Positions 1-64,000 of a stretch of 64,000 nt of DNA are shown here, piece after piece (the stretch's first letter is position 1; every line of letters starts with the position of its first letter). The position numbers and the translations under genes are program-made. The stretch comes from Couchioplanes caeruleus (GTDB lineage: Bacteria; Actinomycetota; Actinomycetes; Mycobacteriales; Micromonosporaceae), in contig NZ_CP092183.1 in assembly GCF_023499255.1 (NCBI RefSeq), positions 5,948,501 through 6,012,500 of the forward strand, given 5' to 3'. The notes beneath the pieces are model-generated. The model made no database searches, was not told where the DNA came from, and worked only from the letters and a program-made list of their open reading frames with translations.

Positions 1-36
1 GCTGAGCAGAGGTACGCAGCGGGACCCGCCCCGGGA

Positions 37-1032
37 TCAAACAGATGCTGAGGATTTCGTGATTGCCACGTCGTCTTCGATGAGGCTGCCGAGCGCGAGC
101 ACACCGTCGCGCTCGGCAACCGAGGTGACGAAGCCGTACGAGCCGTCGGTGGCGCGCAGGTCGTGCACCGGCTCGCCGTCGAGGTCGAAGGCCATGACCC
201 AGGCGACCACGGCGGGCCTGGGGCGTACCGCCTCGGGCAGGTTCCAGAGCAGGAGCCGCAGGAAGCCGGGCAGCGGCAGCAGCCGGTCCAGCAGCGGGTT
301 GCGCGGAGCCGCGATGCCGACCCACAGCAGGCCGTCGCTGCCGAGGTACATGTTGTCGGGAAAGCCCGGCAGGTTGTCGGCGAGCACCTCGGTGCGGCCC
401 GCGTCCGGGCCGGTCAGCCGGTGCCGCCGGATCCGGTAGCCGGCCGTCTCGGCGACCAGCAGGTACGACTCGTCGGGGGCCAGGACCAGCCCGTTGCCGA
501 ACTTCAGCCCGCTCAGCACCGTGGTGACGGTGCCGCCGGGGTCGCGGCGCAGCAACCGGCCGGTGCCGGTGTGCTCGAACATGTCGCCCAGGTGGTTCCT
601 CAGGTCCCACCGGCTGGTCGACGTGGTGAACCAGATCGTGCCGTCGGCCGCCTGCACCACGTTGCTGGCGAAGGTCAGCGGTTCGCCGTCGACGACGTCC
701 GTGAGGACCTCGACGGTGCCGTCCGGGCGTACCTCCAGCAGGCCCTTGTCGTGGTCGCAGACCAGGACGCCGCCGTCGGCGCGGGCGTGCAGCCCGAGCG
801 GGCGGCCGCCGGTGTCGGCCAGCACCGTGCGGTCGCCGGTGGCCGGGTCGATGCGGACGATGCGCCCGTCGGCGGTGCCGGTGAGGATCCTCCCGGCGGC
901 GTCGAAGACGACGTCCTCGGGCCCGTGCCCGCCGGTCGGCAACCGGCGCAGGACCCGCAGGGGCGCCGTCGGCCCGCGGTCGTGGAAGGCCGGCGGCTGC
1001 CAGCGGCGAGGTCTGATCAGGCGACGGGCCAT
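37..1032 (-). CDS. SMP-30/strictosidine synthase-like beta-propeller hydrolase
   Basis: The product is 331 aa. It has repeated short beta-blade motifs such as GPEDVVFDAAGRI, DGTIWFTTSTSRWD, FGNGLVLAPDESYLLVAE and FPDNMYLGSDGLLWVGIA, which are typical of the six-bladed gluconolactonase/strictosidine synthase superfamily. Members hydrolyse lactones or organophosphates; the substrate cannot be read here. There is no signal peptide, so it is probably cytoplasmic. The ATG was chosen because GGGAG lies about 5 nt upstream; the frame stays open further upstream only because of GC bias. It diverges from the quinone oxidoreductase gene across a promoter with two palindromes, so the two may be co-regulated. 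The family assignment is firm, the reaction is not. Confidence 0.85.
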   Translation of the reverse strand: MARRLIRPRRWQPPAFHDRGPTAPLRVLRRLPTGGHGPEDVVFDAAGRILTGTADGRIVRIDPATGDRTVLADTGGRPLGLHARADGGVLVCDHDKGLLEVRPDGTVEVLTDVVDGEPLTFASNVVQAADGTIWFTTSTSRWDLRNHLGDMFEHTGTGRLLRRDPGGTVTTVLSGLKFGNGLVLAPDESYLLVAETAGYRIRRHRLTGPDAGRTEVLADNLPGFPDNMYLGSDGLLWVGIAAPRNPLLDRLLPLPGFLRLLLWNLPEAVRPRPAVVAWVMAFDLDGEPVHDLRATDGSYGFVTSVAERDGVLALGSLIEDDVAITKSSASV

Positions 1033-1145
1033 CCGGGCTCCCAGGGTCGGCGGTGGGTCGGCTCCCGGCCAGTGTGCGCGCCGCCCTCCCCGCGCGCCCC
1101 GCGGCGGCGGCGATCCGCCGAGACCGCGGTCACACGACCGATCCC

Positions 1146-1199
1146 TTGCTTCGAATTCGAAGCATACGTATGGTCGGGATGTGCTTCGAACTCGAAGCA
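1146..1199 (+). promoter_or_regulatory. Promoter with two 18-bp palindromic operators
   Basis: A perfect palindrome TGCTTCGAATTCGAAGCA spans 1147-1164. A second copy, TGCTTCGAACTCGAAGCA, spans 1182-1199 and differs only at the centre. Their centres are 35 bp apart. A plausible -35 (TTGCTT, 1146-1151) and -10 (TATGGT, 1169-1174) with a 17-nt spacer overlap the first copy, and the second sits at the predicted +1. This is the layout of a repressor-controlled promoter for the oxidoreductase gene; it may also serve the divergent gene. The repressor is not identifiable in the window. Confidence 0.75.
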
Positions 1200-1218
1200 A
1201 TCGGAGAGGGTGAGTGTG

Positions 1219-2163
1219 ATGAAGGCAGTACGTTTCCACGAGTTCGGCGGCCCCGAGGTCCTGCGCCACGAGGACGCCGACCAGCCCGTCCCCGGCGCCG
1301 GACAGGTGCGGGTACGGGTGGCCGGGACGTCGTTCAACGGCGTCGACGCGACCATCCGCGGTGGCACCATGCAGGGCCCCATCCCGGTCGCGCTGCCGCA
1401 CACGCCGGGCGTCGACGTGGCCGGCACCGTCGACGCGCTCGGCGAGGGCGTCGGCACCCTGGCGGCCGGTGACCGGGTCATCGGCTTCCTGCCCATGGCG
1501 GAGGCCGGCGCCGCCGCCGAGTACGTGATCGCACCCGCCGAGGTCCTGACTGCGGCGCCCACCACCGTCCCGCTCGCCGACGCCGCGGCGCTGCCGGCCG
1601 TCGGCCTCACCGCCTGGCAGGCGCTGTTCGAGCACGCCAAGCTGACCGCCGGGCAACGCGTTCTCGTCAACGGGGCCGGCGGCGCGGTCGGCGACTACGC
1701 CGTCCAGCTGGCCAAGAACGCCGGCGCCCACGTCATCGCGACGGCGAGCCCGCGCAGCAGCCGGCGCGTCCGGGCCGCCGGCGCCGACCGGATCATCGAC
1801 CACACCACCGCCGACGTCACGGCGGAGGTGACCGAGCCGGTCGACGTGGTGCTCAACCTCGCCCCGATCTCCCCCGACCAGCTCGGGGCGCTGCTCACGG
1901 TCATCCGTGACGGCGGCACGCTGGTGAACACCACCGTCTGGATGCCCGCACCCTCCGACGACGAGCGCGGCGTCACCGGAATCGACCTGTACGTCCGCAG
2001 CGACGCCGAGCAACTGGCGCGGCTGGCCGGCCAGGTCGACGCCGGCCGGCTGCGCGTCGACGTCGCCGAGCGAGTCCCGCTGGCCGGCCTGCCCGCACTG
2101 CACGCCCGGGCCGCCGAGGGCGCCCTGCCGAGCGGCAAGGTGGTCGTCACCGTCCAGGGCTGA
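1219..2163 (+). CDS. NADPH:quinone oxidoreductase-like MDR-family protein
   Basis: This 314-aa protein belongs to the medium-chain dehydrogenase/reductase superfamily, quinone oxidoreductase branch. The N-terminal GroES-like domain starts MKAVRFHEFGGPEVL. The NAD(P)-binding Rossmann motif GAGGAVG lies at about residues 152-158 (VLVNGAGGAVGDYAVQLAK). I see no structural-zinc Cys cluster, consistent with zinc-independent QORs that reduce quinones or enones with NADPH in the cytoplasm. GTG codons at 1210 and 1216 are in frame and could be used; the ATG was preferred because it matches the usual family start and GGAGAG lies about 10 nt upstream. Paired palindromes in its promoter suggest induction by a reactive small molecule. 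Confidence 0.9.
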   Translation: MKAVRFHEFGGPEVLRHEDADQPVPGAGQVRVRVAGTSFNGVDATIRGGTMQGPIPVALPHTPGVDVAGTVDALGEGVGTLAAGDRVIGFLPMAEAGAAAEYVIAPAEVLTAAPTTVPLADAAALPAVGLTAWQALFEHAKLTAGQRVLVNGAGGAVGDYAVQLAKNAGAHVIATASPRSSRRVRAAGADRIIDHTTADVTAEVTEPVDVVLNLAPISPDQLGALLTVIRDGGTLVNTTVWMPAPSDDERGVTGIDLYVRSDAEQLARLAGQVDAGRLRVDVAERVPLAGLPALHARAAEGALPSGKVVVTVQG

Positions 2164-2189
2164 GCGATCGCCCGGGGGCGGCCTCAGCC
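2158..2189. terminator. Weak bidirectional hairpin between convergent genes
   Basis: GGCTGAG at 2158-2164 pairs with CTCAGCC at 2183-2189 around an 18-nt GC-rich loop. It spans the facing stop codons of the oxidoreductase gene and the MarR gene. There is no T-run. Confidence 0.35.
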
Positions 2190-2648
2190 GTCCCCGGCGG
2201 CGTAGTCGCGCATCGCCTCGGCGGCTTCGCGCAGGAAGGCGGCGGTGGCGGCGGCCTGCTCGGGGGTGAGCCGGGCCGCCGCCTCCTCGACGCGACGGAA
2301 CAGCGGGGCCAGGGCGCCGAGCACCTCGTCGTACGCCCGGTCGGTGGCGACGACGGTCTGCCGGCGGCGGTCCGAGGGGTGGGGGACGCGGCGGACGTGC
2401 CCGGTGGCTTCGAGACGGTCGACGAGTGTGGTCGCCGAGGCGGAGCGGATGCCCAGGAGCCGGCTCAGCTCACCCGGGCCGAGCCCCCCATCGCTGCTGA
2501 GCAGGTGGTCCAGCGCCGTGGCGTCGGTGATGCCGAGGCCGAGGCGGCGGGCCAGGCTCTGCGCGGCCTCGCCGTTGGCGCGCAACATCTCGCGGATGGC
2601 GTGCGAAATCTCGCTGTGTGACTCTCCCCGGCGGCGATGTCCCGTCAT
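2184..2648 (-). CDS. MarR family transcriptional regulator
   Basis: This 154-aa protein has the MarR fold. A winged helix-turn-helix lies at about residues 55-95 (GELSRLLGIRSASATTLVDR, then the wing VRRVPHPSDRRRQ). Amphipathic N- and C-terminal helices would form the dimer interface. It is divergent from a DHA2-family exporter, with a 23-bp imperfect palindrome between them. That is the classic arrangement in which a MarR repressor controls itself and a drug pump and is released by the pump's substrate. The ligand is unknown. Confidence 0.92.
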   Translation of the reverse strand: MTGHRRRGESHSEISHAIREMLRANGEAAQSLARRLGLGITDATALDHLLSSDGGLGPGELSRLLGIRSASATTLVDRLEATGHVRRVPHPSDRRRQTVVATDRAYDEVLGALAPLFRRVEEAAARLTPEQAAATAAFLREAAEAMRDYAAGDG

Positions 2649-2668
2649 GCTGCGGTCCCCACGCTCGA

Positions 2669-2699
2669 AGTAGCAAGAATTTCTAACTACTTGTATACC
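2669..2699 (+). promoter_or_regulatory. MarR-type operator and leaderless promoter of the exporter gene
   Basis: A 23-bp imperfect palindrome lies at 2669-2691, with arms AGTAGnnAGAA and TTCTnnCTACT around a central T. It is strikingly AT-rich for this region. A -10-like TATACC follows at 2694-2699. The start of the exporter gene at 2707 is where transcription would begin, so the mRNA is probably leaderless; no Shine-Dalgarno sequence is present. A regulator bound to the palindrome would block both divergent promoters. Confidence 0.75.
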
Positions 2700-2706
2700 T
2701 GACATC

Positions 2707-4290
2707 ATGACCCCCGAGATAACGGGCGCGCGCCGCTGGCTCGGCCTCGTGATGATCAGCCTCGGCGTCGCGATGATCATCGTGGACGCCACCATCGTCA
2801 ACGTCGCCGTGCCCTCGATCATCAAGGACATCGGCGCCACCTCCAGCGACGCCCAGTGGATCCAGGAGTCGTACACGCTGGTCTTCGCCGCCCTGCTGCT
2901 CGTCGCCGGGCGTACCGCGGACCGCTCCGGGCGCCGCCGGCTCTTCCTCGCCGGGATCGTCGTGTTCACCCTCGCCAGCGTCGGATGCGCGCTGGCGCCG
3001 ACGCCGCCGCTGCTCATCGCCGGCCGGCTGGTGCAGGGCGTGGGCGGCGCGATGATCCTGCCGACCTCGCTGTCGCTGCTCAACGCCTCCTTCACCGGCC
3101 GGGAGCGGGGCATCGCCTTCGCGGTGTGGGGATCCACGATCGGCGGTGCGGCCGCGCTCGGCCCCCTGCTGGGCGGGTGGCTCACCACCGACCTCTCCTG
3201 GCGGTGGGCGTTCGGCATCAACGTGCCGCTCGGCGCGCTGGTGTTCGCCGGGACCGCCCTGCTGGTCGCCGAGTCGCGTGAGCCGCAGGGCCGCCGCGGC
3301 AACGACTGGGCCGGCGCAGTGCTCTCGACCGTCACCCTCACCGGGGTCGTCTTCGGCCTCATCGAGGGGCGCAACTACGGCTGGTTCGAGCGTACGGGGC
3401 CGGTCGACATCGCCGGTGTGTCGTGGACGATGCGGCTCTCGCCCGTACCCGTGGCCTTCGCCGTCGCCGTTCTCGGCCTGGTCGCCTTCGTGCTCGTGGA
3501 GCGGCGCCGCAACGCGGCGGGCAAGCCCGTCCTGCTCGACCTGACGCTGTTCGCCATCCCGTCGTTCCGCAACGGCAACCTGGTCGCCGGCGTCGTCAGC
3601 CTGGGCGAGTTCGGTCTGCTCTTCTCGCTGCCGCTCTGGCTGCAGAACGTGCTCGGCTACTCCGCCTTCGAGACCGGCCTGGCGCTGGTGCCGCTGGCCG
3701 CGGGCAGCTTCCTCGCCAGCGGACTCGCCGCGCCGCTGACGGCCGCGCGCGGCGCGGCCTTCGCGGTCCGCCTCGGCATCCTGCTGGAGCTGCTCGGCGT
3801 CGCCGGGATCGGCATCGTCGCGGCGCCGGACACGCCCTGGTGGGCGTTCACCCCGATGCTCTTCGGGTACGGCGTGGGCGTCGGGCTCGCGACCGCACAG
3901 ATCACCGGCGTGGTGCTGGCCGACGTCCCGGTGGCGATGAGCGGGCAGGCGTCCGGCACCCAGAGCACCACCCGGCAGCTGGGATCCGCCCTCGGCATCG
4001 CGGTGCTCGGCTCGGTGCTGTTCGGCACCCTCGCCGGCCACCTCGGGACCGCCCTCACCGACCGCGACGTCCCGGAGCCGCAGAAATCGGCCGTCATCAC
4101 CGCGGTCAAGAAGAGCGCGGGCGCGGCGATCCCCGGCCTGGCGGCGAGCCCCGCGACGGCGACGCTGGCCGGCGACGCCCGGCAGGCCTTCTCCACCGCG
4201 ACCAGGTGGACCGCGCTGACGGCCGCCGGCTTCCTGCTGCTCGGGCTGATCGCGTCCACCCGGCTCGAGTCGGCGCGGGAACCCTCCTGA
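2707..4290 (+). CDS. DHA2-family MFS drug:H+ antiporter (EmrB/QacA type)
   Basis: The product is 527 aa with about 14 predicted membrane segments, the length and topology of the DHA2 (14-TMS) family. Visible signatures are LGVAMIIVDATIVNVAVP in TM1, GRTADRSGRRRLF in the loop after TM2 (motif A), RLVQGVGGAMILPTSL in TM4, and SGQASGTQSTTRQLGSALGI in the C-terminal half. These proteins export hydrophobic or cationic compounds using the proton gradient. Divergence from a MarR gene across a shared operator argues for substrate-induced efflux. The substrate is unknown. Confidence 0.93.
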   Translation: MTPEITGARRWLGLVMISLGVAMIIVDATIVNVAVPSIIKDIGATSSDAQWIQESYTLVFAALLLVAGRTADRSGRRRLFLAGIVVFTLASVGCALAPTPPLLIAGRLVQGVGGAMILPTSLSLLNASFTGRERGIAFAVWGSTIGGAAALGPLLGGWLTTDLSWRWAFGINVPLGALVFAGTALLVAESREPQGRRGNDWAGAVLSTVTLTGVVFGLIEGRNYGWFERTGPVDIAGVSWTMRLSPVPVAFAVAVLGLVAFVLVERRRNAAGKPVLLDLTLFAIPSFRNGNLVAGVVSLGEFGLLFSLPLWLQNVLGYSAFETGLALVPLAAGSFLASGLAAPLTAARGAAFAVRLGILLELLGVAGIGIVAAPDTPWWAFTPMLFGYGVGVGLATAQITGVVLADVPVAMSGQASGTQSTTRQLGSALGIAVLGSVLFGTLAGHLGTALTDRDVPEPQKSAVITAVKKSAGAAIPGLAASPATATLAGDARQAFSTATRWTALTAAGFLLLGLIASTRLESAREPS

Positions 4291-4755
4291 GCAGCTGAAG
4301 ACGACGACACGCAGGTCCGTCCGGCTCCACGATCAGGATGTCCTTGTCGAGCTCGACGTCACCGGCGCCGGCGCGGTGGCGGTCATCGTGTCCACCCAGC
4401 CGGGCGGCACGCCGGCGTCGTGGCCCGCCACTGCGCGAAGGCCGGGCCGGCCGCGGTCAGGGTCCGTGACGGGCGCCCGGAGGTCCGGGTCCTGCCCGTA
4501 ACGCCGGACCACGGTGTGCAGGCCGGCGACGAGCACGCGGACGGCGGCCGGGGTCGGCTCCCGCCGCATCGTCGCCGTGCCCGGGTCGGCGGAACCGGCC
4601 GACGCCCGCAGCCGGAATGGTCCTTCGCGTTCGGGCGAGCACCCGGGCCCGGCCGCCGGTCACGGCCGGCGGCGGTCCTGCTCCCGTGCGCCGACGTGTC
4701 AGGGTCGGCACGGTAGCCACGGCCGTACCGTGCCGGCAGGCCCGGGATGTCCCCC
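4291..4755. other. Gene-poor interval; no supported gene
   Basis: This 465-nt stretch follows the exporter gene and faces the end of the phosphoesterase gene. Short open frames exist on both strands, as expected from GC content, but none combines a start with a ribosome site, a recognisable motif and plausible length. One minus-strand stretch (about 4430-4560) reads with protein-like composition and could be a decayed gene. The only clear structure is a hairpin at 4707-4734. Confidence 0.6.
4707..4734 (-). terminator. Rho-independent-like hairpin after the phosphoesterase gene
   Basis: GGCACGGTA at 4707-4715 is perfectly complementary to TACCGTGCC at 4726-4734, with a 10-nt loop. It begins 22 nt past the stop codon of the phosphoesterase gene. 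There is no U-tract, which is common for actinobacterial terminators. Confidence 0.65.
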
Positions 4756-6396
4756 TCAGCGGTGCCCGACGCCGCCGACGCGCAGGGCCGGGCCCATGTC
4801 GTTGACACGGGCGTCCCGGCCGAAGCGGGTGTCCAGCGTGGCCAGACCGTACTGCTGCTCGATGGTGCGCAGGATCGAGGTGGTGTCGTACGGCGTGTGG
4901 TCGACGCCGGAGGCGCGCAGCGACCGGGAGATCAGCAGGGCGGGGATGCGGGTGCCGGGACCGTACTCGTCGGACGGTCCGGGCGTGGCGTGCCGGCCCT
5001 GACCGGGCGGGACGACGTGGTCCCACTGGCCGCCGAACTCGTCATAGGTGACCACGATCAGCGTACGGGCGGCCTGCGGGCCGGCCATGACGGCGTTGAT
5101 CAGGTCGACGAGGTGCCGCTCGCCGTTGTCGGTGCTGGCATAGCCGGGATGCTCGTTCTCCGCACCGTACGGTTTGACGAAGCTGACCGCCGGCAGGCCG
5201 CCCGACCGCGCGGCGCTGAAGAACGCGGTCTCGTCCTGCAGGTGATCGCGGGGGTGCTCGCCGGTGCGCGGGTCGACGTATCCGGGCGCGTACCGGGCGA
5301 AGTAGTTGAACGGCTGGTGGTGGTACTGGAACAGCGGGCCCGGGTGCCCGGCGGCCGCGTCGTTCCACCCGCCGGCGTACCAGGCCCAGGCGACGTTGCG
5401 CTCGGACAGCTCGTCGCCGATGGTCCGGCGGTAGTCCGGCGCGGCCGGGTCCACGTTGTTGACCAGCGGCAGCGTGGTGGCGCCGCCCGCGCTGGGCGGG
5501 TTGGACGGCTGCACGGTGTTGACCGCGTAGTCGCCGCAGGCGAAGCCGGCGCGGCCCGGGCAGGCCTGGGTGAGCGGCCCGTCGTTCAGCGCCGGGTTGC
5601 TGCCGTGCAGCGGGTACGGCCGGACGCCGGTGTCCGCGGCGGGCGGGTTGGGGTTCGGGAAGCCCTCGGCGTCGACGACCGAGTGGGCGGCGGCGGGCGC
5701 GCCCCGCCACGGCGGCGCCTGCGCGGCCACCAGGTACTGGTGGTTGAGGAACGACCCGCCGAACGCGGCCTGGAAGAACCGGTCCGCGACGACGTAGTGC
5801 GGCGCCCCGGCGGCGTGCAGGTACTGGTAGATGGGCAGCTGGCGGGTGTCGTAGTACCCCTGGGTGAGGCCGGTCGCGTCGCTGCCGGTGCTGTAGCGGT
5901 CCATCCGGCCGCCGTCGAGCTGGTACTGCTCCTGATAGAACCGGTGCACCAGGTCACGGGTGCAGCCGCCGGGGGTGCCGCCCGGGCAGGTCAGGCTCTC
6001 CGGCGTGATGTAGTCGTTGATCGGGAACGGCCGGTTGGCGAAGTGGCTCGCGTACGAGAACCCGTTGCTCGCCGCGTCGGTGCCGCAGGTGGCGGGCAGC
6101 GGCGGGGACGCGAGGCTGGGGTCGTTCTGGTAGAGGCACCGGTACGGGGTGCCGTCCTGCCGGACCTGCGCGCTGCGGCGGGCGTACCCGGGCGCGCCGC
6201 GGCCGTCGACCCACTGGGCGCCGACCCGGCCCCAGCCCGCGTACAGGTTGTCGAAGCTGTGGTTCTCCTGGTAGATGACCACGAGGTTGGTGAAGGGGCC
6301 GAGCGGGCCGCCGTGGCGATGGTGGGCCTGAGCGGGGCCGACGGCCCCTGTGAGCATGAGGACCATTGCACCGAGCACCGCGCCGACCCGTCTCAT
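4756..6396 (-). CDS. Secreted phosphoesterase (acid phosphatase/phospholipase C superfamily)
   Basis: This 546-aa protein carries a Sec signal peptide at about residues 1-25 (MRRVGAVLGAMVLMLTGAVG, cleavage near AQA-HH). The mature part begins with LVVIYQENHSFDN at residues 39-51, the metal-binding signature of the phosphoesterase family that includes phospholipase C and AcpA. A second conserved segment, TYDEFGGQWDHV, lies near residue 450. It probably removes phosphate from phospholipids or phosphoesters outside the cell. The ATG is preceded by GGAGCG. The decayed MFS gene upstream ends only about 20 nt before this start, so its promoter may lie within that remnant. Confidence 0.85.
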   Translation of the reverse strand: MRRVGAVLGAMVLMLTGAVGPAQAHHRHGGPLGPFTNLVVIYQENHSFDNLYAGWGRVGAQWVDGRGAPGYARRSAQVRQDGTPYRCLYQNDPSLASPPLPATCGTDAASNGFSYASHFANRPFPINDYITPESLTCPGGTPGGCTRDLVHRFYQEQYQLDGGRMDRYSTGSDATGLTQGYYDTRQLPIYQYLHAAGAPHYVVADRFFQAAFGGSFLNHQYLVAAQAPPWRGAPAAAHSVVDAEGFPNPNPPAADTGVRPYPLHGSNPALNDGPLTQACPGRAGFACGDYAVNTVQPSNPPSAGGATTLPLVNNVDPAAPDYRRTIGDELSERNVAWAWYAGGWNDAAAGHPGPLFQYHHQPFNYFARYAPGYVDPRTGEHPRDHLQDETAFFSAARSGGLPAVSFVKPYGAENEHPGYASTDNGERHLVDLINAVMAGPQAARTLIVVTYDEFGGQWDHVVPPGQGRHATPGPSDEYGPGTRIPALLISRSLRASGVDHTPYDTTSILRTIEQQYGLATLDTRFGRDARVNDMGPALRVGGVGHR

Positions 6397-6418
6397 GTCC
6401 GCTCCCGTCGTCGTCGAC

Positions 6419-7233
6419 TCATCGCAACTTATCGTGGCTGCGTGGCCGGTCGGGGTTGTCGCTCGTGGCACCCACCGCCGATTGCCGCGAGCCGGGCGGC
6501 GCGGCGGGGCGGCCCCGGCGGTCGAGCACCGTGACGGCCGCGGTCACCAGGATCATGGCCGAGCCGATCACCAGCAGCCCGCACCAGCGCGAATCCGGCG
6601 AAGGCCAGCGGGTAGCCGGGCGCCGCCGCGCACAGGGCGAACCCGAGACCCACCACCGCAGCCGTCCGGGTGACCAGCTTCTCCGGCTCCCCCAGCAGGG
6701 GTCGCGCGCTCACCGCGAGCGAGCCGAGCAGGTTGCCGAGGCCGAACGCCGCCGCCAGCAGGCCGGCCGTACCGGCGTCGACGTGCAGATCGGGGCCGTA
6801 CGCGACGGCGATGACGGCGACCGCCCCGCCCGGCACGGCGGCGACGACGGTCGTGTACATGACCCGGCGCAGCGGCCCGGTGGTCACGATCAGCCGCAGG
6901 GCCTGCCGTACGGAAAGGACCTCGTCCGGGGGCACGGTGTCGCCGCCGGCGGGCAGCGCGGCCAGCCGGCTGCTCAGCCCGCCGGTCAGCAGCGGGCCGC
7001 ACGCGCCCGCCACCGCGGCGAGCGCCCCGACCAGGGCGATCGGTATCCGGCTCAGACCGAGGGTCGCCGCCGCGATCAGCATTCCGTATGCCACGCACAC
7101 CACGGCGATCAGCCGGCGGCCGCGGCACGTCCGGCGTGGTGGCGGCGAGCAGCACGAACCCGACCGCCGCCCCGGCATCCGCACCGCGGGCCAGGGTGGC
7201 GGCGGCCACGTACCGCACCAGAGCCGTCTGCAC
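6419..7233 (-). pseudogene. Decayed MFS transporter gene with frame shifts and probable deletions
   Basis: Read on the minus strand from GTG at 7233, transporter-like protein appears in three successive frames. The first gives a start and one membrane segment (VGFVLLAATTPDV). Near 7115 the reading jumps to a frame encoding further membrane segments (LIAVVCVAYGMLIAAATLG, TTVVAAVPGGAVAVIAVAYG, FGLGNLLGSLAVSARPLLG). Near 6578 it jumps again to LLVIGSAMILVTAAVTVLD and ends at TGA 6419. Only about 270 residues remain where about 400 are usual. Abrupt joins after DVP and after AALPAGGDTV suggest internal deletions. It resembles 12-TMS MFS exporters and is very unlikely to be functional. Confidence 0.75.
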
Positions 7234-7380
7234 GCCGCCTCTGCTACCCGCCGGGCAGGGACGGCACGCATCGCTCGGCCAGGCCGGCCCTCTTCGATCT
7301 GCACCTTCGTCCCCACGGGACGCGCACCGACAGGCAGGAACGGCGGGCGGGGCGGCGGAGCGGATCTACACTCGCCGACC

Positions 7381-8046
7381 ATGCGGGTGCTGGTGGTCGA
7401 GGACGATCCGGAACTCGGTCCGGCCATCGCCGCGGGCCTGCGCGCCACGGGGTTCGCGACCGACTCCGCACGGTTGCGCGAGGAGGCCGATCTCAAGGTG
7501 TCGGTCAACAGCTACGACTGCGTGGTCGCCGATCGCGGGCTGCCCGACGGCGATGCGCTGGAGGCGGTCCGGGCGTGGCGCGGCGCCGGCCGTACGGTGC
7601 CCGTCCTGGTGCTGACGGCGCTGGGGACCGTCGAGGACCGGGTGGCGGGCTTCGAGCACGGCGCCGACGACTACCTGGTCAAGCCGTTCGCCATGGCGGA
7701 GCTGGTCGCACGGGTCCGGGCGTTGTGCCGGCGCGACCAGCCACCGCGGCTGCCGGTGCTGACCGTCGCCGACCTGACCCTCGACGTGCCGCGCCACCGG
7801 GTACGCCGGGCCGGCGTCCTGCTCGCGCTGACCGCCAAGGAGTTCGCCGTCCTGGAGGCGCTGATGGTCCGCGCCGGCGCCGCCGTCACCCGCAGCGAGC
7901 TGCTCGAACGCTGCTGGGACGAGATGAGCGACCCGGCCTCCAACGTGGTCGACGTGGCGATCCGGCAGCTGCGCCGCAAGCTCGGGCCGCCGGACCTCAT
8001 CGAGTCGCTCCGGGGTGTCGGGTACCGCATCCGCGGCGCCGCATGA
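7381..8046 (+). CDS. OmpR/PhoB-family response regulator
   Basis: The product is 221 aa. The receiver domain (about 1-115) has the acidic pocket VVEDD at residues 5-9, the phospho-acceptor D51 in VVADRGLPDGD, a Thr near 80 (VLTALGT) and K101 in YLVKPF. The C-terminal winged helix (about 128-219) shows LTAKEFAVLEALM and the wing region ending RGVGYRIRG. It would be phosphorylated by the kinase whose start codon overlaps its stop (ATGA). No target genes are evident beyond the neighbouring mannanase gene. Confidence 0.95.
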   Translation: MRVLVVEDDPELGPAIAAGLRATGFATDSARLREEADLKVSVNSYDCVVADRGLPDGDALEAVRAWRGAGRTVPVLVLTALGTVEDRVAGFEHGADDYLVKPFAMAELVARVRALCRRDQPPRLPVLTVADLTLDVPRHRVRRAGVLLALTAKEFAVLEALMVRAGAAVTRSELLERCWDEMSDPASNVVDVAIRQLRRKLGPPDLIESLRGVGYRIRGAA

Positions 8047-9278
8047 TCGCCGGGCGCCCGGCCGCCGCCCGGCTGCGACGGATGCGGTGGGCGCTGACGC
8101 TGCTGTACGCCACGGTCAGCGCCGTCTCTCTCGTCACGCTGGTGATGATCGCCGCGTCCATCGACGCCCGGTCGGGTTCCCGCGACCTGGACTCGGAGAT
8201 CCGGGGCCGCGCCGAGGCGCTGTCCCGCGCGATCTGGATGGACAAGGGCACGCTGCACCTCGAACCGCTCGCCGAGGACGAGCTGGCGACGGCCTCGGAC
8301 GTGACGGCGGTCCTGCAGAAGACGGGTACGGCCGACGCGCGGGCCGGCTGGCTGCACCCTCGGCGCGACGGCGCGCTGCCGCCGGCCGGCCGGTTGGACG
8401 ACCTGTGGGCGGCGACCCTGCGGGAGCAGGAACCGGTGCTCGCGACGATCCCGGCACCGGACGGGCGGGAGCTGCGCTGGGCCACCGCGCCGGTGTGGGA
8501 CACCGACGAGATCGGCGCGGTGGTGCTCGTCGCGGCCGACCCGGCATCGGTACGGCGGCGCCACACCGAGCTTGTCCTCTGGCTGGCCGCCGGCTGCGCG
8601 GTGTTGGTGCTGACCTCGGCCGGCGCCGGGCACCTGTTGTCGGGCAAGAGCATGCGTCCCGCGCTGGGTGCGCTCGACCGCCAGGAGCAGTTCCTGGCGG
8701 AGGCGGCCCACGAGCTGCGTACGCCGCTGGCGACCCTCCGCCTCGCCGTGGAGGACGACTCGGGCCGCGACGCCGTACGGCAGGTCGACCATCTGGACCG
8801 GCTGGTGACCGGGCTGCTCGCCCGCGCCCGCATCGACACCGGGATCCGGCCGCTCGAGCTGACGCCGTTGCGGCTCGACCTGGTCGTCGAGCAGGTGGTG
8901 CAGGAGCTCCCGTACGACGATGGGCGGGTGTCGCTGCGGACCGAGCCGACGGTCGTCCTCGGCGACCCGGACCTGCTGGCCCAGGCGGTCCGCAACCTGG
9001 TCGGGAACGCCCTGCGGCACGGCGCGCCGGCCCCCGTGGAGGTGTCCGTGGCGGCGGGCCGGGTGGCGGTCCGCGACCACGGGCCGGGAATTCCCGCCCG
9101 GGACCGGGAACGGGTCTTCGGCGACCGCGTCACCGACGGGCGGGGCGGCATCGGCGTCGGGCTGGCCATCGTCCGATGGGTCGCCGAGCTGCACGGCGGG
9201 CGGGCGCACGTCGCGCCCGCTCCCGGGCCCGGCACGCTCGTCGAGCTGATCCTGCCCCGCTTCATCGTCCGCTCATGA
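8043..9278 (+). CDS. Sensor histidine kinase (HAMP-less, HisKA type)
   Basis: This 411-aa membrane kinase has TM1 at about residues 20-40 and TM2 near 175-195 (ELVLWLAAGCAVLVLTSAGAG), enclosing a periplasmic sensor of about 135 residues. The H-box FLAEAAHELRTPLATLR carries phospho-His at about H223. The N box NLVGNALRHG (about 318), G1 box DHGPGIP and G2 box GIGVGLAIV form the ATPase. The linker between TM2 and the H-box is very short, so a full HAMP domain is not apparent. It overlaps the response-regulator gene by 4 nt and is surely its partner. The signal is unknown. Confidence 0.95.
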   Translation: MIAGRPAAARLRRMRWALTLLYATVSAVSLVTLVMIAASIDARSGSRDLDSEIRGRAEALSRAIWMDKGTLHLEPLAEDELATASDVTAVLQKTGTADARAGWLHPRRDGALPPAGRLDDLWAATLREQEPVLATIPAPDGRELRWATAPVWDTDEIGAVVLVAADPASVRRRHTELVLWLAAGCAVLVLTSAGAGHLLSGKSMRPALGALDRQEQFLAEAAHELRTPLATLRLAVEDDSGRDAVRQVDHLDRLVTGLLARARIDTGIRPLELTPLRLDLVVEQVVQELPYDDGRVSLRTEPTVVLGDPDLLAQAVRNLVGNALRHGAPAPVEVSVAAGRVAVRDHGPGIPARDRERVFGDRVTDGRGGIGVGLAIVRWVAELHGGRAHVAPAPGPGTLVELILPRFIVRS

Positions 9279-9299
9279 TCCGGTTGCCACCCTGTCGCC

Positions 9300-10298
9300 A
9301 TGAGCATTGATCCCGAGCCGGCGCCGCGGCGGTCCCGCCGCGGCGTCCGGGCCGTCGCGGCCGGCCTGTTCGTGGCCGCGGCCGCCGCGGCCACCGTCAG
9401 CCAGACCGACGCCTTCGCCTCGAACACCGCGCCCGGCCCGCGCCCGTTGCAGACCAGGGCGTCGGCCGCCGCCCGGCTGGCGCCCGCGCAGGGGGCGCTC
9501 CTGGGCCACTACTACGGCAACGGCAGCATCGCGCAGACCGACAAGCGGATCGGCCGCAAACCGGCCGTCCACCTCACCTACTACGACTTCGCGCAGGACG
9601 ACTGGGTCCGGTCGCCGGTCAGCGCCGCCGACTTCGCCGACGGCCGGATCCCGCTGGTCAACGTCGAACCCAACGACGTCGACTTCGCCGACATCATCGA
9701 CGGCGCGTACGACCCGATGCTGCGCCGGCGCGCCGACGACGCCAAGGCGCTCGGCCGGCAGTTCTTCGTCGACTTCGCGGCGGAGATGAACGGGGACGAG
9801 GGCTGGGGCGGCCACGACCCCGCGACGTACGTCGCCGCCTGGCGCCACATCCACGACCTCTTCGTCGCGCGCGGAGCCACCAACGTCGTCTGGGCCTGGT
9901 GCCCGAACAACGAGGACGCCGAGGACTCGCCGCCGGCGATGGACTACTACCCCGGCGACGCGTACGTCGACTGGACCGGCATCGACGGCTACAACTGGGG
10001 CACCTCGGACCCGGACTTCGAGTGGCAGAGCTTCCGCTCCGTCTTCGCCGGCCTGTACGCCCAGCTCGCCGCGAAGGGCAAGCCGATCATCATCGCCGAG
10101 ACGGCCTCGGACGAGGCGGGCGGCAGCAAGGCGTCCTGGATCGCCGGCATCATCCCGACGCTGCGCAGCACGTACCCGTTGATCAAGGCAGTGGTCTGGT
10201 TCGACGTCGACAAGGAACGCCACTGGCAGATCAACTCCTCGTCCTCGGCGCTGTCGGCGTACCGGAAGATGGCGAAGGACCCGTACCTGAACCCCTGA
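9300..10298 (+). CDS. Secreted GH26-like endo-mannanase
   Basis: The 332-aa product has an N-terminal export signal after an Arg-rich start (RRSRRGVRAVAAGLFVAAAA; possibly Tat-type). The catalytic domain has the glycoside hydrolase 26 layout: acid/base E162 in FAAEMNGDEGWGG and nucleophile E267 in IIIAETASDE, with WAWCPNNE and DWTGIDGYNWG between them. GH26 enzymes cleave beta-1,4-mannan or related glucans outside the cell. No carbohydrate-binding module is attached. It starts 21 nt after the two-component genes, so co-transcription is possible. I see no clear Shine-Dalgarno sequence before the ATG. Confidence 0.85.
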   Translation: MSIDPEPAPRRSRRGVRAVAAGLFVAAAAAATVSQTDAFASNTAPGPRPLQTRASAAARLAPAQGALLGHYYGNGSIAQTDKRIGRKPAVHLTYYDFAQDDWVRSPVSAADFADGRIPLVNVEPNDVDFADIIDGAYDPMLRRRADDAKALGRQFFVDFAAEMNGDEGWGGHDPATYVAAWRHIHDLFVARGATNVVWAWCPNNEDAEDSPPAMDYYPGDAYVDWTGIDGYNWGTSDPDFEWQSFRSVFAGLYAQLAAKGKPIIIAETASDEAGGSKASWIAGIIPTLRSTYPLIKAVVWFDVDKERHWQINSSSSALSAYRKMAKDPYLNP

Positions 10299-10311
10299 GA
10301 CGGCGGGCGGC

Positions 10312-10342
10312 TTGCATCCGGTACCCGGGTACGGGCTTACCG
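10312..10342 (+). promoter_or_regulatory. MerR-type promoter with 19-bp spacer and mer-like dyad
   Basis: A -35 element TTGCAT (10312-10317) and a -10-like TTACCG (10337-10342) are separated by exactly 19 bp, the overlong spacer of MerR-activated promoters. Inside it lies the perfect palindrome GTACCCGGGTAC (10321-10332), flanked by CCG and GG, so the half-sites read CCGGTAC and GTACGG. This closely resembles the CCGTAC-n4-GTACGG dyad of mercury-resistance promoters. The ATG at 10350 is where transcription should begin, implying a leaderless mRNA. Confidence 0.75.
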
Positions 10343-10349
10343 TCGAGCC

Positions 10350-10709
10350 ATGACCACCACCGACCAGCCGTGGGCACCCGACGCCTGCACGCTGCCCACC
10401 GCCGGACGCCCGCTGCGCCTGGCCGAGTTCGACGCGCTGTTCGCCTCGGCCGCCCGGCACATCGACGTCGTCACGCCGACCCGCGCGGTGATCCGGCTCG
10501 CCGGCCCGCGCGGGCTCGCGGCCACCGTGCGGGACCTGACCGCCCGGGAGACGGCGTGCTGCTCGTTCTTCACCTTCACGGTCACCGCCGCGCCGGCGGC
10601 CGTGGGCGAGGAGGTCAGCCTGCACGTGGACGTACCCGTCGAGTACGCCCACGTGCTGCGGGCGCTCGCGGAGCGCGCCGCTTCCGTGGCACCGCGGATC
10701 GCGGCATGA
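10350..10709 (+). CDS. Small Cys-Cys protein of a MerR-controlled operon, unknown function
   Basis: This 119-aa soluble protein has no membrane segment or signal peptide. Its notable feature is a vicinal Cys pair at residues 70-71 in ARETACCSFFTFTV, with a third Cys at 13. Vicinal Cys pairs commonly bind soft metals, so a metal-scavenging or handing-on role is reasonable. It is the first gene after a MerR-type promoter and its stop overlaps the start of the MerR gene. I recognise the general type from actinobacterial MerR loci but know no experimental function. Confidence 0.7.
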   Translation: MTTTDQPWAPDACTLPTAGRPLRLAEFDALFASAARHIDVVTPTRAVIRLAGPRGLAATVRDLTARETACCSFFTFTVTAAPAAVGEEVSLHVDVPVEYAHVLRALAERAASVAPRIAA

Positions 10710-11146
10710 CCGCCGGGCTGCGGTCCGGCGAGGTCGCCGAGCAGGCCGGGCTGAACATCCAGACGCTGAGGTACTACGAACGCCGCGGCATCCTCGCCGA
10801 ACCGGGCCGCTCACCCGGCGGGCACCGGCTCTACCCGCCGGACACCGTCGCGCTGCTCGGTGTGATCAAGGCGGCCCAGCGGCTCGGTTTCACCCTCGAC
10901 GAGGTGGCCGACCTGCTGCGCACCGGACGCCGCCGGCATCCCGGCAGGGACCTGCGGGAACGCGCCCAGGAAAAGATCACCGAGATCGACGCGAAGATCG
11001 CGCACCTCACCGCGATCCGCGGCGCGCTGGCCGAGGTCGTCGACGCCCGGTGCGACAGCCTCACCGACTGCACGTGCACGGACTGCCCCATCCCGTTCCT
11101 GACCATCAGCACCCGGCGCCCGGCCGGAGAAGGAGGACCCGCATGA
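10706..11146 (+). CDS. MerR-family metal-responsive regulator
   Basis: This 146-aa protein has the MerR winged helix at residues 5-75 (AEQAGLNIQTLRYYERRGIL, then RLGFTLDEVADLL). A coiled-coil dimerisation helix covers about 80-112. A metal-binding C-terminus holds C116, C122, C124 and C127 (ARCDSLTDCTCTDC). The spacing resembles the Hg(II)-binding loop of MerR, but I see no Cys in the position of the third ligand near residue 82. It should bind the dyad at 10321 and activate its own operon when metal is present. Gene ends overlap by ATGA on both sides. Confidence 0.9.
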   Translation: MTAGLRSGEVAEQAGLNIQTLRYYERRGILAEPGRSPGGHRLYPPDTVALLGVIKAAQRLGFTLDEVADLLRTGRRRHPGRDLRERAQEKITEIDAKIAHLTAIRGALAEVVDARCDSLTDCTCTDCPIPFLTISTRRPAGEGGPA

Positions 11147-11406
11147 GCCGCCCCGGCACGGTCACCGGAGGGCTGGCGGCGCTGGCCTGTGCCGCCTGCT
11201 GCGCCCTCCCGCTGTTCATCGCCGCGGGCGTTCTCACCGGCGCGGCCGCGGCCCTGCTCGAGCGGACCCTGCTCGCCGTCGCCGCCGGCCTGGCCGTCGC
11301 GGCGCTGGCCATGGGGTGGGGCCACAGCCGCCGCGGCAAGCGGTGCGTCGCGGCCGGCGACCCGGCCGGTGGATGCGGGGCTACGGGATGCGCCTGCGTC
11401 CGCTAG
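11143..11406 (+). CDS. MerT-like small membrane protein with Cys motif
   Basis: The product is 87 aa with two hydrophobic segments (about 7-33 and 40-58). The first contains ACAACCALP with C16, C19 and C20, reminiscent of the Cys-Cys-Pro-containing first helix of MerT mercury transporters. The C-terminus is Cys-rich (four Cys after residue 65). A strong AAGGAGG ribosome site lies just inside the end of the upstream MerR gene, and the genes overlap by 4 nt. It probably moves or binds a soft metal at the membrane. No mercuric reductase gene is nearby. Confidence 0.75.
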   Translation: MSRPGTVTGGLAALACAACCALPLFIAAGVLTGAAAALLERTLLAVAAGLAVAALAMGWGHSRRGKRCVAAGDPAGGCGATGCACVR

Positions 11407-11416
11407 CCTCCACCGG

Positions 11417-11893
11417 ATGATCAAGCTTTTCGCCGGGCTCGCCCTCGGCGCCGTCCTCGCCCTGACAGGCTGCACCGATGACGACGCCACGACCGGCAAG
11501 GCAGCGGCGGCCGCCCCGGCCAGCTCGGCTCCGGCGAACACCGACGCGGTCTGCAAGCGGTGGATGGCGGCACAGCAGCCGTTCCTCATGAACACCGCCC
11601 CCGAGGCGAAGGCGTACGCCAAGGCCATGGCCGACTCGTACCAGGGCAAGAAGACGGCCGGCGCCCAGGAGATCCAGCGGGCGTACTGGTCCGGATGGGC
11701 CGACGCCGTCCGGCCGCTCGTGGCGCAGGCGGACACGCCCGCGCTCAAGGCGGCGCTCACCGCCGAGGTCACCGAGCTCGACCGCCGGGCCACCGCGAGG
11801 ACGGCCGACGCCTCCGAGCAGGCGTTCGGGCCGATCCAGGAGCTCTGCCTGCACGCCGGCGGCCCGGGCCCGACGGTCGGCACCGTGCAGTGA
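11417..11893 (+). CDS. Predicted lipoprotein, unknown function
   Basis: The 158-aa protein has a lipoprotein signal peptide with lipobox LTGC (lipidated Cys at about residue 19). A Thr/Ala/Ser-rich spacer and a helical domain of about 120 residues follow (MNTAPEAKAYAKAMADSYQG). One Cys early (AVCKRW) and one late (ELCLHA) could form a disulphide. It starts only 10 nt after the MerT-like gene but has no evident metal motif, so its membership of that operon is uncertain. Confidence 0.75.
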   Translation: MIKLFAGLALGAVLALTGCTDDDATTGKAAAAAPASSAPANTDAVCKRWMAAQQPFLMNTAPEAKAYAKAMADSYQGKKTAGAQEIQRAYWSGWADAVRPLVAQADTPALKAALTAEVTELDRRATARTADASEQAFGPIQELCLHAGGPGPTVGTVQ

Positions 11894-11913
11894 GCCGCCG
11901 GTAGGATCGGCGG

Positions 11914-12222
11914 GTGCAGACGACGGACCCGGCCCGGACGCTCAAGTGGTACGCGGTCCTCGCCGCGATCTTCTTCGGCATCATCCCGGCGGTGATGGTG
12001 GCGATGCTCGTGGCCCGCGGCAACACCCCGCGATCGGTGGGGCTGCTGCTGATCGGCGGGGTGCCGCTGGTGCTCGCCGGGTTCCTCAGCATCGCGCAGG
12101 GTTTCCGGGCGGCCGACCCGGAGCACGCCGAGCGCCGGCTGCGGCTGGGGATGGCGTTCATCGCCGGGGCGGACGTGCTGCTGCTCGGCGGCAACGCGCT
12201 GATCCGGATGATGGCCGGCTGA
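11914..12222 (+). CDS. Small membrane protein with three TM segments, unknown function
   Basis: The product is 102 aa starting at GTG. Hydrophobic segments lie at about residues 13-33, 42-60 and 80-98. No catalytic or binding motif is recognised. It lies 20 nt after the lipoprotein gene on the same strand. Coding potential is supported by consistent third-position GC and a clean membrane pattern; function is unknown. Confidence 0.7.
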   Translation: MQTTDPARTLKWYAVLAAIFFGIIPAVMVAMLVARGNTPRSVGLLLIGGVPLVLAGFLSIAQGFRAADPEHAERRLRLGMAFIAGADVLLLGGNALIRMMAG

Positions 12223-12225
12223 CCG

Positions 12226-12765
12226 TCAGCTGCCGGCGTACTTCTTGAGGTCGTCCTTGAACGCGAGCTTCTCGCACTCCTGCTCGTCCGCGTACGCCTT
12301 GTTGGCGCTGGTGTTGTCGCCGTACATCAGGGCCACCGGGTCGCCGCCGACGGTCACCTCGTGGCCGTGTTCCTTCAGGCATTGGGCGGTCTCGCGCAGC
12401 CGGTCCACGTAGCGGGGGTTGGTCCGCGCCTCGCGCTCCATCCAGGTCTCCGGGTACAGGTGGTCGCACGCGCGGGCCGCCGCCTTGCTCTTCGGGTCGT
12501 CGCCCATCCGGGGCTTCGGTCCCGATCCGACGGTGGCCCCCTCCTTGCGCAGGCACTGGGTGAAGATCGCCACGTAGCGGTCGAACTCCTCCCGGCCGTC
12601 GTCGGGCCGCAGCACCGGCCGCTCCGGGACGCCCGTCGAGGCCGGCTGTCCCGGGGCGGCGGAATCCAGCGTGGCGACCCGTGAGTTCCCGGAGGATGCG
12701 GGCTGACTGCAGGCCGCGGCCGCGAACAGGCACAGTGCGGCGGCGGCGAGACCTCTGATCGACAT
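12226..12765 (-). CDS. Predicted lipoprotein, unknown function
   Basis: This 179-aa protein has a signal peptide and lipobox AAAC (Cys at about residue 19). The mature part begins with a Ser/Pro-rich spacer and carries two pairs of Cys in similar contexts (IFTQCLRKEGA and TAQCLKEHGHEV, with RACDHLYPE and EQECEKLA). This suggests a disulphide-stabilised duplicated fold. It is convergent with the small membrane-protein gene. I do not recognise a named family. Confidence 0.75.
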   Translation of the reverse strand: MSIRGLAAAALCLFAAAACSQPASSGNSRVATLDSAAPGQPASTGVPERPVLRPDDGREEFDRYVAIFTQCLRKEGATVGSGPKPRMGDDPKSKAAARACDHLYPETWMEREARTNPRYVDRLRETAQCLKEHGHEVTVGGDPVALMYGDNTSANKAYADEQECEKLAFKDDLKKYAGS

Positions 12766-12788
12766 GCGCCCACTATCGGGGCCGCGTG

Positions 12789-13339
12789 TCAGGAAGCTGT
12801 CAGGGTGAACGTCACGTCGTCCACGTCGAACGCGGTGACGCCGTTGCCGGCCGACTCGCCGGCATAGAAGCTGACCGTGGCCGTACGGTCCGTGGCCGCC
12901 GCGGCGGCCCCCATGCCGTGGGTCGTCCACTGTGCCGGGTGGTCGAAGGCCAGCGAGAACATCGTCTTCGGCGGTGTGCCGGTCACCGCCAGCCCGACGT
13001 TGAGGTAGTCGCCGCGGGCGGTCTCGGTGGTCGTCGCCCGCGCCCAGAACCCCACGGTGAGGGTGCAGCCGGCCGGGATCGTCACGGTGGTGCGGACCAG
13101 GTCGGTACGGGTGACGCGAACGCCGCGTACGCCCGTCCGGTGTGCGCGGGCCGCGCCGGATCGCCCAGGACGACGATGCGCGGGCCCGCCTCCCACCCGG
13201 CGGTGCCGCGCTCGAAGCTGGGGTTCGGGTGGAGCTGGCCGGCGCAGGGTGCCTCGGCGCCGGGCCGGGCCTGGGCGGCGGCGCCCGTGGTGATGAGCAG
13301 CCCGGCGACGGCCGCGGCCGCGATGACGGAAGCCTTCAT
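12789..13339 (-). pseudogene. Frameshifted secreted beta-sandwich protein gene
   Basis: From ATG at 13339 the first part encodes a signal peptide (MKASVIAAAAVAGLLITTG) and the start of a carbohydrate-binding-like domain (LHPNPSFERGTAGWEAGP). The reading frame then hits a TGA at about 13082. A second frame picks up without overlap of content near 13110-13125 and completes the domain (TVTIPAGCTLTVGFWARA, then TAFDVDDVTFTLTAS), ending at 12789. A single-base indel explains this. Intact, it would be about 180 aa and exported. A sequencing error is possible. Confidence 0.75.
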
Positions 13340-13381
13340 GATTCCCCCGTGGTCAGATATCGGGGCCTGTCGATGCGTACT

Positions 13382-14608
13382 CTAGCCCAGCTGGTCGCGC
13401 CGGCGGGTCAGGTACGCGGACTCCGCCGTGTTCCCGGCCAGCTCGATCGCCGCGTCGTACGCCGCCCGGGCCTCCTGGCTCCGGCCCATCCGCCGCAACA
13501 GCTCGGCGCGGGTCGCGTGGAGGGCGTGGTAGCCGGCGAGCCGGGCGCCGAGGCGGTCCACGGCCGCCAGCGCCACCTCCGGCCCGTCGAGCTCGGCGAC
13601 CGCGATGGCCCGGTTCAGGGCGACGACCGGCGACGGGTCGAGGCTGACGAGCTGGTCGTACAGGGCGACGATCTGCGACCAGTCGGTGTCTCGGGCCTCG
13701 CGCGCGTAGGTGTGCACGGCGTTGATCGCGGCGAGGATCTGGTAGCGGCCCGGCGCCACCCCGGTGGCCAGGCGCTCCCGGACCAGCCGGTGCCCCTCGG
13801 CGATCAGCGCCCGGTCCCAGGCACCCCGATCCTGCTCGTGCAGGGGAACCAGCTCACCGCTGCGCGAGACCCGAGCGGGGCGGCGCGCCTCGGTGAGCAG
13901 CATCAGCGCGAGCAGGCCCGCCACCTCGCCGTCCTCCGGCAGCAGGGCCCGGATCAGCCGGGCGAGCCGGATCGCCTCGGCGGTCAGGTCCGCGCGCACG
14001 GGATCGGTGCCGGGGCCGGTCGCCAGGTAGCCCTCGTTGAAGACGAGGAACAGCACGGCGAGCACGCCGGACACCCGGGCCGGGAGGTCCTCGGCGGCCG
14101 GCACCCGGTACGGGATCCGCGCCGCCTTGATCTTCGCCTTCGCCCGGGTGATCCGCTGCCCCATCGTGGCCTCCGGCACCAGGAAGGCGCGGGAGATCTC
14201 CACCATGCTCAGGCCGCCCACCAGGCGCAGCGTCAGGGCGATCCGGGCCTCCGTCGCCAGCGCCGGGTGACAGCAGGTGAAGATCAGCCGGAGCCGTTCG
14301 TCGTCGATGGCGCCGAGCGGCTCGTGCGGGGTGTCGTCGTCCATCAGCCGCGCCTGCATCTGCTTGTCGTCGCGCTTGCTCTCGCGGCGGATCCGGTCGA
14401 TCGCCCGGCGGTTGGCGGTCAAGGTCAGCCAGGCGCCGGGGTTCGCGGGTACGCCCTCGGCCGGCCAGCGCTCGACCGCTGTCGCGAACGCCTCGGCCGC
14501 CGCCTCCTCGGCGACGTCGAGGTCCCCGAAGCGCCGGGTCAGGGACGCGACCACCCGCGCCCACTGTTCGCGGTGGGCCCGGGTGACCGCCTCGTGGACG
14601 TCGCTCAT
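13382..14608 (-). CDS. ECF sigma factor with large C-terminal extension (ECF42 type)
   Basis: The product is 408 aa. Sigma region 2 covers about residues 10-80 (LDVAEEAAAEAFATAVERWP) and region 4 about 115-165 (LTLRLVGGLSMVEISRAFLV, then GQRITRAKAKI). A helical, TPR-like extension of about 240 residues follows, with VLFLVFNEGYLA and NRAIAVAELDGPE. This extension, together with an adjacent DGPF/YCII gene and no anti-sigma factor, is diagnostic of the ECF42 group, in which the extension is needed for activity. The start overlaps the stop of the upstream YCII gene by ATGA, so the two are co-translated. Confidence 0.9.
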   Translation of the reverse strand: MSDVHEAVTRAHREQWARVVASLTRRFGDLDVAEEAAAEAFATAVERWPAEGVPANPGAWLTLTANRRAIDRIRRESKRDDKQMQARLMDDDTPHEPLGAIDDERLRLIFTCCHPALATEARIALTLRLVGGLSMVEISRAFLVPEATMGQRITRAKAKIKAARIPYRVPAAEDLPARVSGVLAVLFLVFNEGYLATGPGTDPVRADLTAEAIRLARLIRALLPEDGEVAGLLALMLLTEARRPARVSRSGELVPLHEQDRGAWDRALIAEGHRLVRERLATGVAPGRYQILAAINAVHTYAREARDTDWSQIVALYDQLVSLDPSPVVALNRAIAVAELDGPEVALAAVDRLGARLAGYHALHATRAELLRRMGRSQEARAAYDAAIELAGNTAESAYLTRRRDQLG

Positions 14609-14934
14609 TCGCTCAGGAACGGGCGCACCTCGACCTTGCGGTTGCAGTGTCCCGACGCCTCGGTGGCGAGCTTGAGCGCCACGTCGAGGTCGGGCGCCTC
14701 GATGATCCAGAAGCCGGCGATGTGCTCCTTCGACTCCACGTACGGCCCGTCGGTGACCACGGGCTCCGCGCCCCGGTTGTCGATGACGGTGGCCGTGGCT
14801 GGCGCACCGAGGCCGCCGGCGAACACCCAGTGCCCCTCGGCCTGCAGCCGGTCGTTGAACGCGTCGATGGCCGTCATCTCCTCCGGGGTCGCGAGGTCCG
14901 TCCGGTCGTAGATCACGGAGAACAGGTAGTGCAT
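14605..14934 (-). CDS. YCII/DGPF-domain protein
   Basis: The 109-aa protein is a single YCII-related ferredoxin-like domain. It shows MHYLFSVIYD at the start and the signature TDGPYVESKEHIAGFWIIEA, a variant of the DGPF motif. In ECF42 loci such proteins accompany the sigma factor and are often its targets. Whether this one is an enzyme or a sensor is not known. GAGAGGAACC lies just upstream of the ATG. It is the first gene of a two-gene operon with the sigma factor. Confidence 0.88.
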   Translation of the reverse strand: MHYLFSVIYDRTDLATPEEMTAIDAFNDRLQAEGHWVFAGGLGAPATATVIDNRGAEPVVTDGPYVESKEHIAGFWIIEAPDLDVALKLATEASGHCNRKVEVRPFLSE

Positions 14935-14968
14935 CTCGGTTCCTCTCTGTGTGCCGCCGCTCAACCCT

Positions 14969-14997
14969 GCAACGAACGACCGCGCCCGGATCCGACA
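14969..14997 (-). promoter_or_regulatory. Candidate ECF42-type autoregulated promoter
   Basis: On the minus strand, TGTCGG (complement of 14992-14997) is followed after 17 nt by CGTTGC (complement of 14969-14974), about 35 nt before the YCII start. ECF42 promoters are reported to carry TGTCGA at -35 and a short CG-starting -10, so this is a one-mismatch candidate. Autoregulation is inferred. Confidence 0.4.
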
Positions 14998-15006
14998 ATC
15001 GAACCC

Positions 15007-16044
15007 ATGAAATCTCTGTACGCGTACCGGCAGCGCGCCGAGGCCGTGCTCGGCCGGTACTTCGACGACCTGCCGGACCGCCTCCTCCCGGCGGCCGGGC
15101 GCTGGCCCGGGCGCAGCGTCGGCCTCCTGCGCGATCTGACCCTGCGGGGCGGCAAGCGGCTGCGGGCGGCCGTCGTCTACGCGGCGGCCGGGCTGGTGAC
15201 CGGCGCCGACGTGCCCGGGCTCGACAGCGCGGTGCTGGGCGTCGAGCTGCTGCACACCCACGGTCTCGTGCACGACGACATCATCGACGACGCGCCCACC
15301 CGCCGGGGCGGTCCGTCGACGTACCACGCGTACCGGGCCGAGGTCGCGGACCCGGCGGCGCGCAACCTGGCGATCCTCGCGGGCGACCTCGCGGCGTTCC
15401 TGTCCGTGCGGGCCGTGCTCGACGCGCCGGTGCCGGCCGGCGTGCGCCAGGCCATGGCGGCGGTGCTGACCCGGGCCGCCGCCGACGCGGTGCTGGGGCA
15501 GATCCTGGACCTCGAGCGCGACGCCACACCGGACGCCGGCGCCGGCTTCCTCGACGTGGTCACCGATCACAAGAGCGCACGCTATTCCATCCTCGCCCCG
15601 CTCCAGCTCGGTCTGCTCGCCGCCGGCGCCGAGCCCGCAGACCACGAGGAAGAGCTGCGACGGTACGCGTGGTCCGCCGGCATCTACGAGCAGATGCGCG
15701 ACGACTACCTGGACCTCTTCGGCGACGAGGGCGTCACCGGCAAACCGGTCGGCGGCGACATCCGGGCCGGGCGGCGCACGTACGTGGTGCGCGCCCTGCT
15801 GGAGGCGCCGCAGACCCGGCGCCTGCTGCTGCCCGCGCTCGGTGACCCGGCCGTCACCCCCGAGGTCGTCGCGGAGCTGCGGGACCGGGCGGTCGGGTGC
15901 GGGATCGCCGGGCGGCTGCGTGACGCAATCCGGCACCACGCCCGGACGGCCGCCGCCGAGGCCGCGACGTGGCGCTGGTGGCGTACCGAGGCAACGGCGT
16001 TCTTCCGCGATCTTCCGCTGGTCAGCATGGACCGGATCAGCTGA
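15007..16044 (+). CDS. Polyprenyl diphosphate synthase (GGPP synthase-like)
   Basis: This 345-aa protein is an all-alpha trans-isoprenyl diphosphate synthase. It has GGKRLRAAV near residue 56, the first Asp-rich motif HDDIIDD at about 89-95 followed by TRRGGPS, and the second Asp-rich motif MRDDYLDLFGD at about 229. These bind Mg-diphosphate and catalyse chain extension of allylic diphosphates with IPP. Chain length cannot be fixed by eye; a C20-C35 product is likely. No terpene cyclase or carotenoid gene lies beside it, so it may supply a distant pathway or a quinone side chain. The ATG is weakly preceded by a ribosome site. Confidence 0.9.
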   Translation: MKSLYAYRQRAEAVLGRYFDDLPDRLLPAAGRWPGRSVGLLRDLTLRGGKRLRAAVVYAAAGLVTGADVPGLDSAVLGVELLHTHGLVHDDIIDDAPTRRGGPSTYHAYRAEVADPAARNLAILAGDLAAFLSVRAVLDAPVPAGVRQAMAAVLTRAAADAVLGQILDLERDATPDAGAGFLDVVTDHKSARYSILAPLQLGLLAAGAEPADHEEELRRYAWSAGIYEQMRDDYLDLFGDEGVTGKPVGGDIRAGRRTYVVRALLEAPQTRRLLLPALGDPAVTPEVVAELRDRAVGCGIAGRLRDAIRHHARTAAAEAATWRWWRTEATAFFRDLPLVSMDRIS

Positions 16045-16054
16045 CATCCGCGCT

Positions 16055-16072
16055 CCGTCCGGCGCCGGACGG
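16055..16072 (+). terminator. 18-bp perfect palindrome after the polyprenyl synthase gene
   Basis: CCGTCCGGC at 16055-16063 is the exact complement of GCCGGACGG at 16064-16072. It lies 11 nt after the synthase stop and 40 nt before the next start. It could terminate transcription or serve as an operator for the DUF6394-channel pair; the absence of a loop favours a protein-binding site. Confidence 0.45.
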
Positions 16073-16111
16073 CGCGACGGGCTAGCGTGGGTCCGACGTG
16101 GGGAGCTGTGC

Positions 16112-16498
16112 ATGAGTCTGGAAAAGGTCATCTTCGGCTTCTTCGTGCTGCTGGCCGCGACGCTCAACTTCGGGTTCTTCATCGGCGACCTGTCCGACCC
16201 GGCGCTGCACAACGTGTACGAGCTGTTCGCCGCGGTCGTGGTCAGCCTCATCGCGACCGTGCTGAAGTTCGGCGACCGCACCCAGATCGGCGCGGTGCAC
16301 CTCGCGACCAGCCTCGTCGCGGACCTCCAGCTGATCGCGGCCGCGCTGGTCTGGGGCTATTCCACCCAGATCTCCTCGACCGGCCTGGACGGGGCGGCGA
16401 TGGCCAGCGTGGTGTCGCTGTCCGGCGGCGCCCTGCTGGCCAACCTGGTCTCCGTCGTGCTGCTCGTGATCGAGACAGTGTCCTTCCACCGCCGGTGA
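16112..16498 (+). CDS. DUF6394-like four-TM membrane protein
   Basis: The 128-aa protein has four hydrophobic helices at about residues 5-25, 37-52, 63-85 and 98-120. The opening VIFGFFVLLAATLNFGFF and the DPALHNVYELFAAVVVSL segment match what I know of DUF6394, a small family of unknown function found in diverse bacteria. It sits 11 nt upstream of an RCK-regulated potassium channel gene on the same strand. That suggests a channel accessory or ion-related role, which is inference. Confidence 0.75.
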   Translation: MSLEKVIFGFFVLLAATLNFGFFIGDLSDPALHNVYELFAAVVVSLIATVLKFGDRTQIGAVHLATSLVADLQLIAAALVWGYSTQISSTGLDGAAMASVVSLSGGALLANLVSVVLLVIETVSFHRR

Positions 16499-16509
16499 GG
16501 GGAGGTGCC

Positions 16510-18264
16510 GTGGCCGGTCCGGCCCTGCGCAAGTGGCGGCTGTCCGCCCGGTCCGCGGAGACGTCCTCCACGATCTTCCTGATCCTGCGCCGGATGCGGG
16601 CGCCGCTGATCGTCCTCATCACGATCTTCGCCGTCAGCGTGCTCGGGCTCACCCTCATCCCCGGCCGGGACGAGGCCGGGCACGCCGTCCGGATGGGCTT
16701 CTTCGACGCGTTCTACTTCATGAGCTACACGGCGACGACCATCGGGTACGGCGAGATCCCCCAGCCCTTCACCGGCGGGCAGCGGCTGTGGGTGATGGCC
16801 ACGATCTACCTGACCGTCGTCGGGTGGGCGTACGCGATCGGGTCGCTGCTGACCCTCCTGCAGGACCGCGCGTTCCGGCAGGCGCTGGCGCTGCAGCGGT
16901 TCACCCGTACGGTGGCCCGGCTGCGGGAGCCGTTCCTGCTGATCGTCGGGTACGGGCAGACCGGGCAGCTGCTCGGCCGCTCGCTGGACGCCATCGGCCG
17001 CCGCTTCGTGGTGCTCGACGCGTCCGGCGAACGCGTCGACGTGCTGGACATCGACTCGTACCACGCCGACGTGCCGGGCCTGGCCGCCGACGCCGGCGAC
17101 CCGCAGGCGCTGGGCGTGGCCGGCCTCGGGCACCCGCGCTGCGAGGGCGTGCTCGCGCTGACCGACGACGACGAGGTCAACCTGGTCGTCGCCATGACCG
17201 CCGCGCTGCTGCGGCCCGGCCTGCCGGTGATCGCCCGGACCGTGTCGCCGGCGATCGAGCAGCGGATGCGGGCCTTCGGCTCCCCCGCCGTCGTCAACCC
17301 GTTCGACCGCTTCGGCGACCACCTGCGGGTCGCGCTGCGCTCACCGGCGTCGTACCAGCTGATGTCCTGGCTGGAGAGCGGCCCGGGCGCGGAACTGCCG
17401 CAGCGGGGCCGGCCGCCCACCGCCGGGCGGTGGGTGATCTGCGGCTACGGCCGCTTCGGCAGGAAGCTCGCCGACGACCTGCGCGCGGAGGGTCTGGAGA
17501 TCACCGTCATCGACGTACGGCCGGACGCGGTCGCCGGGCCCGGCATCGTGGGCGACGCCTCCGAGCCGGCCGTGATGGCCCGCGCCGAGCTGGACCGGGC
17601 GGTCGGCTTCGTCGCGGGCACCGACAACGACACGACGAACCTGTCCCTCATCGCCGCCGCCCGCCGGATCAACCCCGCCCTGTTCATCGCGTCCCGGCAG
17701 AACCGGCCCGCCAGCGCGCCCCTGTTCGCCGCGATGGACACCGACCGCCTGCTGGTGCCGACCGAGACCGTGGCCCGGGAGATCTACGCGCAGCTGAGCA
17801 CCCCGCTGCTCTGGCGCTTCCTGCAGGACATGCCGGGCCGCGGCGACGACTGGGCCGCCGGGATCATCGACCGCCTCACCCGGCTCTGCGGCCCCCACCT
17901 GGGCAGCGTGTGGAAGGTCGAACTGACCAGCCGCGACGCGCCGGCGCTCGAACCGTACGTGCGAACGGGCGACGCCACGGTCGGCGGCCTGCTCCGGAGC
18001 CCGCAGGACCGGGACCAGTCCGTCGCCGCCGTACCGCTGCTGCTGCACCGCGACTCCGGAACCATCCTCGGCCCGGACGGCGACATCACCCTGGAGCCCG
18101 GCGACCAGCTGCTCCTCGCCGGGCGCCCGTCGGCCCGCCGGGCGCTGCTCGACACCATGACCCACCACGCCGTCAGCGAGTACGTGCTGACCGGCCGTAC
18201 GGTTCCCTCGGGCTGGCTGTGGCAGCGTGTCACCGGCAAGGTGCCCCGCAGACCGTCCTCATGA
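16510..18264 (+). CDS. Potassium channel protein with two RCK (TrkA-N/TrkA-C) domains
   Basis: The product is 584 aa. TM1 lies at about residues 31-50. The pore loop and selectivity filter is TATTIGYGE at 74-82, and TM2 is at about 95-118. The first RCK Rossmann domain begins LLIVGYGQTGQLLGR near residue 144 and the second WVICGYGRFGRKLADDL near 305. A TrkA-C-like domain closes the chain (GDITLEPGDQLLLAG). It is a ligand-gated K+ channel whose RCK domains bind nucleotides or cations. GGGGAGG precedes the GTG start. Its 3' end overlaps the convergent peptidase gene by 6 nt. Confidence 0.9.
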   Translation: MAGPALRKWRLSARSAETSSTIFLILRRMRAPLIVLITIFAVSVLGLTLIPGRDEAGHAVRMGFFDAFYFMSYTATTIGYGEIPQPFTGGQRLWVMATIYLTVVGWAYAIGSLLTLLQDRAFRQALALQRFTRTVARLREPFLLIVGYGQTGQLLGRSLDAIGRRFVVLDASGERVDVLDIDSYHADVPGLAADAGDPQALGVAGLGHPRCEGVLALTDDDEVNLVVAMTAALLRPGLPVIARTVSPAIEQRMRAFGSPAVVNPFDRFGDHLRVALRSPASYQLMSWLESGPGAELPQRGRPPTAGRWVICGYGRFGRKLADDLRAEGLEITVIDVRPDAVAGPGIVGDASEPAVMARAELDRAVGFVAGTDNDTTNLSLIAAARRINPALFIASRQNRPASAPLFAAMDTDRLLVPTETVAREIYAQLSTPLLWRFLQDMPGRGDDWAAGIIDRLTRLCGPHLGSVWKVELTSRDAPALEPYVRTGDATVGGLLRSPQDRDQSVAAVPLLLHRDSGTILGPDGDITLEPGDQLLLAGRPSARRALLDTMTHHAVSEYVLTGRTVPSGWLWQRVTGKVPRRPSS

Positions 18265-19371
18265 GACGGTGCGCAGCTCCCGGCTCGAGTTGTTCAGCGC
18301 GCGCCCGCCGTCGTCAGTGACCGTGACGATGTCCTCGATCCGTACGCCGAACCGGCCGGGCAGGTAGATCCCCGGCTCGATCGAGAAACACATGCCGGGC
18401 ACCAGCGGCTGCGTCTCGCCCTCCACGATGTACGGCGGCTCGTGCGTGGACAGCCCGATCCCGTGCCCGGTGCGGTGGATGAAGTACTCGCCGTAACCCG
18501 CGCCGGCGATCACCCCGCGGGCGACCCGGTCGATCTCCTGACAGGCGACCCCCGGCCGGACCGCCTCGAACGCCGCCCGCTGCGCCCGCCGGACGACCTC
18601 GAACACCTCCCGCTCCTCGTCGTCCGGCTCGCCGACGTGCACCGTGCGCGTGGTGTCGGAGGCGTACCCGTCGAGCAGCCCGCCGAAGTCCAGGACGACC
18701 ATGTCCCCCTCCCGGATCGTCCGGTCACCCATCTCGTGATGCGGGTCGGCACCGTTCGGGCCCGAGCCGACGACCGTGAAGTCCACCCGCTCATGCCCGT
18801 GCTCGCGCAGGAGGGCGGCGAGGTCCGCGCCGACGTCCCGCTCCCGCCGCCCGGCGAACCGCACCCCGGCGATCCGCTCGAACGCCGCATCGGCCGCAGC
18901 GCCCGCGGCCGCCAGCCGCTCCAGCTCGCCGGCATCCTTGACCGCCCGCACCATCGGCAGGGCCGCGGTCATCGAGACGTACCGGGACCGCGGCGAGGCC
19001 TGCTGCAGGGCGAGCACGTGCAGGGCCCACGCCGAGTCCGAGATCGCGAAGGTGCCGGGCGGGTCCAGCAGCTCCGCGACGCGGGCGTACGGATCGGTCC
19101 CGTCGGCCCAGCCGGCGAGCTCGAGGACGGCCGCACCGGGGGCCCGCTCGGCGTCGGCCCGCTCCAGCAGCGGGGCGATCAGGAACGGCTCGCGGCCGGG
19201 CCGCAGGACCAGCATGGTGAGCCGCTCGGTCTCCGCGGGCGGCCGATATCCGATGAGGTACGCAAGGTCGGGGCCGGGCGTCACCAGCAGCCCGGCCAGC
19301 CCGGCCGCGACCGCCTGCTCGGTGGCCCGCCGCATCCGCCCGGTGAAGGTCTCCGTCGAAATGGACTGCAT
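18259..19371 (-). CDS. M24-family Xaa-Pro aminopeptidase/dipeptidase
   Basis: This 370-aa cytoplasmic enzyme has an N-terminal creatinase-like domain (about 1-130) and a pita-bread catalytic domain. The dinuclear metal ligands are visible: two Asp in VVLDFGGLLDGYASDTTR, His in HRTGHGIGL, Glu in SIEPGIYLPG and Glu in VRIEDIVTV. It cleaves peptides with Pro at position 2 or Xaa-Pro dipeptides. It starts 13 nt after the HIRAN/DUF4041 gene on the same strand and has no good ribosome site of its own, so the two may be co-transcribed. Confidence 0.9.
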   Translation of the reverse strand: MQSISTETFTGRMRRATEQAVAAGLAGLLVTPGPDLAYLIGYRPPAETERLTMLVLRPGREPFLIAPLLERADAERAPGAAVLELAGWADGTDPYARVAELLDPPGTFAISDSAWALHVLALQQASPRSRYVSMTAALPMVRAVKDAGELERLAAAGAAADAAFERIAGVRFAGRRERDVGADLAALLREHGHERVDFTVVGSGPNGADPHHEMGDRTIREGDMVVLDFGGLLDGYASDTTRTVHVGEPDDEEREVFEVVRRAQRAAFEAVRPGVACQEIDRVARGVIAGAGYGEYFIHRTGHGIGLSTHEPPYIVEGETQPLVPGMCFSIEPGIYLPGRFGVRIEDIVTVTDDGGRALNNSSRELRTVS

Positions 19372-19384
19372 ATGACGATTTCTA

Positions 19385-21931
19385 TCAGGCGTTGCTCCCG
19401 GCCGACGCCGGCTCCGAGCCCTGGGCGGCGAGGCGTTGGGCCTGGGAGCGGCTCTGGCGATACTCCAGCGCTACCGGCGTCTCCTCGTACTGCAACAGAT
19501 TGCCGGCCAGGTCCTTGAGATGCTGTTTCGCTTCGGCCGGAGTCGCGTAGAAGAATTCCCGCCGGTGGTTGACCATGTTGACCCGCCGGTCGGCCAGCCG
19601 GGAGTGCATGGCGGCCTCGATTCCCACCGCGTCGTCGGAGAAGAACAACGCATGGACGTCGAAGGTGAACGGAACCGACGCGTCGCCCAGCTCGCGCACC
19701 CGGTCCATCGGATCGAGTCGCCGCGTCATACCAACTTTGATCATTCCTTCGCCGAACGCGCCGAGGTTCGAGATCACGTATACGTAGCCGGCGCGAACAT
19801 TGGCGGCGCGGTAATCGACGTCCTGAATCGCGGTATCGATCTGGGCGAGCCGCTCCTGCAGCTGAGCCAGCCCGTCAGTGTCGCCCGTGGCCTGGAGTGC
19901 CGCGACGGCGTTCGCGTAGTGCTGACGTTCTTTGTCCAGCCGAGCCCGCTCCCGCTCGATCTCCTGCTGGAGCCGGCGCTCCTCCCGAAGCCGCGCCTTC
20001 TCCTCCCGGTCGCGTTCCTTCTCCTCCGCGAGCTTCTCCTGGTAGTCGCTGGTGAGACCGAGTTCCTGAACCCGAAGCCGGTGGTATTCCTCGGTGATGC
20101 GGATGTCCATCGTCTTGCCGAGCCGGGCGATGGTGGCGGCGACCTTGCCGAGCCGGTCGATCGCGGCCGGCAACTTGTAGGGCTTCAGCGTCCGGACCAG
20201 ATTGTCGGCTTCGGCGTTGTACGCCCGCAGCATCAACTTGGAGTAGTCGCGGAGCATGGCACGCCCCTGAGCGTCCGACCCGTTGACGGTCCAGCCGGCC
20301 GCGGACCGCACCGCCCCACCCTCCGCCTTGGCCATCGCCTTGATGCGTTCCTGCAGGCCGGCCAGGGCGTCCTGGTACGCGACCGCATCGCTGAGCGGAT
20401 GTTGATATTCATAGACGCCGACCTCCTGCAGGAGCGCCTTCTCCTCGGTCACCACGACCTGCTGTCTCAGCTCGTCGAGCCGGCGCTGCAGCTCCGCTTG
20501 CTCTGCCCGGCTCTTCGCCGTCAGCTCCGCGATCTCCTGTTCCAGGCGGCGGCGATAGTCCTCCAGCTCCTCGATCCGAAAGACCCCGAGCCGTTCCATC
20601 CGGGCGCGCAGGTCCTCAAGCTCAGCACGAAGCTGAGTCGCCTCGGCTGCCAGCTCGCGTGCCTTCCCGCGAGCCCCGAACAACGGGATGCCAGCGCCAG
20701 TTGCGTCCGGCGGAGGAGACGTATGCGCCGTGGGCGTCGGAAGTGGCGGCTCCAGCACCGGGGGAGGCGCCGCTGCCACCGCGCTGGCCGTGCCGGTCCC
20801 GGGAATCCACAACTGCCATCCCGGCGGCACGGGTCCCCAGGCCGGGTCCGGCACCCATCCGGGCGGTGGCGTCCAGCCTGGAGGCGGTGCAGGCCAGTTC
20901 GGCGGTGCCTGGAAGCGGAACCCGGACGATTGATTTCTCCCTGCCGGTGTCGGCATCGCCGGGACGGAGCTCGGCCGCGTGGGTGCCGGGGCAGGCTCCA
21001 GCTGCGCACGACCCGGGATCAAGGGCACGGTACTCGGGAGAACCGGCGCGGGGCTCGGGGCCGGAGGGGCGGGGCTCGGGGCGACGGGTACAGGGGCCGG
21101 CGGTGCGATGACAGCGGCGGGTCTCTGCACCGGCACGGCGGCGTCCGCAGCACGACCCAGCCAGCTGTCCGCCAGGTCGTGAGCGCGTGCCGCGTACAGG
21201 ACGACCTCCGCCTTGATCCGGTTGCCCTTCACGACGGCCCGGGCGCCGGTGACCAAGTCACTCTCGCCCAGGTGCCGGATGGCGGGCAGCATGTCGCCGC
21301 TCATCCTCGGAGTGAGCTGACCGATCCGGGCCCCGTCGATACGTACCTCGACGAGGCTGCGCGAGCTGCGCAGGAGCTCCTCGGTGATCTCGTGCAGGGT
21401 CGCGTACACCCAGCATTCGCCCTCCGGGCGCAACCAGGGCAGCAGCGCGTTCAGGTGCGCGTGCTCGCCGGTGACCTGAATGGCCGTTCCCGCGGGCATC
21501 ATCCGGTGCGGCTCGATGGGCGGCTGGTTCGCCGGCACGAGCATGTGCGGCTCAGCCAGGTCGAGCCGCACGGAGGCCCGGAAACCGTCCCGGTCCTGGG
21601 AGCCGGCCGACCACTGGGCCGCCCAGATGCGGGAGGACACCTGGGGCGTCCATCCTCGTGCGACCAATGCCAGCAGTACGGATGAGTACCGGGCCGCCTC
21701 CTGGCGAGGCAGGTAGCCGAGCTGGTGGGGTCCCGACCAGACCCCGACCGCATGCCGATCATGTTTGTTCAACGGCTCGGGAATCAATTGCACCGTGGCC
21801 GTGATCTCGGCACCGTCAGAGGTCAAACGCGATCCAACAAGGGCCTTGATCGCATTCGTGTAGTGGGACTCCCCCACCACATCGAGAGACGCCCATCCTC
21901 GCTGACCCCAGAGATCAAATGCTGCTGACAT
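19385..21931 (-). CDS. HIRAN-DUF4041-T5orf172 multidomain protein
   Basis: The product is about 848 aa. Residues about 12-105 form a HIRAN domain (LDVVGESHYTNAIKAL, then LIPEPLNKHDRHAVGVW and QLGYLPRQEAARY). A second beta-rich segment covers 130-250, with VEVRIDGARIGQLTP. A Pro-rich linker with PPGW repeats covers about 265-400. A long coiled coil runs through a DUF4041-like region (about 420-710). The C-terminal T5orf172/GIY-YIG-like domain (about 715-800) shows GYVYVISN, MIKVGMTRR, catalytic-type Glu in GIEAAMHSRL and RREFF. HIRAN binds damaged or single-stranded DNA and T5orf172 is nuclease-like, so DNA repair or phage defence is likely but inferred. GC is about 62-65%, below its neighbours. 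A GTG at 21940 with GGAG 9 nt upstream is an alternative start. Confidence 0.8.
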   Translation of the reverse strand: MSAAFDLWGQRGWASLDVVGESHYTNAIKALVGSRLTSDGAEITATVQLIPEPLNKHDRHAVGVWSGPHQLGYLPRQEAARYSSVLLALVARGWTPQVSSRIWAAQWSAGSQDRDGFRASVRLDLAEPHMLVPANQPPIEPHRMMPAGTAIQVTGEHAHLNALLPWLRPEGECWVYATLHEITEELLRSSRSLVEVRIDGARIGQLTPRMSGDMLPAIRHLGESDLVTGARAVVKGNRIKAEVVLYAARAHDLADSWLGRAADAAVPVQRPAAVIAPPAPVPVAPSPAPPAPSPAPVLPSTVPLIPGRAQLEPAPAPTRPSSVPAMPTPAGRNQSSGFRFQAPPNWPAPPPGWTPPPGWVPDPAWGPVPPGWQLWIPGTGTASAVAAAPPPVLEPPLPTPTAHTSPPPDATGAGIPLFGARGKARELAAEATQLRAELEDLRARMERLGVFRIEELEDYRRRLEQEIAELTAKSRAEQAELQRRLDELRQQVVVTEEKALLQEVGVYEYQHPLSDAVAYQDALAGLQERIKAMAKAEGGAVRSAAGWTVNGSDAQGRAMLRDYSKLMLRAYNAEADNLVRTLKPYKLPAAIDRLGKVAATIARLGKTMDIRITEEYHRLRVQELGLTSDYQEKLAEEKERDREEKARLREERRLQQEIERERARLDKERQHYANAVAALQATGDTDGLAQLQERLAQIDTAIQDVDYRAANVRAGYVYVISNLGAFGEGMIKVGMTRRLDPMDRVRELGDASVPFTFDVHALFFSDDAVGIEAAMHSRLADRRVNMVNHRREFFYATPAEAKQHLKDLAGNLLQYEETPVALEYRQSRSQAQRLAAQGSEPASAGSNA

Positions 21932-22015
21932 GGCGGACACGGTACGGAACTCCGCGCGCGACAAGGTGCTTCAACGCTCCTGCGAACCTCCTTTCCACCC
22001 AGCCGGAACGTCGGC

Positions 22016-22063
22016 GAAATAGAGAAGATCAGGGGTAGACGGGAGCCTGTTGGTCTCTATTTC
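22016..22063 (-). repeat. AT-rich 10-bp inverted repeat upstream of the HIRAN/DUF4041 gene
   Basis: GAAATAGAGA at 22016-22025 is perfectly repeated in inverted form as TCTCTATTTC at 22054-22063 around 28 nt. Such AT-rich arms are unusual here. It lies just past the ABC-permease stop and about 85 nt before the HIRAN/DUF4041 gene, on the transcribed strand of both. It could be a terminator or a two-site operator. Confidence 0.55.
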
Positions 22064-22073
22064 ATCGTCCCGC

Positions 22074-22862
22074 CTAGTTGCCGGCGCTCTCGTAGCGGCG
22101 CATTCCGCGCTTGAAGATGATCGCCGCTGCGGCCGCGCAGTACACCGCGACCAGGGGTGTCAGCAGGCCGATCCAGCGCGACTGCCCGCTGTCCAGCAGG
22201 TACGCGACCGGGAAGAAGCTGATGAACGCGAACGGCAGCGCCGCGCCGAGGGCTGCCTTGAGCGCCAGGGGGTAGATCGAGAGGGGGAAGCGGGCGAGGT
22301 CGCCGACCTGGTGCATCGCGAACGCGAACAGCGGGGTGGGGCTGGAGAGCCAGAACGACACCGCGTTGGTGGCCAGGTTGATCGACAGCTTGATGACCAC
22401 CGAGCTGATCAGCAGCACCACGCCGAGCAGCACCCGCCACGGTGTCCAGGCGATGTCCACGTGGGCCAGGCCCGTACTGATCATGATGGTGCCCATGACG
22501 ATGTTGCTCAGGCCGTTGACGCCGATGTTGGCGCTGCTGGACTGCAGGGCCACCGGGTACGGGCGGACCAGGAAGTAGTCGAGCTCGCCGCGGTTGATCT
22601 GCCAGGCCAGGGACCACATGCCGTCGAAGAACAGCGAGCCGACGCCCTCGGCGAGGGCCACCGCGCCGAACATCATCAACACGGACCAGAACGTCCAGCC
22701 GTTGAGCGCCGGGACCTTCGCGAACAGCGCCGCCAGGAAGACGATGTTGACGACCTGCATCAGCACCGTGGCCACGACGAGGATCACGAAGTCGGCCTCG
22801 TACTCCAGCAGGGACCGGAAGTGGGCGCCCAGCAGCCGCAGGTAGAGCCGTACGGTTCGCAT
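22074..22862 (-). CDS. ABC-2 type exporter permease
   Basis: This 262-aa integral membrane protein has six predicted TM segments and the pattern of the ABC-2 permease family that pairs with NodI/CcmA-type ATPases (LEYEADFVILVVATVLMQVV at the start, then YFLVRPYPVALQ in the middle). It is the third gene of an ATPase-permease-permease operon and begins 1 nt beyond the previous stop codon. The transported molecule is unknown; related systems export antibiotics or glycans. Confidence 0.88.
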   Translation of the reverse strand: MRTVRLYLRLLGAHFRSLLEYEADFVILVVATVLMQVVNIVFLAALFAKVPALNGWTFWSVLMMFGAVALAEGVGSLFFDGMWSLAWQINRGELDYFLVRPYPVALQSSSANIGVNGLSNIVMGTIMISTGLAHVDIAWTPWRVLLGVVLLISSVVIKLSINLATNAVSFWLSSPTPLFAFAMHQVGDLARFPLSIYPLALKAALGAALPFAFISFFPVAYLLDSGQSRWIGLLTPLVAVYCAAAAAIIFKRGMRRYESAGN

Positions 22863-22863
22863 G

Positions 22864-23649
22864 TCAGCCTCCGTTCACGGTGAGCCGGCGAAGGCCCGCG
22901 CGCCACACCAGGCGCGCGCCGAACCACAGGACGAGGACCCAGCCGAGCTGCACGGCGACGAGCTGCAGCCCGTGCCGGCCGTCGACGCGGCCCAGGAAGA
23001 TCAACGCGGGGGTCGAGGTGAGCCCGGCGAACGGCGACCACTGGGCCACCGAGGCCAGCCAGCCCGGCAGGTACGCCAGCGGGATCAGCGCGCCGGACAG
23101 CAGGTTCACCACGGCCAGGCGCGCCCACTGCACACCCATGTAGTTCTGCGTCCAGAAGCAGGTCAGCGTGCTCACGTAGACGATCAGGAACTTCAGCGGT
23201 ACGAGCAGCAGCATGCTCGTGACGAACAGAGCGAGCGCCGGCGCGGCCGGGGTGTCCACGCCGCCCGTGACCGCCAGCGTGATGCCGACGACCACGCCGA
23301 TGAGGATCAGCTCGATCCACAGGCCGCCGACCGCCTCGGCGAACCGGGCCTTCTGGTAGTCGATCGGCTTGACGAGGTCCAGCGCGACGTCGCCGTCGAG
23401 GATGCGGAACGCCATCCGGAAGTCGCCCAGCAGCGAGACCACCGTGCCCGCGGCGAACGCCACCAGCAGGTACGCCCGCATCTGCGGCCAGGTGAAGCCG
23501 TTGACCGCGGACTCCGCGAGGATCACCCGCCACACCGCCAGCAACGCGACGAGCTGGACCAGGACCGCGCCCAGGCCGAGCAGCAGGCTGAACCGGTACG
23601 CGAGCGCCGCCTTCGCGGTGGCCCGGATCAGGGCCCGGTAGCTCCTCAT
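22864..23649 (-). CDS. ABC-2 type exporter permease
   Basis: The 261-aa product has six TM segments and the same layout as its downstream neighbour, including LDGDVALDLVKPIDYQKARF where the other has YFLVRPYP. The two permeases therefore look like diverged copies that form a heterodimer. Its start overlaps the stop of the ATPase gene by 4 nt. Substrate unknown. Confidence 0.88.
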   Translation of the reverse strand: MRSYRALIRATAKAALAYRFSLLLGLGAVLVQLVALLAVWRVILAESAVNGFTWPQMRAYLLVAFAAGTVVSLLGDFRMAFRILDGDVALDLVKPIDYQKARFAEAVGGLWIELILIGVVVGITLAVTGGVDTPAAPALALFVTSMLLLVPLKFLIVYVSTLTCFWTQNYMGVQWARLAVVNLLSGALIPLAYLPGWLASVAQWSPFAGLTSTPALIFLGRVDGRHGLQLVAVQLGWVLVLWFGARLVWRAGLRRLTVNGG

Positions 23650-24647
23650 CCGAGCACCAGCTCACCGGAGTACACGCGCCGGATCACGTCCTCGATGCTG
23701 GGCTCGTCCACCCGGAAGTCCACCAGCTCGGTGAGGCCGGCCAGCGTGGTCACCGCCTGCCCGGCCGTCATGGCGAACCGGTCGAAGCGCACCGCGTACC
23801 GCAGCGGGGTGTCCTCGGCCTCGACCTCCGCGCCGGGCAGCGACGCCCGCAGGGTCTCCAGCGGCACCGGCCCGGCGGTCTCGAGGTGCAGGATCCGTTC
23901 CCGCGCGAACCGGTCCTTCACCGCCTCGAGGTCGCCGTCGAAGATGATCCGGCCCTGGTCGATGATCACCAGCCGCCGGCAGAAGCCCTCGATGTCGGCC
24001 AGGTCGTGGCTGGTCAGCATGACGGTCGTGCCCTCGTCGCGGATGCTGCGGAAGAACTCCCGGACGCGGTCCTTCACCGCCAGGTCGAGCCCGATGGTGG
24101 GTTCGTCCAGGTAGACCACCTGCGGGCCGTGCACCAGCGCCGCCGCGAGGTCGGCGCGCATCCGCTGGCCCAGCGACAGCTTGCGCCCGACCACCGGCAG
24201 GATCTCGCCGAGCTCGAGGACCTCGTCGAAGCGGGCCATCCGCTTGCGGTAGGTGGCGTGGTCGACGCCGTAGATGTCGCGCAGCACGGCGAGCGACTCG
24301 GCCACCGGCAGGTCCCACCAGAGCTGCGTCCGCTGCCCGAACAGCACGCCGATGCGGTGCGCCACGGTGGTGCGGTCGCGCTGCGGGTGCAGGCCGTCGA
24401 TGCGTACGTCGCCGGCGGTGGGAACCAGGATGCCGCTGAGCAGCTTGACGGTCGTCGACTTGCCGGCGCCGTTGGGGCCGACGTACGCCACCGCCTCACC
24501 GGCCTCGATGGACAGGTCGACGTGGTCGACCGCGACCTTGTCGGTGAAGCGGCGTGCGAACAGGTGCCGGACCGCCCCGGCCAGGCCGGGTCCCTTGTCC
24601 GGGCGGCGGAACACCTTGGTCAGGCCCTGGGCCTCCACGATCGGCAT
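23646..24647 (-). CDS. ABC exporter ATP-binding protein
   Basis: The product is 333 aa. Walker A is GPNGAGKSTTVKLLSG (about residue 55), the Q-loop lies in VLFGQRTQLWWDLP, the signature is LSLGQRMRADLAAALV (replacing LSGGQ), Walker B is VVYLDEPTIGLD and the H-switch is TSHD. The N-terminus has an extra segment before Walker A (RRPDKGPGLAGAVRHLFARR), typical of the subgroup acting with paired ABC-2 permeases. It energises the two permeases downstream. The first gene of the operon, with its start preceded by GGGGG about 10 nt away. Confidence 0.93.
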   Translation of the reverse strand: MPIVEAQGLTKVFRRPDKGPGLAGAVRHLFARRFTDKVAVDHVDLSIEAGEAVAYVGPNGAGKSTTVKLLSGILVPTAGDVRIDGLHPQRDRTTVAHRIGVLFGQRTQLWWDLPVAESLAVLRDIYGVDHATYRKRMARFDEVLELGEILPVVGRKLSLGQRMRADLAAALVHGPQVVYLDEPTIGLDLAVKDRVREFFRSIRDEGTTVMLTSHDLADIEGFCRRLVIIDQGRIIFDGDLEAVKDRFARERILHLETAGPVPLETLRASLPGAEVEAEDTPLRYAVRFDRFAMTAGQAVTTLAGLTELVDFRVDEPSIEDVIRRVYSGELVLG

Positions 24648-24726
24648 ACGAAAGCAACCCCCGTCTGGATGCCGACATTGACCGGCACCACCGTACGGAA
24701 CCGCTTCCGGAGCGCAAGCCCATTTC

Positions 24727-26415
24727 CTACGTGCATCGCAACGCGGGACCGTCCTGGCGGCACCACAGCGCCGCGCCCGGCCGGTACGTGGTCGCGTACC
24801 CGACATAGTGGTAGTCGCTGTTGAGGCCGTTGTTGTGCGGCGCTCGCCCGGCCGGGTCGAACGGCCGCACCGACAGGTGCGCCGGCGGCCGGCCGGTCGA
24901 CCCGGCGGTGACCGGCAGCGTGAGCGTCCCCGGGGCGATGCCGTCGCGGACCCAGCGCACCAGCGGCGTCATCATGTCCACCACCGTGGCGGGGTCGCCG
25001 TCCACCGGTTGCCCGCACGGGCAGTGGTACAGGCCGGGGATCATGTAGAGGCGGGAGAACGACTGCGCGCGGGTGAAGCCGCCGGACCACCGGCTGACCT
25101 CGCGGTAGTAGTCCAGGCTCTCGAACGGTGGGATCGCCTGATCCGCCCAGCCGTGATAAATGATCAGCTTGCCGCCGCGGGCCGCGAACCGGCGCAGGTC
25201 GGGGTTGGTCGCGTCGTAGATGTCGCCGACCTCCTGCAGCCGCCGGTGCTCGGCGACCGTGAAGCGCACGTCGCGCAGGCCCATGGTGACCGGCGGGTTG
25301 TGCCAGAAGGCGGCGTTGCGCAGATAGTTCAATCCCAGGGCCGCCGCCACGGTGTCCCCGGGGGCCGCCGCGTCCGCCGCCGGCTGCACGGCCCACACCT
25401 GCCAGGCCAGCTCCGAGCCGTACGGCATGCCGCCGTCGAACAGGTTGCGGCCCCGCCTGTCGACCGGACCCCGGTAGAACGCGCGGACCACGGCGATCTG
25501 GGGCGCGGTCAGGCAGGCGGGCGTGTCGGTTCCCGCGGGACAGCGCAGCGCCGAGGGCTGGAAAGTGCACGCGCGCGGATCGGTGATGACCCCGTCCGCG
25601 CCGGCGCAGGCCCGCATCACCGCGGCGTGCAGCGCGGGCAGCTTCTCCGCGGTGAGGATCTGCCGGTCGTGGCGGTCGAGGTTCACCCGGGCCAGCCAGG
25701 GCTCGAAGAGCCCGGCGAGCGCCGACCAGTTGTTGGCCGGCGCACCGGCGACGATGCCGTCGAAGTCCCCGGGGAAGCGCTGCGCCAGGTCGAGTGCCTC
25801 GTGACCGCCGTCCGAGACGCCGTCGAAGTACCGGCGGGCCGCGTCGCGCCCGTAGTACGCGCGGATCAGGGCGCGGGCGGTGATCGCCATGCTGTGCTCG
25901 GACGAATAGCCGAAGACCACCCGCAGCTGCGGGTCGTCGCGCGCCCACAGGGTGTCCGTGTTGACCGCAGCCTCGTGGCCCTGGTCGTCGGCCGCGACGA
26001 CGAGCTCGCCGTTGCCCAGCGCCGGGAACGGCGCCTGGTAGCCGCTGGTCCGGGACGGGTCGGTCAGCGACAGCCCGACGGCCCCGCAGAAGCCGCCGCA
26101 GCCCTGCTGCAGGTAGTCGCCGGCCCACGTGGACACCGGCAGCAGCACCTCGAAGCGGGTCTGCGGGCTGATGTACCCGGTGACGGAGCAGTACCGGTGT
26201 CCCTCGCGCGTCACCTCGGCGGCGCCGCCGACCGACGTCCGCACCCGCGCGAGGTCGAGGGTGGCCAGCGCCGGGCACGAGACCACGGGTGCGATGCGGC
26301 CCGGCGCCACCGCGGGCTGCGGCGCGGCCCCGGCGCCCGACCCCACCCCGACCGCGGCGCCGAGGGTGATCACGGACGTGGCCAGGGCGGCGATTCGACG
26401 GGTGAGCCGGGACAT
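24727..26415 (-). CDS. Secreted tannase/feruloyl esterase-family protein
   Basis: This 562-aa protein starts with a signal peptide (RRIAALATSVITLGAAVGVG). It follows the tannase/feruloyl esterase plan: nucleophile Ser in YFDGVSDGGHEALDLAQRFP, then GAPANNW, an acidic residue in YHGWADQAIPP, and His in PGLYHCPCG. Substrates would be plant phenolic esters. The Cys that normally precedes the nucleophile Ser (CS-D-HC disulphide) is Val here, while the Cys after His is kept. AAGGAGTG precedes the ATG. It is divergent from another secreted esterase. Confidence 0.85.
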   Translation of the reverse strand: MSRLTRRIAALATSVITLGAAVGVGSGAGAAPQPAVAPGRIAPVVSCPALATLDLARVRTSVGGAAEVTREGHRYCSVTGYISPQTRFEVLLPVSTWAGDYLQQGCGGFCGAVGLSLTDPSRTSGYQAPFPALGNGELVVAADDQGHEAAVNTDTLWARDDPQLRVVFGYSSEHSMAITARALIRAYYGRDAARRYFDGVSDGGHEALDLAQRFPGDFDGIVAGAPANNWSALAGLFEPWLARVNLDRHDRQILTAEKLPALHAAVMRACAGADGVITDPRACTFQPSALRCPAGTDTPACLTAPQIAVVRAFYRGPVDRRGRNLFDGGMPYGSELAWQVWAVQPAADAAAPGDTVAAALGLNYLRNAAFWHNPPVTMGLRDVRFTVAEHRRLQEVGDIYDATNPDLRRFAARGGKLIIYHGWADQAIPPFESLDYYREVSRWSGGFTRAQSFSRLYMIPGLYHCPCGQPVDGDPATVVDMMTPLVRWVRDGIAPGTLTLPVTAGSTGRPPAHLSVRPFDPAGRAPHNNGLNSDYHYVGYATTYRPGAALWCRQDGPALRCT

Positions 26416-26575
26416 GGGACTCACTCCTTCCTGCGGTGGCGCAGCCGTTGCATCGTCCGTCCGGGCAGAGATCGAAGTCAATGCGTGTGGCCGGGCCACC
26501 TTCCACTGCGCGGCGTTTTTGTGATAGACCGACGACGATGCGTGACATCTAGCGTGATCGACACGAGGAGACCGC

Positions 26576-27844
26576 ATGGGCCAGCCGATCAGCCGTCGCT
26601 CCGTCCTGGCCGCCGGCGCGGGCGCAGCCGCCGGGCTCACCCTTCCCGGAGCGGCCGCTCGGGCCGGCGGCCATCCGGGCACCCGGGTGCGGTTCACGCT
26701 CAACGCCGAGACGCTCGACGGCGGCGAGCAGGTCACCTCAATCACCCTCGGCACGGCCCGCGTCGGCCGGGTCGACCCGGCGAGCCTGACCACCGGCACC
26801 TTCAGCGTGCACGCCCGGGCCACCAGCCCGATCCCGATCGCGCCCGGCGACCAGATCTTCAGCGAGTACGACCTGGACCGCACGGTGACCGCCGCCCGGC
26901 TCGACCGGCACGGCGACATCGTGCTGGAGCTCGCGTACGCCGAGGGTCAGGTCGGCGGCGGAACGCTCGGCTACATCGCCGGCCGCGGCCGCAACGTCCA
27001 GCTCGACCTCGACTACACCGTCACGCAGAACGCCCCGGTGGTCGTCCGCGGGCACCGCCCCGTGATGTTCTCGGACCTCGTCCAGGGCCGGCTGTCCAAC
27101 CCGGAGGTCGACGCGTTCAGCTACCACACCTCCGGGTCGGGCATGAAATACCGCCTGTACTCGCCGCACCGCCGCGCCGCCGGCCGCCGGGGGCACCCGC
27201 TCGTCGTCTGGCTGCACGGCGGCGGCGAGGGCGCCTCGCTCCCCGACAACTACTACGACAACGAGACCACGCTGCGCGCCAACCGCGGGGCGCTCGGCTT
27301 CGCGACCGACGAGGCCCAGCGGATCTTCTCCGGCGCGTACGTCGTGGCGCCGCAGAGCACCTCGTACTGGCTCGAGGACGGCGACCGCTTCGCCCCGCTC
27401 ATCCGCGAGATCGTCGGCGACCTGGCGCGCCGGCACCGGATCGACCGGGACCGCATCTACGTCGCCGGGTGCAGCAACGGCGGCTACATGAGCCTGAAGA
27501 TGACCGTCGAGTACCCCCGGCTGTTCGCCGCCTCCGTACCGGTCTGCGGGGTCGTCGAGTCGCTGCAGCCCGGCGGCCCGAGGGTGATCACCGACGACGA
27601 GCTGCGCGGCATCCGTACGCCGACCTGGCTGGTCGCCTCCCGCGACGACGACACCGTGCCGCCGGAGACCAACACCGTGCACGCGCACGACCTCATCCCG
27701 GGCTCCCTGATCACGCTGTACGACCACGTCGTCCGGAACGGCCACCAGTTCCCCGGCCACTGGTCCTGGATCTACGTGGCCCGCAACGACCCGAGCGTCC
27801 ACGGCACGCACATCTGGCAGTGGATGGCGGAGCAACGGCGCTGA
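26576..27844 (+). CDS. Secreted esterase with N-terminal Ig-like domain
   Basis: The product is 422 aa. SRRSVLAAGAGAAAG at the N-terminus resembles a Tat signal. Residues about 35-150 form a beta-rich Ig-like domain and about 160-420 an alpha/beta-hydrolase. The oxyanion segment is PLVVWLHGGGEG, the nucleophile is Ser in YVAGCSNGGYMSLKM, the acid lies in ASRDDDTVPPE and the His in NGHQFPGHWS. This matches the extracellular esterase/PHB-depolymerase-like group with an Ig module. GAGGAG lies upstream of the ATG. Its 160-nt divergent region with the tannase-like gene suggests co-regulation of plant-polymer breakdown. Confidence 0.85.
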   Translation: MGQPISRRSVLAAGAGAAAGLTLPGAAARAGGHPGTRVRFTLNAETLDGGEQVTSITLGTARVGRVDPASLTTGTFSVHARATSPIPIAPGDQIFSEYDLDRTVTAARLDRHGDIVLELAYAEGQVGGGTLGYIAGRGRNVQLDLDYTVTQNAPVVVRGHRPVMFSDLVQGRLSNPEVDAFSYHTSGSGMKYRLYSPHRRAAGRRGHPLVVWLHGGGEGASLPDNYYDNETTLRANRGALGFATDEAQRIFSGAYVVAPQSTSYWLEDGDRFAPLIREIVGDLARRHRIDRDRIYVAGCSNGGYMSLKMTVEYPRLFAASVPVCGVVESLQPGGPRVITDDELRGIRTPTWLVASRDDDTVPPETNTVHAHDLIPGSLITLYDHVVRNGHQFPGHWSWIYVARNDPSVHGTHIWQWMAEQRR

Positions 27845-27882
27845 CCGCCGGCGCCCGGCGTGCCCGGCCGGGCGGGGGCTGA

Positions 27883-29433
27883 TCAGGCCGCGGTCGCCAA
27901 GACCATCACCCGGTCGCGGCCGGCGTTCTTGGCGGCGTACAGCATCCGGTCCGCGTCGGCGAGCAGGGCCGGCACCGCGTCGTCGCCGAGGGTTGCGGTC
28001 GCCCCGACGCTGACGGTCACCGGCAGCTCGCCGGTCACCGGGCGCCAGCGGTGCGAGGCGACCGCCTGGCGCAGCGCCTCCAGCGTGCTCGCGGCCTGCC
28101 CGGCGGCGATGCCCGGCAGCACCACGAGGAATTCCTCGCCGCCCATCCGGGCGACGAAGCCCGTCTCGGCCACCGTCTGCTGCACGGAGCGCAGCTGCTG
28201 GGCCACCGCCACCAGCACCTCGTCGCCGGTGTCGTGGGACAGCGTGTCGTTGATGCGCTTGAAGTGGTCGATGTCCACCAGCGCGATGGTCAGCGGCGAG
28301 CGGGTCTCGGCGGCGAGGGCGACCGCGGCGGGCAGGTGGTCGTCCACGTAGCGCCGGTTGTGCAGGCCGGTGAGCGGGTCGCGCAGGGCCTGCTCGCGGT
28401 AGCGTTCCGCGTCGTTGCGGGCCTGGGCCGTCTCGAACATCACCTGCCGGGTGGACGCGCGTGCCTCCTGCTGGGCGGAGCGGAGCAGCTCGCCCGCCGC
28501 GTGGTAGCGCTTGTACTCGACGAAGGCCTGCTCGAAGGCGCCCGTCGCGGCGTACAGCTCGGCCTGTTCGGCCATCACGGCCACCCCGACGCCGGTGAGC
28601 TCCCGTTCCTCGCACAGCGCGCGGCTGCGGTCGAGGCTCTGCTGCGCGCGGCGGAGCGCGCCGATGCCACGCTGGGCCCGGGCCAGGGTGAGGATGGCCT
28701 CCGCCAGGTCGTGCATCTCGTACCAGAGCGGCGTCTCCACCAGGGAGAGCAGCGTCTGCTCGGCCGCCGCGTACCGGCCGAGGGCGATCTCGATGTTCGC
28801 GACCGTGTCGCGTTCGACGATGAGGAAGCCGCGGCCCAGGGTGGCGGCGACCACGCGCATCCGCCCGGCGACGGTCGCCGCGGCGGCCAGCTCGCCGGCC
28901 TCGAACTCGGTGTACGCGCGGTTGTTCAGCACCTGCAGCCGCCGGTGCAGATCGCCCATGGCGATCGCCAGCTGCTCGGCCTCCCGGTAGCGCTCGCGCG
29001 CCGCGGCGATGGAGCCGACGTCGCCGAGGGCGTTCGCCAGCCGGAGCAGGTAGATCACCCGCAGGCCCGGCGCCGCGTCCTCCTCGAGCAGCTCGGTGGC
29101 GCTGATCGCGTGCTCGAGGCTGGCGGCGTGGTCGCCGAGGTAGTTGTAGGTCAGCGCGAGGTGGAAGTGGCTGCGGGCCAGCAGCGGGCGGGACCCCAGG
29201 TCCTGCGCCCGCCGCCGGACCTCCAGGAACACCTGGGCCGCGCTGCCGCGGTCGCCGTTGCGCTGCTCCATGTCGGCCCGGACCAGCCGGGCGCGCAGCT
29301 GCAGGACGGTCTCGCCGCAGGCCCGGGCCTGCAGCTCGATGGCCGTGGCGGACGCCAGGTTCGCACCGATGTCGTGACCCTGGTACTGCTCCAGGTCATC
29401 CAACGAGCGGGCGAGCCCCGGTGCGTCCACCAC
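27883..29433 (-). CDS. TPR-containing diguanylate cyclase
   Basis: This 516-aa cytoplasmic protein has several TPR repeats over about residues 20-330, a short helical linker, and a GGDEF domain (about 350-510). The active site RMGGEEF is at 429-435 and is preceded by DPLTGLHNRRYVDDHL and DIDHFKRINDTLSHD. It should make c-di-GMP from GTP. No RxxD inhibitory site precedes the GGEEF motif, so product feedback is probably absent. The TPRs probably sense a protein partner. AGGAGGC directly precedes the GTG start. A second cyclase lies 1.6 kb away beyond the subtilisin gene. Confidence 0.9.
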   Translation of the reverse strand: MVDAPGLARSLDDLEQYQGHDIGANLASATAIELQARACGETVLQLRARLVRADMEQRNGDRGSAAQVFLEVRRRAQDLGSRPLLARSHFHLALTYNYLGDHAASLEHAISATELLEEDAAPGLRVIYLLRLANALGDVGSIAAARERYREAEQLAIAMGDLHRRLQVLNNRAYTEFEAGELAAAATVAGRMRVVAATLGRGFLIVERDTVANIEIALGRYAAAEQTLLSLVETPLWYEMHDLAEAILTLARAQRGIGALRRAQQSLDRSRALCEERELTGVGVAVMAEQAELYAATGAFEQAFVEYKRYHAAGELLRSAQQEARASTRQVMFETAQARNDAERYREQALRDPLTGLHNRRYVDDHLPAAVALAAETRSPLTIALVDIDHFKRINDTLSHDTGDEVLVAVAQQLRSVQQTVAETGFVARMGGEEFLVVLPGIAAGQAASTLEALRQAVASHRWRPVTGELPVTVSVGATATLGDDAVPALLADADRMLYAAKNAGRDRVMVLATAA

Positions 29434-29455
29434 GCCTCCTCACGTCATTCACGGC

Positions 29456-30949
29456 TCAGGACGTCCAGCCCTTGTCGCCGGCGGAGAGCCAGCCGGCGAG
29501 GGACCAGTTCGCCCCGTTCCACATCGGCGCGGCGCCGTTGCTGTTGGACCACGTCTTGCCGGACCAGGTCTGCCCCGCCCACGCGACGTCGGACCAGGTC
29601 TTGCCCGACCACGTCTTGCCGGACCAGGTCTTGCCGCCCCAGTTCGCCTGCCCGTCCGACGGGCTGACCCAGCCGGTGCCCGTCCACGGGCGGCCCATCC
29701 AGTTCCCGCCGCTCCAGGACGTGTGGGCGGCGCTCGCCGGCGCCCACACCGCCGTGCTCAGCGGGCCGAAGATGTCCCGCTCCCCGGTCAGCGCGACCCC
29801 GCCGTTGGTCACCAGCGACGAGCCGCGGTCCTTCTGGATGCTGCCCAGACCGGTGACGGTGGTACCGCTCTGGCTGCACCCGGTCAGCGTGGACCGCAAC
29901 GCCGTCTGCAGGTTGACCTGCGGGGCCGACGAGCCGGCGACCGGGCTTCCGGTGGCCCGCAGGTAGCACATGACCTGCATCGGCGACAGGCTCGGGTACT
30001 TCTGCAGCAGCACCGCCGTGGCGCCGCTGACCACCGCCGCGGCCTGGGAGGTGCCGCTGCCCTTGAAGAACCGGTCCCCCACCCGGGCCGACGGGTAGTT
30101 CACGTCGGCGTAGCTGCCGGGGTCGCGCAGCGAGACGATCGAGCGGCCCGGCGCCATCACGTCCGGGCCGTTGCCCCACGACGTACCGGTGCTGCTGAAC
30201 GACGCGATCCGGTCGTCGGCCGGGTTGGTGGTGCCCTGCGGGTCGGTCGCCCCGACCGTGATGATGTACGGGTTCGAGCCGGGCAGCAGGATGTTCCCCC
30301 CGGTGTTGCCGGCGGCCACGACCACGCTGATGCCGGCCCGGTACGCGTTCTCCACGGCCTCGCTGAGCGGGCTGGTCACCCAGCTCTGCGTGCTGTCGGT
30401 GCCGTACGACAGGTTCAGGACCTTGATCGGGTTCGCGGGGTCGTCGTTGCGGTGCGCCACCACCCAGTCGACGGCCGCCATCACCTGCGTGACGTCCACC
30501 GCCCCGTTGGCCGCGCCCACCTTGATCGACAGCAGCCTGGCGTCGGGGGCGAGGCCCTGGAAGCCGCCCCCGGCGGCGTCGCGGCCCGCGATGATGCCGG
30601 CCAGGTGCGTGCCGTGGCCGTACGTGTCGCGGCGGAACAGGCCCGGCACCTGCGACTCCAGCGACAGGTCCGGCCCGTTGGCCACGTTGCCGCTGGTGAG
30701 GCCCGGCACCGGCACGACGCCGGTGTCGATGAGCGCGATGCCGACGCCCTTGCCGGTGTAGCCGGCGGCCGCCGCCACGTCGTCGCGGACGATCCGGCGG
30801 ACGTCGGCGAGCCCGGCCGCGGTGGCGGTGTAGCTGTAGTCGGTGAACGACGGCGTCGTGGTGGCGGCGTCCGCGGCGCTCGCGTGCAGCAGCGCGGCTG
30901 CGGTGACGACCACCGCCCCGGCGGCCCTGAGGCGACCTTTCCCAGTCAA
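29456..30949 (-). CDS. Secreted subtilisin-family (S8) serine protease with Trp-rich tail
   Basis: The product is 497 aa. A signal peptide (about 1-29) is followed by a catalytic domain with D75 in ALIDTG, H112 in YGHGTHLAG, the oxyanion Asn in VVAAGNTGGN and S301 in GSGTSQAAA. After residue about 365 comes a non-catalytic region ending in tandem five-residue repeats (WSGKT) and a Trp-rich C-terminus. The TTG start is supported by AAGGAG 8 nt upstream. The tail may bind cell wall or polysaccharide, or self-associate. It lies between two diguanylate cyclase genes on the same strand. Confidence 0.92.
   Translation of the reverse strand: MTGKGRLRAAGAVVVTAAALLHASAADAATTTPSFTDYSYTATAAGLADVRRIVRDDVAAAAGYTGKGVGIALIDTGVVPVPGLTSGNVANGPDLSLESQVPGLFRRDTYGHGTHLAGIIAGRDAAGGGFQGLAPDARLLSIKVGAANGAVDVTQVMAAVDWVVAHRNDDPANPIKVLNLSYGTDSTQSWVTSPLSEAVENAYRAGISVVVAAGNTGGNILLPGSNPYIITVGATDPQGTTNPADDRIASFSSTGTSWGNGPDVMAPGRSIVSLRDPGSYADVNYPSARVGDRFFKGSGTSQAAAVVSGATAVLLQKYPSLSPMQVMCYLRATGSPVAGSSAPQVNLQTALRSTLTGCSQSGTTVTGLGSIQKDRGSSLVTNGGVALTGERDIFGPLSTAVWAPASAAHTSWSGGNWMGRPWTGTGWVSPSDGQANWGGKTWSGKTWSGKTWSDVAWAGQTWSGKTWSNSNGAAPMWNGANWSLAGWLSAGDKGWTS
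29545..29640 (-). repeat. Tandem 15-bp repeat encoding WSGKT units in the protease tail
   Basis: The minus strand repeats a 15-bp unit (TGGTCCGGCAAGACG and variants) about six times, encoding Trp-[Ser/Ala/Gly]-Gly-[Lys/Gln]-Thr. One unit is degenerate (WSDVA). Near-identical codons suggest recent expansion by slippage or recombination, so repeat number may vary between strains. Confidence 0.8.
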
Positions 30950-31008
30950 CTGCTGCTCCTTCGACGCCTGCGGACGATGTGGCCCTTCACTCGGCAGGAC
31001 GGCGCAGG

Positions 31009-32463
31009 TTATGAATCAGGTGCGGAAATGGTGGCCGGTCGGTGGCAGCCCTCGTCCGATCGGTCAGCGGGCACGTCGTTGCGCGGGCCGAGCGGGGCAC
31101 GGTGGCGCCGCCTGGCCACGGACTTGGCGAGGTACATGGCGTGGTCGGCGCGCTCGATCACCTCGTCCGGCGTCTGCCCCGGCCCGGCGATCGCGACGCC
31201 GACCGTGCCGCCGCTCTGCAGCGGACCGCAGCTGAGCTGCAACGGCGCGGCGAAGGAGTCCCGTACGGCCCGGGCCACGACCTCGGCCCCGGTGGCGCCG
31301 GCGTGCGGGAGCAGCACCGCGAACTCGTCGCCGCCGAGGCGCGCCACGGTCGCCGTGTCACCGGCCGCGGCGTCGATCCGCTGCGCGACGGCGGTGAGCA
31401 GCTCGTCGCCGACCTTGTGGCCGTGGGTGTCGTTGACGGCCTTGAAGTCGTTCAGGTCGATCAGCAGCATCGCGTACCCGGTGCCGGTGCTGTGTGCCAG
31501 CCCGAGCCGCTCGAACAGCAGGCGGCGGTTCGGCAGCCCGGTCAGCATGTCGTAGTAGGCGGCCCGGTGCAGGTGCTCCTCGTACGCGCGCTGCGACGTG
31601 ACGTCGAGCAGGGCCAGCACCACGCCGGCGCCCTGGGACAGGCTCGCGGTCATCGGCACGGTCTGCACCACGAGCTGCAGGGTCACGCCGTCCGGCCGGA
31701 CCAGCCGTACCTCGATCCTGGTGCGAGCACCGCCGGCGGCCAGCTCGCGCAGGTCGACCGGGCGGCCCTCCAGATCCTGCAGCCGCAGCCGGTGCAGGCC
31801 GGGCGCCTCCGCGCCGGACCAGCCGACGAGGTCGGTCACCGCGGGGTTGGCCAGTACCACCTCGCCGGCGTCGTCGGTGACCACCACCGGGAACGGCAGC
31901 TCGGTGAGCACGCCGCCGAGCAGCGCGTTGCGGTCCTTCTGCTGTTCCTGCAGCTTCGCCATCAGGGCCCGCGTGCCGTAGACCATGAGGCTGGTGGTGG
32001 GCAGCGAGATCATCGCGCCGGGCACCGGCTCGACGTGCCAGGGCATGGCGATCGCGATCGCCCAGACGCCGAGGTAGCCGGCCTGCGACAGCAGCAGCCG
32101 GGGCAGCCCGCCGATCGCCGCGCGGAACAGCACCGCCATGAAGAACGTGCTGATCACCGGTGAGACGTCGGTGACCTGCGACAACAGGGCCAGCACGGCG
32201 GCCAGCTCGAGCGCGTCGACCCAGATCGGCAGCGGGCGCGCGCGGCGGAACTCCACGATCCGCAGTGCGAAGCCGAACAGCTGGACCGCCGCGCACAGCG
32301 TCGTCACGTCGGCGCCGAGACCGGCGTGCCGGGTCTGCACGGTCAGACCGGTCGCGCAGAGCGCCAGCGAGGTCAGGAAGAACAGCCGCAGCGACCGCAT
32401 GGGGTCCCGCTGGACGAATGACCGCACGTGGGCGTACCCCGTGCGGAGCGAGCGCTGGACCAT
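31009..32463 (-). CDS. Membrane PAS-GGDEF diguanylate cyclase
   Basis: This 484-aa protein has about five or six TM segments in residues 25-170, a PAS domain at about 185-305 (PFPVVVTDDAGEVVLANPAV) and a GGDEF domain (about 320-455) with DMLTGLPNRRLLFERL and the active site RLGGDEF at 375-381. It should synthesise c-di-GMP at the membrane. The I-site RxxD is not visible upstream of GGDEF. The membrane part resembles MASE-like sensors but I cannot name it. It is on the same strand as the subtilisin gene, 59 nt away. Confidence 0.9.
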   Translation of the reverse strand: MVQRSLRTGYAHVRSFVQRDPMRSLRLFFLTSLALCATGLTVQTRHAGLGADVTTLCAAVQLFGFALRIVEFRRARPLPIWVDALELAAVLALLSQVTDVSPVISTFFMAVLFRAAIGGLPRLLLSQAGYLGVWAIAIAMPWHVEPVPGAMISLPTTSLMVYGTRALMAKLQEQQKDRNALLGGVLTELPFPVVVTDDAGEVVLANPAVTDLVGWSGAEAPGLHRLRLQDLEGRPVDLRELAAGGARTRIEVRLVRPDGVTLQLVVQTVPMTASLSQGAGVVLALLDVTSQRAYEEHLHRAAYYDMLTGLPNRRLLFERLGLAHSTGTGYAMLLIDLNDFKAVNDTHGHKVGDELLTAVAQRIDAAAGDTATVARLGGDEFAVLLPHAGATGAEVVARAVRDSFAAPLQLSCGPLQSGGTVGVAIAGPGQTPDEVIERADHAMYLAKSVARRRHRAPLGPRNDVPADRSDEGCHRPATISAPDS

Positions 32464-32619
32464 GTCCGCCCCATCGACGCGCGGCGGCCCGATCGGAGTG
32501 CACGGTCGGTAGCAATCAGGGTCGATCCGGGCAGCGCAAGGGGTTCCCCCGTTGCCACGCGCGGCGACCGCGAATCATGCTGATCGATGTCCGACTTCCG
32601 GCGACCGACAGGACGGCAG

Positions 32620-33957
32620 ATGCTCTCCAGATTCTTGACCGGCGTGCTCGCGATCAGCGCGGGCCTCGCGGTGCCGGCGACCCCGGCCGCGGCGGCCGCC
32701 GACGCCACCCGCACGCCGGCCACCCCGGCGTACACGATCTCCCTCACCAGCGATGCCGCCGGCGGCACGTGGACCGGGCACGAGAGCGTGACGTTCAGCA
32801 ACCCGTCCGCCACCCCGCTGAGCGAGGTCTACCTGCGGCTCTGGGACAACTACCACGGCAGCTGCCCGTCCACCCCGATCACCGTCAGCAACGTCACCGG
32901 CGGCACGGCCGGCGCGCTGGAGGTGGGCTGCACCGCCCTGAAGATCACGCTGCCCACGCCGCTGGCCCAGGGCGGCACCGCCGGCATCGGCTTCGACCTG
33001 CGCATCGTCGTGCCCTCGGGCGTCGACCGGTTCGGCCACGACGGCAGCTACTACTTCATCGGCAACGCGCTGCCGGTGCTGGCGGTCCGTGACGCCGCGG
33101 GCTGGCATCTGGACCCGTACACCAACAACGGCGAGTCCTTCTACGCGCTGGCCAGCGACTACGACGTCACCCTGGACCATCCGTCGTCCGTGCTGGTGCC
33201 GGCGACGGGCACCTCCACCGACACGGCCGGGACGAGCGGGCGTACGGTCACCCGGGCCGTGGGCAGGCAGGTCCGCGAGTTCGCCTGGGCCGCCGGGCCG
33301 TTCAAGAAGATCAGCGGCAGGACCGCGGGTGGCGTGGCCGTCAACGTCTACTCGGTCGGCTCGATCAGTTCCGCGAGCGCGAAGTCGATGCTGAACGTGG
33401 CCACCGGTTCCCTCGACGCGCACGCCGGCCGGTTCGGCGCGTACCCGTACGGCGAGGCCGACGTGGTGCTCGACAACGGCTTCTGGTTCGGCGGCATGGA
33501 GTACCCCGGCTTCGTGCTCGACCTGGTGAGCTCCACCGCGCTCGCGCACGAGCTGGCGCACCAGTGGTTCTACGGCATCGTCGGCGACGACGAGTACAGC
33601 ACGCCGTGGCTCGACGAGGGCTTCACCGACTACGCCACCGACCTGTACTTCAACAAGACCGGCTCGGGCTGCGGGATCACCTGGCAGTCGTCGGCGGAGA
33701 AGCTGACCAACTCGATGGCGTACTGGGACCAGCACTCCAACCGCTACAGCACCGTCGTGTACGGCTACGGCAAGTGCACCCTGCACGACCTGCGCCGGCT
33801 GATCGGCACGACGGCGATGGCGAACCTGCTCAAGTCGTACGCCGCGTCGCACTGGTACGGCATCTCCACGGTCGCCGACTTCAAGGCGGCCGCGCAGGCC
33901 GCCGCGGGCCCGACCGACCTGACGTCGTTCTGGGCGGCGCACCGCGTCGAGGGCTGA
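32620..33957 (+). CDS. Secreted M1-family metallopeptidase
   Basis: The product is 445 aa with a signal peptide (MLSRFLTGVLAISAGLAV, cleaved near AAA-ADA). A beta-rich N-terminal domain precedes the zinc site: H310, E311 and H314 in HELAHQWF and E333 in WLDEGFTDYA, with the standard 18-residue gap. The GAMEN exopeptidase motif appears as FGGMEYPG. It would trim peptides outside the cell. An in-frame ATG at 32587 is possible; 32620 was chosen because AGGA lies 6 nt upstream and the signal peptide then starts properly. The protein is shorter than full aminopeptidase N, as usual in secreted actinobacterial forms. Confidence 0.88.
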   Translation: MLSRFLTGVLAISAGLAVPATPAAAAADATRTPATPAYTISLTSDAAGGTWTGHESVTFSNPSATPLSEVYLRLWDNYHGSCPSTPITVSNVTGGTAGALEVGCTALKITLPTPLAQGGTAGIGFDLRIVVPSGVDRFGHDGSYYFIGNALPVLAVRDAAGWHLDPYTNNGESFYALASDYDVTLDHPSSVLVPATGTSTDTAGTSGRTVTRAVGRQVREFAWAAGPFKKISGRTAGGVAVNVYSVGSISSASAKSMLNVATGSLDAHAGRFGAYPYGEADVVLDNGFWFGGMEYPGFVLDLVSSTALAHELAHQWFYGIVGDDEYSTPWLDEGFTDYATDLYFNKTGSGCGITWQSSAEKLTNSMAYWDQHSNRYSTVVYGYGKCTLHDLRRLIGTTAMANLLKSYAASHWYGISTVADFKAAAQAAAGPTDLTSFWAAHRVEG

Positions 33958-33975
33958 CCAGCGGCGCAGCGGGGT

Positions 33976-33998
33976 ACCGGCCGGCGTGCCCGGCCGGT
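33976..33998 (+). terminator. Hairpin terminator after the M1 peptidase gene
   Basis: ACCGGCCGG at 33976-33984 pairs perfectly with CCGGCCGGT at 33990-33998 around a 5-nt loop, 19 nt after the stop codon. Confidence 0.65.
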
Positions 33999-34076
33999 GC
34001 CCCCACCGGCGAGCGCCGCCGTGCGAGGATGTGCCGCCACCCTCCGACGATCCCCGACGAGAGCAGAGCGGATTTC

Positions 34077-35684
34077 ATGCGTAGAGCGCGTATCAAGGGG
34101 CCGGTGCTCCCGGCCCTGGCTGTGGTCGCCGTTGCCGTCACCGCTACGGCGGTCGCCGTCGGCACCGCTTCCGCCGGGACGACGACGTCCGCTTCGGACA
34201 CCGCCCTGGTCGCGACGCTGGACCAGATCCTCGCCGACTCGCGGCTGGCCGGTTCCACCACCGGGCTGCAGGTGCGCGACGCGGCCAGCGGGTCGATCAT
34301 CTACTCGCACAACGCCGAGCAGCGGGTCATCCCCGCCTCCAACGAGAAGCTGATGACCTCCGCCGCGGCCCTGGAGGTCCTCGGCGCGGGCTACAAGTTC
34401 CACACGATCACCCGGTATTCCGGCACCAAGAGCGGCAAGACCGTGTCCGGCAGCATCTACCTGCGCGGCCAGGGCGACCCGACCATGACGTACGCGCAGT
34501 TCGACGCGCTCGCCAAGGCGGTGTCGCAGGCCGGCATCACGAAGTTCACCGGCTCGCTGGTCGCCGACGACACCTGGTTCGACCGCACCCCGCTGGGCCT
34601 GGACTGGTCCTGGCAGGACGAGACGTACGCCGACAACGCGCCGATCTCCGCGCTGACCGTCGCCGCGGACGCCAACTACAACGCGGGCGCCGTCGCCGTG
34701 CAGACCAAGCCCGGCAGCGCCGCGAGCAAGGCGGGCGTCGTGACGCTCACGCCCGCCAACACGGTCGTGAAGATCGTCAACAAGACCGTGACCGGCGCGA
34801 AGGGTACGGCGACCACGGTGTCGGCCACCCGCGGGCACGGCACCAACACCATCACCGTGACCGGCTCGATCCCGCTCGCCGGCGCCGCGAAGGTCAACCT
34901 CGTGTCGGTGCAGGACCCGACCCAGGTGGCGGCCGGCGTGTTCCGCGACGCCCTGAAGCGCCACGGCGTGACGGTCTCCGGCTCCACCACCACCGGCGCC
35001 ACCCCCAGCACGGCGAAGACGATCACCGATCACGCCTCGATCCCGCTCAGCCAGCTCCTGCCGTACTTCCTGAAGCTGTCCAACAACGGCCACGCCGAGC
35101 TGCTCACCAAGGCGATGGGCCGGGCGAAGACGCCGGCCTCGGCCGGCAGCTGGGGCACCGGCCTGCCGGCGGCGACCGCCGCCCTCAAGGCGATCGGGGT
35201 CGACACGAGCAAGATCACCATGGGTGACGGCTCCGGCCTGACCCGCCGCGACTGGCTCACCACGGCGCAGGTGGCCACGCTGCTGAAGGCCGCGCAGGAC
35301 CGTCCGTGGTTCGCCACCTGGTACGCCGCGCTGCCCATCGCCGGCGACCCCAGCCCGCTGGTCGGCGGCACCCTGGCCAGCCGCATGCGCGGCACCCCGG
35401 CCGCCGGTAACCTGCACGGCAAGACGGGCACGCTGACCGGCGTCAACGCGCTCTCCGGGTACGTGACCGACCGCGGCGGCCGCAAGCTGGTGTTCTCGTC
35501 GATCTCCAATGCCGCGCAGTCGAACGTCAGTGACATCCTCGACACCGCCGCGGTGGCGATGGCCAGCTCCGGCGGCCCGGAGGCGGCGTCGCTGCGGGAG
35601 AGCCGGCTGCCGGCCGTCCAGCGCCACGTCGTCACCCGCAAGGGCGAGGACGTCGAGTGCTCCTGGGTGCCCGGCGCCTGCTAG
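34077..35684 (+). CDS. dacB: D-alanyl-D-alanine carboxypeptidase/endopeptidase, PBP4 (S13) type
   Basis: This 535-aa exported protein has all three penicillin-binding motifs: S88-x-x-K91 in IPASNEKLM, SNN near residue 335 and K449-T-G in LHGKTGTL. The large insertion between the first two motifs (about 100-330) is the hallmark of PBP4/DacB. It removes the terminal D-Ala or cleaves cross-links in peptidoglycan. An N-terminal signal or anchor covers about 8-33. The tail after the catalytic domain is longer than usual and ends with Cys near the C-terminus (VECSWVPGAC). A strong terminator follows. Confidence 0.93.
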   Translation: MRRARIKGPVLPALAVVAVAVTATAVAVGTASAGTTTSASDTALVATLDQILADSRLAGSTTGLQVRDAASGSIIYSHNAEQRVIPASNEKLMTSAAALEVLGAGYKFHTITRYSGTKSGKTVSGSIYLRGQGDPTMTYAQFDALAKAVSQAGITKFTGSLVADDTWFDRTPLGLDWSWQDETYADNAPISALTVAADANYNAGAVAVQTKPGSAASKAGVVTLTPANTVVKIVNKTVTGAKGTATTVSATRGHGTNTITVTGSIPLAGAAKVNLVSVQDPTQVAAGVFRDALKRHGVTVSGSTTTGATPSTAKTITDHASIPLSQLLPYFLKLSNNGHAELLTKAMGRAKTPASAGSWGTGLPAATAALKAIGVDTSKITMGDGSGLTRRDWLTTAQVATLLKAAQDRPWFATWYAALPIAGDPSPLVGGTLASRMRGTPAAGNLHGKTGTLTGVNALSGYVTDRGGRKLVFSSISNAAQSNVSDILDTAAVAMASSGGPEAASLRESRLPAVQRHVVTRKGEDVECSWVPGAC

Positions 35685-35696
35685 TCGTACGGCCGT

Positions 35697-35735
35697 GAGA
35701 CGCCGCCCGGTCATGGTCGATCCGGGCGGCGTCTC
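35697..35735. terminator. Strong bidirectional hairpin terminator
   Basis: GAGACGCCGCCCGG at 35697-35710 and CCGGGCGGCGTCTC at 35722-35735 are perfect 14-bp arms around an 11-nt loop. It separates the convergent DD-peptidase and kinase-like genes, whose stops are at 35684 and 35747. Confidence 0.85.
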
Positions 35736-35746
35736 GCTGTCCGGGG

Positions 35747-37126
35747 TCAGGCGCCGGCCACGGGTTCGAAGCTGTCCAGGACCACGGTCACCGTCGGCAG
35801 GTTCGCCGCCCACGCGGACCTCGGCGCGCGCCATTCGAGGGCGTACGCGTGCCCGTCCGTGACCAGGAGCCGGCGCTGGCCGCGCATCGGGACGCCGGAC
35901 GGGTCCTGGAACGTGTACTCCCACACCGCGGCCGACGGACCGGGCAGCGCCTCGATCCGCACGCGCCGGTACGCCGCGAGTGTCCTTCTGCTCTCCTCGG
36001 CGGTGAGAGCCGTGAAGACGTCCGGCGGGCGCCCGGCCGGCCCGCTGACGCGCAGGGTGGGCCGGCCGGGCGGGCCGGTCAGCGCCAGCACACCGCCGGG
36101 GTCGTGCCGGTGCCGCCATCCGCGCGGGACGGCCACCCGGAAGCCCGCGGGATCGTTCCACCACGTGAAGCCGCGCGGCAGCGCCTGATGCGGGCGGGCG
36201 CTCGGGGTGGCCGGCGCCGGCGGCCGCGGCGCAACCCGGTCGTCGCCGGTCCTGGTCGCCGCCGCGCCCGCCGCCGCCGCCGCCGCGATGACCGTGACCG
36301 CGGCGAGCACAGCCCACCGGAACCGCTGCGGTGCCGGCGGTACGGCCGCGGCGGCCGGGCGCTCCTCAGCAGGCGGGGGCGGTGTCGCCACGCGGCGCAG
36401 GGCCTCCTCCACCTCGGACGGCGACGGCCGGGCCGAGGGGTCGGCCCGCAGCAGGCTCTCCAGGACGGCGGTGAGCCGCCCGGCCTGCCGCGGTGGGTCC
36501 GGGGTGCCGCCGGCAGCCGGCGGGCGCCCCTCCACGGCGTGCAACAACGTGGCGCCCAGCGACCACAGATCGGCCGGCACGGTGGGGCCCTCGCCGGACG
36601 CTCGCTCCGGCGCCCGGTACCGCGCCGATCCGCGGACGGCGCCGGAGTCGGCGGTGGTGAGCGGCGGGCCGATGTCCGAGAGCACGACGCGGCCGGCGTC
36701 TCCGATCAGGACGGTGGCCGGCTCGACGTCCACATGCGGCACGCCAGTGCTGCCCATCGCGGTCAGCGCGTGCAGCACCGCGAGGCCGATGGTGGCGGCG
36801 CGGGCCGGCTCGAGCGGGCCCGCCTCCCGGACGACCTGCAGCAGCGAGCGGGCGGGGACGTACTCCAGCACGATCCACGGCTCGTCGTCACCGGGCAGGA
36901 CGTCGAGGACGCCGAGCAGGTTCGGGTCGCCGATCCGGGCCAGGGCGCGGGCCTGCGGCATGGTCAGCCCGCACTTCCTGACCGTGACCCGGCGGTGCAG
37001 CATCTCGTCGGTGGCCAGCCATACCTGGCTCGCACCCCCGGCGGCCAGGGGCCGGAGCAGCCGGTACCGCCCGGCCACGAGCCGGCCGTCGGCCATCTCT
37101 GCGTCGGCCATCTCTCGGTCGGCCAT
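35747..37126 (-). CDS. Degenerate PASTA-less receptor Ser/Thr kinase-like protein
   Basis: The 459-aa product has a Hanks-type kinase domain (about 20-255), a TM helix (about 275-297) and an extracytoplasmic domain (about 315-455). The fold is clear, with APE in YRAPERASGE and DLWSLGATLLHAVEG. Key motifs are altered: the beta-3 Lys position reads VTVRK, the catalytic loop is HVDVEPATVL instead of HRDxKPxN (Asp kept, Lys to Glu, Asn to Thr), and DFG is DIG. It may be a pseudokinase or weakly active. The outer domain starts FTWWNDPAGFRVAVPRGW, as in several actinobacterial kinases. The N-terminus repeats MAD(R/A)E three times. Confidence 0.85.
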   Translation of the reverse strand: MADREMADAEMADGRLVAGRYRLLRPLAAGGASQVWLATDEMLHRRVTVRKCGLTMPQARALARIGDPNLLGVLDVLPGDDEPWIVLEYVPARSLLQVVREAGPLEPARAATIGLAVLHALTAMGSTGVPHVDVEPATVLIGDAGRVVLSDIGPPLTTADSGAVRGSARYRAPERASGEGPTVPADLWSLGATLLHAVEGRPPAAGGTPDPPRQAGRLTAVLESLLRADPSARPSPSEVEEALRRVATPPPPAEERPAAAAVPPAPQRFRWAVLAAVTVIAAAAAAGAAATRTGDDRVAPRPPAPATPSARPHQALPRGFTWWNDPAGFRVAVPRGWRHRHDPGGVLALTGPPGRPTLRVSGPAGRPPDVFTALTAEESRRTLAAYRRVRIEALPGPSAAVWEYTFQDPSGVPMRGQRRLLVTDGHAYALEWRAPRSAWAANLPTVTVVLDSFEPVAGA

Positions 37127-37296
37127 GCGGTCACCTCGGATTGGCGGGCACCGGCATCCCCGACCGTACCCGCCGCCGCCGGGGGATTTCATCTCGTGTT
37201 GCGCGGATTTCGGGCCATGCCGGATGGTCCGCTCGGAGGACTCGACCGATCTCGATGCGAGCGTAGGGTCGGCGGCGACATCACCGTCCGACGGGG

Positions 37297-38637
37297 ATGA
37301 TGCGAATGCGGACACGCAACACCGGCCCTCGCCGGCACCTGCTCTCCCTGCTCTGCGCCGGGCTGGCCGTGGCCCTCCCGGCCGGGGCCGCCTCGCTCCG
37401 GCCGGCCGCCCACGGGCCGGCCGCCCACGCGGCGGCCGCCCACGGGCAGGCCATCCACGGGCCGGAGCATCCGGTGACGGCTGCCGCCGCAGCGGCGCGG
37501 CCCTCCGCCGCCGACCTGGCGGTGCGCTTCCAGGCCCTCCTGGGACAGCACTCGGCGCTGGCGGCCGACCTGATGCGCAGCCGGATCCGCGGCGACGAGT
37601 CCTTCGCGCAGGCCGCGAACGCCGCGCTGGGCGGCAACACCGACGCCATGACCACCCTGGTCGGACAGCTCTTCGGCGCCGCCACCGCGGAGAAGTTCCG
37701 GCCGATGTGGTCCGGCCACGTCGTGGCGCTGGTGGCGTACGCGGGCGCCGTGGCCGATCGGGACAACGCCGCGAAGGGCCGGGCCCGCGCGGAGCTGGTC
37801 GAGGACGAACAGGAACTCGGCCGGTTCTTCGCCGGGGCGTCGCACGGCCGGCTGTCCCCCAAAGCGGCGCGCGCCGCGGTCGTCATGCACGTCGGCCACC
37901 TCACCGGGCAGGCGGACGCGTACGCGGCGGCCGACTACGCCACCGCCGACCGGCTGTACCGGGAGGGCTACCAGCACACGTACGGCCTGGGCCTGACGCT
38001 GGCCGACGCGCTGCTGCCGGCGGCCGACCGGGCCACCCTGCGCGCGCCCGTCTGGCGGCTGCGGTCCCAGCTGGGCGAGGTCCTGGCCGAGCACGCCGTG
38101 CTGCTCGAGGACGTGAACCGGGCGGCGGTCGCGAACACCCCCGACTTCGACGCCGCCGGCGACATGCTCAACGACAACACGCGGGATCTCGCGGCCGCGG
38201 TCGACACGCTGTTCGGCGCGTCCACCGCGCGGCGGTTCCAGTCGCTGTGGGCCTCGCACGTGGAGCTGCTCGTGGGGTACGCGGGTGCCACGGCCGCCGG
38301 CAAACCGGACCGCAGGCACCGGGCACAGGCGGAACTGCGGACGTTCGAACACGACATGGCCGCGGTGCTCGCCCCGGCGACCGGCGGACGGGTGTCGGCG
38401 GCGGACCTGTCCGCGGCGCTGCAGGAGCACGACCGGATGCTGATCGAGCACGCCGACGCGTACGCCGCCCGGGACTACCGCGGCGCCCAGGATCTCGCCG
38501 GCCGGACGTACGAGCACATGTTCGCCCTGGCCCGCCGGCTGGCGGACGGGTTCGGCGCGACCGTCGCCGCGCGCCTGCCGCACGGCGGGGCGCAGACCGG
38601 GTACGGCGGCCTCGCCGGTGTCGCGGAGCACGGGTGA
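37297..38637 (+). CDS. Exported protein with duplicated helical domain, possible sortase substrate
   Basis: This 446-aa protein has a signal peptide (about 10-32), an Ala/His-rich spacer (about 36-65), and two similar all-helical domains at about 70-230 and 235-425. Corresponding segments include LVGQLFGAATAEKFRPMWSG versus AVDTLFGASTARRFQSLWAS, and LTGQADAYAAADYATADRLY versus LIEHADAYAARDYRGAQDLA. Regular His residues in both halves could bind metal or haem. The C-terminus LPHGGAQTGYGGLAG lacks a hydrophobic tail but resembles sorting signals seen near class F sortases. The function is unknown. It begins a four-gene run with a sortase. Confidence 0.8.
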   Translation: MMRMRTRNTGPRRHLLSLLCAGLAVALPAGAASLRPAAHGPAAHAAAAHGQAIHGPEHPVTAAAAAARPSAADLAVRFQALLGQHSALAADLMRSRIRGDESFAQAANAALGGNTDAMTTLVGQLFGAATAEKFRPMWSGHVVALVAYAGAVADRDNAAKGRARAELVEDEQELGRFFAGASHGRLSPKAARAAVVMHVGHLTGQADAYAAADYATADRLYREGYQHTYGLGLTLADALLPAADRATLRAPVWRLRSQLGEVLAEHAVLLEDVNRAAVANTPDFDAAGDMLNDNTRDLAAAVDTLFGASTARRFQSLWASHVELLVGYAGATAAGKPDRRHRAQAELRTFEHDMAAVLAPATGGRVSAADLSAALQEHDRMLIEHADAYAARDYRGAQDLAGRTYEHMFALARRLADGFGATVAARLPHGGAQTGYGGLAGVAEHG

Positions 38638-38638
38638 C

Positions 38639-39253
38639 ATGCCCGCGTACGCCCGGACAGCAGCCCTCGCCGGCCTGACGACGGCGATGATCGCGGTGCT
38701 CACCGGCGCCGCGCCGCCCGTTCCCCGCCCGGGCGGCGCGGCACCCGTCGCACCCACGGACCCGGCACCGGTCGCGGCTGACCGCTTCCGCTCGGCGCGC
38801 ACCTACACCGTCGTGGCGCGGCCGGTACGCCTGCGGATCCGGGCCCTGCACGTCGACAGCGCGCTGCAACGGCTGGGCCTGCAGCGCGACGGCACCGTCG
38901 AGGTGCCCGCCCGCCCCGATGTGGCCGGCTGGTACGAGGGCGGCCCCCGCCCCGGGCAGCCGGGGCCCGCGGTGCTCCTCGGTCACGTCGACTCGCGTCG
39001 CGGCCCCGGGGTCTTCGCCCGGCTGAGCACCGTACGGCCCGGCACGCTGATCGCCGTCGACCGCGCCGACGGCAGCACGGTGACGTTCCGGGTGACCGGG
39101 GTGTCGCAGACCTCGAAGACCGCGTTCCCGACCGATCTCGTGTACGCGCCCACGCTGGACGCCACCCTCCGGCTCGTCACCTGCGGCGGAAGCTTCGACC
39201 GCGCTCGAGGAAGCTACCGGGACAATGTCATCGTGTTCGCCGACCACGTCTGA
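38639..39253 (+). CDS. Class F-type sortase
   Basis: The product is 204 aa. An N-terminal membrane signal is followed by the sortase barrel, with catalytic H116 in LLGHVDS, C182 in RLVTCGGSF and Arg in RARGSYRDN. LRIRALHVDSALQRLGL at the start of the domain matches class F enzymes of actinobacteria. It should join a secreted protein to the cell wall by transpeptidation. It begins 1 nt after the previous stop, so the upstream exported protein is the obvious candidate substrate. GGAG lies about 10 nt upstream of the ATG. Confidence 0.9.
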   Translation: MPAYARTAALAGLTTAMIAVLTGAAPPVPRPGGAAPVAPTDPAPVAADRFRSARTYTVVARPVRLRIRALHVDSALQRLGLQRDGTVEVPARPDVAGWYEGGPRPGQPGPAVLLGHVDSRRGPGVFARLSTVRPGTLIAVDRADGSTVTFRVTGVSQTSKTAFPTDLVYAPTLDATLRLVTCGGSFDRARGSYRDNVIVFADHV

Positions 39254-40337
39254 GCGCCGGCGCGGGCCGGGTCCGGCGCTGTCCGCGCTGATCATGGTGG
39301 CGGCGACGGTCCCGTGGGCCGGTGCCCCGGCGGCGGCCGCCCCGCTGCCGCTCCCGGTCGCCGCGGTGCTGGTGCGCGGCGAGCAGACGGCGCTGGTCGT
39401 CGACCTGGGCGCGAGCACGCGGGCGGGCCCGCGCACCGTGACGGTCACCCGCGACGGCGTCCCGCAGTGGGCGACCCTGGAGCCGGTGATGTCCGACGCC
39501 ACGGCCGTCGCGCTGGTCGTCGACACGTCGGTCGCCGGGGCCGCGACGCTGCCGGCGTGGCGCAGCGCCGGCGCCCGGTTCGCCCTCGAGGCGCCCGCCG
39601 GCGCCCAGGCGGTGGTGATCGCCGGCTCGGCGCCCGCCACGGTGATCGCCGGGCCGCAGCGCGGTCCCGCCGACCCGGTGCGGGCGCTGTCGTCCGTGCC
39701 GGCCCGCGGTGACCGGGACACCGCCACGGCGCTGGCCCTGGGGCTGCGGCAGTTCCCCGCGGCGGCGCCCGGCCGGCGGCTCGTGGTGCTCTACACGACC
39801 GGACCGGATGCGGGTGGCGAGGACGCCGGCGCGCTCGCCGAACGGTTCCGCAGCAGCGGGACGGTCCTGGTCGTGGTCGGCACCCCGGACGCGGGCTCCT
39901 ACTGGGCGGCCACGGCGGCGGCCACCGGTGGCTTCTTCGCGCCGGCCCGCGACCCCGACATCGGTCCCGCCGCCGACCAGGTGTCGACTGAGCTGGCGAG
40001 CCGCTACCTCGTGGAGCTGCCCACCCCGCCGACCCTGCCGGCGCGGGTGTCCGTACGCGTGGACACCGCTGACCTCACGCTGGCCGGTGACGCGGTCATC
40101 GCGGCGCCCCCGGCCTCTCCCGCGGCGAAGCGGCGCTTCCCCACCCGGCCGGCGCTGGCTCTGGGTGGCGCCGTCGCGGGCCTCGCGGTGCTGGTGGCCG
40201 GGGCGGTCGTCGTGCGCCGGCGCCGATCCCGGGTGCCGCCGGTCCCGCAGGAGGCACCACCCGTGGCGCGGGGACGCGCCACCGTGCACCCGCCGGCGCG
40301 AGGCCGGGCCAGAGTCGAGGAGATGAGGCAGCCATGA
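39225..40337 (+). CDS. Exported VWA-like protein with C-terminal membrane anchor
   Basis: The 370-aa product begins inside the sortase gene (29-nt overlap). After a signal segment (LSALIMVAATVPWAGAPAAA) comes a domain with the von Willebrand A pattern. ALVVDTSVAG holds a partial MIDAS (DxS), then RRLVVLYTTGPDAG and TVLVVVGTPDAG. A TM helix lies at about 308-330 (ALALGGAVAGLAVLVAGAVV), followed by an Arg-rich cytoplasmic tail. VWA domains mediate protein contacts, so it may act with the sortase substrate. Metal binding is doubtful because the full DxSxS is missing. Confidence 0.78.
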   Translation: MSSCSPTTSERRRGPGPALSALIMVAATVPWAGAPAAAAPLPLPVAAVLVRGEQTALVVDLGASTRAGPRTVTVTRDGVPQWATLEPVMSDATAVALVVDTSVAGAATLPAWRSAGARFALEAPAGAQAVVIAGSAPATVIAGPQRGPADPVRALSSVPARGDRDTATALALGLRQFPAAAPGRRLVVLYTTGPDAGGEDAGALAERFRSSGTVLVVVGTPDAGSYWAATAAATGGFFAPARDPDIGPAADQVSTELASRYLVELPTPPTLPARVSVRVDTADLTLAGDAVIAAPPASPAAKRRFPTRPALALGGAVAGLAVLVAGAVVVRRRRSRVPPVPQEAPPVARGRATVHPPARGRARVEEMRQP

Positions 40338-40636
40338 GCGACGAGGAGAGGGCCTTCTTCCTGGTGGTGACCATCAAGCCACGGCCGGACCGGCTGCGGG
40401 AGGCAGAGGACCAGTTGCAGTCCATGCGCCGCAACAGCCTGGCCGAGCCCGGCTGCGTGTTCATGCACCTGGTGCAGCCGCAGGACGACCCGGACACCTG
40501 GGTGATGCTCGAGATGTTCCGGTCCCGGGCCGCGTGGGACGAGCACATGCGGCAGCCGTACAACGTCGACGGCAACGTGATCCTGGAGGACCTGCTGCGG
40601 GAGCCTTCGGAGCTGCGCTTCTTCGACGAGAAGTGA
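40334..40636 (+). CDS. ABM-domain (YgiN-like) monooxygenase-family protein
   Basis: This 100-aa cytoplasmic protein is a single dimeric ferredoxin-like domain of the antibiotic biosynthesis monooxygenase family (FFLVVTIKPRPDRLREAEDQ, then CVFMHLVQPQDDPDTWVMLE and WDEHMRQPY). Such proteins oxidise quinols or related aromatics without cofactors, or act as structural relatives. It overlaps the VWA gene by ATGA and closes the sortase operon. A role in that operon is not obvious. Confidence 0.85.
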   Translation: MSDEERAFFLVVTIKPRPDRLREAEDQLQSMRRNSLAEPGCVFMHLVQPQDDPDTWVMLEMFRSRAAWDEHMRQPYNVDGNVILEDLLREPSELRFFDEK

Positions 40637-40663
40637 GCCCGGCGGCAGGCGTCGCGGGCGCGC

Positions 40664-42277
40664 TCAGTGGCGGAAGCCCTTCATCAGGTCCTGCAGCTCG
40701 GTGGACAACCTGGTCACCGCGGCGATGTCGTGCTGCGAGCCGGTGACCTCGGCCTCGGCTTCCCGGGCGGCGGCCGCGACGGTGGTGACCGTGGCGGCGA
40801 TGCGGGTGCTGGCCTCGGCCGCCTCGGCGACGTTGCGGCCCATCTCGCCGGTGGTGGCGGTCTGCTGCTCGACGGCCGCGGCGATCGCGCTCTGGTGGTC
40901 GTTGATCTCGGTGATCACCTCGCCGATGCGGCCGATCGCCGCGCCGGCCTCGGCACTGGTCGCCTGGATGGCGCCGATCCGCCGGGCGATGTCCTCGGTG
41001 GCCTGTGCCGTCTGCTGCGCCAGCTCCTTGACCTCGCCGGCGACGACCGCGAACCCCTTGCCCGCATCGCCCGCCCGGGCCGCCTCGATGGTCGCGTTGA
41101 GCGCGAGCAGGTTGGTCTGCGCGGCGATGGAGGAGATCGCGTTGAGCACCTGCTCGATGTCCGCGGAGCTACGGCCGAGCTGCTCCACGGTGGCGGAGGT
41201 ACCGGTGACGACCTGGACGGCGTCGCGGGCGACGTGGGCGGCCTGCTCCGAGCGCCGGGCGATCTCGCCGATGGCGGACCGCATCTCGTCCGCCGCGGCA
41301 GTGACCGTCGTGATGCTCTGCGAGGCGGTCTCCGCGTCGCCGGCCACGACCGTGGCCTGGGTGGCCGAGTCGCGGACCCGCTCCGAGGTGCCCGCGCTGC
41401 TGGCCGCGAGCCGGTCCCCGGCGTCGCCGAGGGTGCGGGCCGACGAGACGATCGTCGAGATCGTGCGGCGCAGCGCCGTGTTCGCCGTGAGCAGCGCGGT
41501 CGCCATCTGACCGACCTCGTCCCGGCTGGTCACGTGTGCCTCGCCGGTGAGGTCGCCGTCGGCCATCTGGGTGAGGACCGCGCGCACCCGCAGCAGCGGC
41601 CGTACCACTGCGCGGGCCACGAGCAGGCCGACGAGCACGGCGCCGGCGACCACGGCGAGTGAGATGATCAGCATGATTCTGCGCTGCCGGGACTGCGCCT
41701 CGGCAACGGCGGCGTTGGTCCGCTCCCCCTGGGCCGTCTCGTCCTCGGCCAGGGTGTCCAGCGCGTCTCCGAAGGTGGCGTTCGCAACGTCGAGGGCGCC
41801 GCCGGACGCCAGCATGGCCGCGCCGCCCGCCGCGTCCCCGGTCCGCACCAGGGGCAGCAGCTGGTTGTCCCGGGCCCGCCGCCATGCGCCCAGTCCGGTG
41901 CGGGCCTGCTCGATCAGCGCGGCGCGCCCGGCGTCGAGCGTGCCGTGGTCGGCCACATACGCGGCGATCGCAGCGTCCGCGTCCGTGTCGGTCTGTTTCA
42001 TGCCGGAGATGACGTCCTCCTGCGCGGGGCCCGGCGCGAGGATGATCACGTCCCGCACCTCGACCCTCGAGTCGCCCTGCATGTCGCGCAGCGTGACCAG
42101 GTCGGCCAGCGGGCGGGCGGTGTGCGCGTACAGGTCGCTGGAACGCTGCCCCTCCGCGCTCAGACCGGCCAGGCCCGACCAGGCCACCGCCCCGATGCCG
42201 ACCGTCGCGAGCAGGACCGGGGCCAACACCTTGACCCGTACGGATCGATCCGCCACCCAAGACGTCAATCGGGCCAC
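40664..42277 (-). CDS. Methyl-accepting chemotaxis protein
   Basis: The product is 537 aa. TM1 lies at about residues 15-38, a helical four-bundle sensor at 40-195 ([20 protein letters not shown]), TM2 at 198-222 and HAMP at 222-275. The cytoplasmic signalling domain has the conserved hairpin [20 protein letters not shown] followed by [18 protein letters not shown]. It would control CheA. No che or flagellar genes are in this window. Chemoreceptors in an actinomycete fit a lineage with motile zoospores. The start codon is GTG. Confidence 0.93.
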
Positions 42278-42434
42278 GTGTTCCCCTTACCTCGCACAGC
42301 GCGGGTGTTGTCGTCACCATCATCGGCGCCACGGCCCGGCTGATGACTCTTTCGCCGACTACTTTCTGTGATGCCTGCTGCCCCTTTTGCGTAACTCAAC
42401 AACTTCCTGACAATCGCGGGGTTTGATCGCCCGC

Positions 42435-45242
42435 ATGGCATTGACGGAAGCGCGCGCAGTGTCAGACGAGACAGCCCCCACGCCAGCGGCCGACCCCCCG
42501 CCGCGGCGGCACCGCAGGCGCCGGGCACCCGCCTGGTACCTGCGGTTGCCGCGGTGGCTGCGCAGGTCCGTGGTGACCCTGACGGTGCTGGTCCTGGTGC
42601 TCACGGGGGTGGCGTCCGGCTACGTCGCGAGCGTGGACCTCCCCCCGGATCCGGCGCCGCCGCAGGCCTCGGTGCTCTACTACCGGGACGGTCACACAGT
42701 GTTGGCGCGGATCGGGCTGGCCGACCGTACGGACGTCAGCCTCGACCGGGTGCCCCTGCACGTGCGCCGGGCGTTCCTGGCCGCCGAGGACCGGGACTTC
42801 TACGACCACCTCGGCATCTCCGTACGCGGCCTGGTACGCGCGCTGTGGACCAACATCGCCCACGACGGCGGCCAGGGCGCGTCCACGATCACCCAGCAGT
42901 ACGTGCGCAACGCGTACCTGACGCAGGAACGGACGGTCAGCCGCAAGACCCGCGAGGCCGCGCTCGCGCTGAAGGTCGAACACCGGTGGAGCAAGGACGA
43001 GATCCTCGAGCGGTACCTCAACACCATCTACTTCGGCCGGGGCGCGTACGGCATCGAGGCGGCGGCCCGCGCCTACTTCGGCACGGCGGTCGACCGGCTG
43101 ACCGTGGCCCAGGGCGCCGTGCTCGCCGCCATGGTCAAGGACCCGACCCGCGGCGACCCGGCCGTGGACCCGACGTGGGCGCAGCAGCGGTGGCGCTGGG
43201 TGCTGCGGTCGATGGCCGCGCAGGGCTGGCTCGACGCGGGTGCGGCCGGGAGCACGCCGTACCCGGCCGTGGCCAAGGAGTCCGTCACCACGAGCACGGT
43301 CAGCGGGCCGGCCGGGCTGATCGCGGACCGGGTCGAGGACGAGCTCACCCGGGCGGGCATCAGCCGGCAGCAGATCCGTACCGGTGGCCTGCGCGTGCTC
43401 ACCACGATCGACGCCACCGCGCAGGAGGCCGCCACCGACGGCATCGGCAAGGAGCTCGAGGGCCAGCCCAAGGAGCTGCGCGCCGCGCTGGTGGCGGTCG
43501 ACCCGGCCGACGGGGGGGTACGCGCCTACTACGGCGGGGACCGCGGCCGCGGCTACTTCGACGACGCGGTGGCCGCCCGGCCCCCCGCCTCCACGTTCAA
43601 GCCGATCGTGCTCGCCGCCGCCGAGGAGCGCGGCATCGGGTTCCGCTCGATGTACAACGGCAGCTCCCCGCGCCTGTTCGAGAGCCGCAACGGCGCGCCG
43701 CTGTACAACCAGGAGAACCTGCAGTGCCCCATCTGCCCGCTCGACACCGCGATGGTGCACTCGCTCAACACGCCGTTCTACGCCCTCGCCGAACAGATCG
43801 GGCCCGACGCCGTCCGCCGGCTGGCGCACCGGCTGGGCGTGCCCGAGAAGTACGGCGACCAGCAGACGCTCGTCGACCTCAAGGGCGAGCCGGCGCCCGG
43901 CAGGACCCGGCCCGACATCGCGCTGGGCCGCTACCCCGTCGCCCCGGCCGACATGGCCACCCTCTACGCCACGCTCGCCGGCGGCGGACGCCGGGCGGAA
44001 CGGCACTTCGTCCAGTCGGTGACCACGGCGGACGGCACCACCCTCCACCGGTACGCCAAGAAGACCAAGCGGGTGCTGTCCGACGACGTGGCCGCGGACG
44101 TGGGAGCCGTGCTCGCGGAGGTGGTGCAGCACGACGGCCCGATCCCGAACCTGCCGGCCGCCGCGAAGACGGGTTCCCAGCAGTGGGCCGACACCACCGA
44201 CTCGTCGGACGCGTGGACCGCCGGGTGGACGCCGGCGCTGGCCGCGGTGACGTGGGTGGGCCGGGAGAAGCCCGGACCCATCAGGCAGAAGAACGGCAAG
44301 GCCATCAACGGCGACGGCATGCCGTACCGGATCTGGCGGTCCTTCATGGCCGCCGCCCTGCGCGACCAGCCGGCCCGGCAGCTGGCGGATGCGAGGATGG
44401 TCGGCGCTCCCGACACGGTCGACCTAAAGCGCCTGCCGCCGACGGTCAAGGCGTACCCCGGTTACGTCTTCCCCGGGCCGCAGCGCGGCGACCAGGTGGA
44501 CCGGTCGAAGGCGAAGGGCTCCTGGGCGCAGCGGGTCGAGCGCCTGACGACGGTGCTCGACCGCTATGCGCGCACCGTCCCGGAGTTCAGCGTCTCCGTC
44601 GTCGACCACCGCACCGGGCACCGCTACGACTACCACGGCGACACCCGGCTCGAGGCGGCCAGCGTGATCAAGGTGGAGCTGCTGGCCGCGCTGCTGCTCA
44701 AGGCGCAGGGCGCGAACCGCGGCCTGACCGGCGCCGAGAAGACCCGGGTCGCGAAGATGATCAAAGCCAGCGACAACGACGCGGCGAAGTCGGTGTACCG
44801 GGCGATCGGCGGCCCCGACGCGCTCCGCGACGCCTGCGACCGGCTCGGGTTGCACGACACCGAGCCGGCGTCCTCCTTCGGCCTGACCCGCACCACGGCG
44901 AACGACCAGACCCGGATGGTGGGCGCCCTCACCGACGTGGACAGCCCGCTGACGGCGAAGTCGCAGCAGGCGATCCTCCAGCTCATGTCGTCGGTCAACG
45001 CCGACCAGACCTGGGGCGTCAGCGCCGCGCAGCTCGCCGGGGAGCGGACGGCGCTGAAGAACGGGTGGCTGGCGCGGTCCACCGAGGACAACCGCTGGAT
45101 CATCAACAGCACCGGCCGGATCTCCGGCGACAGGACCGACGTGTCGGTGTCCGTGATGTCGCACGGGCACCCCGGTCAGAAATCCGGCATCGACGTCGTC
45201 GAGCACGTCGCCGCGCTGACGCGCAGCTATCTTGGGTGGTGA
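42435..45242 (+). CDS. Class A penicillin-binding protein fused to a beta-lactamase-like domain
   Basis: This 935-aa protein has a cytoplasmic Arg-rich tail, TM at about 45-66, a GT51 glycosyltransferase (about 95-265) with E118 in AAEDRDFYDH and GASTITQQ, and a transpeptidase (about 350-640) with S386-T-F-K389, S443-L-N and K578-T-G. A further module (about 690-935) has the class A beta-lactamase-superfamily motifs S743-V-I-K746, S779-D-N and K875-N-G. It therefore combines three active sites in one polypeptide; class A PBPs normally end after the transpeptidase. It builds and cross-links peptidoglycan. The third domain may be a hydrolase or DD-peptidase. A TTG at 42423 is also in frame. Confidence 0.9.
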   Translation: MALTEARAVSDETAPTPAADPPPRRHRRRRAPAWYLRLPRWLRRSVVTLTVLVLVLTGVASGYVASVDLPPDPAPPQASVLYYRDGHTVLARIGLADRTDVSLDRVPLHVRRAFLAAEDRDFYDHLGISVRGLVRALWTNIAHDGGQGASTITQQYVRNAYLTQERTVSRKTREAALALKVEHRWSKDEILERYLNTIYFGRGAYGIEAAARAYFGTAVDRLTVAQGAVLAAMVKDPTRGDPAVDPTWAQQRWRWVLRSMAAQGWLDAGAAGSTPYPAVAKESVTTSTVSGPAGLIADRVEDELTRAGISRQQIRTGGLRVLTTIDATAQEAATDGIGKELEGQPKELRAALVAVDPADGGVRAYYGGDRGRGYFDDAVAARPPASTFKPIVLAAAEERGIGFRSMYNGSSPRLFESRNGAPLYNQENLQCPICPLDTAMVHSLNTPFYALAEQIGPDAVRRLAHRLGVPEKYGDQQTLVDLKGEPAPGRTRPDIALGRYPVAPADMATLYATLAGGGRRAERHFVQSVTTADGTTLHRYAKKTKRVLSDDVAADVGAVLAEVVQHDGPIPNLPAAAKTGSQQWADTTDSSDAWTAGWTPALAAVTWVGREKPGPIRQKNGKAINGDGMPYRIWRSFMAAALRDQPARQLADARMVGAPDTVDLKRLPPTVKAYPGYVFPGPQRGDQVDRSKAKGSWAQRVERLTTVLDRYARTVPEFSVSVVDHRTGHRYDYHGDTRLEAASVIKVELLAALLLKAQGANRGLTGAEKTRVAKMIKASDNDAAKSVYRAIGGPDALRDACDRLGLHDTEPASSFGLTRTTANDQTRMVGALTDVDSPLTAKSQQAILQLMSSVNADQTWGVSAAQLAGERTALKNGWLARSTEDNRWIINSTGRISGDRTDVSVSVMSHGHPGQKSGIDVVEHVAALTRSYLGW

Positions 45243-45267
45243 GGGCAGCGACCGTACGGAGGTCACC

Positions 45268-45726
45268 ATGGCGGACGACCGTCCCCGGACCCTGCCGGTG
45301 CAGGGCATCGTCAACCGGCTGGTGCAGGGCCTGTCCCGGGTGCCGCTGGTGTCGCGCCTGATCGGCCGCAACCTCATCATCCTGTACGTGGTGGGCCGGA
45401 AGACCGGTAAGCGGTACACGGTGCCGGTCGCGTACACACGGCACGACGGCGCCCTGCTCGTCGGCTCACCGTTCGGCTGGGGCCGCAACCTGCGCACCGG
45501 CGAGCCGATCGAGGTGCGCTTCATGGGCAGGCGCCGTCCGGCCGACGTCGTCGTGGTCAGCGACGAGGACGCGGTGGTCGCCGACTACGCCGTGATCGCG
45601 CGGGACAACCACCGCTTCGGCGCGTTCAACGCCATCGGCTACGACGCCGGCGGCAACCCGGACCCCGCCGACCTGCACCGGGCCTGGGCGGCGGGCGCCC
45701 GGGTCTTCCGGCTGACCCCGCGGTAG
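45268..45726 (+). CDS. Deazaflavin-dependent nitroreductase-family (F420) protein
   Basis: The 152-aa product has the small split-barrel fold of the DDN/FDOR family. LYVVGRKTGKRYTVPVAYTR forms the cofactor-binding strand and turn, and LLVGSPFGWGRNLRTGEPIE follows. Family members bind F420 or related cofactors and reduce diverse substrates, though many are uncharacterised. ACGGAGG lies just before the ATG. It is 25 nt after the PBP fusion gene but functionally unrelated on present evidence. Confidence 0.85.
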   Translation: MADDRPRTLPVQGIVNRLVQGLSRVPLVSRLIGRNLIILYVVGRKTGKRYTVPVAYTRHDGALLVGSPFGWGRNLRTGEPIEVRFMGRRRPADVVVVSDEDAVVADYAVIARDNHRFGAFNAIGYDAGGNPDPADLHRAWAAGARVFRLTPR

Positions 45727-45838
45727 GGCGGCCCGGCGGCCGGTCGTCCGGTCGCTGACACACCGCTGGGCCCGGCTGCCACGCCGCTCACACTGGGCAC
45801 CAGCCGGCTGGTCGCCGGCGGTGTCGAGCGGAGGCCGG

Positions 45839-48670
45839 ATGGCGGTGCAGCTCCGCCTGCTGGGCGAGGTGGAAGCGGTCGTGGACGGCCGCCGCCTCGA
45901 CCTGGGCCACGACCGGCAGCGGTGTGTCCTGGCGGCGCTGCTGGTCGACGCGGGCCGCGCCGTGCCGGCCGACCGGGTCCTCGACCGCGTGTGGGGCGAG
46001 CGGCTACCGCAGCGCGCACCCGGCGTCCTGCGCAGCTATCTGTCGCGGCTGCGGCGGGCCCTCGCGCCGGCCGCAGGCGTCGAGATCGTGCGCCGGCCCG
46101 GCGGGTACGCGTGCACGGCCGACCCGATGACCGTGGACCTGCACCGGTTCGGCGTGCTGCTGGGGCAGGCCCGGGACGCGGCGGACGACCACGGCGCAGT
46201 GGCGCTGTTCGAGCAGGCGCTCGGCCTGTGGCACGGCGAGCCGTTCGGCGCCCTGGACACCCCGTGGCTGACCGGCGTCCGGGAAGGGCTGCTGAGCCGG
46301 CGGCGCGCTGCCGTCCTCGACCGCAACGACGCCGCCCTGCGCGCCGGACGGCACGGTGAGCTGCTCCCGGAGCTGACGGCGTACGCCGACGACCACCCGC
46401 TCGACGAACGCCTCTGCGCCCAGGTGATGCTGGCCCAGTACCGCTGCGGGCGGCAGGCCGAGGCGCTCGCGACGTACCAGCGGATGCGCCGGCTGCTGGC
46501 CGAGTCCCTCGGTGCCGACCCGGGCCCGCCGCTGCAGGCGCTCCACCGGCGCGTCCTCACCGGCGACCCGGCCCTGGAGGCGGCGGCCCGTCCCCGCACG
46601 ACGGGCCCGCGCACGGCGGCGGCTCCGGGGCCCGCGCCCCGGCCGGTGCCGCGCCAGCTGCCCGCGCCGCCGTGGCGCTTCACCGGCCGGTCCGCGGCCC
46701 TGGTCGAGCTCGACGCGGCGATGCAGGCCCCGGCCGGCGGGTCGGCGCCGGTGGTGATCTCCGCGATCGGCGGCGCCGGCGGCATCGGCAAGACCTGGCT
46801 GGCGCTGCGGTGGGCGCACGACAACACGGCCCGCTTCCCCGACGGGCAGCTCTACGTGAACCTGCGCGGCTACGACCCCGCCGGCGAACCGGTGCCGCCG
46901 GCCACCGCGGTCCGCGCGTTCCTCGAGGCCCTCGGGGTGGACTCCTCCGCGATGCCGGCCGACCCGCAGGCCCGGGCCGGGCTCTACCGCAGCCTGGTCG
47001 CCGGCAAGCGCATGCTGATCGTGCTCGACAACGCGCGGGACGCCGCCCAGGTCGTACCGCTGCTGCCCGGGTCGGCGCCGGCCACCGTGCTGATCACGAG
47101 CCGGTCGCGGCTGCTCGGGTTGCTCAGCGCGTACGGGGCCCGCCCGCTGACGCTCGACGTCCTGACCGGTGCGGAGGCGCGGCAGCTGCTCGCCGATCAG
47201 GTCGGCGCGGCCCGTACGGCGGCGGAGCCCGCGGCGGTGGCGGCGCTGCTGCGGTGGTGCGCGGGCCTGCCCCTGGCGTTGAGCATCGTGGCCGCCCGGG
47301 CCGCCTCGGACCCGGCCCTGCCGCTGGCGTCGCTCGCCGCCGAGCTGCACGAGGCGGCCACCCGCCTGGACGCGCTGGACGGCGGCGAGGTGGCGGTCAA
47401 CCTGCGCGCCGTGCTGTCCACGTCCTGCCGGGCGATCTCCCCCGCCGCCGGCCGGCTGTTCGCCCTGATGGGCCACTGCCCCGGGCCGGACCTCACCCTG
47501 CCGGCCGCCGCGAGCCTGGCCGGCGTGCCACCGGCCCGGGCCGGGGCGCTGCTGCGCGAGCTGACCGCCGGCCATCTGGTGCAGACCCCGGCCCCGGGCC
47601 GCTACCGGATGCACGACCTGGTCCGGCTGTTCGCGGCCGAGCAGGTCACCGGCGACGACGCCGGGCGGCGGGCCGCCGTGCGCCGGGTCCTCGACCACTA
47701 CCTGCACACCGCCGCGGCCGCCGACCGGCTCCTCGCCCCGCACCGGGACGTGGTCGCGCCGGCCGTGCCGGGCCCGGGCGTCACCCCGGAGCAGGTCCCC
47801 GGCCACGACGCGGCGCTCGCGTGGTTCACCGCGGAACACGCCGGCCTGCTCGCCGCCCTGCGTGCCGCCGCGGACGCCGGCTCGCCCGCCCGCGTGTGGC
47901 AGCTGGCGTGGGTGCTCACCACGTACCTGGACCGGGGCGGGCACTGGCAGGACCGGCTCGCCGCCCACGCCGCGGCCCTGGCGGCGGCCCGGCGGCTGGG
48001 CGACCCGTGGCGGCAGGCCCACGCCCACCGGGAGATGGCCCTGGCGTACGTCTGGCTGGAGCGCCCCGGCGAGGCGCGGGAGCACCTCCGGCGGTCACTG
48101 GAGCTGTTCACCGGGCTCGGTGACCTCCTCGGTCAGGCGCACGCCCACCGCGGTCTCGCGCGGGTCCACGCCCGGCAGGGCCGGCACGCCGCCGCGCTGC
48201 CGTACGACCGGCAGTCGCTCGCCCTGTACCTGGCGGCCGGGAGCCGGGCGGGCCAGGCCGCGGCCCTCAACGCCATCGGGTGGCACCACGCCCACCTCGG
48301 CGATCCGCAGCGGGCCCTCGCCTGCTGCGGCCAGTCCCTCACCCTGCACGAGCGGCTCGGCAACCGGCACGGCGTCGCCCTGACCCTGGACAGCCTCGGC
48401 TACGCGCACCACCAGCTCGGCCGGTACGCCGAGGCAGCCGTGCACTACGCCCGCGCCGCCGGCCTGTTCGGCGACCTCGGCGACCGCTACCGGCAGGGGG
48501 CCACGTACGCCCGCCTCGGCGATGCCCACGACGCCGCCGGAGACGCCGACGCGGCCGGCCTCGCCTGGCGCAACGGCCTGGCCCTGCTCAGCGAGCTCGG
48601 GCACCCGGAGGCCGCCGCGGTGCGGACGAAGCTGCACCGCGGCGAGCCCCCGGCCCGTTCCGCCGCCTGA
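45839..48670 (+). CDS. AfsR/SARP-family regulator with NB-ARC and TPR domains
   Basis: This 943-aa regulator has an N-terminal OmpR-like winged helix (about 1-90; RSYLSRLRRALAPAAGVEIV), a bacterial transcriptional activation domain (about 95-245), an NB-ARC ATPase with P-loop GGAGGIGKTW near residue 312 and VLITSRSRLLGLL, and C-terminal TPRs (about 680-935). It is the architecture of AfsR, which activates secondary metabolism in response to phosphorylation or a nucleotide switch. No biosynthetic cluster is adjacent, so it may act pleiotropically. GGAGG precedes the ATG. Confidence 0.93.
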   Translation: MAVQLRLLGEVEAVVDGRRLDLGHDRQRCVLAALLVDAGRAVPADRVLDRVWGERLPQRAPGVLRSYLSRLRRALAPAAGVEIVRRPGGYACTADPMTVDLHRFGVLLGQARDAADDHGAVALFEQALGLWHGEPFGALDTPWLTGVREGLLSRRRAAVLDRNDAALRAGRHGELLPELTAYADDHPLDERLCAQVMLAQYRCGRQAEALATYQRMRRLLAESLGADPGPPLQALHRRVLTGDPALEAAARPRTTGPRTAAAPGPAPRPVPRQLPAPPWRFTGRSAALVELDAAMQAPAGGSAPVVISAIGGAGGIGKTWLALRWAHDNTARFPDGQLYVNLRGYDPAGEPVPPATAVRAFLEALGVDSSAMPADPQARAGLYRSLVAGKRMLIVLDNARDAAQVVPLLPGSAPATVLITSRSRLLGLLSAYGARPLTLDVLTGAEARQLLADQVGAARTAAEPAAVAALLRWCAGLPLALSIVAARAASDPALPLASLAAELHEAATRLDALDGGEVAVNLRAVLSTSCRAISPAAGRLFALMGHCPGPDLTLPAAASLAGVPPARAGALLRELTAGHLVQTPAPGRYRMHDLVRLFAAEQVTGDDAGRRAAVRRVLDHYLHTAAAADRLLAPHRDVVAPAVPGPGVTPEQVPGHDAALAWFTAEHAGLLAALRAAADAGSPARVWQLAWVLTTYLDRGGHWQDRLAAHAAALAAARRLGDPWRQAHAHREMALAYVWLERPGEAREHLRRSLELFTGLGDLLGQAHAHRGLARVHARQGRHAAALPYDRQSLALYLAAGSRAGQAAALNAIGWHHAHLGDPQRALACCGQSLTLHERLGNRHGVALTLDSLGYAHHQLGRYAEAAVHYARAAGLFGDLGDRYRQGATYARLGDAHDAAGDADAAGLAWRNGLALLSELGHPEAAAVRTKLHRGEPPARSAA

Positions 48671-48680
48671 CCCCGGGTCA
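48668..48680. terminator. 13-bp palindrome containing both convergent stop codons
   Basis: TGACCCCGGGTCA is symmetrical about its central C. Its ends are the stop codons of the AfsR-like gene (TGA on plus) and of the small beta-rich protein gene (TGA on minus). The stem is too short for a strong terminator on its own. Confidence 0.4.
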
Positions 48681-48995
48681 GTCGACGCTGTAGTTCAGCG
48701 TGTAGAACGCCTTCGCCGCGGCCTTGAACTCCAGCGTGTTGTTCTTGACCGGGCTCGCACCGACGGTGTGCAGCCCGAGGTTGTCGTCGGCGCTGTTGGC
48801 GTCGATCTCGACGAGCTGCACGTTGACGCTGCCGGTGAAGGTCTTGCTGATCCCGCCGAGCTGCACGGTCTCGTTCTTGTGGACGCCGAACGGGCCGGCG
48901 GCCTTCACGCCGTTGATCCGCACCTCGATCTCGTCCTCCGAGATGGAGTCCTGCAGCTTGGCACAGTGCAAGGAGTTCAGCTTGATCGTGGACAT
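48678..48995 (-). CDS. Small beta-rich protein, unknown function
   Basis: The product is 105 aa with no signal peptide. It is rich in short strands: MSTIKLNSLHCAKLQDSISE, then DEIEVRINGVKAAGPFGVHK and SVNVQLVEIDANSADDNLG. The pattern suggests a C2-like beta-sandwich. Homologues that I recall from actinobacteria begin with a similar KLNSLHC motif and have no assigned role. A strong GGGGGAGGG ribosome site implies high expression. Its codon use is richer in AAG/AAC and its GC is lower than that of its neighbours. Convergent with the AfsR-like gene. Confidence 0.75.
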   Translation of the reverse strand: MSTIKLNSLHCAKLQDSISEDEIEVRINGVKAAGPFGVHKNETVQLGGISKTFTGSVNVQLVEIDANSADDNLGLHTVGASPVKNNTLEFKAAAKAFYTLNYSVD

Positions 48996-49112
48996 CGGGT
49001 TCCCTCCCCCTGGTTCGCGGCCGTCTGCCGCACACCGACGACGATCGGCGCGACCCGTTGCGCGAACGTTGAGCAGGCGTTGAACCCGCCGGTCCGCCCG
49101 TAGTCTTTCCCG

Positions 49113-49892
49113 GTGGAGCTGCGCGAGACCTTCGACGAGGACGCCGAGCGGTACGACCGGATCCGGCCCGGCTACCCGGCGCGGATGGTCGATGACCTGG
49201 CCGCCGCCGGGGTGCCCCGCGGGGCGCGGGTGCTGGAGGTCGGCTGCGGCACCGGCCAGGCCACCGTGCCGCTGGCCGAGCGGGGGTACGACATCGTGGC
49301 CGTCGAGCTGGGCGCGCGCATGGCGGCCGTGGCGCGGCGCAATCTCGCCGGCTTCGACACGGTACGGGTGGTGACGGCCGCGTTCGAGGACTGGCCGCTG
49401 CCCGCAGAGCCGTTCGACGTGGTGTTCTGCGCGACGGCGTTCCACTGGGTCGACCCGGCCGTACGGGTCACGAAGTCCGCGGACGCGTTGCGGCTCGGCG
49501 GTGTGCTGGCGACGGTGGCGACCCACCACATAGCCGGCGGCAGCTGGACCGAGGCGTTCCACGGCGAGATCCAGCAGCGGTACGAACGGTTCGACCCGGC
49601 GACGCCACCGGGCCTGCGGAGGGTGTTCGCCCGCGACATCCCGCGCGACGACGCCGAGCTGACCCGGTCCGGGCGGTTCGAGCCCGCGGTCTTCCATCGG
49701 TACGAGTGGGAGGCGGCGTACTCGACGGCGGAGTACCTGGATCTCCTGCTGACCTACTCCGGGCACCGGGCGCTGCCGGAGCCGCGGCGCACCGGGCTGC
49801 TGACGGCCATCGCGCAGCTCGTCGACGACCACGGGGGCCGGGTCGTCAAGCGCTACCTGACCGAGCTGAGGGTGGCCCGCCGGACCGGGTGA
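49113..49892 (+). CDS. Class I SAM-dependent methyltransferase
   Basis: The 259-aa protein has motif I VLEVGCGTGQATVPLA near residue 40, an acidic loop AVELGARM (motif II), and FDVVFCATAFHWVDPA (post-motif region with the FHW signature). This is typical of the ubiE/Trm9-like methyltransferase group. The substrate is unknown. The GTG start has no clear ribosome site; TAGTCT about 10 nt upstream could be a -10 for a leaderless message. Confidence 0.88.
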   Translation: MELRETFDEDAERYDRIRPGYPARMVDDLAAAGVPRGARVLEVGCGTGQATVPLAERGYDIVAVELGARMAAVARRNLAGFDTVRVVTAAFEDWPLPAEPFDVVFCATAFHWVDPAVRVTKSADALRLGGVLATVATHHIAGGSWTEAFHGEIQQRYERFDPATPPGLRRVFARDIPRDDAELTRSGRFEPAVFHRYEWEAAYSTAEYLDLLLTYSGHRALPEPRRTGLLTAIAQLVDDHGGRVVKRYLTELRVARRTG

Positions 49893-49911
49893 ACCGGGGA
49901 TCCACCCGGTT
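49892..49911. terminator. Bidirectional hairpin between methyltransferase and cellulase genes
   Basis: AACCGGG at 49892-49898 pairs with CCCGGTT at 49905-49911 around a 6-nt loop, lying between two convergent stop codons (49892 and 49930). Confidence 0.6.
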
Positions 49912-49929
49912 GCCGGCGGGCCGCCGCGG

Positions 49930-51414
49930 TCAGGAGGTGGGGAAGTCGTCCGCGGTACGGATCCGGTTGCGCACCAGCGCGCCGGATTCGGTGAGCACGC
50001 CGGTCCCGGTGTACGTGCCGGCGGCGCAGGTGCCGGCCCGGAACGCGGCGCTGCCCTCACCGGCGTCGGAGTACGTCCAGTTCGCGTAGCTGATCTTCAG
50101 GCGATCGAGCAGGTCGAGCCACGCGGTCGTGCTGGCCGTGTCCACCGCTCCGCCGCCGCTGGCGCTCACCGTGCCGAACTCGGTGACGAACATCGGCAGC
50201 GTGCCGGCCGCCTTCTCCAGTTCGGCGCGGTAGTTGTCCTTGTGCGACGCCGCGTAGAAGTGGAACGCGTACATGATGTTGCTCGCGCGGACCGGGTTCG
50301 CGACGACCTCGGCGGAGCTCGCGCCGTCGGAGACGCCCAGCGACGACCAGCCCCGGGTGCCGACGATGACCACGGCGTCCGGATCGTTGGCCCGGATCAC
50401 CGGGATGACCTGCTCGGCGTAGCTCTTGATGCCGGACCAGGAGACACCGTTCGGCTCGTTGGCGATCTCGTAGATGACGTTGGTCCTGGCGGCGTTGCGC
50501 GCGGACACCGCGGCGAAGAACGTCTTGGCGCGGTCCAGGTTGAGGTTGGGGTCGCCGGGCGTGAGCGTGTGGAAGTCGATGAGGGCGTACATGCCGCGGG
50601 CCCCGGCCTGGTCGACGAGCGAGTTGACCCGGCTCGTGAAGCCGGCCGGGTCGGTCTCGTAGCCGCCCTCCTGCACGTACATGGCGATGCGGAGCAGGTC
50701 GGCGCGCCAGTCGGTGGCGAGCGCGTCGAGGGAGGCGTTGTTGTAGCAGTTCGCGAACCACTGCAGGCCGTGGGTGCTCATGCCGCGCAACTGGATCGGG
50801 CGGTCGTACCGGTTGCACAGGTGCACGCCGCAGACCCGCAGCTGCCCGTTGATCCCGACGGGCGTGCCGGTGCCGCCGGCCGGCGGGGTGGTCGGCGTGG
50901 CGGTCGGGGTGGTGGTCGGCGTGGTGGTCCGCGACGGCGACGGGCTCGCCGTGGTGGGCCGCGCCGACGGCGTGGTGGGTACGGCCGTGGGCGTGGTGGC
51001 CGACGGCGTGGCGGGCGCGGTCGTGATGCCGCAGGTGGCGTCGTTCACCGTGCAGGCGGTGGGCCGCCCGGTGCCGTTGACGATCATCCCGAACTCGGTC
51101 GAGGCGCCCGCCGCGATGGTGGCGTTCCACCCGGCCGGGGTGAACGTGTGGGTGCTGCCCGACGTGGCCAGCGTCGCGTTCCAGGCATTGACGATCGTCG
51201 TTCCAGCGGGCAGCGTGAGCTGCACCCGCCAGGTGTCGAGCGTCGAGGAGGTGTCGTTCTTGACCACCACGCTCGCCTGGTAGCCGGTGGACCAGGAGTT
51301 CGTCACGGTGAACGCGGCGGTCTCGGCGGAGGCCGGCAGGGCGATCAGCGCCACCGTCGAGACGGCGGCGGCGACCGCGCCGGCCACGAGAAGTTTCAGT
51401 TTCACTCTGCGCAT
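49930..51414 (-). CDS. Secreted GH5 cellulase with N-terminal CBM2
   Basis: The product is 494 aa with a signal peptide (about 1-30). A family 2 cellulose-binding module (about 31-135) shows FTVTNSWSTGYQASVVVKND and WNATIAAGASTEFGMIVNG. A Thr/Pro/Ser linker (about 138-192) leads to a GH5 catalytic domain (about 200-480). E320 in YEIANEPNG is the acid/base and E412 in FVTEFGT the nucleophile. It hydrolyses beta-1,4-glucan outside the cell. A CebR-type operator lies about 30 nt upstream, so cello-oligosaccharide induction is likely. CGGAG precedes the ATG. Confidence 0.93.
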   Translation of the reverse strand: MRRVKLKLLVAGAVAAAVSTVALIALPASAETAAFTVTNSWSTGYQASVVVKNDTSSTLDTWRVQLTLPAGTTIVNAWNATLATSGSTHTFTPAGWNATIAAGASTEFGMIVNGTGRPTACTVNDATCGITTAPATPSATTPTAVPTTPSARPTTASPSPSRTTTPTTTPTATPTTPPAGGTGTPVGINGQLRVCGVHLCNRYDRPIQLRGMSTHGLQWFANCYNNASLDALATDWRADLLRIAMYVQEGGYETDPAGFTSRVNSLVDQAGARGMYALIDFHTLTPGDPNLNLDRAKTFFAAVSARNAARTNVIYEIANEPNGVSWSGIKSYAEQVIPVIRANDPDAVVIVGTRGWSSLGVSDGASSAEVVANPVRASNIMYAFHFYAASHKDNYRAELEKAAGTLPMFVTEFGTVSASGGGAVDTASTTAWLDLLDRLKISYANWTYSDAGEGSAAFRAGTCAAGTYTGTGVLTESGALVRNRIRTADDFPTS

Positions 51415-51442
51415 GAGGGGACTCCGTCGAGGGGTACGGGCG

Positions 51443-51456
51443 CGGGAGCGCTCCCA
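51443..51456 (-). promoter_or_regulatory. CebR-type operator upstream of the cellulase gene
   Basis: On the minus strand the site reads TGGGAGCGCTCCCG, matching 13 of 14 bases of the CebR box TGGGAGCGCTCCCA. It lies 29-42 nt upstream of the cellulase ATG. CebR represses cellulase genes until cellobiose or cellotriose binds it. No cebR gene is in the window. Confidence 0.82.
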
Positions 51457-51583
51457 GGTGCCGGCGACTCTAACCACATGCGCCCTGAGCAGGCAAAACA
51501 AGCTGAAATCATCCTTAATTCGCGGCTCCGGGCAACCAAACGGGCGTCCGGAGCCACTACCCGGACGACCGGAAGGAAACCGC

Positions 51584-52171
51584 GTGATCCCGCACCTCAT
51601 GATCATGGCTCTCGCCGCCCTGCCCGCGCCGGCCGGCGACGGCGTCACGATCGAGAAGGTGAAGGTCAACGGCTCCGGCTGCCGGCCGGACACCGTCGCG
51701 GTCGCGCTCTCGGCCGACCGCACGGCCTTCACCGTGATCTACAGCGACTACCTCGCCCGGGCCGGCGCGGGCGGCAAGACCAAGGACCAGCGGCGCACCT
51801 GCGGCATCACCGTACGGCTCGGCGTGCCGGGGACCATGGCGTACGCGATCACGGCCGTCGACCACCGCGGCTTCGCGCACCTCGAGGCCGGCGCCTCGGC
51901 GACCCTGTCGGCGCGCTACCACTTCACGGGCGCGGGCGCGCCGGCGTACACGACGCACGCGTTCGCAGCCGGCCTCGACGACTCCTGGCAGGTCACCGAG
52001 CCGGCCGGCAGCCCGGCGATGTTCAGCCCCTGCGGCGGGAGCACGGTGGACATCGACACCGAACTGCGCGCGCAGGCGGACCGGGCCGACGCGGCGACCA
52101 GCTACATCACCATGGACTCCACCGACGGCGCGGTCGGCGAGACGTACCGGCTCACCTATCGAGCCTGCTAG
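51584..52171 (+). CDS. DUF4360-like exported protein
   Basis: This 195-aa protein has a short hydrophobic leader (IPHLMIMALAALPAPAGDG), then a beta-rich domain with six Cys, opening VTIEKVKVNGSGCRPDTVAV and containing SADRTAFTVIYSDYLARAG and RRTCGITVRLGVPG. That pattern matches DUF4360, a secreted family of unknown function common in actinobacteria and fungi. GGAAGGAAACC precedes the GTG start. It diverges from the cellulase gene across 169 nt containing the CebR box, and may share that control. Confidence 0.85.
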   Translation: MIPHLMIMALAALPAPAGDGVTIEKVKVNGSGCRPDTVAVALSADRTAFTVIYSDYLARAGAGGKTKDQRRTCGITVRLGVPGTMAYAITAVDHRGFAHLEAGASATLSARYHFTGAGAPAYTTHAFAAGLDDSWQVTEPAGSPAMFSPCGGSTVDIDTELRAQADRADAATSYITMDSTDGAVGETYRLTYRAC

Positions 52172-52707
52172 CGGCCGCAAGCCGGGCGCGTGCTCTCCAC
52201 CCACGTGGTCGCGTCGAGGGCTACCGGCGAGACGGTACGCGGTTGCTCGTCCTCCGGCTCCACGCTGACGGAGGCATCAAGAGAACCGGATTGTCCCGCG
52301 CCACAGGCCCAGTCGACCACCACGTCGAGCGGCAACGCCGTGCCCGGCCCGATCTGGCGTTCCCGCTCGGGGCTGCGGACGGTGACGCCCGGCTGGTCGA
52401 CGCGCACGGCTCGGACGTCGACCATGCCCGGCCCGGCGTTGACGACCGTCACCTGGGCGTCGAGGCGTACCCGCCGCCGCTTCCCGTCCACGGTGAGCGC
52501 GCCGGACTCCGCGAAGAGCACCAACGAGACCTTCGACTTGTCCTGTTCCACCGACTCCACCAACGGCCGGACCCGCCAGGCGTACGTCGCGACGCCGCCC
52601 AGCAGCACGCCGGCCACCAGCGACCCCACCACGACCGGGACCAGCCCGCGCACGGTGGCGGGCCGGCGTCGAACGCGGTCCGGAGCCGGCCGGTCCAGAT
52701 CGATCAC
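52168..52707 (-). CDS. Membrane-anchored protein with Ig-like extracellular part, unknown function
   Basis: The product is 179 aa. An Arg-rich N-terminus leads to a TM helix at about 22-43 (VPVVVGSLVAGVLLGGVATY). The outer part (about 60-179) is beta-rich (ARRVRLDAQVTVVNAGPG-like strands) and has two Cys (VDWACGAGQ and RPACGR), suggesting a disulphide-bonded Ig-like fold. GGGGGGA precedes the GTG start. It overlaps the DUF4360 gene end by 4 nt in the convergent direction. No family is recognised. Confidence 0.72.
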   Translation of the reverse strand: MIDLDRPAPDRVRRRPATVRGLVPVVVGSLVAGVLLGGVATYAWRVRPLVESVEQDKSKVSLVLFAESGALTVDGKRRRVRLDAQVTVVNAGPGMVDVRAVRVDQPGVTVRSPERERQIGPGTALPLDVVVDWACGAGQSGSLDASVSVEPEDEQPRTVSPVALDATTWVESTRPACGR

Positions 52708-52761
52708 TGCTCATCCCCCCTGGTGTCCTGACGGTACTGGAGTCCGGGCCGTGGTGATCGA

Positions 52762-52801
52762 TTCGGGACGTTGGTCCCGTCCGGTTGGGGACCTCGGGCA
52801 C
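52762..52801 (+). promoter_or_regulatory. DosR/DevR-like boxes upstream of narG
   Basis: TTCGGGACGTTGGTCCCGTC (52762-52781) contains GGGAC-n4-GTCCC, matching the core spacing of the DosR box. A weaker copy, GGGACCTCGGGCAC (52788-52801), is centred 23 bp away, about two helix turns. They lie 97-136 nt upstream of the narG start, a normal activator position. Confidence 0.65.
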
Positions 52802-52897
52802 CTGAAACCGGGGGTGCGATCGACAAGCCTGGTGGGGTGCCGCGCCACCGTGGGGCACCGGCGGCCCCGGCCGCCGCACCCGACGCGAAGGATCACC

Positions 52898-55800
52898 GTG
52901 TCAGCACTGGACGACACCCGGCCACCAGCCACGGACAGCCTTCCCGGTACGGCCCCGCTGCTGGCGGCCCGCCGCTTCCTGACCCGGGAGACCGTCGGCG
53001 ACCACGGGCGCACGCTGCACCAGGTGAGCGGCAACGAATGGGACGCGTTCTACCGTGACCGCTGGAAGTACGACAAGGTGGTCCGCTCCACGCACGGCGT
53101 GAACTGCACCGGCTCGTGTTCCTGGAACGTGTTCGTCAAGGACGGGCTGATCACCTGGGAGCACCAGGCCACCGACTACCCGACGACCGGGCCGGACGCC
53201 CCGGACTACGAGCCGCGAGGGTGCCCGCGCGGCGCCTCGTTCTCCTGGTACGAGTACTCGCCGTCGCGCGTGCGGCACCCGTACGTGCGTGGGGTCCTGG
53301 CCGAGATGTTCCGGGAGGCGCGGCACCGCCTGGGCGACCCGGTGCTCGCGTGGGCCGAGATCGTCGAGACGCCGCTGAAGGCGGCGGCCTACAAGGCGCA
53401 GCGCGGCCGCGGCGGCTTCGTCCGGGCGAGCTGGGACGAGGCGATCGAGATGACGGCCGCCGCGCACGTCTACACGACGAAGACGTACGGGCCGGACCGG
53501 GTGGTCGGGTTCTCGCCGATCCCCGCGATGTCGATGGCCTCGTTCGCGGCCGGCACCCGTTACCACGCGCTGCTCGGCGGCACGCTGCTCAGCTTCTACG
53601 ACTGGTACGCCGACCTGCCCGTCGCCTCCCCGCAGATCTGGGGCGACCAGACCGACGTGCCCGAGGCCGGCGACTGGTGGAACGCCACATACCTGATGAT
53701 GTGGGGCTCGAACATCCCGGTGACCCGTACGCCGGACGCGCACTTCCTCGCCGAGGCCCGCTACAAGGGCACGAAGGTCGTCGCGGTCAGCCCCGACTAC
53801 GCCGACAACGTGAAGTTCGCCGACGACTGGCTGGCCCCGCACCCGGGCACCGACGGCGCGCTCGCGATGGCGATGGGCCACGTGGTGCTCACCGAGTTCT
53901 TCCGGGACCGGCAGGTGCCGTACTTCACCGACTACGTGCGCCGCTTCACCGACCTGCCGTTCCTGGTCACCGTCGAGGACGGCAGGGCAGGCCGGTTCCT
54001 GACCGCCGCCGACCTCGGTTCCGCCACCGAGGACGGCGGCGAGCACAAGACCGTGCTGATCGACGAGCGGACCGGCGAGCCGGTCGTGCCCAACGGCTCG
54101 CTCGGATTCCGGTACGGCGAGCCCGGCCGCTGGAACCTCGACCTCGGCGACGTGGTGCCCGCCCTGGGCATCGACTCGGACGAGACCGCGGAGGTCGACC
54201 TCGCCCGGTTCGACGTCGGCGACACCGAGGGCGGCTCCACCGTGCGCCGCGGCGTCCGCGTCCGGCGCATCGGCGGCCACCTCGTCACCACCGTGTTCGA
54301 CCTGCTCCTGGCCCAGTACGGCGTGCGCCGCGGCGAGCTGCCCGGCGAGTGGCCCACCGGCTACGACGACGCGGAGTCGCCCAACACCCCGGCGTGGCAG
54401 GAGCGGATCACCGGCGTACCGGCCGCGCTCGCCACCCGGATCGGCCGCGAGTTCGCCCGCAACGCCGAGCGCAGCCGGGGCCGCTCGATGATCGTGCTGG
54501 GCGCCGGCGCGAACCAGTGGTTCCACTCCGACATGACGTACCGGGCGTTCATCGCGCTGGTCACGCTCACCGGCTGCCAGGGCGTCAACGGCGGCGGCTG
54601 GGCGCACTACGTCGGGCAGGAGAAGGCCCGCCCGGTCACCGGCCAGCAGCACCTGTCGTTCGCCTTCGACTGGCAGCGGCCGATGCGGCACCAGGCCAGC
54701 ACCCCGTTCTGGTACCTGCACACCGACCAGTGGCGCTACGAGCGGGTCCCCGCCGACGAACTGTCGTCGCCGCTGGGCACCGGCCGGTTCGCCGGGATGG
54801 CGTTCGCCGACACGGTCGCGGCCGCCCAGCGGATGGGCTGGACGCCCGGCCACCCCTTCTTCAACCGCAACCCCCTCGATCTCGCCGATGACGCGCGGGC
54901 GGCGGGTGTGCCCGTGGCGGAGTACGTCGTGGACTCCCTGAAGGACGGCACGCTGACGACCGTCGCGGAGGACCCGGACGACCCGGCGAACTTCCCCCGC
55001 TGCCTCACGCTGTGGCGCTGCAACCTGCTCGGCTCGTCCGGCAAGGGCAACGAGTACTTCATGCGGCATCTGCTCGGCGTCGAGGGGTCCGCCACCGCCG
55101 ACGAGTGCGACCCGGACCACCGGCCGCGCGACGTGGCGTGGCGCGACGACGCCCCGACCGGCAAGGTCGACCTGCTCACCGCGATCGACTTCCGGATGAC
55201 CAACACCGGCCTGCACGCCGACGTGGTCCTGCCGGCCGCGACCTGGTACGAGAAGCACGACATCTCCACCACCGACATGCACCCGTTCGTGCACGCGTTC
55301 AGCCCGGCCGTGGAGCCGCCCGGCGACGCGCACACCGACTACGACGCGTTCCTCGCCCTGGCCGACAAGGTCAGCGAGCTGGCCGTGGACCACCTCGGCG
55401 TCCGCCACGACGTGCTCGCCGCGCCGCTGCAGCACGACACCCCGGACGAACTCGCCACCCCCGGCGGCCGGGTGCGGGACTGGAAGGCCGGCGAGTGTGA
55501 GCCCGTGCCCGGGCGGACCATGCCCAAGCTCATCGAGGTCGAACGCGACTACACGCAGATCGGCCGGAAGATGCGCACGGTCGGCCCACTGCTCGACAAG
55601 GTGGGCACCACGACGAAGGCGATCACCGTCGACGTCACACCGGAGATCGAGTACCTCAAGCACCAGAACGGCGTGATCGACGGGCGCCCCTCGCTGGCGA
55701 CCGCCGACCGCATGTGCGAGGCGATCCTCACGCTGTCGGGCACCACCAACGGACGGGTGGCCGCGGCCGGGTTCGCCGAGCTGGAAGCCCGTACCGGGCA

Positions 55801-56557
55801 GCCGTTCAAGGACCTGATCGAGGGCCACGAGCACGACCGGATCACGTACGCGCAGACGCAGGACGCGCCGCAGCCGGTGTTCACCAGCCCGGAGTGGTCC
55901 GGCTCGGAGAAGGGCGGCCGGCGGTACTCGCCGTTCACGCTCAACGTGGAGCGGCTCAAGCCCTGGCACACCGTCACCGGCCGGCAGCACTTCTTCGTCG
56001 AGCACGACTGGGTGGCCGAACTGGGCGAGCAGCTGCCGGCGTTCCGGCCGCCGCTGAACATGGCCCGGCACTTCGGCAGGCCCGGCGACGCCGTCGACGG
56101 CGGGGTGACCGTCCGGTTCCTCACCCCGCACGCGAAGTGGTCCGTCCACTCGATGTACCACGACAACGAGCTGATGCTGGCGCTGTCCCGCGGCGGCCCG
56201 GTGATCTGGATGAGCCTCGAGGACGCCGCGAAGATCGGCGTACGCGACAACGACTGGATCGAGGCCCACAACCGCAACGGCGTGGTCGTCGCGCGGGCCG
56301 TGGTCAGCCACCGGATGCCCGAGGGCACGGTGTTCCAGTACCACTCCCCCGAGCGCACGGTGAACGTCCCGAAGGCCGAGAAGTCGCGCCGGCGCGGCGG
56401 CTACCACAACTCGATGACGCGGCTGCTCATCAAGCCCACGCACCTGGCCGGCGGGCACGCCCAACTCACGTACGCCTTCAACTACTACGGCCCGATCGGC
56501 AGCCAGCGCGACGAGATCACCGTGATCCGCCGCCGGACCCAGGAAGTGGAGTACTGA
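52898..56557 (+). CDS. narG: Respiratory nitrate reductase alpha subunit
   Basis: The 1219-aa length matches NarG. The FS0 iron-sulphur motif is visible in THGVNCTGSCSWNVFVKDG (His and Cys ligands, with the final Cys in EPRGCPRGASFSW). The molybdenum region includes FYDWYADLPVASPQIWGDQT, with the Asp ligand near here, and MMWGSNIPVTRTPDAHF. The subunit binds bis-MGD and reduces nitrate to nitrite on the cytoplasmic face of the membrane. It heads narGHJI with ATGA-type overlaps. The GTG start is preceded by AAGGA at 6 nt; the frame is open far upstream but has no better start. DosR-like boxes upstream suggest hypoxic induction. Confidence 0.97.
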   Translation: MSALDDTRPPATDSLPGTAPLLAARRFLTRETVGDHGRTLHQVSGNEWDAFYRDRWKYDKVVRSTHGVNCTGSCSWNVFVKDGLITWEHQATDYPTTGPDAPDYEPRGCPRGASFSWYEYSPSRVRHPYVRGVLAEMFREARHRLGDPVLAWAEIVETPLKAAAYKAQRGRGGFVRASWDEAIEMTAAAHVYTTKTYGPDRVVGFSPIPAMSMASFAAGTRYHALLGGTLLSFYDWYADLPVASPQIWGDQTDVPEAGDWWNATYLMMWGSNIPVTRTPDAHFLAEARYKGTKVVAVSPDYADNVKFADDWLAPHPGTDGALAMAMGHVVLTEFFRDRQVPYFTDYVRRFTDLPFLVTVEDGRAGRFLTAADLGSATEDGGEHKTVLIDERTGEPVVPNGSLGFRYGEPGRWNLDLGDVVPALGIDSDETAEVDLARFDVGDTEGGSTVRRGVRVRRIGGHLVTTVFDLLLAQYGVRRGELPGEWPTGYDDAESPNTPAWQERITGVPAALATRIGREFARNAERSRGRSMIVLGAGANQWFHSDMTYRAFIALVTLTGCQGVNGGGWAHYVGQEKARPVTGQQHLSFAFDWQRPMRHQASTPFWYLHTDQWRYERVPADELSSPLGTGRFAGMAFADTVAAAQRMGWTPGHPFFNRNPLDLADDARAAGVPVAEYVVDSLKDGTLTTVAEDPDDPANFPRCLTLWRCNLLGSSGKGNEYFMRHLLGVEGSATADECDPDHRPRDVAWRDDAPTGKVDLLTAIDFRMTNTGLHADVVLPAATWYEKHDISTTDMHPFVHAFSPAVEPPGDAHTDYDAFLALADKVSELAVDHLGVRHDVLAAPLQHDTPDELATPGGRVRDWKAGECEPVPGRTMPKLIEVERDYTQIGRKMRTVGPLLDKVGTTTKAITVDVTPEIEYLKHQNGVIDGRPSLATADRMCEAILTLSGTTNGRVAAAGFAELEARTGQPFKDLIEGHEHDRITYAQTQDAPQPVFTSPEWSGSEKGGRRYSPFTLNVERLKPWHTVTGRQHFFVEHDWVAELGEQLPAFRPPLNMARHFGRPGDAVDGGVTVRFLTPHAKWSVHSMYHDNELMLALSRGGPVIWMSLEDAAKIGVRDNDWIEAHNRNGVVVARAVVSHRMPEGTVFQYHSPERTVNVPKAEKSRRRGGYHNSMTRLLIKPTHLAGGHAQLTYAFNYYGPIGSQRDEITVIRRRTQEVEY

Positions 56558-58065
56558 TGCGGATCCGCGCGCAGGTCGCCATGGTGATGAACCTCGACAA
56601 GTGCATCGGCTGCCACACCTGCTCGGTGACGTGCAAGCAGACCTGGACCAACCGGGAGGGCACCGAGTACGTCTGGTTCAACAACGTCGAGACCAAGCCG
56701 GGCATCGGCTACCCGAAGCACTACGAGGACCAGGAGCGCTGGAAGGGCGGCTGGAAGCTCGACGGCAAGGGGCGCCTGGTGCTGCGCTCCGGCGGCCGGG
56801 CCAAGCGGCTCAGCCGGATCTTCGCCAACCCGGACCTGCCGGGCATCGACGACTACTACGAGCCCGCCACGTTCGACAAGGACATCCTCGTCAACGCGCC
56901 GGCCGGGCTCACCGACACCCCGGTGAAGCGCCCGCACTCCGCGCTCACCGGCGAGCCGATGGCCGTCACCTGGGGCGCCAACTGGGAGGACTCGCTCGGC
57001 GGGCAGTCCGGTCAGGACGACCCGAACCTGGCCCGGATGGCCACGAAGGTGAAGTTCGAGTTCGAGAAGACCTTCATGTTCCACCTGCCGCGCATCTGCG
57101 AGCACTGCCTCAACCCCGCGTGCGTCTCCGCCTGCCCCTCCGGCGCGATGTACAAGCGCGAGGAGGACGGCATCGTGCTGGTCGACCAGGACCGGTGCCG
57201 GGGGTGGCGGATGTGCGTGTCGGCGTGCCCGTACAAGAAGGTCTACGTCAACCACGCCACCGGCAAGGCGGAGAAGTGCACGTTCTGCTTCCCGCGCATC
57301 GAGGCCGGGCAGCCGACCGTCTGCTCGGAGACCTGCGTCGGCCGGCTGCGCTACCTCGGCATCGTCCTGTACGACGAGGACGCGGTGCTCGCCGCCGCCT
57401 CGGTCGAGAACGAGCACGACCTGCTCGACGCGCAGCGCGCGGTGTTCCTGGACCCGGACGACCCCGAGGTGGAACGGGCCGCCCGTGCGGCCGGCATGGC
57501 CGACGAGTGGATCGAGGCGGCGAAGCGCTCCCCGATCCGCAAGCTGATCAGCGAGTACCGGATCGCGCTGCCGCTGCACCCGGAATACCGCACGCTGCCG
57601 ATGGTCTGGTACGTGCCGCCGCTGTCGCCCGTGCTCGACGCGGCCGGGGCGGCCGGGCGCGACGACACGGACGCGGACGACGTCTTCCACACGATCCGTG
57701 AGCTGCGCATCCCGGTCGAGTACCTGGCCGAGCTGTTCACCGCGGGCGACACCGACGCGGTCGCCGGGGTGCTGATGAAGCTGGCCGCGATGCGCTCGTA
57801 CATGCGGGCCCGCACCCTCGACGGGACCGTCGCGCAGGAGCTGCTGGAGAGCATCGGGATGACCGGTGAGCAGGTCGAGGCCATGTACCGGCTGCTCGCC
57901 ATCGCCAAGTACGACGAGCGGTACGTGATCCCGGCCGCCCACGCCAAGGAGGCGGCGGCCCTGGACGCGCAGGCCGCCGGGTGCTCGCTGGACCGCGAGG
58001 GCGGCCCCGGCATGACGGAGGGCCCGCGCGGGCTCACCCTCACCCCGGTACGGGGCCGGCCATGA
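56557..58065 (+). CDS. narH: Respiratory nitrate reductase beta subunit
   Basis: This 502-aa protein has four iron-sulphur cluster motifs: CIGCHTCSVTCK (about 16-27), CEHCLNPACVSACPSG, CRGWRMCVSACP, in which Trp replaces a Cys as in the [3Fe-4S] cluster of NarH, and CTFCFPRIEAGQPTVCSETC. It passes electrons from NarI to NarG. Its ATG overlaps the last base of the narG stop codon. Confidence 0.97.
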   Translation: MRIRAQVAMVMNLDKCIGCHTCSVTCKQTWTNREGTEYVWFNNVETKPGIGYPKHYEDQERWKGGWKLDGKGRLVLRSGGRAKRLSRIFANPDLPGIDDYYEPATFDKDILVNAPAGLTDTPVKRPHSALTGEPMAVTWGANWEDSLGGQSGQDDPNLARMATKVKFEFEKTFMFHLPRICEHCLNPACVSACPSGAMYKREEDGIVLVDQDRCRGWRMCVSACPYKKVYVNHATGKAEKCTFCFPRIEAGQPTVCSETCVGRLRYLGIVLYDEDAVLAAASVENEHDLLDAQRAVFLDPDDPEVERAARAAGMADEWIEAAKRSPIRKLISEYRIALPLHPEYRTLPMVWYVPPLSPVLDAAGAAGRDDTDADDVFHTIRELRIPVEYLAELFTAGDTDAVAGVLMKLAAMRSYMRARTLDGTVAQELLESIGMTGEQVEAMYRLLAIAKYDERYVIPAAHAKEAAALDAQAAGCSLDREGGPGMTEGPRGLTLTPVRGRP

Positions 58066-58703
58066 GGTCCCGCGTCTTCGAGCTGGCCGCGCTGCTGCTC
58101 ACGTACCCCGACGACGACCTGCTCGCCGCCCGTGAGGAGCTGCGGGCGGCCGCCGCCCGCGTCGAGCCCGAGGGCGTCCGCGAGCAGTTCACCGCGTTCC
58201 TCGGCTGGCTGACGGAGACGCCGGCCATAGAGGCGCAGCGGCACTACGTGCAGACCTTCGACCTGCGCCGGCGCTCCGGGCTGTACCTCACGTACTACCT
58301 GCACGGCGACACCCGTAAGCGCGGGATGGCGCTGCTCGTGCTCAAGCAGCGGTACCGCGCCCACGGCCTGCGGCTGACCGGCGGCGAGCTGCCCGACCTG
58401 CTGCCCGTGGTGCTGGAGTTCGCCGCCACCGCCGGGCCCGGGGACGGCGAGGCGCCGCTGCGCCAGCACCGGCAGGGCCTCGAACTGCTGCGCGCCGCGC
58501 TGACCGAGGACGGCACGCCGTACCGGCATCTGCTGAACGCGGTCTGCTCGGTGCTGCCCGGGCTGACCGACGACGACCGGGCCGCCATCGCGGCGCTCGC
58601 CTCGGACGGGCCGCCGGTCGAGACGGTCGGCCTGGACAGCATCGGCGCCGGCCCCGATGTCACCCCGTATCCCACCTGCTCCCCCGCGGAGGCGTTCCGA
58701 TGA
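58062..58703 (+). CDS. narJ: Nitrate reductase molybdenum cofactor assembly chaperone
   Basis: The 213-aa product is all-helical and of the TorD/NarJ family, with VFELAALLLTYPDDDLLAA at the start and YVQTFDLRRRSGLYLTYYLH in the middle. NarJ binds apo-NarG and is needed for cofactor insertion; it is not part of the final enzyme. It overlaps narH and narI by 4 nt each. Confidence 0.95.
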   Translation: MRSRVFELAALLLTYPDDDLLAAREELRAAAARVEPEGVREQFTAFLGWLTETPAIEAQRHYVQTFDLRRRSGLYLTYYLHGDTRKRGMALLVLKQRYRAHGLRLTGGELPDLLPVVLEFAATAGPGDGEAPLRQHRQGLELLRAALTEDGTPYRHLLNAVCSVLPGLTDDDRAAIAALASDGPPVETVGLDSIGAGPDVTPYPTCSPAEAFR

Positions 58704-59446
58704 CCACCCTGCTCTGGGTCGTCCTGCCCTATGCCTGCCTCGCCGTCTTCGCCGCCGGGCACGTCTGGCGCTGGCGGCACGACCAGTTCGGCTGGACCAC
58801 CCGCACCAGCCAGCTGCTGGAGAGCCGGCTGCTGCGGCTCGGCTCCCCGCTGTTCCACCTCGGCGCCTTCGGCGTCATCGGCGGGCACGCCATGGGGCTG
58901 CTGGTCCCCGCGTCGCTCACCGAGCGGCTCGGCGTGCCGGAGCACGTGTACCACGTGGTGTCGGTCAGCGCCGGCACGGTCACCGGGGTCATGCTGGTGG
59001 CCGGGCTGGCCCTGCTGATCGCCCGCCGCTTCGTCAACGGCCGCGTCCGGCGGGTCACCACGACCATGGACAAGGTCCTGTACGCCTTCCTGGCCGCGAT
59101 GGTGGTGCTCGGCATGACCGCCACCGTGGGCAGGAACATGCTCGGCGGCGGCTACGACTACCGGGAGACGATCGCCGTCTGGTTCCGGGGGATCTTCTGG
59201 TTCCATCCGCGCACCGAGCTGATGACCGGAGCGCCGCTCGTGTACCAGCTCCACGCGCTCGGCGGGTTCCTGTTCCTCGCGCTGTGGCCGTTCACCCGGC
59301 TGGTGCACGTGTGGTCGGCGCCGATGGCGTACCTGTGGCGTCCGTACGTCGTCTACCGCACCCGCCGCCGGCCCGCACCCGCGCCGCAACCCGCGCCCGC
59401 CGCGGTCCGCGACGCCGGGCGCGACCCGGTGTCAACCGGGCACTGA
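58700..59446 (+). CDS. narI: Respiratory nitrate reductase gamma subunit (cytochrome b)
   Basis: This 248-aa membrane protein has five TM segments. Candidate haem-b His ligands appear in HLGAFGVIGGHAMGLL (two) and in VYQLHALGGFLFLALWPFTRLVHVW (split here as LHALGGF and TRLVHVW), matching NarI. It takes electrons from menaquinol and anchors NarGH. The Pro/Ala-rich tail after residue 225 is variable. It ends the narGHJI operon. Confidence 0.95.
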   Translation: MTTLLWVVLPYACLAVFAAGHVWRWRHDQFGWTTRTSQLLESRLLRLGSPLFHLGAFGVIGGHAMGLLVPASLTERLGVPEHVYHVVSVSAGTVTGVMLVAGLALLIARRFVNGRVRRVTTTMDKVLYAFLAAMVVLGMTATVGRNMLGGGYDYRETIAVWFRGIFWFHPRTELMTGAPLVYQLHALGGFLFLALWPFTRLVHVWSAPMAYLWRPYVVYRTRRRPAPAPQPAPAAVRDAGRDPVSTGH

Positions 59447-59449
59447 CCT

Positions 59450-59497
59450 GGGCCGACAGTCCGGGACGAGGTCCCTCCAGGCCGGGCCGAAGGTCCC
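59450..59497 (+). promoter_or_regulatory. Three DosR/DevR-like boxes upstream of narK
   Basis: Three related palindromes stand in tandem: GGGCCGACAGTCCG (59450-59463), GGGACGAGGTCCC (59463-59475, one base shorter in the spacer) and GGGCCGAAGGTCCC (59484-59497). They begin 3 nt after narI and end about 90 nt before narK. The same core occurs upstream of narG, so both transcripts should answer to one regulator. Confidence 0.65.
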
Positions 59498-59584
59498 TAC
59501 TGGCGGCGGCTCTGCTACCGCAGCCTGGACAGGAGCGTCCGGATCATCAGCCACCGGCCGCGACCAGCGAGACGTGGAGATGAC

Positions 59585-60793
59585 ATGACCACCACCCCAC
59601 AGTCGGCCACCGGCCGCGGCGGCAAGCCGGGCGTGATGCTCGCCCTGGCGACGATCGGCTTCGCGGTGAACTTCTGGGCCTGGGCGCTGCTCAGCCCGCT
59701 GGCCACGAAGTTCACCACCACACTGCACCTCAGCTCGTTCCAGCAGTCGCTGCTGGTGGCCGTACCGGTCGTGGTCGGCTCGCTCGGGCGCATCCCGATC
59801 GGCGCCCTGACCGACCGGTTCGGCGGCCGGATCATGTTCCCGCTGGTCTCGCTCTCCACCATCGTCCCGGTGCTGTACCTCGGCCTGTTCGGGCACAGCT
59901 CGCTGGCGGCGATCCTGGTCGGCGGCTTCTTCCTCGGCATCGGCGGCACCGCGTTCGCCGTCGGCGTGCCGTTCGTCAACGCCTGGTTCCCGCCCGAGCG
60001 GCGCGGCTTCGCCGTCGGCGTGTTCGGCATGGGCATGGGCGGCACCGCGATCAGCGCGCTCACCACGGTCAAGCTCATCAACGCGCACAGCCTGCAGACC
60101 CCGTTCCTGATCACCGCCGCGGTGCTGGCCCTCTACGCCGGGGTCGCGTGGCTGGTGCTGCGCGACGCGCCCGGCCGGGTCGTACCGTCGACCCCGCTCG
60201 CCGCCCGCCTGGCCGCCACCTCCCGGCTGCGCATCACCTGGCAGGCCGCCGCGCTGTACGCGGTCGCCTTCGGCGGGTACGTCGCCTTCTCCGTCTACCT
60301 CCCGGCCTACCTGAAGAACGCGTACGGGCTGACCCAGGCCGACGCCGCGAACCGGATGGCCGGCTTCGTCCTGCTCGCCGTGCTCCTGCGCCCGATCGGC
60401 GGCTGGCTCTCCGACCGCGTCCCGGCCAGCCGGGTGCTCGCCGGCGCGCTGGCCGTGGTGGTGCTGGGCGCCCTCGCGCAGTCCTTCACCCCGGGCCTGG
60501 CCCCGCTCGGCACGGTCGCGTTCCTGTCCATGGCCGCCGCGCTCGGCACCGGCAGCGGCGCCACCTTCGCCCTCGTCGCGCAGAAGGCCCCGGCGAACCA
60601 GGTGGGCTCGGTCACCGGCGTGGTCGGCGCGGCCGGCGGCCTCGGCGGTTTCGTCCCGCCGCTGGTCATGGGCTCCATCTACGGCAGCTACCACTCGTAC
60701 GCCCTCGGCCTGGTGCTGCTCGCCGTGGTGGCCGGCGCGGCGCTGCTGCTGAACCTCGTCTCGGTCGGCCGCCGCGACGCCGTGGCGGCCTGA
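59585..60793 (+). CDS. narK: MFS nitrate/nitrite transporter
   Basis: The 402-aa protein has 12 TM segments and the NNP-family signatures: RIPIGALTDRFGGRIMFPL in the first half and GTASGATFALV-like glycine-rich helices in both halves (GMGMGGTAISALTTVK and GSVTGVVGAAGGLGGFVPP). Such proteins import nitrate or exchange it for nitrite. Its position just after narI and its DosR-like promoter indicate service to the respiratory enzyme. A short GTGGAGATGAC stretch supplies the ribosome site before the ATG. Confidence 0.94.
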   Translation: MTTTPQSATGRGGKPGVMLALATIGFAVNFWAWALLSPLATKFTTTLHLSSFQQSLLVAVPVVVGSLGRIPIGALTDRFGGRIMFPLVSLSTIVPVLYLGLFGHSSLAAILVGGFFLGIGGTAFAVGVPFVNAWFPPERRGFAVGVFGMGMGGTAISALTTVKLINAHSLQTPFLITAAVLALYAGVAWLVLRDAPGRVVPSTPLAARLAATSRLRITWQAAALYAVAFGGYVAFSVYLPAYLKNAYGLTQADAANRMAGFVLLAVLLRPIGGWLSDRVPASRVLAGALAVVVLGALAQSFTPGLAPLGTVAFLSMAAALGTGSGATFALVAQKAPANQVGSVTGVVGAAGGLGGFVPPLVMGSIYGSYHSYALGLVLLAVVAGAALLLNLVSVGRRDAVAA

Positions 60794-60799
60794 GCCACC

Positions 60800-61969
60800 A
60801 TGCCCGAGGTGCGACGGCTGCGGCACGCCTCCGCGGAACGCCCGTTCATCGTGATCTGGGAGGCCACCCAGGCCTGCCCGCTGGCCTGCCACCACTGCCG
60901 CGCCTCGGCCCGTCCCCAGCGTGACCCGGCCGAACTGACCACCGACGAGGCCACTGGCCTCATGGCCCAGGTGGCACAGTTCGGCCGGCCGGCGCCGCTG
61001 TTCGTCATCACCGGCGGCGACCCGTTCCAGCGCCCCGATCTGACCACGCTGGTGCGCCGCGGCACCGACCTGGGCCTCGCGGTGTCGGTGTCCCCCTCCG
61101 GCACCCCCACACTGACCCGCGAGGCCCTCTCCCGGCTCCGCGACGCCGGCGCCCGGGCGATCTCGCTGAGCCTGGACGCGGCCGGTCCGGCCGCGCACGA
61201 CGGTTTCCGCGGCGTCGCCGGGGTGTACGCGCTGACCACCCGAGCCTGGCGCGACGCCGCGGACCTCGGGCTCAAGGTGCAGATCAACACGACCGTCACC
61301 CGGCGTACGGTCGATGAGCTCCCGGACATCGCCGCGCAGGTACGCGACCGCGGCGCCATGCTGTGGAGCGTCTTCTTCCTCGTACCCACCGGGCGCGGGC
61401 GTGACCTGGCGGCCCTCGACGCCGCCGAGACCGAGGACGTCCTGCACCTCCTCTACGACCTCGGCGAGACCGTGCCCGTCAAGACCACCGAGGCCCACCA
61501 CTTCCGGCGCGTCTGCCTCCAGCGTGCGGTTCTGGCCCGTCACGGCGTACCCGCGCCGAAGCTCGGCCCGCTGTACCGGCGGCTGCGGCGGCGCCTCGAC
61601 GAGCTCGGCCTGACGAGCGGGCCGCAGCGGCCCCGGCGCCCGCCCCTGCGGGTCAGCGCGGGCGACGGCTTCGTCTTCGTCTCGCACCGCGGCCAGGTCC
61701 ACCCCAGCGGCTTCCTCCCGCTCCCGGCCGGCGACGTCCGGGCGCAGAGCCTGGTCGACATCTACCGCGACGCGCCGCTGTTCCAGGCCCTGCGCGACCC
61801 GGACCGGCTGGGCGGGCGGTGCGGGGTGTGCGAGTTCCGGACGGTGTGCGGCGGCTCGCGGGCCCGCGCGTACGCGACAACCGGCGACGTGCACGCCGAG
61901 GAGCCCGTGTGCGGCTACCAGCCGGGCTCGTTCCCGTACCCGGAGGAGCTGGCGGAGCTGACGGCGTAG
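60800..61969 (+). CDS. Radical SAM/SPASM protein beside narK
   Basis: The product is 389 aa. The radical SAM cluster is bound by C26, C30 and C33 (EATQACPLACHHCRAS), and SAM by FVITGGDPFQRPDL. A C-terminal SPASM-type Cys set (CGVCEFRTVCGGSRARAYAT, then PVCGY) would hold an auxiliary cluster. It resembles the NirJ/AhbD-like and TIGR04053 groups, which act on haem precursors or remain uncharacterised. It begins 7 nt after narK and is probably co-transcribed with it. That suggests a role in a haem-type cofactor or peptide used in anaerobic respiration, which is inference. Confidence 0.87.
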   Translation: MPEVRRLRHASAERPFIVIWEATQACPLACHHCRASARPQRDPAELTTDEATGLMAQVAQFGRPAPLFVITGGDPFQRPDLTTLVRRGTDLGLAVSVSPSGTPTLTREALSRLRDAGARAISLSLDAAGPAAHDGFRGVAGVYALTTRAWRDAADLGLKVQINTTVTRRTVDELPDIAAQVRDRGAMLWSVFFLVPTGRGRDLAALDAAETEDVLHLLYDLGETVPVKTTEAHHFRRVCLQRAVLARHGVPAPKLGPLYRRLRRRLDELGLTSGPQRPRRPPLRVSAGDGFVFVSHRGQVHPSGFLPLPAGDVRAQSLVDIYRDAPLFQALRDPDRLGGRCGVCEFRTVCGGSRARAYATTGDVHAEEPVCGYQPGSFPYPEELAELTA

Positions 61970-61983
61970 CGCCGCGCCAAACT

Positions 61984-64000
<2,017 letters not shown>

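Follow-up and report, generated by a model that had tools for sequence, protein, structure and literature searches.

In a stretch of 64,000 nucleotides of Couchioplanes caeruleus (contig NZ_CP092183.1, positions 5,948,501 to 6,012,500; hereafter the window), one gene joins a tandem pair of HIRAN-type domains to a SNIPE-type nuclease; the gene is real and conserved, and it is a new SNIPE variant. SNIPE, also called PD-Lambda-1, is an anti-phage nuclease described in 2026 that blocks phage, binds the tape measure protein and cuts phage DNA during injection (PMC13190303). As read from its sequence, the half of the window protein that comprises the coiled coil, DUF4041 and the GIY-YIG domain is a SNIPE/PD-lambda-1 homologue with an intact active site, and the protein as a whole appears to be an untethered homologue, not a membrane-bound SNIPE. 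A defence role of this HIRAN-SNIPE protein is probable. Our leading reading, to which we assign a probability of about 0.45, is that of a cytoplasmic SNIPE-type anti-phage nuclease in which end recognition by the first HIRAN domain would replace membrane tethering as the safeguard. It retains the sensor-effector design that an initial annotation, made by a model from the DNA letters, had proposed.

The gene starts with ATG, and Pfam matched HIRAN, DUF4041, T5orf172 and MUG113 in the product, each above the cut-off, thereby confirming the earlier proposal that HIRAN, DUF4041 and a T5orf172 nuclease are combined in one gene (Table 1). Matches of the coiled coil to ASRP, Rad50 and phage scaffold proteins were generic and were discarded as composition.

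Table 1. The fusion gene, its domains and its site in the window, with the loci of a related gene pair in the genus
Feature	Residues	Positions or loci	Strand	Remark
HIRAN-HIRAN-PW-DUF4041-GIY-YIG gene	848 aa	19385..21931	-	
HIRAN domain 1	1-134	21530..21931	-	pocket residues N55 and D58 retained
HIRAN-like domain 2	135-260	21152..21529	-	divergent; without pocket motif
Pro-rich linker	261-336	20924..21151	-	predicted disordered, pLDDT 30-52
PW mini-domain (Trp/Pro)	337-378	20798..20923	-	fusion joint
Coiled-coil-type segment, mostly helical, N-terminal of DUF4041	425-564	20240..20659	-	structure prediction
DUF4041	565-620	20072..20239	-	Pfam
GIY-YIG / T5orf172 nuclease	714-810	19502..19792	-	Pfam, alignment, structure prediction
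E772 codon, counterpart of SNIPE catalytic E414		19616..19618	-	alignment
M24 peptidase gene		18259..19371	-	starts 13 bp downstream of the fusion gene; flank of the exchange site
Stretch for which relative G022 has 948 bp carrying two small unrelated genes		19356..22068	.	
ABC transporter (ATPase and two permeases, by eye)		22074..24650	-	right flank of the exchange site
HIRAN2-PW and helicase-nuclease loci		L071, L072, L074, L075, L077-L080, L100, L102-L113, L115-L119		

The nuclease half was assigned by profiles and alignment. The PADLOC PD-Lambda-1 model matched residues 428-834 of the 848-aa protein with an E value of 1.5e-112, and PHROG 1847 matched the protein with an E value of 4.4e-115. 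The SNIPE reference was the CDS annotated as PD-lambda-1 in Escherichia phage PhiR26_1 (L121), which carries the residues numbered in the SNIPE paper (E223, N250, W257, E264, I308, T319 and E414; PMC13190303), and its E414 aligns with E772 of the window protein. Y718, K732, G734, R744 and E772 are invariant in an alignment of 14 rows, which bears out the earlier statement that the GIY-YIG catalytic residues are intact. Identity to E. coli SNIPE is 32% in the alignment; the coiled coil, DUF4041 and the C-terminal GIY-YIG domain with its catalytic Glu are shared with SNIPE/PD-lambda-1 (PMC9519451, PMC13190303), and in the E. coli protein the nuclease residue and DUF4041 are both essential (PMC13190303). 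The initial annotation named these domains and missed that together they correspond to PD-Lambda-1/SNIPE, whose anti-phage nuclease action is experimentally proven. The words HIRAN and DUF2510 are absent from the main text of the SNIPE paper (PMC13190303), and no mention of HIRAN joined with SNIPE or with DUF4041 was found in the literature searched, although N-termini of this kind may be listed in the supplementary tables of that paper; the sole literature match for HIRAN with T5orf172 was the author name Hirano.

Unlike SNIPE, the 848-aa protein has no transmembrane anchor and carries the HIRAN domains and PW, a Trp/Pro mini-domain, in its place. No transmembrane-like segment was found in it by hydropathy, the strongest 19-residue (KD19) value being 1.01, against 3.37 at residue 6 of the L121 SNIPE. 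E. coli SNIPE deprived of its transmembrane segment causes nuclease-dependent toxicity and cuts the chromosome, and sparing self by location is, according to the SNIPE authors, a previously unknown prokaryotic immune strategy (PMC13190303). Since the anchor is missing, the window protein, if functional, must distinguish friend from foe by other means. A predicted transmembrane segment is also absent from 34% of SNIPE homologues (PMC13190303), so that the anchor is typical of SNIPE but no requirement for homology to it.

PW has the motif NWPxPPxGWxPPxGWxPDPxWxPxPxGWQLW in the window protein and no Pfam match. In the structure prediction, residues 341-380 form a block with pLDDT 79-89 between linkers at 30-52; the region that the initial annotation called a Pro-rich linker also contains this conserved element, which lies at the fusion joint. 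A PW HMM, built from 25 proteins belonging to the set on which it was later counted, detected PW, among the matches listed, in 39 of the 41 SNIPE-type and 134 of the 138 HIRAN2 proteins; in 129 of these 134, PW lies 15 residues or fewer from the C-terminus. The element is C-terminal in HIRAN2 proteins and N-terminal in SNIPEs, and the fused proteins, by reading of their sequences, have one PW each, of the SNIPE type (GPxPPGWQLW). Besides the fusion gene, a PW alignment search of the window genome gave a single weak hit. It falls in a DUF2510-(PPPGWQ)n frame that has one membrane-like segment and is the only other PW-like place of the genome and its only DUF2510 place.

Beyond the genus, PW is the regular companion of the nuclease half. 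SNIPE matches (E <= 0.001) occurred in 70 of 354 genomes of the family, with 3 of 14 control genomes also matching; 53 matching genomes lie outside the genus, and 40 loci were fetched from them, omitting weak, fragmentary and a few other matches. PW lies N-terminal of the nuclease half at 39 of these loci and DUF2510 at one, while the KD19 value stays below 1.6 at 39 and exceeds it at the 40th only upstream of the PW start. No HIRAN2 gene was present in the fetched surroundings of any of the 40 loci (up to about 6-8 kb per side, some cut by contig ends). Frames of at least 800 aa with a SNIPE match were, among the matches listed, confined to the genus of the window. DUF2510 is carried by a SNIPE copy on a Rhodococcus plasmid and by one in a mycobacteriophage; Pfam matched it in L157, L122, L123 and the exonuclease of L004 and found no match in the 848-aa protein. 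That PW is related to DUF2510 is a guess. A search that used just the SNIPE half as query matched 40 phage records, 30 of which are listed; in four phage regions read, HIRAN was absent from the two scanned with Pfam and the other two had short N-termini, and a scan of IMG/VR for close relatives gave no phage-borne fusion. DUF4041-T5orf172 proteins, described earlier as mainly known from phages and mobile DNA, are indeed phage-borne, but the family matches show that they are chromosomal as well.

Two observations at these loci concern other partners of PW-SNIPE. In L133, from another genus of the family, positions 6746-9055 (-) encode a TerD-PW-SNIPE protein (TerD E 1.6e-31), which makes TerD, after HIRAN, the second sensor-type domain seen fused ahead of PW. 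A DEDDh exonuclease (L004:4481-6373; PADLOC PDC-S48, with DUF2510) adjoins PW-SNIPE, and its relatives stand beside SNIPE at 10 of the 40 outside-genus loci (L136, L138, L147-L150, L152, L155, L160 and L162), two of these relatives being matched in part only; the exonuclease and PW-SNIPE are likely a two-gene system.

The main competitor of the end-sensing reading is localisation by PW. In that account the nuclease would be brought to the envelope or to sites of injection by PW and a partner, whether or not HIRAN takes part; DUF4041 would meet the tape measure protein much as in canonical SNIPE, and HIRAN would contribute only affinity for the incoming DNA. The occupation of the SNIPE anchor position by PW or DUF2510 at 40 of 40 outside-genus loci points this way, as do the strong constraint on PW, which almost reaches that on the nuclease, its prediction with fair confidence, the membrane-like segment of the DUF2510-(PPPGWQ)n frame and the non-TM membrane-targeting N-termini, PH domains for example, predicted for other SNIPE homologues (PMC13190303). 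However, PW has no known membrane binding, a hydrophobic segment is lacking, the membrane-type example is a single one, and the HIRAN domains would be superfluous; we regard this account as possible but doubtful.

For the end-sensing reading, the first HIRAN domain carries the argument. It was matched by both sequence profile and fold, and HIRAN was the leading match of a whole-model PDB search that covered the entire predicted structure; the HIRAN fold suggested earlier for residues 1-260 was found for domain 1. The adjoining part, called a second beta domain in the initial annotation, appears to be a divergent HIRAN-like domain, in which the DNA-pocket motif was not found. The HLTF segment NNPYDKNA aligns with residues 54-61 of the window protein (LNKHDRHA). 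N55 and D58 are conserved in 47 of 47 sequences, the position of HLTF Tyr93 is His in 45 and Tyr in two, with His in the window protein, and the position of N90 is variable and is Leu there. In HLTF, the NN90,91AA substitution abolishes HIRAN function, and Y72 and Y93 stack on a dinucleotide. HIRAN 1 shares with the HIRAN domains of HLTF and Rad5, eukaryotic proteins acting at forks, its fold and, in the pocket region, one Asn and the Asp; the window protein differs in having a tandem pair fused to a nuclease, no helicase or RING and His at the Tyr93 position. Bacterial HIRAN domains have been termed uncharacterised (PMC11090510).

In the end-sensing reading, HIRAN 1, with the Asn and Asp of the HLTF pocket region kept, would bind free (3') single-stranded DNA ends and, together with the DNA-binding face of DUF4041, would direct the nuclease to phage DNA entering in linear form; the circular chromosome would offer few free ends and would be spared. 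The divergent domain 2 may have a structural role or make protein contacts, and PW may serve as an assembly or localisation tag common to HIRAN2-PW and PW-SNIPE proteins; their occurrence both as adjacent genes and as PW fusions would then be accounted for. The listing of DNA-end sensing for Shedu in a review (PMC12904381) provides a precedent for the end-licensing principle. Shedu is a different protein family, and whereas ends license the nuclease in Shedu and other DNA-end-sensing nucleases (PMC12904381), for the window protein we only infer the principle. HIRAN was reported near deoxydinucleotide nucleases and HipA, in actinomycetes and near defence genes (PMC11706625), an association that involves a different nuclease and separate genes, unlike the fusion.

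The leading reading also draws on the common descent of the fused copies, the purifying selection on both ends of the fusion, the split gene pairs, the HIRAN2-PW genes upstream of another helicase-nuclease and the recent exchange at the site, all described below. Several points speak against it. HIRAN 1 has His for Y93 and Leu for N90 of HLTF, and domain 2 is without the motif; breaks and forks expose DNA ends in the host as well; and an untethered SNIPE can do without HIRAN, because all 40 SNIPEs examined outside the genus carry PW or DUF2510 and lack HIRAN2. The derivation of the 26 helicase-nuclease linkages from one locus, the twelve HIRAN2 loci with neither nuclease and the absence of a defence island around the window gene (see below) weigh on the same side. 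The finding at the 40 loci bears also on the proposal that HIRAN is autoinhibitory and antitoxin-like, silencing the nuclease until infection displaces it. Such a silencer would be needed given the toxicity of untethered E. coli SNIPE, an antitoxin role has been predicted for HIRAN proteins encoded beside HipA kinases (PMC11706625), and a split pair of HIRAN2-PW and PW-SNIPE genes exists. But with no HIRAN2 gene around any of the 40 outside-genus loci, a linked HIRAN is not required to silence SNIPE, and HIRAN 1 keeps its DNA-pocket motif; we consider autoinhibition very unlikely.

Within the genus, the Pfam model gave 50 HIRAN matches in 38 of 67 genomes, three of which (L061-L063) are of another HIRAN type and 47 are HIRAN2 loci; these 47 are the loci reached by the Pfam model, to which a DNA search adds at least two HIRAN2-type places (G041:C61:53311-53942 and G002:C6:414408-414781). 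SNIPE matches, weak and partial ones included, occurred in 17 of 67 genomes (E <= 0.001; 3 of 14 controls also match). By tblastn, HIRAN2-PW is fused upstream of SNIPE in 8 of the 67: seven copies are intact (window, L081-L084, L087 and L089), and L092 is broken into two frames. In L088, HIRAN2-PW and PW-SNIPE are separate adjacent genes, 35 bp apart on one strand, and three more protein pairs on equal-sized contigs (53,786, 14,844 and 13,564 bases), from a comparison covering 120 of 393 proteins, suggest further split pairs. At 26 of the 47 HIRAN2 loci, in 26 genomes, the HIRAN2 match lies 0.77-3.6 kb upstream, on the same strand, of a DUF4011-helicase-MTES_1575 nuclease gene (Hhe/PDC-S37; the L077 copy matches PADLOC PDC-S37 at 2e-246 and Hhe at 1e-108). 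The 26 HIRAN2 copies form one clade (100/100) and hence represent one conserved pair, not 26 independent events. Unlike the fusion, this nuclease is encoded separately from HIRAN2-PW, and it is absent beside the window gene. Twelve of the 47 loci have neither SNIPE nor the helicase-nuclease within the fetched stretch.

Some genes of the genus stand apart from this pattern. In G012:C6, a helicase-nuclease gene similar in length to those of the 26 loci had no HIRAN match in the Pfam search. That PDC-S37 genes are core was rejected, as 66 of 67 genomes match, yet so do 8 of 14 control genomes. L062:6742-7431 and L063:4621-5214 encode a different, mutually related HIRAN protein with unrelated neighbours (one ATPase-like in L063).

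The distribution bears on whether the protein could be a chromosomal repair or recombination nuclease, guided by HIRAN to breaks or stalled forks and cutting branched DNA with its GIY-YIG domain; DNA repair was the alternative named in the initial annotation. This account draws on the action of HLTF and Rad5 at forks, the recombination role proposed for T5orf172 (PMC7824862), the GIY-YIG domain of Slx1 among weak fold matches (E 2.1) and the conservation of the HIRAN2-PW/helicase-nuclease pair in 26 genus genomes. Against it, the SNIPE half is patchy (17/67 genomes) and exchanged between near relatives, copies are decayed or partial in several genomes, and the nearest homologue with a characterised function acts against phage; we hold this account to be unlikely. 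The SNIPE half does not show the scattered housekeeping distribution that the initial annotation had named as counting against its proposal; for the HIRAN2-PW/helicase pair such a distribution was not rejected.

A SNIPE tree, built by a quick method from 58 rows (those with <280 aligned residues were meant to be excluded), unites the 8 rows of fused copies in one clade with an SH-aLRT of 99. In the HIRAN2 tree the fused copies group, at a weak support of 83/33, with L064, L068 and L073 nested inside, and the inner group of L087, L089, L064, L068 and L073 is firm (98/97). PW is joined straight to an ABM-like domain in L064 and L068, and an ABM-like small gene (weak Pfam match) overlaps the SNIPE stop in L089 (11711-12025). 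Given the separate position of this domain after SNIPE in L089, L064 and L068 most likely arose by excision of the nuclease half; these two and probably L073, which belong to the twelve loci with neither nuclease, would have lost the SNIPE half and retained the HIRAN half.

In five pairs, dN/dS was 0.04-0.10 for the nuclease, 0.12-0.44 for HIRAN 1, 0.13-0.30 for domain 2 and 0.09-0.27 for PW, values that are rough because dS is high. Linkers were mostly less constrained, the Pro-rich linker being the least constrained part in most pairs, and one dS was saturated (linker, window versus L081). These ratios point to purifying selection on HIRAN 1, domain 2, PW and the nuclease. An accidental fusion, arising from misassembly or from a decaying functionless gene, might be suspected from the broken frames of L092 and the nuclease losses in L064, L068 and probably L073, but the seven intact copies, each from a different genome, show purifying selection on all domains and already contradict it, and we give it almost no credence.

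The neighbours of the fused gene differ among the window, L081 and L082, and flanking genes are common to L083 and L084 and to L087 and L089. In the relative G022, both flanks are 94-96% identical, and the place of window 19356-22068 is taken by 948 bp that hold two small genes, one of them resembling MarR by eye. As these two genes are unrelated to the fusion, the site was recently exchanged, in line with the transfer suggested earlier; the window may have gained the gene or G022 may have lost it. A Tannase-type gene (by eye; window 24727-26548) is also absent in G022, where the flank matches meet with 7 bases between, and it constitutes a second nearby recent gain or loss.

A defence island does not surround the window gene. 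Among 41 window neighbours (40 of 43 called genes and one gene), 31 PADLOC families matched, and the 25 of 31 listed had one protein each; of the nearest genes, the ABC ATPase and a subtilase alone had a match, and PADLOC gave none for the M24 peptidase. The peptidase as an operon partner was unsupported: the gene is a flank of the exchange site, and relatives of it occur close to two solo HIRAN2 genes. In these two loci (L065 and L067), the window-type peptidase relatives lie about 3 kb from HIRAN2-PW with a SulP-type transporter between. For the six other intact fused copies, 65 of 66 neighbours were scanned and 69 PADLOC families matched, of which 25 are listed; the Leo-type, C5-methyltransferase and MzaA matches all fall at L083, the sole clear defence-type neighbourhood of the six. 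There the fused copy adjoins dynamin-like LeoA/LeoBC genes and a gene for a C5 methyltransferase, along with an MzaA match (L083:11687-19489); the methyltransferase and Leo genes were scanned in L003, which covers this stretch in the same species. The defence context expected by the initial annotation is thus weak, lacking around the window gene and clear only at L083.

A broader view, which we offer tentatively and as rather doubtful, is that Micromonosporaceae maintain a mix-and-match platform of immunity in which PW joins exchangeable sensors (HIRAN, TerD) to exchangeable nucleases (SNIPE, the DUF4011 helicase-nuclease), with tandem HIRAN for DNA ends and TerD for stress; the fusion would be its one-protein form, in which foreign DNA is told by its free ends and not by its location. 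The SNIPE anchor is absent throughout the examined loci of one family, and one genus has added a DNA-end-type domain. Split, fused, SNIPE-less and HIRAN-less forms occur naturally, thereby making the discrimination between self and phage by an untethered SNIPE directly testable. If the end-sensing reading is true, bacterial HIRAN domains would gain a defined role.
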